Shown piece after piece: positions 1-27,407 of a stretch of DNA of 27,407 bases; the stretch's first letter is position 1, and every line of letters begins with the position of its first letter. Position numbers and translations under genes: made by a program. Location of the stretch: positions 1 through 27,407 of the IMG/VR virus record IMGVR_UViG_3300015195_000014; one strand, given 5' to 3'. This DNA is from a virus. The notes under the pieces were generated by a model. That model was not told where the DNA came from and did not search any database. It saw nothing but the letters and a program-made list of their open reading frames with translations.

Positions 1-324
1 GAGCCGTGCAGGGCCGCTCACGCCGATTACGTCCAAGGGCGCCGGGCCGGCACGATCAACCCCACGATCGGCGTCGTGCTCGACGACGTCCCCGCCCCCG
101 GTGAGTGGGTGAGGCGGGCCGGCTGCAGGGGTGCTGACGCAGAGATCTTCTTCCCCGAGCGCGGCGAGCGCGTCGCCGAGGCCAAGGCCGTCTGCGCCGC
201 ATGCCCGGTGGTCACCGAGTGCCGGGACTACGCCGTGCCGTTGTCCGAGCTGGTCGGCATCTGGGGCGGCACCTCTGCGCACGATCGCAGGGCGCTTCGT
301 CGTGCCGGGCGGGGGCGGACATGA
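1..324 (+). CDS. WhiB-family protein with N-terminal extension (5' partial)
   Basis: WhiB proteins bind a 4Fe-4S cluster and act with sigma factors to control transcription. Counting from a GTG at 76, cysteines lie at residues 17, 40, 43 and 49, the WhiB C-Xn-CX2CX5C pattern, followed by the GIWGG turn (61-65) and a basic C-terminus that normally contacts DNA. The frame stays open upstream to the window edge and reads EPCRAAHADYVQGRRAG, which resembles the Cys/Tyr-rich GCRC..C.AA...Y module common in actinophage proteins. The GTG at 76 has no visible ribosome binding site, so I favour a longer protein starting before the window with the WhiB domain at its C-terminus. The stop overlaps the next ATG (ATGA). 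WhiB assignment is firm; the true start is unknown. Confidence 0.85.
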   Translation, partial: EPCRAAHADYVQGRRAGTINPTIGVVLDDVPAPGEWVRRAGCRGADAEIFFPERGERVAEAKAVCAACPVVTECRDYAVPLSELVGIWGGTSAHDRRALRRAGRGRT

Positions 325-639
325 GCGCCGCCACCGCAGTGCGAGGCGAGGTCCGCCGCTACCGCGTGGTGCGCCGCCGCACGGCGGACGGCACCATCCG
401 CTTCGCCGTCTTCGGCGGCTGCGTCACCTGCCCCGTGCGCGCCCGCGACTGCTTCGGCCACGAGACGCTCATGCCCTGGCGCTGGGCGAGCGAAGCGGAC
501 GCCTGGCGCTGGGTCGACGCCGTCACGCGACGGCAACTGCTGCTGCTCGAAGGGAACGCTGCTCGTCGAGCCCGACGACATAGCGGCCTACGAGCAGCTC
601 TGCGCCGAGATCACAGGACAAGAAAGGGAGAACCGATGA
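321..639 (+). CDS. Hypothetical protein, frame-broken by one base
   Basis: No family recognised. It starts at the ATG of the ATGA overlap with the WhiB gene. The first ~78 residues are basic, with a CVTCPVRARDC motif (three Cys, a possible metal site) and a Trp-rich WRWASEADAWRWVD segment. After about 546-558 the protein-like reading moves to the +1 frame and continues VEPDDIAAYEQLCAEITGQE to a TGA at 637-639, which again forms an ATGA overlap with the next start. Without the shift, the frame runs through low-quality Arg-rich sequence into the next gene and stops at 746. The span is one base longer than a multiple of three. An indel error is the simplest explanation; a real break or recoding is possible. 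Confidence 0.55.
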
Positions 640-746
640 CCGACATCGAGCCAACACCGCGCGACGACGTCGCCGACCCCGAAGCACTCGGGGAGAGCGA
701 CGCGGACGACGGCACACCCGGAGCGACCAAGCCGGAGGGCGCATGA
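636..746 (+). CDS. Small acidic protein, 36 aa
   Basis: The ATG at 636 follows a good ribosome binding site (AAGGGAG, 624-630) and the TGA at 744-746 overlaps the endolysin ATG. The product begins MTDIEPTPRDDVADPEALGE and is almost entirely Asp, Glu, Gly, Pro and Ala, so it is probably disordered. No family recognised. It sits directly before the endolysin, but nothing in it suggests a lysis role such as a membrane segment. It could alternatively be the C-terminal tail of the preceding frame if that gene is read without a frame change. Confidence 0.55.
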   Translation: MTDIEPTPRDDVADPEALGESDADDGTPGATKPEGA

Positions 747-1543
747 CACTCACACGAGTCTTCATTCCCTCGCCCAACTTCAGCGCCGGCAGGACACAGA
801 GCCGCCTGCTCGTAATCCACTCCGCCGAGGGCGCCTTGACCTACCAGGCCCTCGGCGCCTTCTTCGCCAACCCCGCGGCGCAGGTGTCCAGCCACGTCGG
901 CATCGACGACAGCGACAGCATCGGCGAATACGTCAAGCCGGACCGCATGAGCTGGACGGCCTTCGCCGGGAACCAATGGGGTCTCCACGCCGAGCTGTGC
1001 GGGTTCGCCGCCTGGTCCCGGGCGCAGTGGCTGGAGCACCCTACGATGCTCGTCAACACCGCCGAGTGGCTCGCCGAGGAGGCGGCCCGCTACGCCATCC
1101 CGCTCGTCAAGGTGGGCGCGGCGGACATCATCGCCGGCAAGAGCGGGATCTGCGGCCACGTCGACCTCACACAGGCCGGCGCCGGCGGCAACCACTGGGA
1201 CCCCGGTCCCGGCTTCCCGTGGGACGTGATCCTCGAGCGCCTCCGTGCCGCACCTGTGACCACGCCGGTGACAGCGCCAGCGCCCGCCCCAGCGCCCCCA
1301 GCGCCGCCGGTGTCCCAAGTGCCGCCGTTCCCCGGCACGTGCCAGCAGGGCTCGACAGGCGCCGCTGTGCGGGCCTTCCAGAGCCGCCTCGCCGCCCGTG
1401 GGTGGCCGCTCGTCGTTGACGGCTCCTTCGGCCCTGCCACCCGCGCTGTCGTCGTCGCGTTCCAGCGGGAGAAGGGGCTCGTGGTTGACGGGATCGCTGG
1501 AAACGCAACCTGGTCCGCCCTCTGGCTCGCTGCGATCACCTGA
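743..1543 (+). CDS. Endolysin: N-acetylmuramoyl-L-alanine amidase with peptidoglycan-binding domain
   Basis: This enzyme should cut the amide bond between MurNAc and the stem peptide at the end of infection. Residues ~18-168 form an Amidase_2/PGRP-type fold with candidate zinc ligands H26 (LLVIHSAEG), H139 (ICGHVD) and D153 (NHWDPG). A Pro/Ala linker spans ~171-197. Residues ~199-263 are a PG_binding_1 domain (GSTGAAVRAFQSRL, VDGSFGPATRAVVVAFQ, VDGIAGNATWSAL). At 266 aa it has the normal size of a two-domain actinophage lysin. There is no signal peptide, so release would need a holin or another export route; no clear holin sits next to it. Coupled to the preceding gene by ATGA. Confidence 0.93.
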   Translation: MTLTRVFIPSPNFSAGRTQSRLLVIHSAEGALTYQALGAFFANPAAQVSSHVGIDDSDSIGEYVKPDRMSWTAFAGNQWGLHAELCGFAAWSRAQWLEHPTMLVNTAEWLAEEAARYAIPLVKVGAADIIAGKSGICGHVDLTQAGAGGNHWDPGPGFPWDVILERLRAAPVTTPVTAPAPAPAPPAPPVSQVPPFPGTCQQGSTGAAVRAFQSRLAARGWPLVVDGSFGPATRAVVVAFQREKGLVVDGIAGNATWSALWLAAIT

Positions 1544-1565
1544 CCATTCCCCGAAAGGCACCCAA

Positions 1566-2468
1566 TTGTCCTGGGCCAAGTTTGACGACAAGCGTGCACT
1601 CAACAAGAAGCTTCGGGCGGCCGGGCTCGAGGCGCGCGGCCTCGACGATGCGGCGATATGCCATGCGGCGGGCGACGAGAGCGATGGGTTCATTTCCGAC
1701 GTGGACGTACAGCTCATCGGCGCCGCGCACGGCTGCTCGCGGACCCTCAAGCTGGCCGCGAAACTTGTCGCCGTAGGGCGCTGGACCCGCGACGAGGAAC
1801 GTGTTGGTTACTGGATTCACGACTACCTAGAGTTCAACCCTTCCCACGCTGATCTCGTTGAGCGCCGCGAGATCGAACGCAGCCGCAAAGAGCGGGGACG
1901 CAATGGCCAGGGGCGCAGCGACAACGGGCGCGTCACGGGGAGTGACGGCGTTGTCCGCGCGGACGTGACGTCACGTCCGCGCGGACAACCGGTGGGACGT
2001 GGTCCGGACGTGACGTCACGTCCCGCCGGTAGTCCCTCCGGACGTGGTCCGGACGTGACGTCACGTCCCGCCGGTCCCGGTTCTAAAGTCGACTTTCTAG
2101 AACCAAGTCCCAGCTTTACAGGACTTAACCCTTCCGCGCGAGGCGACGCCGACAACGGCGACTCGTGCGAAAACAACGGGACTACACCCAAAGCCGCAGG
2201 CCAGCAGCTTGCCCGCCTGGTGGATACCTGCACCGCCCGTGATCGCGGCCGGGTCGGCATCGAGGCCATCGAGGTGCTGATGTGGGCCAGGGAGCACGCG
2301 TCGGAGCAGCTCATCGACGAGGCCATCGGCTACTGCGCGCAGGCAGCAAAGCGGCCCGTGTTCCCGTCGGCAGTTGCGAAAGTGATCGCGCTTCGCGCTG
2401 CGGATGCCGGCATCGTCGTCGCACCATTCGCGCCGGCCGTGAAGACGGCGAAGGCGGGGAGCGACTGA
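1566..2468 (+). CDS. Replication initiator / replisome-organiser-like protein with an internal repeat array
   Basis: Start chosen at TTG 1566, seven bases after GAAAGG (1553-1558) and just after the endolysin stop; the open frame further upstream is overlap shadow. Product is 300 aa. Residues 1-~115 (WAKFDDKRALNKKLRAAG, then GLDDAAICHAAG, VGRWTRDEERVGYWIHDYLE) resemble the winged-helix N-terminus of actinophage replication-initiation and helix-turn-helix proteins. Residues ~128-172 are a low-complexity 15-residue repeat (RGPDVTSRPAG) that is really a DNA repeat array. The C-terminal ~80 residues are helical (GIEAIEVLMWAREHASEQLI) and could bind a helicase or loader. The layout recalls lambda O, where the origin lies inside the initiator gene. 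Initiator function is inferred from domain style plus the embedded origin-like DNA, not from a catalytic motif. Confidence 0.65.
   Translation: MSWAKFDDKRALNKKLRAAGLEARGLDDAAICHAAGDESDGFISDVDVQLIGAAHGCSRTLKLAAKLVAVGRWTRDEERVGYWIHDYLEFNPSHADLVERREIERSRKERGRNGQGRSDNGRVTGSDGVVRADVTSRPRGQPVGRGPDVTSRPAGSPSGRGPDVTSRPAGPGSKVDFLEPSPSFTGLNPSARGDADNGDSCENNGTTPKAAGQQLARLVDTCTARDRGRVGIEAIEVLMWAREHASEQLIDEAIGYCAQAAKRPVFPSAVAKVIALRAADAGIVVAPFAPAVKTAKAGSD
1950..1989. repeat. Perfect 40-bp palindrome
   Basis: Bases 1950-1969 are the exact reverse complement of 1970-1989, centred on GAC|GTC. It contains the first 18-bp iteron core (1961-1978). A perfect dyad of this length inside a coding sequence is strong evidence of selection on the DNA itself. 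Confidence 0.9.
1961..2068. repeat. Three palindromic iterons, period 45 bp
   Basis: GGACGTGACGTCACGTCC occurs at 1961-1978, 2006-2023 and 2051-2068, starts exactly 45 bp apart. Copies 2 and 3 also share the flanks GGACGTGGTCC before and CGCCGGT after. Because 45 is a multiple of three the array stays in frame and encodes a 15-residue repeat. The core is self-complementary, suiting a dimeric binding protein. Confidence 0.92.
2079..2126. repeat. Inverted repeats in the A+T-richer flank of the iterons
   Basis: GGTTCT (2079-2084) pairs with AGAACC (2099-2104) around a self-complementary AAAGTCGACTTT (2085-2096). Directly after, AAGTCC (2105-2110) pairs with GGACTT (2121-2126) across a 10-base loop. 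Both lie in the most A+T-rich part of the gene. Confidence 0.7.
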
Positions 2469-3088
2469 TGGTGAGTCGAAACAGCAATGGCAAGACGTGC
2501 CGCCAGTGCCAACTGTGGAAGCCCCACAACGAGTTCGGGATCAAGGAACGCCGGAGCCGTGGGAATGTCGATATTCCCACGGTCTACCGGTCAAGCATCT
2601 GTCAGGTGTGCGAGGTCGGCAACCGCCTTGCGAGCAAGGCTGAGGACCCATACCGCCACTCATTCAGCCAACGACGTCGACTACATGCCCAGCGTTGGGG
2701 TTTCACCGTCGCCCAGCTGGTCGCGTGGGGCTGGGACCTCGAACGGCGGTCGATCGAGATGCGAGCAGCGCTGGAGAACGGCTACTGCCCCAACTGCATC
2801 GAGGTCGACGGCAACGGCCAAGTGAAGGTTCATTACTTCCGGGACATGACCCACGGGCTCACGGATCTGACCATCGACCGGATGAACTGCGACCTGCCGC
2901 CGGTCTGGCCGGGAAACGTCCAGTGGTTGTGCAAGACCTGCAACAGCCGCAAGGGCAGCAAGGACCCGATCCTCCACGGCCAGCGCCTGCAAGCAGAACA
3001 CGATCTGAGGCTTGAAGAACGCAAGAGCGACCATCTCTTCGAGCCATACGTTGAGCCCGTCCAGTCCACCTTGTGGGCCGTCGAATGA
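2468..3088 (+). CDS. HNH endonuclease-like protein with zinc-ribbon cysteine pairs
   Basis: The ATG at 2468 overlaps the previous TGA and follows a G-rich ribosome binding site; 206 aa. Four CxxC pairs are visible: CRQC (11-14), CQVC (45-48), CPNC (107-110) and CKTC (155-158). The C-terminal part reads LTIDRMNCD, then WPGNVQWLCKTCNSRKGSK, the shape of an HNH fold (beta hairpin, N-W-L-C..CN..KG helix with structural zinc). The usual DH pair of the first strand appears as DR, and VHYFRD lies just upstream, so catalytic competence is uncertain. It is probably a free-standing phage HNH nuclease acting on DNA. ATGA coupling with the next gene puts it in the operon. Confidence 0.7.
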   Translation: MVSRNSNGKTCRQCQLWKPHNEFGIKERRSRGNVDIPTVYRSSICQVCEVGNRLASKAEDPYRHSFSQRRRLHAQRWGFTVAQLVAWGWDLERRSIEMRAALENGYCPNCIEVDGNGQVKVHYFRDMTHGLTDLTIDRMNCDLPPVWPGNVQWLCKTCNSRKGSKDPILHGQRLQAEHDLRLEERKSDHLFEPYVEPVQSTLWAVE

Positions 3089-3234
3089 GCGCCGAGCCCG
3101 AGTTCATCACCCCGTTCTGGCAGCTGCGCCGCGACGACGAGACCCGAGACGAGTACGTCGAGCGCATGCTCGAGTACACCCGAGCAGTCCTCGCTGACAG
3201 CAAGCGGCCAGCCGACCGCAAGGGCGAGCGATGA
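3085..3234 (+). CDS. Small hypothetical protein, 49 aa
   Basis: ATG at 3085 overlaps the preceding TGA, and its own TGA (3232-3234) overlaps the next ATG. The product starts MSAEPEFITPFWQLRRDDE and continues with a charged helix (DEYVERMLEYTRAVLADSK). The amphipathic, normal amino-acid composition and double ATGA coupling support a real gene. No family recognised. Proteins of this size and shape occur widely in actinophage accessory operons. Confidence 0.65.
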   Translation: MSAEPEFITPFWQLRRDDETRDEYVERMLEYTRAVLADSKRPADRKGER

Positions 3235-3788
3235 CCGCCTCCTACGGCTTCGTCGAGCTCGAGCTAGACGGCCGCTCCGCCCAGTGGCTCGCAACGGCCC
3301 TGGTCGTCATCGGCCACCACTGGCCCGAGGCCCGCTGCCACCACACCGCCGTCGGCATCCTCACCGTCGAGCTGGGCGCCGCCTTCGTCGCCGACGAGCC
3401 GGCGCCGTCCGCACCGGTCCGCGCCAGGGTCGCCCCCTCCGGCGAGAATGGCACCAGAGCCGCCCAGGCGCCCCCAGCAGCCGCCGCGACGAGGAAGGTG
3501 CGCCGTCACCACAGCGACGCCGACAAGGCCGCAGGAGCGGCGCTGGCACGCAGTGTCGGCACCGCAGAGGCGTGCCGGCGCCTCGACGTCGTGGCATCGG
3601 TGATGCGCAACTGGCTCGCCCTCTACCCGGAGCCCGAGGCTGAGCCAACGGCCGAGCCTGTGGCCGAGCCTGAGCTGGCACCGGTGTCGGATCTCGCGCG
3701 AACGGCGGCCTTCGTCGACAGCGGCACACGCCACCCCGTCGACCACGACGCCGTGAAGGCGGCGGCTTACCAGGAGGACGGCTTTTGA
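3231..3788 (+). CDS. Helix-turn-helix-containing hypothetical protein
   Basis: 185 aa, ATG in an ATGA overlap. Residues 1-~55 form a compact domain (YGFVELELDGRSAQWLATAL). After an Ala/Pro linker, residues ~95-132 (SDADKAAGAALARSVGTAEA, CRRLDVVASVMRNWL) look like a homeodomain/transposase-type helix-turn-helix in which VGTAEACRRLDVVASVMRNW is the HTH. An EPEAEPTAEPVAEPE tract then leads to a short tail. A DNA-binding role is inferred from the HTH only; target and partners are unknown. No catalytic motif is present, so I do not call it a transposase. Confidence 0.6.
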   Translation: MTASYGFVELELDGRSAQWLATALVVIGHHWPEARCHHTAVGILTVELGAAFVADEPAPSAPVRARVAPSGENGTRAAQAPPAAAATRKVRRHHSDADKAAGAALARSVGTAEACRRLDVVASVMRNWLALYPEPEAEPTAEPVAEPELAPVSDLARTAAFVDSGTRHPVDHDAVKAAAYQEDGF

Positions 3789-3964
3789 CGCCGATGGACT
3801 GGCACTGCGAGCCCACCGAGCACGACATCGCCGAGTGCTGGTCCGACTGTTCCTGGCCGACGAACCGGGAGTTCTGCGGGCGCCCGGCGGTCACCGGCAT
3901 CGGGCTGTGTGCGCTGCACCATCGTCAGGTCACGGGCATCGCCTGGGAAGGAGCAGATACTTGA
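3785..3964 (+). CDS. Small Cys/His-rich protein, 59 aa
   Basis: Starts at TTG 3785 (TTGA overlap with the previous stop) or at ATG 3794. It contains CEPTEHDIAEC, then CSWPTNREFCGRPAVTG and GLCALHHRQ. The C....C-G-x-P-A-V-x-G-x-G-L-C-x-x-H arrangement is a small treble-clef or zinc-finger-like pattern frequent in actinophage proteins. It probably binds one zinc ion. Function unknown. Its stop overlaps the TTG of the next gene. Confidence 0.6.
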   Translation: MTPMDWHCEPTEHDIAECWSDCSWPTNREFCGRPAVTGIGLCALHHRQVTGIAWEGADT

Positions 3965-4257
3965 CCGGAGTGAGCGAGCAGACGGGCGGGAGTGTGCGGC
4001 ACGTTTTTGTCAATGACTTGCCCTACAACGACGGTCAAGAGAATCCGTTGGGGGCTCTTGGGGATGCTCTCGCCTTCGCTGCGGATGACTGGGCCGATAC
4101 TCGGGCGAAGGCGTGGGTATGGGGCATTGTCCTCGGGTGGGACGACGAGGCAATGGCCGAACTGGCCGCCGACTTCCACTGGGATGACGCCACCGTCGCC
4201 CGCCTTCGACGCCTTCACGAAGGCTTCGATGCCCTGTCGGGCCAGCAAGATGGCTGA
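3961..4257 (+). CDS. Hypothetical protein, 98 aa
   Basis: TTG 3961 is preceded at seven bases by GGAAGGAG (3946-3953), which makes it a better start than GTG 3970. The protein is acidic with many Trp and Asp residues (FAADDWADTRAKAWVWGIVL, then GWDDEAMAELAADFHWDDAT, VARLRRLHEGF) and looks all-helical. The C-terminal half could form a small HTH-like bundle. No family recognised. It overlaps the next gene by 8 bases. Confidence 0.6.
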   Translation: MTGVSEQTGGSVRHVFVNDLPYNDGQENPLGALGDALAFAADDWADTRAKAWVWGIVLGWDDEAMAELAADFHWDDATVARLRRLHEGFDALSGQQDG

Positions 4258-4849
4258 GGGCGGGACTGTGGACCCTGTAAATCCTGAAACGCTCCAGATT
4301 GTGGACATCGCCGCTATCCGCGCCGCACTGGCGGCGGCCACACCAGGATCGTGGTGGTCGGGTACCGACCTCGACACCGGCCCCAACCACTTTTGGGATG
4401 GCGCCTGCGTATATGCCCTGGACGCGTCGCCGTGGGAGATTCCGCTGTCCGATCCGAGCGACGGCGAAACAACGTGCAATGAGATGTTCGAGTGGTGCGA
4501 CGTTCACGAGCGGGGTTCCGTCGCCGAAACTCACAACTACATCTCGATCCCTGACGCCCAACACGACGCCAACAACCATCTCATCGGCAACGCTCCGACA
4601 TGGCTGGCTGCCTTGTGCCTGATGACTGAGACCTACAAGGAGCAGTGGTTGGCCGCCGCCGCCGTCCTGCGTGACCACGCGACCAAGTTCGAGGACCAAG
4701 CCAAGAAGGCGCCATCGTCCGACCATTGGACCGTTCCATCCGAGCATCGGCCCTCATGTCCACTAGATGGGCGTCCATGCACTTCGTGGACCTGTTTGGT
4801 CGATGTATGTGACCGCCCACGAGATCCCGACAAGCGGGGAGACGGATGA
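4250..4849 (+). CDS. Ea22-like phage accessory protein
   Basis: ATG 4250 overlaps the previous stop by 8 bases; 199 aa. The N-terminus (VDIAAIRAALAAATPGSWW), a central NHLIGNAPTWLAALCLMTET and a helical region ETYKEQWLAAAAVLRDHATK are the layout of the Ea22/ead-like family found in many phages (LRxALxAATPGPW ... IANAP). The family role is poorly known, mostly non-essential accessory genes. The helix at ~126-155 is closely related to the N-terminus of the gene at 5411-5680. The C-terminal ~40 residues contain four Cys (CPLDGRPCTSWTCLVDVC), a possible metal site. Base composition is lower in GC than in the terminase genes, typical of exchanged accessory DNA. Confidence 0.55.
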   Translation: MAEGGTVDPVNPETLQIVDIAAIRAALAAATPGSWWSGTDLDTGPNHFWDGACVYALDASPWEIPLSDPSDGETTCNEMFEWCDVHERGSVAETHNYISIPDAQHDANNHLIGNAPTWLAALCLMTETYKEQWLAAAAVLRDHATKFEDQAKKAPSSDHWTVPSEHRPSCPLDGRPCTSWTCLVDVCDRPRDPDKRGDG

Positions 4850-4887
4850 GCCTCTTCAACGAAGGCCCAGACCACCCGCTGTCATGA
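4846..4887 (+). CDS. Possible 13-residue ORF
   Basis: ATG 4846 to TGA 4885-4887 encodes MSLFNEGPDHPLS and overlaps the stop before and the start after by ATGA. It may serve only to pass ribosomes from the upstream to the downstream gene, or be the remnant of a longer gene. Low confidence as a protein. Confidence 0.3.
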   Translation: MSLFNEGPDHPLS

Positions 4888-5064
4888 GCCTGTACCGCAA
4901 GAAGCCGGTCGTGATCGAGGCGATCCACTACAGCGATCACCCTGCCCGACATCATTCAGCCAGCGATAGAGAAGGCGGTGAGCGACTGGCTGTGGTCTCA
5001 TTCGGACGAGTTGACCGACTCCATTGCCAAGGCGGTCGCGGCACAGCCAGGCCGAACGCCGTGA
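4884..5064 (+). CDS. Small phage protein (KKPVVIEA type), frame-broken
   Basis: Begins MSLYRKKPVVIEAIHYS, a start shared by many small phage proteins (M-x-x-YRKKPVVIEA). The sensible reading then moves one base forward somewhere in 4915-4945 and continues LPDIIQPAIEKAVSDWL, WSHSDELTDSIAKAVAAQ to GRTP and a TGA at 5062-5064. The unshifted frame becomes Arg/His/Gly-rich and runs on into the next gene. The span is one base over a multiple of three. The C-terminal tail and the stop are part of the first junction repeat (5042-5064). Either a one-base insertion in the sequence or a damaged gene. Confidence 0.5.
5042..5064 (+). repeat. Junction repeat copy 1
   Basis: 23 bp ending in GTGA: CACAGCCAGGCCGAACGCC then GTGA. 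The most divergent of the full-length copies. It encodes the PGRTP tail of the upstream ORF and the GTG start of the 5061 gene. Confidence 0.75.
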
Positions 5065-5244
5065 TCGGCGTGTTTATTGTCGGGTTGGTTGTGGGCCTTG
5101 GCGTAGGCGCCAATGTGACGATGTGGTACTACCTGTTTGGCTCGCGGACCTACATGGTCATCGACCGCTGGTGGCTGGAGAACTCCGAGCGGTGGGAGTT
5201 ATTACCGCACCAGCGAGCTTCCACAGTCGGGCCGGACGCCATGA
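5061..5244 (+). CDS. Small membrane protein, probably frame-broken near its end
   Basis: GTG 5061 lies in a GTGA overlap. Residues 1-~26 (VIGVFIVGLVVGLGVGANVT) form one membrane segment, followed by WYYLFGSRTYMVIDRWWLEN. The reading then appears to step one base forward in ~5185-5215 to give YYRTSELPQSGRTP and a TGA at 5242-5244, which matches the tails of its neighbours and the second junction repeat. Without a shift the frame continues into the next gene and ends at 5414 as a 117-residue fusion with three membrane segments. The conserved tail and repeat favour separate genes, but the fusion cannot be excluded. Confidence 0.45.
5222..5244 (+). repeat. Junction repeat copy 2
   Basis: CACAGTCGGGCCGGACGCC then ATGA, closest to consensus. 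In the frame with the conserved tail it reads QSGRTP-stop; the ATG starts the 5241 membrane-protein gene. Confidence 0.85.
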
Positions 5245-5414
5245 CCCGCTACCTGATCGTCGTTGTGATCGCAGCCACCATCATGGTGGCGGTCGGGGTG
5301 CTCAACAACTCATTGGCAGCTATTGGGTTAGGTGCCTTCCTAGTCGGTCACGTTGTTGTGTTGGCCAGCATGGAGTGGGGCAGGTCCCGCTCACAGTCAG
5401 GCCGGACGCCGTGA
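5241..5414 (+). CDS. Small membrane protein with two predicted membrane segments, 57 aa
   Basis: ATG 5241 sits inside the second junction repeat (ATGA). MTRYLIVVVIAATIMVAVGV and SLAAIGLGAFLVGHVVVLAS are two hydrophobic segments separated by a short polar turn; a basic tail follows (MEWGRSRSQSGRTP). Two-segment proteins of this size can be holins, but it is ~4 kb from the endolysin and nothing else points to lysis, so it stays unassigned. The last seven residues come from the third junction repeat. Confidence 0.5.
   Translation: MTRYLIVVVIAATIMVAVGVLNNSLAAIGLGAFLVGHVVVLASMEWGRSRSQSGRTP
5392..5414 (+). repeat. Junction repeat copy 3
   Basis: CACAGTCAGGCCGGACGCC then GTGA, one base from copy 2 before the start codon. 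Joins the 5241 gene (tail SQSGRTP) to the 5411 gene. Confidence 0.85.
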
Positions 5415-5680
5415 GCGAGGTCTACAGGGAGCAGTGGCAGGAAGCTGCGGCCGTTCTGCGTACCCACGCCGCCAAGCTTGACGAACTAGCCAAGACCGCA
5501 CCCCCACGACCACAAGCACCCCTCGACGCCATGAAGGTTGCCGTGTGCGAGTACCTGCTGAGGATCAACGTCGAGCATGACGGCCCGTTCATCCCACCTA
5601 CGGCCATCAACTGGCTCGGCGACGGGATCGTCGACGCCATCGAAGCCATCAGCCCTACACAGTCGGGCCGTCAATCATGA
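5411..5680 (+). CDS. Hypothetical protein with Ea22-related helix, 89 aa
   Basis: GTG 5411 lies in a GTGA overlap. The N-terminus (SEVYREQWQEAAAVLRTHAA) aligns with the C-terminal helix of the Ea22-like gene at 4250-4849 (TYKEQWLAAAAVLRDHATKF), so the two genes share a module although it is C-terminal in one and N-terminal in the other. The rest (MKVAVCEYLLRIN, FIPPTAINWLGDGIVDAIEA) is unassigned. It ends PTQSGRQS, encoded by the fourth junction repeat. Confidence 0.6.
   Translation: MSEVYREQWQEAAAVLRTHAAKLDELAKTAPPRPQAPLDAMKVAVCEYLLRINVEHDGPFIPPTAINWLGDGIVDAIEAISPTQSGRQS
5658..5680 (+). repeat. Junction repeat copy 4
   Basis: CACAGTCGGGCCG matches copy 2, then diverges (TCAATC) before ATGA. 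Length is preserved at 23 bp. Joins the 5411 gene (tail TQSGRQS) to the 5677 gene. Confidence 0.82.
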
Positions 5681-5814
5681 AATGGAACGGTGGTCCGATC
5701 TTCTGGCCGTGCCCCGACTTGGAGAAGATCGACGTGGATGAATCCGAGATACCTGAGTGGGAACGGCAACTGGTTCTTCCTCCCGAACCTACACAGTCGG
5801 GCCGGCCGTCGTGA
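5677..5814 (+). CDS. Small hypothetical protein, 45 aa
   Basis: ATG 5677 to TGA 5812-5814, with ATGA and GTGA overlaps at its two ends. The product begins MKWNGGPIFWPCPDLEKI and is acidic in the middle (DVDESEIPEWERQ). It ends PTQSGRPS, encoded by the fifth junction repeat. No family recognised. The two bracketing repeats make it a discrete 134-bp cassette. Confidence 0.55.
   Translation: MKWNGGPIFWPCPDLEKIDVDESEIPEWERQLVLPPEPTQSGRPS
5792..5814 (+). repeat. Junction repeat copy 5
   Basis: CACAGTCGGGCCGGCCGTC then GTGA. Joins the 5677 gene (tail TQSGRPS) to the 5811 gene. The shared identity with copy 4 extends two bases upstream (TA before CACAG). Confidence 0.82.
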
Positions 5815-6077
5815 CCTACGAGCCGCCCCCTTGGCTGGTCGATAACCCGCGACCGTCGAACCGGCCCACTGAGATATTCCTGCCCGTTGAGATCGGCATT
5901 GGCCCGGTGTGGTCCCACGACAAAGAGCGAGGCGGATGGTACGGGAGGCTCGACGTCCCGCCATCGTTCGATCCGTGGTGGGCCTGCGACGACATTCACA
6001 CCACCCAAGACGAGGCGTGGGCGTGCGCCGAGCGGGCCGCTCGAAGCCTGATACCGATTCCACTGTCAGGCCGGTGA
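5811..6077 (+). CDS. Hypothetical protein, 88 aa
   Basis: GTG 5811 lies in a GTGA overlap. Pro/Trp-rich (VTYEPPPWLVDNPRP, GPVWSHDKERGGWYGRLDVP, SFDPWWACDDIHTTQDEAW). The last part, HTTQDEAWACAERAARSL, looks like a short helix typical of small single-domain phage proteins. It ends IPLSGR, encoded by the shortened sixth junction repeat. No recognisable family or motif. Confidence 0.55.
   Translation: MTYEPPPWLVDNPRPSNRPTEIFLPVEIGIGPVWSHDKERGGWYGRLDVPPSFDPWWACDDIHTTQDEAWACAERAARSLIPIPLSGR
6061..6077 (+). repeat. Junction repeat copy 6 (short)
   Basis: CACTGTCAGGCCG then GTGA: the six bases before the start codon in other copies are missing, keeping the frame, so the tail is just LSGR. Joins the 5811 gene to the 6074 gene. 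Confidence 0.65.
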
Positions 6078-6190
6078 CCGTCGAGCCCCGCCCCGGCGAC
6101 GTCGAGGTGCTCAGGCGATCCTGTACCATCTGCGCCCAGGACGGCTGCGGCGGCACAGGGAACCCGGCGAGTCGTCCCGGAGCGACATGA
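6074..6190 (+). CDS. Small Cys-rich protein, 38 aa
   Basis: GTG 6074 (GTGA overlap) to TGA 6188-6190 (ATGA overlap with the second WhiB gene). The product has SCTICAQDGCGGTGNP: three Cys in CxxC...C form, possibly a metal site but short by one ligand. Upstream it is charged (EPRPGDVEVLRR). Unassigned; the double overlap and position in a continuous coupled run support it as a gene. Confidence 0.45.
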   Translation: MTVEPRPGDVEVLRRSCTICAQDGCGGTGNPASRPGAT

Positions 6191-6417
6191 GCCATGAGCC
6201 GAGCGCCGCAGCGCCACCGCACCAGTTGCCCTGTGCTGGGCTGGGCAAGCTGTTCTTCGCGTTCGCCAAGCCGGCCAAGGCGGCCGCAGCCGAGCTGTGC
6301 GTCGGCTGCCCCTTCCGCCCACCCTGCCTGGCCAGAGCGGTGGCGCTTCGCACCCGCCACGGCATCTGGGGCGGCGTCGACTTCGCCGACCGCTCGGCCG
6401 TGAGGGATGCCGCTTGA
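6187..6417 (+). CDS. WhiB-family transcriptional regulator
   Basis: 76 aa, ATG in an ATGA overlap. Cysteines at 16, 38, 41 and 47 (LPCAGLG; LCVGCPFRPPC) give the WhiB C-Xn-CX2CX5C set that binds a 4Fe-4S cluster, followed by GIWGG (59-63) and a short acidic/basic C-terminus (DFADRSAVRD). The protein is compact with little DNA-binding tail, closer to a stand-alone phage WhiB than to host WhiB1. Phage WhiB proteins can act by binding the host principal sigma factor and competing with host WhiB proteins; that is the inferred role here. It is the second WhiB in the window and sits ~1 kb before the sigma-factor gene. Confidence 0.88.
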   Translation: MSHEPSAAAPPHQLPCAGLGKLFFAFAKPAKAAAAELCVGCPFRPPCLARAVALRTRHGIWGGVDFADRSAVRDAA

Positions 6418-6992
6418 GCCGGCTGCCGGGCGATGACGTCGTCGGGGTGCTCTGCGAGGCCGCCCACCGTGACCTCGACCGGATCGCCGCGCTGTGGCCG
6501 GCCGTGAGAGAGCAGCGACGGCTCGGCCCATACCGCCCCGAGCGCCTGCCGACGGCGCCGGCCGGAGCCGACCTGTCCGACCTGCCGCCGCCGACGTGGG
6601 CGGACCCGACCGGTGAGGCGGCCGTCAACGCCAGGGCGATCGATGAGCACGCCGACCGCGACGCACTCGTTGACGTCCTCGACGTCCTCTCGCGCGTAGC
6701 GAAGGCCCGCATAGCGATGAGCGCACGCCTGCCGGCCCTTGACGCCAACATCGCCGCCGTGACGGCGCACAAACGCCTTCCTGGCCAACCGGGCACCGCC
6801 CTCACCGCGGCGGTCGTCCTCGGGACCAGGGCGACGACCACATCGGACTGCATGCTGTGTGAGCGCCCGGCGACGCGCATCCGAGGCGGCTGGTGCGACG
6901 CCTGCTACTCGAGCTGGACGACGTGGAAGTCCGGCCGTGTCGCGGATCGCGACGAGTTCTGCCGCTGGCGCCTGGCTTCGCTGGCCGCCTGA
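6414..6992 (+). CDS. Hypothetical protein with C-terminal zinc-ribbon, 192 aa
   Basis: Starts at TTG 6414 in a TTGA overlap with the WhiB stop. Residues 1-~140 are helical and charged (DDVVGVLCEAAHRDLDRIAA, DEHADRDALVDVLDVLSRVA). Near the C-terminus CMLCERPATRIRGG, then WCDACYSSWTTW, form two CxxC pairs, a likely zinc ribbon. Coupling to the WhiB gene suggests joint expression and a possible regulatory role. Family unknown. It ends the coupled run that begins at the window start; the first larger gap follows. Confidence 0.65.
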   Translation: MSRLPGDDVVGVLCEAAHRDLDRIAALWPAVREQRRLGPYRPERLPTAPAGADLSDLPPPTWADPTGEAAVNARAIDEHADRDALVDVLDVLSRVAKARIAMSARLPALDANIAAVTAHKRLPGQPGTALTAAVVLGTRATTTSDCMLCERPATRIRGGWCDACYSSWTTWKSGRVADRDEFCRWRLASLAA

Positions 6993-7125
6993 TGTAGGAC
7001 CCTTCCCTTCCCTTTCGAAAGGCGCAGGTCAGCGGCGCCCTTCCCCGCCCGACTTGACACCGCGTGGCAAACTGGCGGGTCGAGACGTCGAGGCAGCCGC
7101 CTCCGTCTAGCGCCTGGAGCAGCCG
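6993..7125 (+). promoter_or_regulatory. Intergenic gap with weak promoter candidate
   Basis: 133 bp without a gene, the largest gap in the left half. It has a perfect TTGACA (7054-7059) but no convincing -10 hexamer at 16-18 bp spacing, and a short CCTTTCGAAAGG dyad at 7010-7021 after a C/T-rich run. A promoter for the sigma-factor block would be sensible here, but the sequence support is only one hexamer. Confidence 0.25.
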
Positions 7126-7413
7126 GTGCCAGATCGCAGCTCGGTCCGCGCCATGACGCGCGTACTTTGCACCCACCCCCTGCCGTGCGAGACCTGCGCC
7201 GTCGCGGCGCGCCTGGTGCTCGGCAACCGGGTCGGGGTGCTGCGGCTTCTGACCCGTCTCGCAGCCAAGGCGGCGTCGCCTACACCGGCCGACCGCTCTG
7301 AAAATGGCGGGTACCCGGCCGGGAGAGTCGATGATCCCGACCAGATCCCCCAGCCGAGCCCCGGCCCTGCTCCTGGGATGCCAAGCGCCGTGGACACGGC
7401 GCTGCCGCCGTAA
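7126..7413 (+). CDS. Hypothetical protein, 95 aa
   Basis: GTG 7126 follows GGAG (7116-7119) at six bases. The N-terminal half has CTHPLPCETCAVAARL, a three-Cys/one-His cluster that could hold a metal, then a short helix (RVGVLRLLTRLAAKAA). The C-terminal third is Pro/Gly-rich and probably disordered. No family recognised. It lies immediately before the sigma-factor gene (5-bp gap), so it may be co-regulated with it. Confidence 0.5.
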   Translation: MPDRSSVRAMTRVLCTHPLPCETCAVAARLVLGNRVGVLRLLTRLAAKAASPTPADRSENGGYPAGRVDDPDQIPQPSPGPAPGMPSAVDTALPP

Positions 7414-7418
7414 AGGCC

Positions 7419-8216
7419 GTGAGTCGCCGCCGGGGTCCGCAGACCGAAGCGGACCTGTGGGCCGCCTACCGGGCGCGGGGCGGGGTCGTCATCGGCGCCG
7501 TTCCCCGTCACGAGGCGCGCAACGCCCTCGTAGTGCACTACCTGCCCCTCGCCAGGCGTGCTGCGGGCGCGGCCTACGGACGCCAGCATCCGGTCATCTA
7601 CGACCGCGAAGAGCTGGCGAGCTTCGGCAGCTTCGGCCTCGTGCGGGCCGTCGAGCGCTACGACCCGGCCCGCCAGACGCTCTCCGGCAAGCCCCTGCGC
7701 GTAGAGGTCTACGTCTGGCACGCCGTGTCGCACTCCATCGCAGAGGAGGTGCGTCGCATCTCCAAGCGCTCACGGGGTGACGTCAACGTGTGGCGCAGGG
7801 TGCGCGACGCCCGTGCGCACCTCGCCGACGAGGGCTCTCCCGACGACTCGGCCCACCTCGCCGCCGCCCTCGGCGTCGGAAGCGACGCCCTGCCCAAGCT
7901 GCTGACGCTGGCCACGAGCGTGGCGAGCGCGGAGCTGCACTGGGAGCCGTTGATTGACGGCGGGCTCGATGCGCCCAGCGCCGCCCCCGGGCCCGCCGAT
8001 CTGGCATTGAAGCGCCGCGAGCCGAAGTTGCTGCGCGCAGCCATCGCCCGCCTGCCGGCCGCAGAGGCCGAGATGATCCTGCTCGTCGACTTCGAGCTGG
8101 TCCCGCAGGTGGAGATGGGCCGCCGGCTCGGGCTGAGCGAGAGCCGGATCTCCCAGATTCACACCAAGGCGGTCGCCCACCTGCGACGCCTGCTGGCCGC
8201 CGACGAGAGGGTCTGA
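7419..8216 (+). CDS. Phage RNA polymerase sigma factor, FliA/WhiG-like (sigma-70 family)
   Basis: Should direct host RNA polymerase to phage promoters. 265 aa. Region 2 spans ~36-115: ALVVHYLPLARRAAG (core binding), DREELASFGSFGLVRAVERY (2.2 helix) and VYVWHAVSHSIAEEVRRIS (2.3-2.4, -10 recognition). A short region 3 follows at ~118-165. Region 4 is at ~205-260: LPAAEAEMILLVDF, then VEMGRRLGLSESRISQIHTK, a classic helix-turn-helix for the -35 element. There is no region 1.1, the FliA/WhiG-like alternative pattern. GTG 7419 is chosen because it is the first start after the preceding stop; its AAAGG is only two bases away, so a slightly later start is possible. Placed before the morphogenesis block, it is a good late-gene switch candidate. 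Confidence 0.88.
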   Translation: MSRRRGPQTEADLWAAYRARGGVVIGAVPRHEARNALVVHYLPLARRAAGAAYGRQHPVIYDREELASFGSFGLVRAVERYDPARQTLSGKPLRVEVYVWHAVSHSIAEEVRRISKRSRGDVNVWRRVRDARAHLADEGSPDDSAHLAAALGVGSDALPKLLTLATSVASAELHWEPLIDGGLDAPSAAPGPADLALKRREPKLLRAAIARLPAAEAEMILLVDFELVPQVEMGRRLGLSESRISQIHTKAVAHLRRLLAADERV

Positions 8217-8243
8217 GAAAAGAGTCGGCGCAGCGGTGCCGAT
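8217..8243 (+). promoter_or_regulatory. Possible FliA/WhiG-type promoter after the sigma-factor gene
   Basis: GAAAA (8217-8221) and GCCGAT (8238-8243) resemble the TAAA-N15-GCCGATAA consensus of flagellar/WhiG-type sigma factors, with an effective spacer of 16. Transcription would start close to the ATG at 8252, giving an almost leaderless message. It is a single site and the spacing is one base off, so only suggestive. Confidence 0.25.
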
Positions 8244-8251
8244 CGGAAGGC

Positions 8252-8704
8252 ATGCGACCCCCGAAGTGCCTCTCCGCCATCGCCGCTCTCGCCGTTGCCG
8301 GCTCCCTGGCGCTCGGCGTGTCAGCGGCCCCGGCCTTCGCCGGCACCAAGCCGGTCATACCGGCGTGTCACAACGACACCCACCTGCCGAACAACTTCGT
8401 CAACGGCTCCAAGTTCGGCGGCGACCCCAACGTCGGGCTCAAGCCGCTCGGGGGCTACTACTACCTCGACCTGACGGCCTGTGCCACCACGGTCACCTTC
8501 ACGCTCGACACCACGCCCGGCTGCTGGAACTTCCAGATGTTCGACGGGCCGGACCACAACTCACCCCGGCTCGTCCACTTCAAGGTGATGCACCCCTTCA
8601 CCTTCACGCTGACCAACACCGTTCCCGGCCATATCTACTCTGCGAGGGTCGACAACCTCGAGAGCTTCGTGGTGACCGACCACTCCAGCATCAACAGCCC
8701 CTGA
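8252..8704 (+). CDS. Secreted protein of unknown function, 150 aa
   Basis: A clear Sec signal peptide: MRPPK basic start, hydrophobic core SAIAALAVAGSLALGVSAA, and AFA-G cleavage site at ~30/31. The mature part is ~120 residues, beta-rich in appearance (GGYYYLDLTACATTVTFTLD, HPFTFTLTNTVPGHIYSARV) with three Cys (39, 77, 91), and may be an immunoglobulin-like or jelly-roll domain. GGAAGG (8245-8250) is the ribosome binding site, unusually close to the ATG. No family assigned. Its stop overlaps the start of a second secreted protein, so the two are probably exported together and act outside the membrane, e.g. on the envelope or as superinfection factors (inference). Confidence 0.7.
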   Translation: MRPPKCLSAIAALAVAGSLALGVSAAPAFAGTKPVIPACHNDTHLPNNFVNGSKFGGDPNVGLKPLGGYYYLDLTACATTVTFTLDTTPGCWNFQMFDGPDHNSPRLVHFKVMHPFTFTLTNTVPGHIYSARVDNLESFVVTDHSSINSP

Positions 8705-9267
8705 TGCGGAGATCCCTCCTGGCGACCATCCTGGCCGGCTGCAGCGCCGCCCTGGTCGCGTTCGCCGTCCCCCAGGGAGCGCAGAGCCGTCCCGCCCCGC
8801 AGCGGCTGGCCACCGTCGTCTTCGCCGTCCCGGCAAAACTTGCGCCCTCCGAGCCTCCCCACCGTCTCGTTCCCCCCACTCTCGCCCCCGTGGTTGTCCC
8901 TGTGGCGGCACCGAAGGCGACCGTGGCCATCCGTCGCCCCGTCGCCCTCGCAGCGCCCCAGCGGGCCGTGCGGGCTGTGCGGCGGGCTCCTGTGGTGCAC
9001 CACGCAGCGCCAGTGATCTACCGAGCGGCGACAGGCACGATGGCCTGCATCGTGATGCACGAATCGGGCGGCAACCCCACGGCCGTCAACGCTCAGACGG
9101 GCGACGCTTCTGGTCTGGTCGGCTTCCTCGATAGCACCTGGCACGGCGTGACCGGGCTTCCCGGCAAAGCCAGCCAGTATTCGCCAGCAACGCAGATGGC
9201 CGCAGCGTGGAAGTTGGAAGCGGCCTCTGGCTGGAGTCCCTGGCGGGGAGACGGGTGCGTCGGCTAA
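8704..9267 (+). CDS. Exported lysozyme-like (transglycosylase/Rpf-type) protein
   Basis: ATG 8704 overlaps the previous TGA; 187 aa. Residues 1-~27 (MRRSLLATILAGCSAALVAF) are a signal peptide or anchor; residues ~28-108 are a Pro/Ala/Val-rich linker suited to crossing the wall. Residues ~110-187 form a lysozyme-fold domain: ACIVMHESGGNPTAVNAQTG with candidate catalytic E120, then GLVGFLDSTWHGVTGL and the closing SGWSPWRGDGC. C115 and C185 may form a disulfide, as in resuscitation-promoting factors. It should cleave the glycan strand. Export by its own signal suggests remodelling of the wall during infection rather than holin-dependent lysis, or addition to the particle; both are inferences. 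Confidence 0.75.
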   Translation: MRRSLLATILAGCSAALVAFAVPQGAQSRPAPQRLATVVFAVPAKLAPSEPPHRLVPPTLAPVVVPVAAPKATVAIRRPVALAAPQRAVRAVRRAPVVHHAAPVIYRAATGTMACIVMHESGGNPTAVNAQTGDASGLVGFLDSTWHGVTGLPGKASQYSPATQMAAAWKLEAASGWSPWRGDGCVG

Positions 9268-9324
9268 GGAGAGCGTCGCAATGGGCGCAGGTTAGATAAC
9301 ACCCGAAGCATCGAGGTGCGACCA

Positions 9325-9852
9325 ATGCTGCTCACCTACGCGACAACGGCTCGTTGCAGATGCGGTGCATCGCTCGCGCACGACGACAGTGCCGACGCGT
9401 GCTGGTCGTGCTCGGCTGTGCTGCTCGGCGACGCCGTCCCGGACCTGTCGCCAGGCACCGACGACCACTATCACCGCCACGCACAACTCCAGCCGAAGGA
9501 GGATCCGGTGCTGCGCCGCCCTTGCCTTGACTGCGGCCGGCTGACCATCGGCACGCGCTGCGCCGAGCACACCCGCATCCTCGAGCAGCGCAGGGGCTCA
9601 CCGACCCAGCGCGGCTACGGCGCCGCCTGGCACCGGTTGGCTCAAGCTGCCATCCGTGCCGAGCCGTGGTGCCACACCGCCGGCGGCTGCCCCTATCCCG
9701 ACGCCGGGATCCCGGGCGTCAACCCGCTGACCGGTGGCCACGCCATACCCATGGCGGCCGGCGGCCCGGCGCTGCCCGACGTCGTTGTCGTGCAGTGCCG
9801 GCGCTGCAACTCCAGCCAGGGCGCCCGGCTGCTGCCAGGCACCGGGGGGTAG
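9325..9852 (+). CDS. HNH endonuclease near the terminase genes, with N-terminal zinc-ribbon
   Basis: From ATG 9325 the product is 175 aa. Residues ~11-29 carry CRC...CWSC, a zinc-ribbon. From residue 62 (VLRRPCLDCGRLTIGTRC) the sequence is the usual start of small phage HNH proteins: RGYGAAWHRLAQAAIRAEPW, then GGHAIPMAAGG (first HNH strand; GH instead of DH) and VVVQCRRCNSSQG (N helix and structural Cys). HNH proteins beside terminases assist DNA packaging and cos cleavage in HK97-like phages. A strong AAGGAGG (9496-9502) precedes GTG 9508, so a 114-residue HNH protein may start there, either as the sole start or as a second product. GTG 9316 is another possible start. Confidence 0.78.
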   Translation: MLLTYATTARCRCGASLAHDDSADACWSCSAVLLGDAVPDLSPGTDDHYHRHAQLQPKEDPVLRRPCLDCGRLTIGTRCAEHTRILEQRRGSPTQRGYGAAWHRLAQAAIRAEPWCHTAGGCPYPDAGIPGVNPLTGGHAIPMAAGGPALPDVVVVQCRRCNSSQGARLLPGTGG

Positions 9853-9966
9853 GTCGACGACGGGCAACGGCACCGACGCCAGTCCCCATGGGCACGCCAC
9901 TAGCGATGTGTACGGGTCTGTGGGACCTGAGCGCCGGCAACCACCGAACGCTGTTGAGAGGTGATC

Positions 9967-10413
9967 GTGTCCGGTCGCGGTCCAGTCCCGAAGCCGGCTG
10001 CTCAGCGCCGCCGGCGAAACCCGGTGGCGCCTTCGAAGGTGCTGGTTCTCGTCGAGCACCCCTCGATCCCCGCCCTGCCCGAGCGTCGGAGCTGGAACCC
10101 GCTCACGAAGGCATGGTGGGCGGACATCTGGGGCTCGCCGATGGCGGTCGAGTTCGACTCGTCGGACATTCACGGCCTGCTGATCGTCGCCGAGCTGGTC
10201 GACGACTTCTGGAGCGTCGGGACGTCGTCGGAGCGCAAGGAGCTGGCCACGGAGATCCGCCTGCAGCGTGCCTGCTTCGGGCTCTCACCCTCAGACAGAC
10301 AGCGTCTGAGATGGGAATTGGATCGGGGCGAAGCGGCTGAGGCATCGAGGGCCGAGCGCAAGACGGCCGCACCCGCCCGCCGGCGCATCGACCCCCGACG
10401 CAAGCCGGCATGA
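9967..10413 (+). CDS. terS: Terminase small subunit
   Basis: 148 aa. GTG 9967 is preferred over GTG 9961 because GAGAGG(TGA) lies just before it and the product then begins VSGRGPVPKPAAQRRRRN, a start typical of actinophage small terminases. The middle is helical (LTKAWWADIWGSPMAVEF, DSSDIHGLLIVAELVDDFW, ERKELATEIRLQRACFGL), matching the P27-type small-subunit core, and the C-terminus is basic. It recognises the packaging site and loads the large subunit. The 4-base overlap with the large subunit supports the call. Confidence 0.85.
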   Translation: MSGRGPVPKPAAQRRRRNPVAPSKVLVLVEHPSIPALPERRSWNPLTKAWWADIWGSPMAVEFDSSDIHGLLIVAELVDDFWSVGTSSERKELATEIRLQRACFGLSPSDRQRLRWELDRGEAAEASRAERKTAAPARRRIDPRRKPA

Positions 10414-11996
10414 CCACCGCCAAGCAGGTGCTCCGGCCGTCGATGGGCGGCCAGATCTGCCATTGGATGGAGACGCTGCTCTGCCACGGGCCCGGGGACG
10501 TCCAGGGCGAGCCGTGGGAGCTCGACGACGAGTTCAGGGCGTTCGTGTGGCGTTGCTACGAGCTCTACGGCCGCGACCACGTGTGGGCCGGGCGCCGTGC
10601 GTTCCGCCGTGCGTTCATCAGCCGCCCGAAGGGGCGCAGCAAGACGGAGCTGGCGTCGGGGATCTCGTGCACGGAGGCACTGGGGCCGGCCCGCTTCGAC
10701 CATTGGGCGAAGCGGGCAGAGGTAGATCCCTGGGGCTACCGCTTCCGCCCCGGCGAGCCGGTCGGCCGGGCGCTCACCAACCCCGAGGTGCTGAACGTCG
10801 CCACCGAGGAGGGCCAGGCGGGGCTGACCTACGGCGGCGTGGTCTACATGCTCACCAACGGGGCCATCGCCGAGGAGTTCCCCGGCCTCGACGTCGGCCT
10901 GACCCGGGTCAACCTGCCCGGCGGCGGCTCCATCGAGCCGGTCACCGCCGCCGCACGGTCCAAGGACGGCTCGAGGAGCACGTTCGTGGTCGAGGACGAG
11001 GTCCACCTGTGGACCGACCCGCGGCTGCGGGATCTGCACGACACCATCACCCGGAACATCACCAAGCGCAAGATCGCCAACGGCTGGCTGCTCATCACCT
11101 CGACCATGTACGGAGCAGGGGAGGGCTCGGTCGCCGAGGACTTCCACGACGACGCCAAGACCGGCCGCGCTGACTCCGGGCTGCTCTTCGACCACCGCCA
11201 GGCGCCGGCCGACACCGACATCGACGACGACGTATCGCTTCGGGCAGGTCTCACATACGTCTACGGCGCAGCGGCGCCCTGGACGAACATCGACGGGATC
11301 ATCTCAGACGAGTTCCGCAACCCGAAGAAGTCGGAGGCCGACAACCGCCGCTTCTGGCTGAACCAGCCGTTCAAGCGCGCCGGCCGCTTCGTCGACCCGC
11401 TCGCCCTCGCACGGCTCGCCGCGCCGGGCAGGACGGTGGCCGACGGGGCCCGCATAGTCGCCGGATTCGACGGGTCGAAGAACCGTGACGCGACGGCGCT
11501 GATCGGCTGGACGGTCGAGGAGCGACCCCACCGCTTCACGATCGGCACATGGGAGCGCCCACTCGACGCCCCAGCGACGTGGCGCGTGCCGCGCGGCGAG
11601 GTGGACGCAGCGGTGTACCGGGTGTTCGGGCGCTACGACGTCGCGCTGCTCGTGTGCGACCCGCCGGGGTGGTTCGCAGAGATCGAGGCGTGGGCGGTCG
11701 AGTTCGGCGAGGACACGGTGGTCCTGTTCGAGACCAACCAGCTCAAGCGCATGGCCGAGGCGTGCTCACGCTTCGACGTGGCGCTGAAGGAGGCCGGCTT
11801 CACCCACGACGCCGACCCTGTCGTCGACCGGCACCTGCACAACTGCGCCGTGAAGGACACCCGGTGGGGACCGGTGGTCGTCAAGGAGACAGACATGCTC
11901 AAGATCGACGCCGGCGTGGCCACGATCATCGGGCACTGGGCCATCTCCCAGGCGCCCGCCCCCGTCGCCCACGAGCCCCTGGTGGCATGGCGTTGA
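10410..11996 (+). CDS. terL: Terminase large subunit (packaging ATPase and nuclease)
   Basis: 528 aa, the usual length. The ATPase domain covers ~1-260: Walker A-type FISRPKGRSKTELASG (~71-80), Walker B TFVVEDEVHLW (VVEDE 193-197) and a coupling motif LLITSTMYG (~227-234). The RNase H-like nuclease domain starts with VAGFDGSKNRDATALIG (D354, D360) and includes VCDPPGWFAEIEAW further on. It pumps DNA into the prohead through the portal and cuts it. ATGA coupling to the small subunit and location before the portal give standard packaging order. The C-terminus overlaps the small membrane-protein gene by 10 bases. Confidence 0.95.
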   Translation: MTTAKQVLRPSMGGQICHWMETLLCHGPGDVQGEPWELDDEFRAFVWRCYELYGRDHVWAGRRAFRRAFISRPKGRSKTELASGISCTEALGPARFDHWAKRAEVDPWGYRFRPGEPVGRALTNPEVLNVATEEGQAGLTYGGVVYMLTNGAIAEEFPGLDVGLTRVNLPGGGSIEPVTAAARSKDGSRSTFVVEDEVHLWTDPRLRDLHDTITRNITKRKIANGWLLITSTMYGAGEGSVAEDFHDDAKTGRADSGLLFDHRQAPADTDIDDDVSLRAGLTYVYGAAAPWTNIDGIISDEFRNPKKSEADNRRFWLNQPFKRAGRFVDPLALARLAAPGRTVADGARIVAGFDGSKNRDATALIGWTVEERPHRFTIGTWERPLDAPATWRVPRGEVDAAVYRVFGRYDVALLVCDPPGWFAEIEAWAVEFGEDTVVLFETNQLKRMAEACSRFDVALKEAGFTHDADPVVDRHLHNCAVKDTRWGPVVVKETDMLKIDAGVATIIGHWAISQAPAPVAHEPLVAWR

Positions 11997-12160
11997 GGCG
12001 CTGGCTCGTGCTCGCCGTCGTCGGCGCCCTGCTCGTGACGGCAGGGGTCGGGCTGTACAGCGTCCCCGCCGGCCTCGTCGCCGCCGGCGTCCAGACCATC
12101 GCCACGGCGTACGCAGCCGCCTACGTCGCGGCGAAGCTGACGACACCATCGAAGAAGTGA
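11987..12160 (+). CDS. Small membrane protein with two predicted membrane segments, 57 aa
   Basis: ATG 11987 lies inside the terminase 3' end. Basic start (MALRRW), then LVLAVVGALLVTAGVGLYSV and GLVAAGVQTIATAYAAAYVA as two membrane or hydrophobic segments, with a lysine-rich tail (PSKK). Size and topology fit a class II holin, but it is more than 10 kb from the endolysin; small membrane proteins are also common between terminase and portal genes with no known role. Function left open. Confidence 0.6.
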   Translation: MALRRWLVLAVVGALLVTAGVGLYSVPAGLVAAGVQTIATAYAAAYVAAKLTTPSKK

Positions 12161-12170
12161 GGAGCAGCCG

Positions 12171-14723
12171 GTGAGACTCCTCGACGCCATCATCCCGTCC
12201 CGCCCGGTCGAGCGCATGAACCTGCCCGAGGCGTACTTCGGTGCCGGCGACGGCCTCGGCGGCTTCACCACGTTCTCCGTCGGTGGACAGACCTACACCG
12301 TGCCGGTCTCCACCACCATGCCGGGCCAGAAGGCGGAGTCCATCGCCAACAGCTTCGAGGGCTTCTGCCTCGGCGGCCTGATGGGCAACAGCGTCATCTT
12401 CGGCCTGGCGTCGGTGCGCCTGCGGGTGTTCTCGGAGGCACGCTTCACCTACCAGCGGATGACCAAGGGCCGTCCCGGCGACCTGTGGGGCGACCGCTCG
12501 CTGCGCCTGCTCGAGACGCCGTGGCCGGGCGGCGTGACCGGCGACCTGCTCGCCGTCATGCTCCTGCACGCAGACTTCGCCGGCAACGCGTACGTCGCAG
12601 AGGTCAACGGCCAGCTGGTGTGCATGCGCCCCGACTGGGTCGACATCGTGCTCGCCGCCCGGCACTTCACCGACAGCGGGGGCCACTCCGGCACCCTCGG
12701 CATGGAGAAGGTCGGCTACGCCTACTACGAGGGCGGCAAGCGCCTGGGCACCAAGCCGATGAACTTCCTCGCCGACGAGGTCGCCCACTTCTCGCCCATG
12801 CCCGACCCCCTCGCCAACTACCGGGGCATGAGCTGGCTGACGCCGATCATCCGTGAGATCCGCGCCGACAACGCCGGCATGGACCACAAGCTCGCCTTCT
12901 TCGGCAACTCGATGGCGCAGCCGTTGGACGCCAAGATCGCAACTCCAACTGGATGGACAACGATGGGCGAGGTCCGGGTTGGCTCCAGTGTGATGGGGCC
13001 AGATGGTCGGCCCCGCAAGGTGATGGGTGTGTATCCGCAGGGCGAGAAGGATGTCTACCGTCTCACCTTTGGTGGCGGTGCTGTTACAGAGTGCTGCGAA
13101 GACCATGTGTGGACGGTCACCAACTTTTCCAACCGCCCTTATTACGGTGAGTCGGGCCGTACGTTCAACATGACGCTGCGCCAGATTCTCGACAGCGGCG
13201 TCCACTATCCGTCCGGGGCGGCCAAGTGGTCCATCCCGGTTACGGACCCAGTCGAGTTTGACATTGGTGATCCGCTGCCTCTCGACCCCTACCTTCTTGG
13301 CTCACTTCTCGGTGATGGCAGCTTCCGAGGCAATGGCGCTGGTGGCGGGGGCATTTCGATGTCCAGCCACGCTGCCGACGCGGATGAGCAGGTCGAGATG
13401 CTGACTCCCTTGCTCCCTGATGGAGTCATGGTCAGCCGCAGACAACGTGGCGGGTGGGAGGAGTTCTACTTCAGCAGTGGCATGCATGGCCCCCTGTCAG
13501 TGAACCCGATGACCACCCTCATCAAAAGCTTGGGGCTGTTCAACATAATCGGTCATGAGAAGTTCATCCCGGCTACCTATCTGACGGCTTCGGTGAAGGA
13601 CCGAGTAGCCCTTCTTCAGGGCTTGATCGACACTGACGGGAATACGTCGTCGGCCAGAGGGGCCATCTTCGCCAACACCAGCCAGGCGCTGGTTCGCCAA
13701 CTAAAAGAGTTGGTGGAGAGCCTCGGCGGCACTGCCAGCATGACCAAAATAAAGAGCCAGTCAACGCGTCATCGCTCGCAGTGGGTGCTCTACATCAGCA
13801 ACCTGCCTGAGTGGATCATCCCTTGCCGTCTGGCTCGCAAGGTAAATGCGTGGAATCCGGCTCCGAGACGCTGCTACCGCACCCTCCGGAAGGTCGAGCT
13901 GGTCCGCCGGGCCGAGGTCCAGTGCATCAAGGTCGACTCAGAGGACGGGCTTTACCTGACTGACGATTTCATCGTCACGCACAACACGCCCAACCTGGCG
14001 GTGTCGCTGAAGGAGATCACCGACACGGTGCAGTTCAACCGTTTCGTCGACGCCATCGAGAAGCAGCACAGGGGAGCGGAGAACGCCGGGCGGACCCTGT
14101 ACCTGGGCGCCGGAGCGGACGTAACCGTGGTGGGCTCGAACCTGAAGGACATGGACTTCGCCACCGTGACCAGCCGGGGCGAGACCCGCTTGGCGCTCGC
14201 CGCCGGCGTGCCGCCGACGGTGGCATGTCTCTCCGAGGGCATGCAGGGCAGCTCGCTCAACGCCGGCAACTTCGGCCAGAGCCGCCGCCAGTTCGCCGAC
14301 ATGACGATGAGCCCGCTGTGGCGCAACGCGGCGGGGTCGCTCGCGGTGCTGGTGAGCCCGCCCGACCCCGGTTCGAGGCTGTGGTACGACGCCCGCGACG
14401 TCCCGTTCCTGCGGGAGGACCAGGGCGACCTGGCGGGCATCCAGCAGCAGAAGGCGACGGCCATCCGCGAGCTCTTCATGGCGGGATTCACGCCGGAGTC
14501 GATCGTCGCCGCGGTGACGAGCGACGACCTGACGATGCTCGTCCACACCGGCAGCTACAGCGTGCAGACCCAGACGCCCGGCGTCACGAGCACGAAGATG
14601 CCCTCGACGGTGGACTACCCGCCAGAGGACCCCGAGGGGCAGGCGCACGCGGCGGGACAGGTGCCAGCGGCGGGGCTGCCCGCACCGAAGGTCCCGGCCG
14701 GCGCCGGCAACGGCAACTCGTAA
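12171..14723 (+). CDS. Portal protein precursor interrupted by an intein
   Basis: 850-residue precursor; GTG 12171 follows AGGAG (12159-12163). The host protein is a HK97-type portal: residues 1-248 include SIANSFEGFCLGGLMGNSVI and NYRGMSWLTPIIREIRADNA up to KLAFFGNSM; after the intein it resumes TPNLAVSLKEITDTVQFNRF, TRLALAAGVPPTVACLSEGM and LREDQGDLAGIQQQKATAIR. Spliced length is 493 aa, normal for this family. The insertion point corresponds to the FF.NG(A)-TPNL motif, a highly conserved portal segment. The portal is the dodecameric ring for DNA entry and neck attachment, so efficient splicing would be needed for assembly. The C-terminal ~45 residues are Pro/Gly/Ala-rich. Confidence 0.93.
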   Translation: MRLLDAIIPSRPVERMNLPEAYFGAGDGLGGFTTFSVGGQTYTVPVSTTMPGQKAESIANSFEGFCLGGLMGNSVIFGLASVRLRVFSEARFTYQRMTKGRPGDLWGDRSLRLLETPWPGGVTGDLLAVMLLHADFAGNAYVAEVNGQLVCMRPDWVDIVLAARHFTDSGGHSGTLGMEKVGYAYYEGGKRLGTKPMNFLADEVAHFSPMPDPLANYRGMSWLTPIIREIRADNAGMDHKLAFFGNSMAQPLDAKIATPTGWTTMGEVRVGSSVMGPDGRPRKVMGVYPQGEKDVYRLTFGGGAVTECCEDHVWTVTNFSNRPYYGESGRTFNMTLRQILDSGVHYPSGAAKWSIPVTDPVEFDIGDPLPLDPYLLGSLLGDGSFRGNGAGGGGISMSSHAADADEQVEMLTPLLPDGVMVSRRQRGGWEEFYFSSGMHGPLSVNPMTTLIKSLGLFNIIGHEKFIPATYLTASVKDRVALLQGLIDTDGNTSSARGAIFANTSQALVRQLKELVESLGGTASMTKIKSQSTRHRSQWVLYISNLPEWIIPCRLARKVNAWNPAPRRCYRTLRKVELVRRAEVQCIKVDSEDGLYLTDDFIVTHNTPNLAVSLKEITDTVQFNRFVDAIEKQHRGAENAGRTLYLGAGADVTVVGSNLKDMDFATVTSRGETRLALAAGVPPTVACLSEGMQGSSLNAGNFGQSRRQFADMTMSPLWRNAAGSLAVLVSPPDPGSRLWYDARDVPFLREDQGDLAGIQQQKATAIRELFMAGFTPESIVAAVTSDDLTMLVHTGSYSVQTQTPGVTSTKMPSTVDYPPEDPEGQAHAAGQVPAAGLPAPKVPAGAGNGNS
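12915..13985 (+). mobile_element. Class 3-type intein with LAGLIDADG homing endonuclease
   Basis: 357 residues in frame within the portal. Residue 1 is Ala (AQPLDAKIATPTGWTTMGEV) instead of Cys/Ser, and the C-terminal junction is VTHN followed by Thr. Block B is CEDHVWTV with H64 and W66; block F is AEVQCIKVD with C337; block G has T355, H356 and N357. Trp (B:12), Cys (F:4) and Thr (G:5) are the WCT set of class 3 inteins, in which the block F Cys makes the first attack. The endonuclease shows LLGSLLGDGSF (~127-137) and LLQGLIDTDG (~233-242). Codons are visibly richer in A and T than the exteins, consistent with recent transfer. Confidence 0.9.
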
Positions 14724-14745
14724 CAAAACCCCGACGTCCGACCGC

Positions 14746-14778
14746 GAACCCGTATCAAAAGGGTTTTGATAACGGTTC
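14746..14778. terminator. Hairpin between convergent portal and minus-strand gene (possible bidirectional terminator)
   Basis: 15-base arms (14746-14760 and 14764-14778), 13 of 15 paired, around a GGG loop; the inner stem TATCAAAA/TTTTGATA is perfect. It lies 23 bp after the portal stop and 50 bp before the stop of the convergent minus-strand gene, which fits a two-way terminator. The stem base is not especially G+C-rich, so another role (protein-binding dyad) is possible. Confidence 0.55.
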
Positions 14779-14814
14779 AGCAGCCACGAAACAGGGTTTT
14801 GATAACGGTTCAGC
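14760..14814. repeat. 22-bp direct repeat, two copies 33 bp apart
   Basis: Two identical copies (14760-14781 and 14793-14814) beginning AGGGTTTTGATAACGG and ending TTCAGC. The first copy supplies the right arm of the hairpin. A related inverted fragment (AACAAAACCCC) sits at the portal stop (14721-14731). The cluster is A+T-richer than the flanking genes. Confidence 0.8.
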
Positions 14815-14828
14815 TGGCCACAAACCGG

Positions 14829-15062
14829 CTATCGGGGCGGCAGCGCCCGCATCATCTCGTGCGGCAACCGTGCGAAGTCCAGGACCTCCCCGGAGTCGAA
14901 GTCAGGCCCCTCGCTCACCCACGCTTGCTGCGACTCGGACCAGGCGGCATAGCGCAACCCCGTCGGCGACGAGTCACACGACTCGCGACCGATGGCGGCG
15001 AGCTTCTCGACGATGGCGTCGAACAAACGCCGGTCCCGCTCGCTCATCTCGTTTGCATCCAC
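14829..15062 (-). CDS. Minus-strand small protein, 77 aa (moron-like)
   Basis: GTG at 15062 (reading VDANEMSERDRRLFDAIVEK) or ATG at 15047 (MSERDRRLFDA). The rest is well-formed: LAAIGRESCDSSPTGLRYAA, WSESQQAWVSEGPDFDSG, EVLDFARLPHEMMRAL. The plus strand at this place has no portal- or protease-like protein. It is inserted between portal and protease, genes that usually abut, in the opposite orientation and with a hairpin/repeat cluster at its 3' side: the anatomy of a moron (an independently expressed extra gene). Function unknown; no promoter could be defined in the ~45 bp before it. Confidence 0.55.
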   Translation of the reverse strand: MDANEMSERDRRLFDAIVEKLAAIGRESCDSSPTGLRYAAWSESQQAWVSEGPDFDSGEVLDFARLPHEMMRALPPR

Positions 15063-15107
15063 CGGCTGATTCTACGCCGGCACCCACCTGAGCCAGGAGG
15101 CTCCCGC

Positions 15108-15983
15108 GTGACTGACACCAACACCACGTCGACCAACGAGCCCGCCCTCGGCGCCCGGTTCGTCGAGCGGACGTTCATGCTCGACGACATCTCGATCCGC
15201 TCGGACGGCGAGGGCCGCACGGTCGTCGCCTACGCCGCCGCGTTCGACAAGTCCACCGAGGTGACCGACCAGGACGGCCACTACTTCGAGACCATCAACC
15301 GCTCGGCGTTCGACAAGACCCTGCAGGACCGCTCCGGTCGCGTCGGCTGCTTCTACAACCACGGCAAGACGCTTTACGGCACGCCGAGCGAGCGGTTCTC
15401 ACTGCCGCTCGGCACGCCCGAGGAGATCCGCCCCGACGGCACCGGCCTGCTCACCGTCACCCGCTACAACAAGACTCCGCTCGCCGACGAGGTGCTGGAG
15501 TCGATCCGCAACGGGGACATCAAGGGCCAGTCGTGGTCCGGGCGCTTCATGCCCGGGCGCTCGCAGCGCTCCAGGGGCACCGGTGGCGGCGTCGACACGA
15601 TCGTGCGCTCCGAGATCGCGCTGAAGGAATACGGGCCGACCCCCATCCCGGTGCAGCAGGAGGCGCGGATCCTCGGCGTGCGCACCGAGGAGCTCGACGC
15701 CCTGGCGCCGCTGCTGGCGCACCTGGCCGAAGCGGACGCCGATGCGTTCCGCTCGCTCTACTCCGCATCCTCGGAGCGCGACCGCGAGGTCCTCTACAAG
15801 ATGTTGGGCACCTCCCGAGCAATCGGGACGCCGCCCCCCGCCGCAGACGCCGCCCCCGGCAACGGGGACGCCTCTGCGACCAACGGCACGCCGGCTACAG
15901 GCCACCTGTCGGGACCATCCCAAGAGTTCCGCCAGCGGCGCGCCCGCGCCCTGGCCCTGGCCCTGAAAGGACCGGCATCATGA
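15108..15983 (+). CDS. HK97-type prohead protease
   Basis: 291 aa; GTG 15108 follows AGGAGG (15095-15100) at seven bases. The fold of the HK97/herpesvirus assemblin-like protease family is seen in RTVVAYAAAFDKSTEV (strand), INRSAFDKTL, CFYNHGKTLYGTP with candidate catalytic H85, and GDIKGQSWSGRF with candidate S142. The C-terminal ~90 residues are variable (SLYSASSERDREVLYKMLG, then a Pro/Ala/Gly linker), as is common. It trims the N-terminal scaffold region of the capsid protein inside the prohead and itself. Overlaps the capsid gene by ATGA. Confidence 0.88.
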   Translation: MTDTNTTSTNEPALGARFVERTFMLDDISIRSDGEGRTVVAYAAAFDKSTEVTDQDGHYFETINRSAFDKTLQDRSGRVGCFYNHGKTLYGTPSERFSLPLGTPEEIRPDGTGLLTVTRYNKTPLADEVLESIRNGDIKGQSWSGRFMPGRSQRSRGTGGGVDTIVRSEIALKEYGPTPIPVQQEARILGVRTEELDALAPLLAHLAEADADAFRSLYSASSERDREVLYKMLGTSRAIGTPPPAADAAPGNGDASATNGTPATGHLSGPSQEFRQRRARALALALKGPAS

Positions 15984-17485
15984 ACCGACTACAGGAGATC
16001 GTGGAGCGGCTGAACGCCGTCCACGCCCGGATGGGCGCCCTGCGCGCCGACATCCTCGTCCTCGCCGACGTCGAGGCCCTCGACGACACCCAGCGCGCCG
16101 ACTGGGACACCCTCAACGGTGAGTACGACACGCTCGGCGCAGAGGCGGTCACCCTTGAGGCCGAGCGGGTGCCCCTGCAGGAGCGCTCCGACCGGCTGAA
16201 CGCCATGCGGACGGCCAACCTCGACGCGGTCCCCGGCGACGGCGCAGCGGCAACGGCCGCAGCCCGCGCCGCCTTCAACGTCGGGCGCACCGGCACCGTC
16301 GACATCTACGACCGCGCCGGCCTGCGCGCCGACAACCCCGCCGACGGCACCGTCTACCGCGACAGGGCGATGGCCGCCATCGAGAGCTGGCGTTCCGCTG
16401 CGCCGGAGTGGAAGGAGTCGGCCGAGCGCCTCGTCGCCAACGCGGACGTCTCCAGGCGCGACCGCGCCGTCGCCGACCACATCCTCACCTACGGCCACCC
16501 GCTGTACGTGCGGGCGTTCACCAAGTTCCTGAAGGGCGGCCCCCAGGCGCTGTCGCTGCTGGACCGCGAGGAGGCCGGCGTCTTCGCCGAGGCCAGCCAG
16601 CGTGCGGTCAACGAGGGCACGGCCGCCGCCGGCGGCGCCCTCGTGCCGCCGTTCCTCGACCCGACGATCATCCTGACCAACGCCGGCGTCGTCAACCCCT
16701 ATCGCCAGCTGGCCACCGTGAAGTCCATCACGACCCAGACCTGGAAGGGCGTGACGTCCGCGGGCGTGTCAGCTGAGTGGACCGCTGAGGCCAGTGAGAT
16801 GACCGACGCCTCGCCGACGTTCGTCTCCCCGACCATCACCCCCGTGCGCGCCGACGCGTACATACAAGCAAGCTTCGAGAGCATCGAAGACACCGACCTG
16901 GCCAGCGACGTCGCCATGCTGTTCGGCGAGGCGCGCGACCGCCTCGAGGGCACTGCCTTCGCCGTCGGCTCCGGCTCGACCCAGCCGTGGGGCGTCGTCA
17001 CCCGCCTGGCAGCCGTCACTGCCAGCCGCACAGCGGCCAACACCAACGGCTCGATCGGCACCGTCGACATCTTCGCCCTCGACAACAACCTGCCCCCGCG
17101 CTACCGCGCGAACGCCAACTTCACGGCGGCCAAGGGCATCCTCAACATCGTGCGCCAGCTCGCCACCGGCCCGAGCCAGCAGCAGTCCGCATTCTGGACG
17201 GACCTCGGCGGCGGCGTGCCGAGCCGCCTGATCGGCTACGGCGCCTACGAGGCCTCCGGCATGATCAACGCCCTGTCGGCCGCGACCGCCAGCAACGACT
17301 CGGCGATTGTCCTTGGTGATTTCAAGTCCCTGTTTGTCGTCGACAGAATCGGGCTGTCCGTCGCCTACAACTCGCTCGTGGTTGGCGCGAACAGGCGCCC
17401 CACCGGCGAGGTAGGGTGGGCAGCCTTCTGGCGAGTGGGGGCGGATGTCGTCAGTAACAGCGCTTTCCAGCTTCTCGTAGTGTGA
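15980..17485 (+). CDS. Major capsid protein, HK97 fold
   Basis: 501 aa, ATG in an ATGA overlap with GAAAGG upstream (15965-15970). Residues 1-~75 are a charged coiled-coil scaffold (delta) domain (RLQEIVERLNAVHARMGALR, TLEAERVPLQERSDRLNAMR). The capsid domain follows from ~205: EGTAAAGGALVPPFLDPTII, then NPYRQLATVKSITTQTWKG, ADAYIQASFESIEDTDLASD, FAVGSGSTQPWGVV and the terminal FWRVGADVVSNSAFQLLVV, all classic HK97-like capsid features (N-arm, E-loop, P-domain order). The scaffold part should be removed by the adjacent protease. Position and length fit closely. Confidence 0.93.
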   Translation: MNRLQEIVERLNAVHARMGALRADILVLADVEALDDTQRADWDTLNGEYDTLGAEAVTLEAERVPLQERSDRLNAMRTANLDAVPGDGAAATAAARAAFNVGRTGTVDIYDRAGLRADNPADGTVYRDRAMAAIESWRSAAPEWKESAERLVANADVSRRDRAVADHILTYGHPLYVRAFTKFLKGGPQALSLLDREEAGVFAEASQRAVNEGTAAAGGALVPPFLDPTIILTNAGVVNPYRQLATVKSITTQTWKGVTSAGVSAEWTAEASEMTDASPTFVSPTITPVRADAYIQASFESIEDTDLASDVAMLFGEARDRLEGTAFAVGSGSTQPWGVVTRLAAVTASRTAANTNGSIGTVDIFALDNNLPPRYRANANFTAAKGILNIVRQLATGPSQQQSAFWTDLGGGVPSRLIGYGAYEASGMINALSAATASNDSAIVLGDFKSLFVVDRIGLSVAYNSLVVGANRRPTGEVGWAAFWRVGADVVSNSAFQLLVV

Positions 17486-17516
17486 TTTAGACCGTCACAC
17501 CCCCGGCCTATGATGT

Positions 17517-17547
17517 GGGGGAGGCGCCGCGCTAACGGCCCTCCCCC
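17517..17547 (+). terminator. Strong hairpin after the major capsid gene
   Basis: GGGGGAGG (17517-17524) pairs with CCTCCCCC (17540-17547), and inside it GCCG (17526-17529) pairs with CGGC (17536-17539), leaving a 6-base loop: 12 G+C-rich pairs with one bulge, 31 bp after the capsid stop. Only two T follow, so it is a weak classical terminator, but stem strength alone could stop or process the transcript and set the capsid message apart from the genes behind it. Confidence 0.65.
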
Positions 17548-17800
17548 TTGGCCAATCCTCTGTGGCAGGGCGGCGTCTGCGCCGTCTGTCACACGAGCGA
17601 GCCGCTGGGGCGACACGGCCAATGGCACGTCGACCACGACCACGACTGCTGTCCGACGAAGGCGACATCGTGCCGGCATGTGCATCCGCGGCCTTCTGTG
17701 TGAACGTTGCAACAGGCTTCTCGGCCAGGCGTGCGACGACCCGACGATCCTCGAACGTGCTGCCGCGTACCTGCGGCGTGGTCCGATTCGGATCGTGTAA
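17548..17800 (+). CDS. Recombination endonuclease VII-like protein, frame-broken
   Basis: In one frame (from TTG 17548): GGVCAVCHTSEPLGRHGQ, then WHVDHDHDCCPTKATSCRH. In the next frame: CIRGLLCERCNRLLGQA, CDDPTILERAAAYLRRG to TAA at 17798-17800. Joined, this is a complete small endonuclease VII-like HNH protein: CxxC, DHDH, CC..(T)SC..CIRGLLC..CN and the C-terminal helix. The family resolves branched DNA or nicks DNA at HNH sites. One extra base at about 17680 separates the halves; the unshifted frame stops at 17701-17703. This is either a sequence error or a dead gene. The upstream start is uncertain because TTG 17548 follows the hairpin immediately. Confidence 0.6.
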
Positions 17801-17829
17801 CGAGTATCAAGATACGGGGAAGGGGTTCA

Positions 17830-19299
17830 TTGAACATCCCCAATCGCAATGAGCAGAAGGTCGTAGTGGCCTGGCCGCACGGCTCCACGGTGTCGGCCAA
17901 GTTCATGCGGTCGATGCTGTTCATGTTCCGCCTCGACGCCGTTGCCGCCCGCCGCGCCGACGGCACCTCGGTCGGCGGCCACATGCGCATCCTGAACGGC
18001 GGCGGGCTGGTCGACCTGGCGTCGGGGCCGACCATCGCCCGGGCCCGCAACCAGATCGTGCGGGAGTTCTTGAAGACTGACGCCGACTGGCTCCTGCAGC
18101 TGGACACGGACATGACATTCCCGGCAGACCTGGCCGAGCGCCTCATCGAAGCGGCCCACCCGACGCTGCGCCCGATCGTCGGCGGCTTGTGCTTCGCCTA
18201 CATGGGCGATCACGAGCGCAAGCTGTGGCCGACCCTGTATGCGTGGATCCCCGGCACCGAGCGCCTGCGCCGGCTGACGCAGTACCCGGCCGACAAGCTG
18301 ATCCCGGTGGCAGCCACCGGCGCCGCCTGCCTGCTCGTGCACCGGTCGGTGTTCGAGCGCCTCGACGAGCGCTTCGGCGACAAGACCCCGTGGCCGTTCT
18401 TCGCCGAGACGCCTTTCTGCGACGTGGCCGAAGACGGCACCAAGCGGTGGGACAACTACAGTGAGGATCTGACCTTCTGCTTGCGTGCGGGTGCCTGTGG
18501 CTTCCCGGTCCACGTCCACACGGGCATTCGCCTCGGCCACGTGAAGGAGTTCGAGGCCGACGAGGCCGGCTTCATCGCCGAGAGCGCAGCCATGGCCGAG
18601 GCGTGCGTGCCGGTGCTTCCCACCTACGCCGTCATCGCCTCGAGGAGCCGTCCGCAGATGCTGGCGACGCTGCGCGCGCAGCTGGCCGGACAGACCACCG
18701 AGGTCTTCGTCTTCGACAACGGCTACGACAAAGCGCCCCCCGATTCGATCGAAGCCCACGGCTGGCCCCTTCACAGAATGTGGAACGAGGGCCTGGCGAT
18801 GGCCGAGAAGGCGGCCGGGGGCAAGCCCTACAACGTGGTCATCTGCAACGACGACCTTCAGGTGCCGAACGAGCTCTGCGCCCAGCTGGAGGCCGGGTTG
18901 CGGGTTAGCGATGACCATTGGTGCGCCTACCCGAACCACTCCGGCCTCAACATCCCCCCGGGTGAGGTGGCGCGCACCCAGTCCGACAAGATGGCCGGCC
19001 AGACGATCTCGGGCTGGTGCTTCATGCTCCGAGGCGAGACCGGGCTGCGCTTCGACGAGCGCTACCACTTCTGGTACGGAGACAGCGACCTGGAACGTCA
19101 GGTACGCGAAGCCGGCAAGTTCGTCGTCGCAGTGGGCGGCTGCTTCGTGCAGCACCTCGACCCGATGCGCTCGACGCTCAGCGACCCGGTCCGCATGGCG
19201 CAGGCGATGGAGGACGAGGCGCTCTTCGCCAAGGAGTGGGACATCGACCCGTCCACCCTGTGGCTCGGCCGGAAGCGCGACACCGACACCGCCCCATGA
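17830..19299 (+). CDS. Two-domain glycosyltransferase (GT-A fold)
   Basis: TTG 17830 lies just after GGGGAAGGGG (17816-17825); 489 aa. Domain 1, ~1-265: KVVVAWPHGSTVSAKFMRSM, GPTIARARNQIVREFLKTDA, then DWLLQLDTDMTFPADL with the DTD sugar-nucleotide/metal motif, and a DNYSEDLTFCLRAGACG segment. Domain 2, ~272-489: TYAVIASRSRPQMLATLRAQ, VVICNDDLQVPNELCAQLEA (NDD motif) and FDERYHFWYGDSDLERQVRE, another GT-A unit of GT2 type. Two full transferase domains in one chain suggest sequential addition of two sugars. It opens a cassette of sugar enzymes lying between capsid and connector genes; substrate unknown. Confidence 0.78.
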   Translation: MNIPNRNEQKVVVAWPHGSTVSAKFMRSMLFMFRLDAVAARRADGTSVGGHMRILNGGGLVDLASGPTIARARNQIVREFLKTDADWLLQLDTDMTFPADLAERLIEAAHPTLRPIVGGLCFAYMGDHERKLWPTLYAWIPGTERLRRLTQYPADKLIPVAATGAACLLVHRSVFERLDERFGDKTPWPFFAETPFCDVAEDGTKRWDNYSEDLTFCLRAGACGFPVHVHTGIRLGHVKEFEADEAGFIAESAAMAEACVPVLPTYAVIASRSRPQMLATLRAQLAGQTTEVFVFDNGYDKAPPDSIEAHGWPLHRMWNEGLAMAEKAAGGKPYNVVICNDDLQVPNELCAQLEAGLRVSDDHWCAYPNHSGLNIPPGEVARTQSDKMAGQTISGWCFMLRGETGLRFDERYHFWYGDSDLERQVREAGKFVVAVGGCFVQHLDPMRSTLSDPVRMAQAMEDEALFAKEWDIDPSTLWLGRKRDTDTAP

Positions 19300-19454
19300 T
19301 CGTCCTCGTCGTCACCTGGGTCCTGCTGCACCCCGCCGTGCTGTGTGTCCTGGTCTGGCGCCAGATGCTCGACGCCTTCATGTGGTTGTGGCGGGAGGCG
19401 AGCGAGACCGAGGTCGTCGGCTTCGACAACCACGGGCCGACCGACCGTCGGTGA
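19296..19454 (+). CDS. Small single-span membrane protein, 52 aa
   Basis: ATG 19296 and the stop at 19454 form ATGA and GTGA overlaps with the two glycosyltransferase genes around it. MIVLVVTWVLLHPAVLCVLV is one membrane segment, followed by WRQMLDAFMWLWREASE and a polar tail (FDNHGPTDRR). It might tether the sugar-modifying enzymes to the membrane, which is inference from position only. Confidence 0.55.
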   Translation: MIVLVVTWVLLHPAVLCVLVWRQMLDAFMWLWREASETEVVGFDNHGPTDRR

Positions 19455-20038
19455 GGCTGGTCACGGCGTTCGTCTCCGACCGCGGCGAGCTCTACCTGCG
19501 GGGTTGCATCGAGGCGTACGAGGCGAACGTCGACACGCAGCTGGTCCACTCGACGACGGTCATCGACGACAGCGACCACAAGCTCGGCATGGCCGGGGCG
19601 GTCAGGGCTGCATGGACGTGGGCCCTCGACGCCTCGGCCGACTGGCTCTTCCACGTCGAAGAGGACATGTACCTCACCGCTCCGGTGGACCTGCGCCACA
19701 TGGTGGCGATCATGGATGACCGCCCCGGCCTCGCACAGCTCGTGCTCAAGCGACAGCCCTGGTCGACGGAGGAGCGCCAAGCCGGCGGCATCATCGAGGC
19801 ACACCCAGACGAGTACATCGACAGGGGCCCCTGCACCGAGCACGGCCGGATCTTCTCGCTCAACCCCTGCCTTATCCGGCGCCAGGTCCTCGAGCTGGGA
19901 TGGCCGGACGGAAACGAGGCGGAGTTCACCAGGACATGCCTCGTCGCCGGCTACAGCTTCGCCTTCTACGGCGCCAGGACGGACCCGCCCAGGGTGAGAC
20001 ACGTGGGCACCGAGCGAGGGAAGGGGTGGCGACTGTGA
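19451..20038 (+). CDS. Glycosyltransferase-like protein, 195 aa
   Basis: GTG 19451 in a GTGA overlap. Begins VRLVTAFVSDRGELYLRGCI and EAYEANVDTQLVHSTTVIDD (nucleotide-binding strands of a GT-A fold), then AWTWALDASADWLFHVEEDM with an acidic E-E-D motif at the place of DxD, followed by MYLTAPVDLRHMVAIMDDRP. The end carries EFTRTCLVAGYSFAFYGART and VRHVGTERGKGWRL, typical of short phage GT-A proteins. Probably adds one hexose or similar; donor and acceptor unknown. Coupled on both sides. Confidence 0.68.
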   Translation: MRLVTAFVSDRGELYLRGCIEAYEANVDTQLVHSTTVIDDSDHKLGMAGAVRAAWTWALDASADWLFHVEEDMYLTAPVDLRHMVAIMDDRPGLAQLVLKRQPWSTEERQAGGIIEAHPDEYIDRGPCTEHGRIFSLNPCLIRRQVLELGWPDGNEAEFTRTCLVAGYSFAFYGARTDPPRVRHVGTERGKGWRL

Positions 20039-20751
20039 CCCGAGCGGAGGCGATCGCCAAGGCGATAGAGCACCTCGCCGCGTCGGAGGGCTCGACCGAC
20101 GTCGAATACCGCCTCGTCGAGTGCCGCACCGCCGAGGCGTACATCAAGATGGCCGAGCTGCTGCCCTGGGAGAAGGCAATGGCCGCCGGCGTCGTCGGAG
20201 TACTCGGCGCCGGGCCCCACGGCCGGGAGATAGCCGCCCGCGGCCTGTGCCTGTGCCGGGTGGCGCACCACCACGACTTCGCACTCTTCGACGACGACGC
20301 CGACGGCTACAAGCCCTGTTCCGCCTGGGACGGCCCCTACGTCGTCGGTTCCGCCTGGCCGGCGATTCGCCGCCGCATCGCAGCCAAGGCGCTCGGCCGC
20401 CCGGCCTGGGGCTCGGGCGTCGTGCTGTTCCCCGGCGCCTACGTCTCGCCTGGGGCGTTCCTCGGGAACCACACGCACGTCGGGCCGAACGCCGTCGTGT
20501 CGCACGGCTGCCGCATCGGCAGCTATGTCCAGATCTGCGCAAACGCTGCACTGGGAGGCGAGGTGACCGTGGCCGACGGCGTGTTCATCGGCATCGGCGC
20601 CAACGTCATCCACGGCGGCATCATCATCGGAGCAGGCGCTGTCATCGGTGCCGGGGCCGTCGTGACCCGCGACGTTCGCCCCGGTGCGGTCTGCATGGGT
20701 GTGCCGGCGGCCGAGCGACGCCGGATGCCGTCGCCAGTGTGGGAGGTCTGA
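20035..20751 (+). CDS. NeuD/PglD-type sugar O-acyltransferase (left-handed beta-helix)
   Basis: 238 aa; GTG 20035 in a GTGA overlap. Residues 1-~50 are a helical extension. GVVGVLGAGPHGREIA (~52-67) is the start of the NeuD/PglD nucleotide-sugar-binding domain. From ~130 hexapeptide repeats build the beta-helix: VSPGAFLGNHTHVGPNAVVS, HGCRIGSYVQICANAALGGE, VTVADGVFIGIGANVIHGGI, IIGAGAVIGAGAVVTRDV, ending VCMGVPAAERR. The His in SHGCRIG is the expected catalytic base. Such enzymes acetylate sialic acids or UDP-amino sugars using acetyl-CoA. Next to glycosyltransferases it points to an O- or N-acylated sugar as the product of the cassette. Confidence 0.82.
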   Translation: MTRAEAIAKAIEHLAASEGSTDVEYRLVECRTAEAYIKMAELLPWEKAMAAGVVGVLGAGPHGREIAARGLCLCRVAHHHDFALFDDDADGYKPCSAWDGPYVVGSAWPAIRRRIAAKALGRPAWGSGVVLFPGAYVSPGAFLGNHTHVGPNAVVSHGCRIGSYVQICANAALGGEVTVADGVFIGIGANVIHGGIIIGAGAVIGAGAVVTRDVRPGAVCMGVPAAERRRMPSPVWEV

Positions 20752-21314
20752 TGCCTAACCCCGTGGTCACCACCTACGGTCCCGGCGAGCAGCCGGTGGC
20801 GTTCGTCCCCGGCGATTTCATTCTGTGCCGCAACCTGAGCAAGTGGTGGACGAAAGCAGGCTTCGTGAGCGGCGCTATCCGCTTCGGCGAGCGCCTCCAC
20901 CTCCACGGCGCAGACCGCCAGTACGCCCGCTGGAACCACGCCGTGTGCGTGTCGGGCGACGGCGCCGGCAAGGCGTGGCTCGTCGAGGCGCTCGGCCACG
21001 GCGTGCAGCGTTCCCCACTCGACACCTACAAGCCGGTCGAGTTCCTCTACGTCGCCACCGACCTCGACGACAGCGAGCGGGCAGACTTCGTGGGCTACTG
21101 CGAGACCATGGTCGGCACCAAGTACGGCTTCCTGACCATCGTGTCCATCGCGCTCAGGCTGCTGGGCGGGCCGCGCGTCGGCTTCAGCCAGTCGGGCACT
21201 GTGATCTGTTCCGGCCTCGTGGCGGCGGCTCTTTCGATCTGGAAGTGGAAGTCCAACCCCGCCTTCGTGATGCCGTCGGACCTGGCGGCCTTCCATGGGA
21301 TCAGGGACACCTGA
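20751..21314 (+). CDS. Permuted papain-like (NlpC/P60, YiiX-type) hydrolase
   Basis: 187 aa; ATG 20751 after GGGAGG (20741-20746) and overlapping the previous TGA. The order of candidate active-site residues is His first, Cys last: YARWNHAVCVSGD (H63), WLVEALGHGV (E79), then GTVICSGLVAAAL (C153). This is the circularly permuted NlpC/P60 arrangement of the YaeF/YiiX type, with VGTKYGFLTIVSIALRLLGG between. Such enzymes hydrolyse peptide, amide or acyl-ester bonds, sometimes of lipids or cell-wall peptides. Within a sugar cassette it may remove an acyl group or act on the envelope; this is inference. There is no signal peptide. Confidence 0.72.
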   Translation: MPNPVVTTYGPGEQPVAFVPGDFILCRNLSKWWTKAGFVSGAIRFGERLHLHGADRQYARWNHAVCVSGDGAGKAWLVEALGHGVQRSPLDTYKPVEFLYVATDLDDSERADFVGYCETMVGTKYGFLTIVSIALRLLGGPRVGFSQSGTVICSGLVAAALSIWKWKSNPAFVMPSDLAAFHGIRDT

Positions 21315-21547
21315 TGGCCGCCGGCCCCGGTGCAACTGACGGCGTCGCGCTCGTGCGCTCGGTGATCACTGACGACCGCGACGCGCTGTGTCTGATGCTG
21401 CGCTCGATGACCTGCGCCGAGCGCTGCGACGCGCTGCTGTTCCTCGTCGGCTTCTCACAGAGCCTGCTGGCAGAGGTGGCGGCCGGCCGCTCCACGACGC
21501 CGGGGTGGCTGCTCGACGAGTGCGTCGCCCGCTGGGCGGCAACGTGA
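21314..21547 (+). CDS. Hypothetical protein, 77 aa
   Basis: ATG 21314 overlaps the hydrolase stop, and its own TGA overlaps the GTG of the next glycosyltransferase. Helical (VALVRSVITDDRDALCLMLR, CAERCDALLFLVGFSQSLLA, TTPGWLLDECVARWAA) with three or four Cys. It looks like a small four-helix or HTH-like unit, but no family is recognised. Strong coupling on both sides makes it a genuine member of the cassette. Confidence 0.6.
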   Translation: MAAGPGATDGVALVRSVITDDRDALCLMLRSMTCAERCDALLFLVGFSQSLLAEVAAGRSTTPGWLLDECVARWAAT

Positions 21548-22296
21548 GCGTCCGAGCCGTGCTGATGGCCCGTGACGAAGCCGACGTCATCGCCTACACC
21601 ATTGAGCACCTGCTCGCCGAGGGCGTCGACCGAATCGTCGTCGCCGACAACCGCTCGGCGGACGCCACCCGCTCCATCCTCGACACCTACGCCGGCTGCG
21701 CCCCGGTCACCGTCATCGACGACCCCGTCCCGGCCTACTACCAGGCGGCCAAGATGTCGGCGCTCGCCGCCCGGGGCGCCACCGCCGGCGACTGGGTCCT
21801 GCCGGTCGACGCCGACGAGCTGTGGCATTGCCTCGACGGCGAGCCCCTCGCCGAGCGACTTCGTGCTCTCGATGCCGACGTGGTGACCGCCGCCCCGCTC
21901 GTGCACGTGCCCCGGCCCGACGACGACCAGGGCGACCCCAACCCGTTCACCCGGACCAGCCACGTCGCTGTGTCGTCCGACCAGATGACGAAGGTGGCGT
22001 TCCGTTGGCGCCCCGGCGTCGAGCTGGCGATGGGCAACCACTCCGTGTTCGGAGCCGGGCACCGCACCGCCGGAGGCGTGCTCGGCGTACGGCACTTCCA
22101 GTGGCGGTCGCTGTCACAGGTGAGGCGTAAGGTCTCAGACGGGGTCGCAGCTCTCGACGAGGCGGGAGCTGGGCCGTTCACCGGCACACACTGGCGGGCT
22201 CTGGCAGCGGCCGACGACGCCGGCCTGGAGCGCTGGTGGGACGACTACCGCTCACAGGCGGTCCGGCTCGACCCTGCGCCGTGGCGGGGGCGCTGA
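21544..22296 (+). CDS. Glycosyltransferase family 2-like protein, 250 aa
   Basis: GTG 21544 in a GTGA overlap. VRAVLMARDEADVIAYTIEH is the start of GT2-like (Glyco_tranf_2_4) enzymes, followed by GVDRIVVADNRSADATRSIL and TAGDWVLPVDADELWHCLDG with the DADE (DxD-type) metal motif. The C-terminal half (FRWRPGVELAMGNHSVFG, LGVRHFQWRSLSQVRRKVSD) has the H.QWRS.SQ...K segment seen in phage and bacterial members that act after the DxD site. It should transfer a sugar from a nucleotide donor to an unknown acceptor in the cytoplasm. Confidence 0.82.
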   Translation: MSVRAVLMARDEADVIAYTIEHLLAEGVDRIVVADNRSADATRSILDTYAGCAPVTVIDDPVPAYYQAAKMSALAARGATAGDWVLPVDADELWHCLDGEPLAERLRALDADVVTAAPLVHVPRPDDDQGDPNPFTRTSHVAVSSDQMTKVAFRWRPGVELAMGNHSVFGAGHRTAGGVLGVRHFQWRSLSQVRRKVSDGVAALDEAGAGPFTGTHWRALAAADDAGLERWWDDYRSQAVRLDPAPWRGR

Positions 22297-22297
22297 G

Positions 22298-22849
22298 TTG
22301 GCCACGATCGCAGCCCTCGTCCTGTCCCTGCCCGAGCGCTCGCACCTGCTCACCGAGTGCCTTGCCGCCGTCCACGCACAGACCCGTCAACCCGACGACG
22401 TCGTGGTTGGCGTGGACTGCTCCCGGCGTGGCCAGGTCCACAACTCCAACCGGCTGTTGGACGCCACCGACTCCGACTGGCTGGCGTTCTGCGACTCGGA
22501 CGACCTGTGGTGGCCCGAGCACCTCGCCGTCGCCGAGAAGTACTTCGACACCGCCGACGTCGTCGTCTCCCGCTTCGAGCTCGTCGGCCGACCCTGGAGC
22601 ACCATCGAGCCTTGGCACGACGACTTCGAGGATCTGAGGTTCACGAACTGGGTCGGCTCGCCGTCGATGGTCGTAGCAAGGCGCCAGCGCTTCGGCCGGT
22701 GGTGTGAACCGTTCCGGCCGTTCCGCTGGATTGACTGGGCCAACTGGAACCGGCTGCTCGACGACGGATGCCGGTTCGTCGACACCGGCGTGGTGACCAC
22801 CAGCTACCGGTTCGGCGAATGGAGCAACGGGAGCTGGCGGGCCAGCTAG
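22298..22849 (+). CDS. Glycosyltransferase family 2, compact, 183 aa
   Basis: TTG 22298 is one base after the previous stop. TIAALVLSLPERSHLLTECL, AAVHAQTRQPDDVVVGVDCS and DSDWLAFCDSDDLWWPEHLA give the GT2 fold with the DSDD donor/metal motif. It lacks the long C-terminal extension of many GT2 enzymes but includes FTNWVGSPSMVVARRQRFG and WIDWANWNRLLDDGCRFVDT, the acceptor side. Last sugar gene of the cassette; its TAG overlaps the TAG of the converging minus-strand gene (CTAG). Confidence 0.82.
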   Translation: MATIAALVLSLPERSHLLTECLAAVHAQTRQPDDVVVGVDCSRRGQVHNSNRLLDATDSDWLAFCDSDDLWWPEHLAVAEKYFDTADVVVSRFELVGRPWSTIEPWHDDFEDLRFTNWVGSPSMVVARRQRFGRWCEPFRPFRWIDWANWNRLLDDGCRFVDTGVVTTSYRFGEWSNGSWRAS

Positions 22850-23022
22850 GTCACCAGTAGTGCCCTCGCTGCCATCCAGGGGCAGGTGTCGAAGTGCGGC
22901 TCCTCGGGAAAGTAGGCGAGGCACCATATGCACGGTCCGCCGGGGTAGGAGCGGAGCGGCTCCTCGGGTGCCAGTCGGTTCAGCACCTCTTGAGGGATCA
23001 CCACTGCGTCGCGCTCAGCCAA
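22846..23022 (-). CDS. Minus-strand small zinc-finger-like protein, 58 aa
   Basis: The reverse strand encodes LAERDAVVIPQEVLNRLAPE, then GGPCIWCLAYFPEEPHFDTC and PWMAARALLVT. CxxC with H and C downstream makes a plausible single-zinc site. TTG 23022 is the first start in the frame (an in-frame stop lies ~28 bp upstream); GTGs a few codons later are alternatives. The plus strand here contains no coding-like sequence. Stop codons of this gene and the glycosyltransferase overlap as CTAG. The 37 bp to the connector ATG at 23060 form a divergent gap. A good moron candidate; function unknown. Confidence 0.5.
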   Translation of the reverse strand: MAERDAVVIPQEVLNRLAPEEPLRSYPGGPCIWCLAYFPEEPHFDTCPWMAARALLVT

Positions 23023-23059
23023 TGCCCATTGACGGTAGTCCCAACACTAGGAGGCGAGC

Positions 23060-23688
23060 ATGGCTGACTACACCGACATCGCCACTCTGAAGGGCTACCT
23101 GTCCATCGTCAACTCGAACAGCGACACGCTGCTGGGCGCCGCCATCACGGCGCCTCCAGGGCGATCGACAGGTCCTGTCAGCGGCGCTTCTGGCTCGACG
23201 CCGCGGCGGTCGCCCGCACCTTCGAGCCCGACACCCTGCTCGACCTGACACTGCCGATCGGCAACGACATCGGCTCGCAAACCGGGCTCGTGGTGGCCAC
23301 CGACCCTTCCGGGCGCGGCGTCTTCGACACCGTGTGGGCGAGCACCGACTTCCAGCTGCTCCCCTACAACGCCGCCGCCGGGCCCGAGCCCGAGCCGTGG
23401 ACGGCGCTGCGTGCCGTCGGCACCAAGACCTTCCCCTGGCTCCTGAACACGTGGCTGACGCGCCTCGACCGGGTGCAGATCACGGCCAAGTGGGGCTGGC
23501 CGGCGGTGCCGGCGGACGTCACCCAGGCGTGCCTCATCAAGGCGGCCCGGCTGTTCCACCGCAAGGAGTCCATCCAGGGCATCGCAGGCGTCAGCGACTT
23601 CGGCCCCGTTAGGTTGAGCAAGGGCGAGGACTCAGACGTGCTGCTGCTGCTGGGGCCCTATGTCGCGATGCCAGTGCTCGTTAGGTAG
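23060..23688 (+). CDS. Head-tail connector (gp6-like adaptor), frame-broken
   Basis: ATG 23060 after TAGGAGG (23048-23054). Frame 1 reads MADYTDIATLKGYLSIVNSN, then SDTLLGAAITA; the continuation SRAIDRSCQRRFWLDAAAVA, RTFEPDTLLDLTLPIGNDIG, then WPAVPADVTQACLIKAARLF, HRKESIQGIAGVSDFG is one base back (-1 step near 23150-23154). Joined, it is a complete ~209-residue gp6-like adaptor: helical N-terminus, Cys-Arg-Arg-Phe segment, and the P.DV..A....A...F.R...I.G......G motif. The adaptor joins portal and tail. An essential gene should not be broken in a live phage, so a missing base in the sequence is the leading explanation. Confidence 0.78.
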
Positions 23689-23694
23689 GAGGAC

Positions 23695-24078
23695 ATGGAC
23701 CTCGCCGCCGCACGCACCGCCGTCAAGAACCGACTGGCCACCATCAGCGGACTCACCGCGTACGACACCGTCCCGGGCAGCCCCCAGGTGCCCTGCGTGA
23801 TCGTGCGGCCCGAGCTCATCGACCTCTCGGCCGTCTTCGACGTCGGCCCGGCGGACGTTCGCTTCGCCCTGCAGGTGCTCGTGCAGCTGTCCGACTGGGC
23901 CTCCGCCCAGAACGCCCTCGACGCCTACATCTCCACCGGCACCTCGACGTCGATCGCCGATGCCTTCAATGCGGGAGCGCCGAACGCAGCCGTGCTCACC
24001 GCCGACGGCTACGGCCACGTCGACTACGGCGAGGTCACCTTCGCCTGCGTGACGTTCCACGTGGTTGTGCTGGCCTGA
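23695..24078 (+). CDS. Tail terminator/completion-like protein
   Basis: 127 aa; ATG 23695 after TAGGAGG (23686-23692). MDLAAARTAVKNRLATISG, then LTAYDTVPGSPQVPCVIVRP, VRFALQVLVQLSDWASAQNA, LDAYISTGTSTSIADAF and VDYGEVTFACVTFHVVVLA follow the small alpha/beta tail-terminator pattern (P.VIV.P .... F.LQVLV...D..S.Q..LD.Y). Gene order (connector, this protein, gp10-like, tail tube) matches. It would cap the tail tube at the neck. Identification rests on pattern and synteny. Confidence 0.7.
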   Translation: MDLAAARTAVKNRLATISGLTAYDTVPGSPQVPCVIVRPELIDLSAVFDVGPADVRFALQVLVQLSDWASAQNALDAYISTGTSTSIADAFNAGAPNAAVLTADGYGHVDYGEVTFACVTFHVVVLA

Positions 24079-24515
24079 TGGGCGCCCTCGCCAGTCCCGC
24101 CGACATGGTGAAGCGATTCCAGTCCGCCTCCGCGGGCGCCCCCGCCGCGCTCGCCTCGGGCGTCAAGGCGGCGGCGGCGATCATGCAGGGGTCGGTGCTG
24201 CTCGCCTCGGGCCGCTACGCCGGTCACAAGATCACCCGCACCAGGGTCACGCTCATCCCCGGCTCCGAGCCCCGAGCGCTCGTCAAGATGTCGAGCCGCA
24301 AAGCACACCTGCTCGATCACCCGACCAAGCCCCACGACATCGGCGCCGGCCGGGTCCTCGCCTTCGGGGGCAACGTGGTCACGGGCCCCGTGCACCACCC
24401 CGGGACCCGGGGCAAGTTCATGTGGGAGCGTGGCCTGGAGGTCGCACGGCCGAGGATGGTCGCAGCCGTCAACGACGCCGTCATGGCCCCGGTGGTCAAG
24501 GCGTTCCTGGCGTGA
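24078..24515 (+). CDS. HK97 gp10-like tail-completion protein
   Basis: 145 aa, ATG overlapping the previous TGA. The C-terminal part, GPVHHPGTRGKFMWERGLEV and ARPRMVAAVNDAV, is the HPGT.....W..A...... signature of gp10/neck proteins. The N-terminus is helical (DMVKRFQSASAGAPAALASG), followed by strands (YAGHKITRTRVTLIPGSEPR). It probably takes part in joining the finished tail to the head. The stop overlaps the GTG of a glycosyltransferase, which is unexpected because the tail tube gene normally follows. Confidence 0.78.
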   Translation: MGALASPADMVKRFQSASAGAPAALASGVKAAAAIMQGSVLLASGRYAGHKITRTRVTLIPGSEPRALVKMSSRKAHLLDHPTKPHDIGAGRVLAFGGNVVTGPVHHPGTRGKFMWERGLEVARPRMVAAVNDAVMAPVVKAFLA

Positions 24516-25555
24516 AGATCCTCACGGTGCACCCCGGCCCCGAGTTCTCGGTGGCCGACGTCCACCGGGGCTATCACCGGGCGCTGGTCGGCCTGGGATG
24601 CCAGGTCGTCGACATCGCCTACCACGAGCGGCTCAGCTTCTACTCCAACGCCGGGCGCATGACCGCCGACGGCAGTTTCGTCCGCATGGTCGATGAGGTG
24701 GGCGCCGTACGCCTGGCGGCCAAAGGCATCGAGGCCGCCTGCTACGAGTTCCGCCCCGACGTCGTCCTGGTGGTTAGCGGGTTCTTCGTGCCCCTCGACA
24801 CCCTCGACGTCATCCGCTCGCACGGCACCAAGGTCGTGCTCATGCACACCGAATCGCCCTATGAGGACGTCCGCCAGCTGGTGCGTGCGGCTCACGCCGA
24901 CCTGAACGTGCTGAACGACCCGACCAACATCGACCGCTTCGCCGAGCTCGGCGCCGCCGTCTACCTGCCCCACGCCTACGACCCGACCGTGCATCACCCG
25001 GGGCCGGCATGGCCCGACCACCACTGCGACTTCTGCTTCGTCGGCACCGGTTACCCGAGCCGCGTGGAGTTCTTCGAAGCGGTCGACTTCACCGGCGTCG
25101 ACGTCGCACTGGCCGGCAACTGGCAGCACCTGGCCGAGGCCTCGCCGCTGCGCAAGTTCGTGGCTCACGACGTCGACGACTGCTGCGACAACGACGAGGC
25201 GGCGGCGCTCTACCGGGGCGCCAAGCTCGGCGCCAACCTCTACCGCAGAGACGCCGAGCGTCCCGAACTGGCCGACGGCTGGTCGATGGGGCCACGCGAG
25301 GTGGAGATGGCGGCGTGTGGCCTGGCGTTCCTGCGCGAATCCCGCGGCGAGGGTGACGACGTCTTGCCCATGCTGCCCACCTTCGACGGACCCGGCGACT
25401 TCGCCGAGAAGCTCCGGTGGTGGCTCGCCCACGACGACCAGCGCCGCTCCGTTGCCGCGCAGGCACGCGACGCCGTCGCCGGCCGCACGTTCACGGCGAA
25501 CGCCGTGGCATTGCTCACGGCGCTTGACGCCTTGCCCGCTTCGTATCTCGTCTGA
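24512..25555 (+). CDS. CgeB-like glycosyltransferase (GT-B fold)
   Basis: 347 aa; GTG 24512 in a GTGA overlap. Domain 1: KILTVHPGPEFSVADVHRGY, VVLVVSGFFVPLDTLDVIRS, VVLMHTESPYEDVRQLVRAA. Domain 2: CDFCFVGTGYPSRVEFFEAV, VDVALAGNWQHLAEASPLRK, YRGAKLGANLYRRDAERPEL, then GPREVEMAACGLAFLRESRG, the R..E..ACG donor-binding segment of GT-B enzymes, and a final wraparound helix (QRRSVAAQARDAVAGRTF). This is a different fold from the GT-A genes at 17830-22849, so the phage has both classes. It sits between neck and tail tube genes, suggesting a tail or host-surface target. The 3' end overlaps the converging HNH gene by 41 bases. Confidence 0.8.
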   Translation: MKILTVHPGPEFSVADVHRGYHRALVGLGCQVVDIAYHERLSFYSNAGRMTADGSFVRMVDEVGAVRLAAKGIEAACYEFRPDVVLVVSGFFVPLDTLDVIRSHGTKVVLMHTESPYEDVRQLVRAAHADLNVLNDPTNIDRFAELGAAVYLPHAYDPTVHHPGPAWPDHHCDFCFVGTGYPSRVEFFEAVDFTGVDVALAGNWQHLAEASPLRKFVAHDVDDCCDNDEAAALYRGAKLGANLYRRDAERPELADGWSMGPREVEMAACGLAFLRESRGEGDDVLPMLPTFDGPGDFAEKLRWWLAHDDQRRSVAAQARDAVAGRTFTANAVALLTALDALPASYLV

Positions 25556-26231
25556 TCTTCTCACACGCCCGACAACCACGAGCGCCGTCCTTGCGCACGT
25601 AGCCGTTCGGCGGTTCGAACGAATGACCGTGAATGCACGAATCCCGCCGAGCGAACACAGCGGCGGTGTTGCCGCCGCGAAGAATGTTCACGGCAAGCGT
25701 CACCGCTTCCAGGTGCCCCTGACCCGGCTGCGTGTCGGCGCCGGCCCGGACGCATAGGGGCGTCTTGCATAGATGGTCGATGGTGAGCCCGTCCGGTATC
25801 GGGCCGACCATCAATTCGTATGCGTAGCGATGGACTCCGACGTTCCTGCCGCTCACCTTGAAGACGCCATATTTGAGGCTTGCAGTCGGCGACCCTCCGT
25901 TGGAAAGTCCGGTCCACAACCAGCAGCGTCCAAGGTCACCGAGTACCGGATGCGGTGGTGGGGTCGGGCCGTACTTGTCGACCTTTGCCCAGAACCGTGG
26001 CTCAGGGTCCCACTTCGTGCCGAACCGACCGTTGTGCAACATCTGACGGTAATGACGGTCACATAGACCGCCGACCAGGGCTGCTCGGGTGCAGCCCGGT
26101 CCCGAGCAGCGAGGCCCGCTGCCGGTCTCGATCCCATGCCGGCGCACTGCTTCATAGTGATTTTTGCAAAGTCCGCTTGCCAGAACTGGTAGCGGACAGG
26201 TGCTGTTGGAACAGGTCGCTGTGATCCTCAT
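25515..26231 (-). CDS. HNH homing-type endonuclease on the minus strand
   Basis: 238 aa from the ATG at 26231. Two C-x-x-x-x-C...C-x-x-H fingers precede the nuclease: CSNSTCPLPVLASGLCKNHY (7-26) and CSGPGCTRAALVGGLCDRHY (42-61). The core is GVHRYAYELMVGPIPDGLTI, then DHLCKTPLC (H134, D152, H153) and HLEAVTLAVNILRGGN, a standard HNH fold, with a C-terminal CIHGHSFEPPNGYVRKDGA and CRACEKIRRD zinc unit. An extra ~6-8 residues (RAGADTQPGQG) lie before HLEAV compared with the usual CVNP.HLE. Antisense placement just before the tail tube gene and its A+T-richer DNA mark it as a selfish insertion. Confidence 0.82.
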   Translation of the reverse strand: MRITATCSNSTCPLPVLASGLCKNHYEAVRRHGIETGSGPRCSGPGCTRAALVGGLCDRHYRQMLHNGRFGTKWDPEPRFWAKVDKYGPTPPPHPVLGDLGRCWLWTGLSNGGSPTASLKYGVFKVSGRNVGVHRYAYELMVGPIPDGLTIDHLCKTPLCVRAGADTQPGQGHLEAVTLAVNILRGGNTAAVFARRDSCIHGHSFEPPNGYVRKDGARGCRACEKIRRDTKRARRQAP

Positions 26232-26264
26232 GGCGTCGAATACACTACATGGAAAGAAGGCACA

Positions 26265-26663
26265 GTGGCACGTCTGCACGGCAAGAGCGGCCGTTTGTAT
26301 TGCGACCTCGCCGGCGGGGGCTCCGCCTCCCCGGTCGCATTCCTCAACAAGTGGACGGCGGACTTCCTGACCGACAAGGTCGACGTCACCGCCCTCGGCG
26401 ACTCGAACAAGGTCTACGTCGCCGGCCTGCCCGACTCCAAGGGCACCTTCGCCGGCTTCTACGACGACGCGACGGTGCAGCTCTACACCGCTGCGCACGA
26501 CGGTGTCCCGAGGTCGTTCTACCTTTACCCCTCGACCAACAACCTCGCCCAGTACTGGTACGGCACCTCGCTGTTCGACTTCTCCGTGAGCGGTGGCACC
26601 ACAGAGGCCGTCGCCGTCTCGGGGGCGTGGGCCGCGGCGTCCGCCGTCCTCAAGGTCGGCTGA
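26265..26663 (+). CDS. Major tail protein (tail tube)
   Basis: 132 aa; GTG 26265 four bases after GAAAGAAGG. The pattern is that of small tube proteins: ARLHGKSGRLYCDLAGGGSA, VAFLNKWTADFLTDKVDVTA, LGDSNKVYVAGLPDSKGTFA, GFYDDATVQLYTAAHDG, then YWYGTSLFDFSVSGGTTEA and AVSGAWAAASAVLKVG. The W..D......DVTA.GD...VYV.G......F.G..DD motif matches the tail tube family of siphoviruses. Followed by the chaperone pair and tape measure, as expected. Hexameric rings stacked around the tape measure. Confidence 0.82.
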   Translation: MARLHGKSGRLYCDLAGGGSASPVAFLNKWTADFLTDKVDVTALGDSNKVYVAGLPDSKGTFAGFYDDATVQLYTAAHDGVPRSFYLYPSTNNLAQYWYGTSLFDFSVSGGTTEAVAVSGAWAAASAVLKVG

Positions 26664-26664
26664 G

Positions 26665-26985
26665 TTGGCCGGCCGGCTCGTCTTCGCGCACGACGGCCGG
26701 AAGTACCATCTGGGCGGCCTCCGCCTGCGCGAGGTCGAGGAGCTCGAGCGGCTGCTCGCCTGCCGCTACGTCGAGATCACCCCGGGCGCCAATATGCACC
26801 ACAAGATCGCCGTGATGGCCATGCTGCTGCGTCGCGACCACTCAGACGCCGAGGTCGAGGCGATCGTCGGCGGCCTCAGCCTCGACCAGGTCGAGGAGCT
26901 GTGGAGCTTCGAGGACGACGACCTGCCGGAGGTCTACGAGGACGGAGTCCCTTTGGCACGGGGCGGACCTTCGACGCCTACGTAG
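26665..26985 (+). CDS. Tail assembly chaperone, zero-frame product (gpG-like)
   Basis: 106 aa; TTG 26665 just after the tube stop. GRLVFAHDGRKYHLGGLRLR, EVEELERLLACRYVEITPGA, AVMAMLLRRDHSDAEVEAIV, GGLSLDQVEELWSFEDDDLP. Acidic, helical and sited between tail tube and tape measure, it matches gpG-type chaperones that bind the tape measure and bring tube subunits. Reading on in the zero frame it stops at 26985 just after ARGGPSTPT, whereas slippage at 26949-26955 gives the longer form. Confidence 0.8.
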   Translation: MAGRLVFAHDGRKYHLGGLRLREVEELERLLACRYVEITPGANMHHKIAVMAMLLRRDHSDAEVEAIVGGLSLDQVEELWSFEDDDLPEVYEDGVPLARGGPSTPT

Positions 26986-27089
26986 TCGTCTTCTCGGGCC
27001 CGCCGTGGTGCTGGCCCCCGTCGCTGACCCGAGAGCAGACGGTGCGCGACCTGCAGCTGCTCCTCGACGCACAGAGCGGAGGTGAATAG
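26665..27089 (+). CDS. Tail assembly chaperone, -1 frameshift product (gpGT-like)
   Basis: The same 97 residues up to TTG 26953-26955, then the -1 frame: GTGRTFDAYVVVFSGPPW, CWPPSLTREQTVRDLQLLLD, ending AQSGGE at TAG 27087-27089; 141 aa in all. The extension contains coherent protein in a frame that has no good start of its own, as in other siphovirus GT chaperones. Production of a small amount of the long form is a conserved feature of long-tailed phages; the ratio sets correct tail assembly. Confidence 0.8.
26949..26955 (+). promoter_or_regulatory. -1 ribosomal frameshift site CCCTTTG
   Basis: Read as C CCT TTG in the zero frame, it fits the X XXY YYZ heptamer exactly (CCC, TTT, G). Both tRNAs can re-pair one base back (CCC, TTT). 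The zero-frame stop is 28 bp downstream. The site lies near the end of the first chaperone, the normal place. Confidence 0.85.
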
Positions 27090-27407
27090 ATGGGCATCGG
27101 ACTGAGTGACTCGCTCGAGATCCTCATAGGAGCCAAGGCCACCGGATTCATCACGGAGCTGGGCAAGGCATCCAAGTCGTCGGCCGACCTCGCCGGCGCC
27201 GAGGACCGCCGCCTCGTCGCCTCGGCCAAGGCCACGGCAGCCACGGACAAGGAAGCCGCCAGCCTCGCCAAGCTGACTCTCGCCCAGGCCAAGGCCGGTG
27301 GGGGCGGCGGGCTCGGCAGTGCCGAGCAGACGGCTGCCGCCGCGGCGACGCAGAAGTACAACGTCTCCAAGGCGCAGGCGTCACTGGCGTCGGACAAGGC
27401 CGCCGCC
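27090..27407 (+). CDS. Tape measure protein, N-terminal part (3' partial)
   Basis: ATG 27090, one base after the chaperone stop, with GGAGG upstream (27079-27083). The frame is open to the window edge (106 codons). MGIGLSDSLEILIGAKATGF, ITELGKASKSSADLAGAEDR, then Ala/Lys/Thr-rich helical sequence (AKATAATDKEAASLAKLTLA, KYNVSKAQASLASDKA), matching the coiled-coil start of tape measure proteins, which set tail length and often carry wall hydrolase domains further on. Identification rests on sequence style and position. Confidence 0.82.
   Translation, partial: MGIGLSDSLEILIGAKATGFITELGKASKSSADLAGAEDRRLVASAKATAATDKEAASLAKLTLAQAKAGGGGGLGSAEQTAAAAATQKYNVSKAQASLASDKAAA

Follow-up and report, generated by a model that had tools for sequence, protein, structure and literature searches.

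Genes and junctions at the locus

The window analyzed here is the whole of virus record IMGVR_UViG_3300015195_000014, a stretch of 27,407 bases. Its gene content is that of an actinophage, with endolysin, EndoVII, two WhiB-like proteins, a sigma factor and terminase, together with a portal protein with an intein, a protease and the major head protein. The best reading is that the array described below belongs to an actinobacterial phage and that its genes sit in an operon. An endonuclease VII-like gene (2282-3088) lies near the array, and an HNH endonuclease gene (9316-9852) is found immediately 5' of the terminase genes. The intein of the portal gene (12171-14723) carries a LAGLIDADG homing endonuclease, and the portal intein region has the lowest G+C in the window (0.58 at 13250-14000). 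Three glycosyltransferase-like genes and one enoyl-CoA hydratase-like gene separate the major head protein from the head-tail connectors (17707-22849). Rfam and tRNA scans were empty.

The array consists of short genes (g) separated by junctions (J) that carry copies of a repeat:

4000..5900, no strand: low-G+C island that houses the array (G+C 0.61-0.63; flanks 0.70-0.74)
4232..4257, +: J0, probable seventh, degenerate copy, CCCTGTCGGGCCAGCAAGATGGCTGA, tail LSGQQDG, at the junction before g0
4250..4849, +: g0, 199 aa, no family, 3' half paralogous to g4 (sequence comparison, family search)
4887..4944, +: remnant of a gene of the KKPVVIEA family that breaks off after about 18 codons, with another coding frame behind it (phrog_419 match to 1-18 only)
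4942..5064, +: g1, 3' coding part (ending ITLPDIIQPAIEKAVSDWLWSHSDELTDSIAKAVAAQPGRTP), a frame without a start codon at its head
5042..5064, +: J1, CACAGCCAGGCCG-AACGCC-GTGA (23-mer match)
5061..5240, +: g2, small membrane protein, start within J1, coding frame continuing through J2
5222..5244, +: J2, CACAGTCGGGCCG-GACGCC-ATGA (23-mer match)
5241..5414, +: g3, 57-aa membrane protein, tail QSGRTP (ORF, codon usage)
5392..5414, +: J3, CACAGTCAGGCCG-GACGCC-GTGA (23-mer match)
5411..5680, +: g4, 89 aa, tail QSGRQS (ORF; aligns from its start codon with the in-frame interior of g0)
5658..5680, +: J4, CACAGTCGGGCCG-TCAATC-ATGA (direct reading)
5677..5814, +: g5, 45 aa, tail QSGRPS (ORF)
5792..5814, +: J5, CACAGTCGGGCCG-GCCGTC-GTGA (23-mer match)
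5811..6077, +: g6, 88 aa, tail LSGR (frame of ORF 5757-6077, codon usage)
6061..6077, +: J6, short form CACTGTCAGGCCG-GTGA, no spacer (direct reading, matrix)
6074..6190, +: g7, 38 aa, first gene past the array with high G+C (0.72) (ORF, G+C)

Four junctions are clean 4-nt stop/start overlaps: g3/g4 (5411-5414), g4/g5 (5677-5680), g5/g6 (5811-5814) and g6/g7 (6074-6077). An earlier sequence-only reading had RTGA serving as both stop and start at every junction, which holds for the copies at 5392, 5658, 5792 and 6061 but not for those at 5042 and 5222, where the upstream frame is broken. At J1, codon usage indicates that the frame ending in QPGRTP has coding character from about 4945 on, with a different coding frame before it. 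At J2, the gene starting at 5061 stays coding through the junction to a stop at 5414 (ORF 4767-5414; codon usage), and the frame ending in QSGRTP at 5244 corresponds only to a short ORF that begins with TTG and gains no support from codon usage. The apparent frame break in g2 falls between about 5190 and 5215. Both junctions look like sites of frame breaks within the upstream gene, either true or assembly-derived. We considered a programmed frameshift in g1/g2, but an indel is the simpler account.

The upstream tails at J1 to J6 read QPGRTP, QSGRTP, QSGRTP, QSGRQS, QSGRPS and LSGR. In the sequence as given, the main coding frame at J2 encodes TVGPDA instead of the tail.

A repeat in register with stop and start codons

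When their start codons are aligned, the six copies share one layout: a 13-nt core, CACAGTCRGGCCG, a variable spacer and RTGA. Spacer lengths at J1 to J6 are 6, 6, 6, 6, 6 and 0 nt, each a multiple of 3, so the frame of the tail is always kept. All six copies are on the same strand (+), within 1 kb and at consecutive genes; five measure 23 bp and one 17 bp. Those at 5042-5064, 5222-5244, 5392-5414 and 5792-5814 fit CACAGTCGGGCCGGACGCCRTGA with no more than 3 mismatches, against 0 matches expected from 100 dinucleotide shuffles, and the copies at 5658-5680 and 6061-6077 (17 bp) were identified by direct reading of the sequence. A matrix of the core gives the six copies scores of 17.8 to 20.9, and the next best score on both strands of the window is 12.7. 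RTGA occurs at only 0.56% of window positions, indicating that its presence in register in six of six copies is not due to chance. The six RTGA-ending copies first picked out from the sequence alone are borne out by shuffles, direct reading and matrix scan. The proposed search of the rest of the 27-kb record, carried out with the 13-nt core matrix on either strand, found no additional copy of like quality, and the random-placement statistics, proposed as a possible refutation, left the repeat standing.

The degenerate copy J0 scores 8.5, a value that just 3 other positions on the forward strand of the window attain, and its codon register matches that of J1 to J6.

Conservation drops sharply 5' of the core and 3' of RTGA. 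Among the five full copies, 3 of 65 core positions depart from the consensus compared with 8 of 30 spacer positions (Fisher p = 0.004). The core is asymmetric and non-palindromic, and no conserved RNA fold was found at the six junctions (z -1.5 to 0.8; none beyond shuffles). The conserved block opens within a codon, at its second base, and the first base of this codon varies: the codons preceding Q in J1 to J6 are GCA, CCA, TCA, ACA, ACA and CCA, which specify four different residues and always end in A. Across the phage, a third-base A is found in 8% of NCN codons in the other genes and in 14% of those in array genes. The glycine codon within the repeat is GGC in every copy. Together, the invariant third-base A, the exclusive use of GGC and the mid-codon start of the block point to a nucleotide-level element rather than a peptide tag.

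Starts in the array have a Shine-Dalgarno match of at most 3 nt (AGG/GGA), and two copies have none. About 10 other overlapping starts in this phage do without the repeat, most with a Shine-Dalgarno match of 4 to 5 nt, indicating that an overlap as such does not call for the repeat. The g7/whiB junction at 6187 has an ATGA overlap and a GGAG ribosome site but no repeat. Translational coupling through the RTGA overlap is likely at the array junctions. Re-initiation through the 4-bp overlap, one of three functions proposed at the outset, is likewise likely but would not require the repeat, which those other junctions lack.

Gene bodies, relatives and two-copy precedents

No family was found for g2 to g6, and their sequences are unlike one another; g2/g3 (membrane), g4, g5 and g6 also differ in length and character. 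The exception to this picture lies outside the set of neighbors: g4 aligns with the in-frame interior of g0 at 74% over 91 nt, with similarity that opens precisely with the J3 RTGA; there is none 5' of it. The g0 interior segment has no joint in front. The description of the genes as unrelated is accordingly correct for neighbors but not for g4, which is paralogous to g0 (4250-4849) in the 3' half of the latter.

Upstream of g1, the KKPVVIEA-family remnant is far shorter than its intact relatives, which at 37 IMG/VR loci mostly extend 80 to 110 residues from the motif onward. The DNA at 4887-4940 (N terminus MSLYRKKPVVIEA) is 84 to 97% identical over 33 to 47 nt to Caulobacter and Gordonia phages. 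Matches of such phages to 4879-4927 were rejected as relatives of the repeat, as the match is the KKPVVIEA N terminus. The low-G+C island, the truncated family member and the frame breaks are signs of gene turnover.

At the sensitivity used, no close relative of the phage was found in IMG/VR, INPHARED or GTDB genomes, nor was a relative with the same array plus or minus one gene. Scans of IMG/VR and GTDB genomes for exact and degenerate forms of the motif returned lone scattered matches and no array. Protein searches with the array genes against phages, IMG/VR and genomes yielded nothing but one 45-residue match, in an 86-kb phage (IMGVR_UViG_3300025703_000001; L059). This phage was rejected as a relative of the array, since its own repeats are unrelated: a different, GTCTGAAAAGAGAACTATTACGACATGA-like sequence occurs four times, at likely gene starts or immediately in front of them (772-800, 1179-1207, 2331-2359 and 5744-5772), and looks like a start-associated or promoter-like element.

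Comparable junctions with two copies exist in other phages. In Island3, the last 18 residues of gp68 are those of gp67, the product of the preceding gene, with a repeat at the nucleotide level as well, and Brujita lacks gene 68 (Pope et al. 2011, PMC3029335). Reading the records, we found that the two Island3 junctions are identical at 54 of 63 nt in a stretch reaching across TGATG, that both proteins share the tail RYQLAHVR.VAGRK.RRR, and that Brujita has one such junction. As in the window, the repeat covers C-terminal codons, the stop and the next start, and the single gene between copies is unrelated to its neighbors. Island3 differs in having two copies of about 57 nt at TGATG, compared with six (perhaps seven) copies of a 13-nt core at RTGA. 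The statement in the sequence-only reading that its author knew of no described element of this form does not hold in view of the 2011 report. Terminases of Island3/Brujita-type phages (Cluster I) are among the most similar to that of the window phage (53% over 320 aa).

A second precedent comes from Cluster O, where Corndog gene 14 is flanked by 17-bp repeats (Cluster O paper, PMC4351075). In Krili, a short gene is inserted at a ATGACTGA overlap, between two copies of CGATGACTGA, and both upstream proteins end in DD; the site is uninterrupted (empty) in Firecracker, and 24 of the 25 listed records show no interruption. The inserted Krili ORF (MTEYRVSVEELAHRLCVNQRTVRRWIKQ..LSDD; MN428058.1, L210:321-501) occupies the place of Corndog gene 14 and is unannotated in its record. 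The likeness to the window lies in one small gene placed exactly at a stop/start overlap, a duplicated junction and common last residues; the Cluster O type also has relatives with an empty site. The Cluster O insertion has two copies of a repeat of about 10 to 17 bp and of other sequence, compared with six copies in the window.

We surveyed 289 loci (2.72 Mb) with 23,219 candidate single-gene intervals, scoring those in which the upstream stop and the gene's own stop share at least 15 of the 20 preceding bases. The survey recovered Island3, which served as a positive control, and identified one new two-copy case (IMGVR_UViG_3300046557_000370, L107:7389-7630), in which two GAGAGGCTGAGCGC-RTGA copies surround one 74-aa gene and ERLSA is the C terminus of both upstream proteins. 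Its 35-kb record has no third copy. One further locus is a weak case at 15/20 (L228). Three other candidates were rejected, one for paralogous tails (L148), one explained by Shine-Dalgarno/ribosome-site identity (L261) and one owing partly to Shine-Dalgarno identity (L007), as were the collagen-like GXY repeats flagged by the first junction survey, which are internal coding repeats. Apart from the window, no stack of more than two copies was found in the survey (289 loci, 2.72 Mb).

Related in concept are boundary sequences at which mosaic phages have been proposed to recombine, as cited in PMC3029335. As described there, these are short conserved sequences at gene boundaries that permit exchange of modules by homologous recombination; one boundary is common to different phages, whereas in the window one sequence is found at successive boundaries of one phage.

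Origin of the array

The repeat is real and unusual: in the window, a kind of junction repeat already described for two-copy events occurs in six copies. We favor, with moderate confidence, the reading that the array is a stack of single-gene cassettes with a common junction sequence, made by recombination that keeps the reading frame. New genes would enter, or gene bodies would be swapped, by homologous or short-homology recombination at the common junction. As the joint comprises the final codons and the stop of the upstream gene along with the start codon of the downstream one, each exchange would leave both in frame, and identical tails on the upstream proteins would be a by-product. The RTGA overlaps would let translation continue into each following gene with no Shine-Dalgarno site involved. 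The HNH endonuclease or the endonuclease VII-like gene could be a source of DNA breaks for recombination.

This cassette stack is supported by unrelated gene bodies separated by nearly identical joints, by spacers that always preserve the tail frame, by the homology between g4 and g0 that opens at a joint, by the low-G+C island with its signs of gene turnover, by the two-copy precedents and by the overlapping starts elsewhere in the phage that lack the repeat. Within the window, the direct observations are the repeat, its register and the break in homology at one joint; elsewhere they are the two-copy architecture and the empty sites, and we infer from these that recombination at the core produced the array. 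Exchange within the array itself would be analogous to the two-copy precedents. The homology break and the empty-site precedents make a recombination joint the best supported of the three readings initially offered, although exchange at this locus is deduced rather than seen. Against it count the failure of the searches to find a relative with the same array plus or minus one gene and the sixfold use of one junction, for which a cassette stack does not account. In addition, stronger conservation of the core than of the spacer is not predicted for passive scars unless crossovers fall in the core. The core-biased conservation fits such crossovers and fits a start-associated control element equally well, and the two readings are not mutually exclusive. 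In a more speculative version, which we regard as rather unlikely, the 13-nt core is a dedicated joint for repeated in-frame capture of single genes at the stop-start overlap, by the phage or a partner, giving a minimal integron-like stack without attC folds in which the core also keeps the captured gene translated.

How phages take up single genes at exact boundaries without breaking their neighbors is an old question. The described cases we found are single two-copy events, and a six-copy stack with a short core offers a direct test ground for repeated in-frame capture or start-linked control.

The alternative that survives best, which we hold as a tentative possibility, is a start-associated regulatory element, in which a protein or RNA of the phage or its host binds the 13-nt core on mRNA or DNA and controls initiation of the six downstream genes. 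A role of this kind has been proposed for the start-associated sequences (SAS/ESAS) of Cluster K mycobacteriophages (PMC3203893); repeats of this type are also present in Microbacterium Cluster EF phages (PMC7302621). Cluster K SASs are 13 bp long, typically lie 3 to 7 bp before the start, are spread over half of the genome and favor more than 50 bp of upstream space (PMC3203893). The geometry of the window repeat resembles them (PMC3203893) more closely than initially suggested: a short asymmetric sequence of 13 nt in one orientation, at non-structural genes, 6 nt from the start in five of six copies. The conservation of core over spacer at the nucleotide level and the short Shine-Dalgarno matches of at most 3 nt at array starts also speak for it. 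Yet SAS/ESAS repeats contain a Shine-Dalgarno core and keep no single register relative to the upstream stop, whereas the window repeat has no such core and all its copies are at 4-nt overlaps. A start-associated role leaves this constant register of the upstream RTGA stop unexplained. Other points against it are the confinement of the copies to consecutive genes within 1 kb, unlike SASs, the spacing of 0 at J6 and the lack of a conserved RNA fold at the junctions.

Three further explanations are improbable. Tandem duplication of a gene with its junction, after which the bodies would have become unrecognizable as relatives and only the joints would have remained similar, has the paralogy of g4 and the 3' half of g0 in its favor but is very unlikely given how dissimilar g2/g3, g4, g5 and g6 are in length, character and sequence beside joints so alike, and given that no joint precedes the interior segment of g0.

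Cluster A stoperators are 13-bp asymmetric sites that are oriented with transcription, distributed genome-wide and bound by repressor. A stoperator- or operator-like repressor binding site overlapping stop and start codons would account for an asymmetric 13-bp site in a single orientation with transcription at gene junctions. We give this little credence, since the six copies fall within 1 kb rather than genome-wide (next best match 12.7 versus at least 17.8) and no integrase or repressor match was obtained among the window proteins scanned from this probably incomplete record. Cluster O-type dyad repeats are a 17-bp inverted (palindromic) motif, whereas the window core is asymmetric with no conserved fold.

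Similarly improbable is a functional C-terminal peptide tag (QSGR-TP/PS/QS) on unrelated proteins, acting for example in localization or turnover. Six upstream ends have related tails, and some of the variation in the core is synonymous, as a tag would predict. The common tails of Island3 and Krili, however, differ in sequence and result from recombination, and the main frame at J2 does not encode the tag. C-terminal tails common to neighboring phage genes can be recombination joints rather than protein signals, a caution for annotation. The reading of the repeat as a tag, raised when it was first noticed, is disfavored by the codon preceding Q, where the block starts mid-codon and the residue varies while the third-base A does not.
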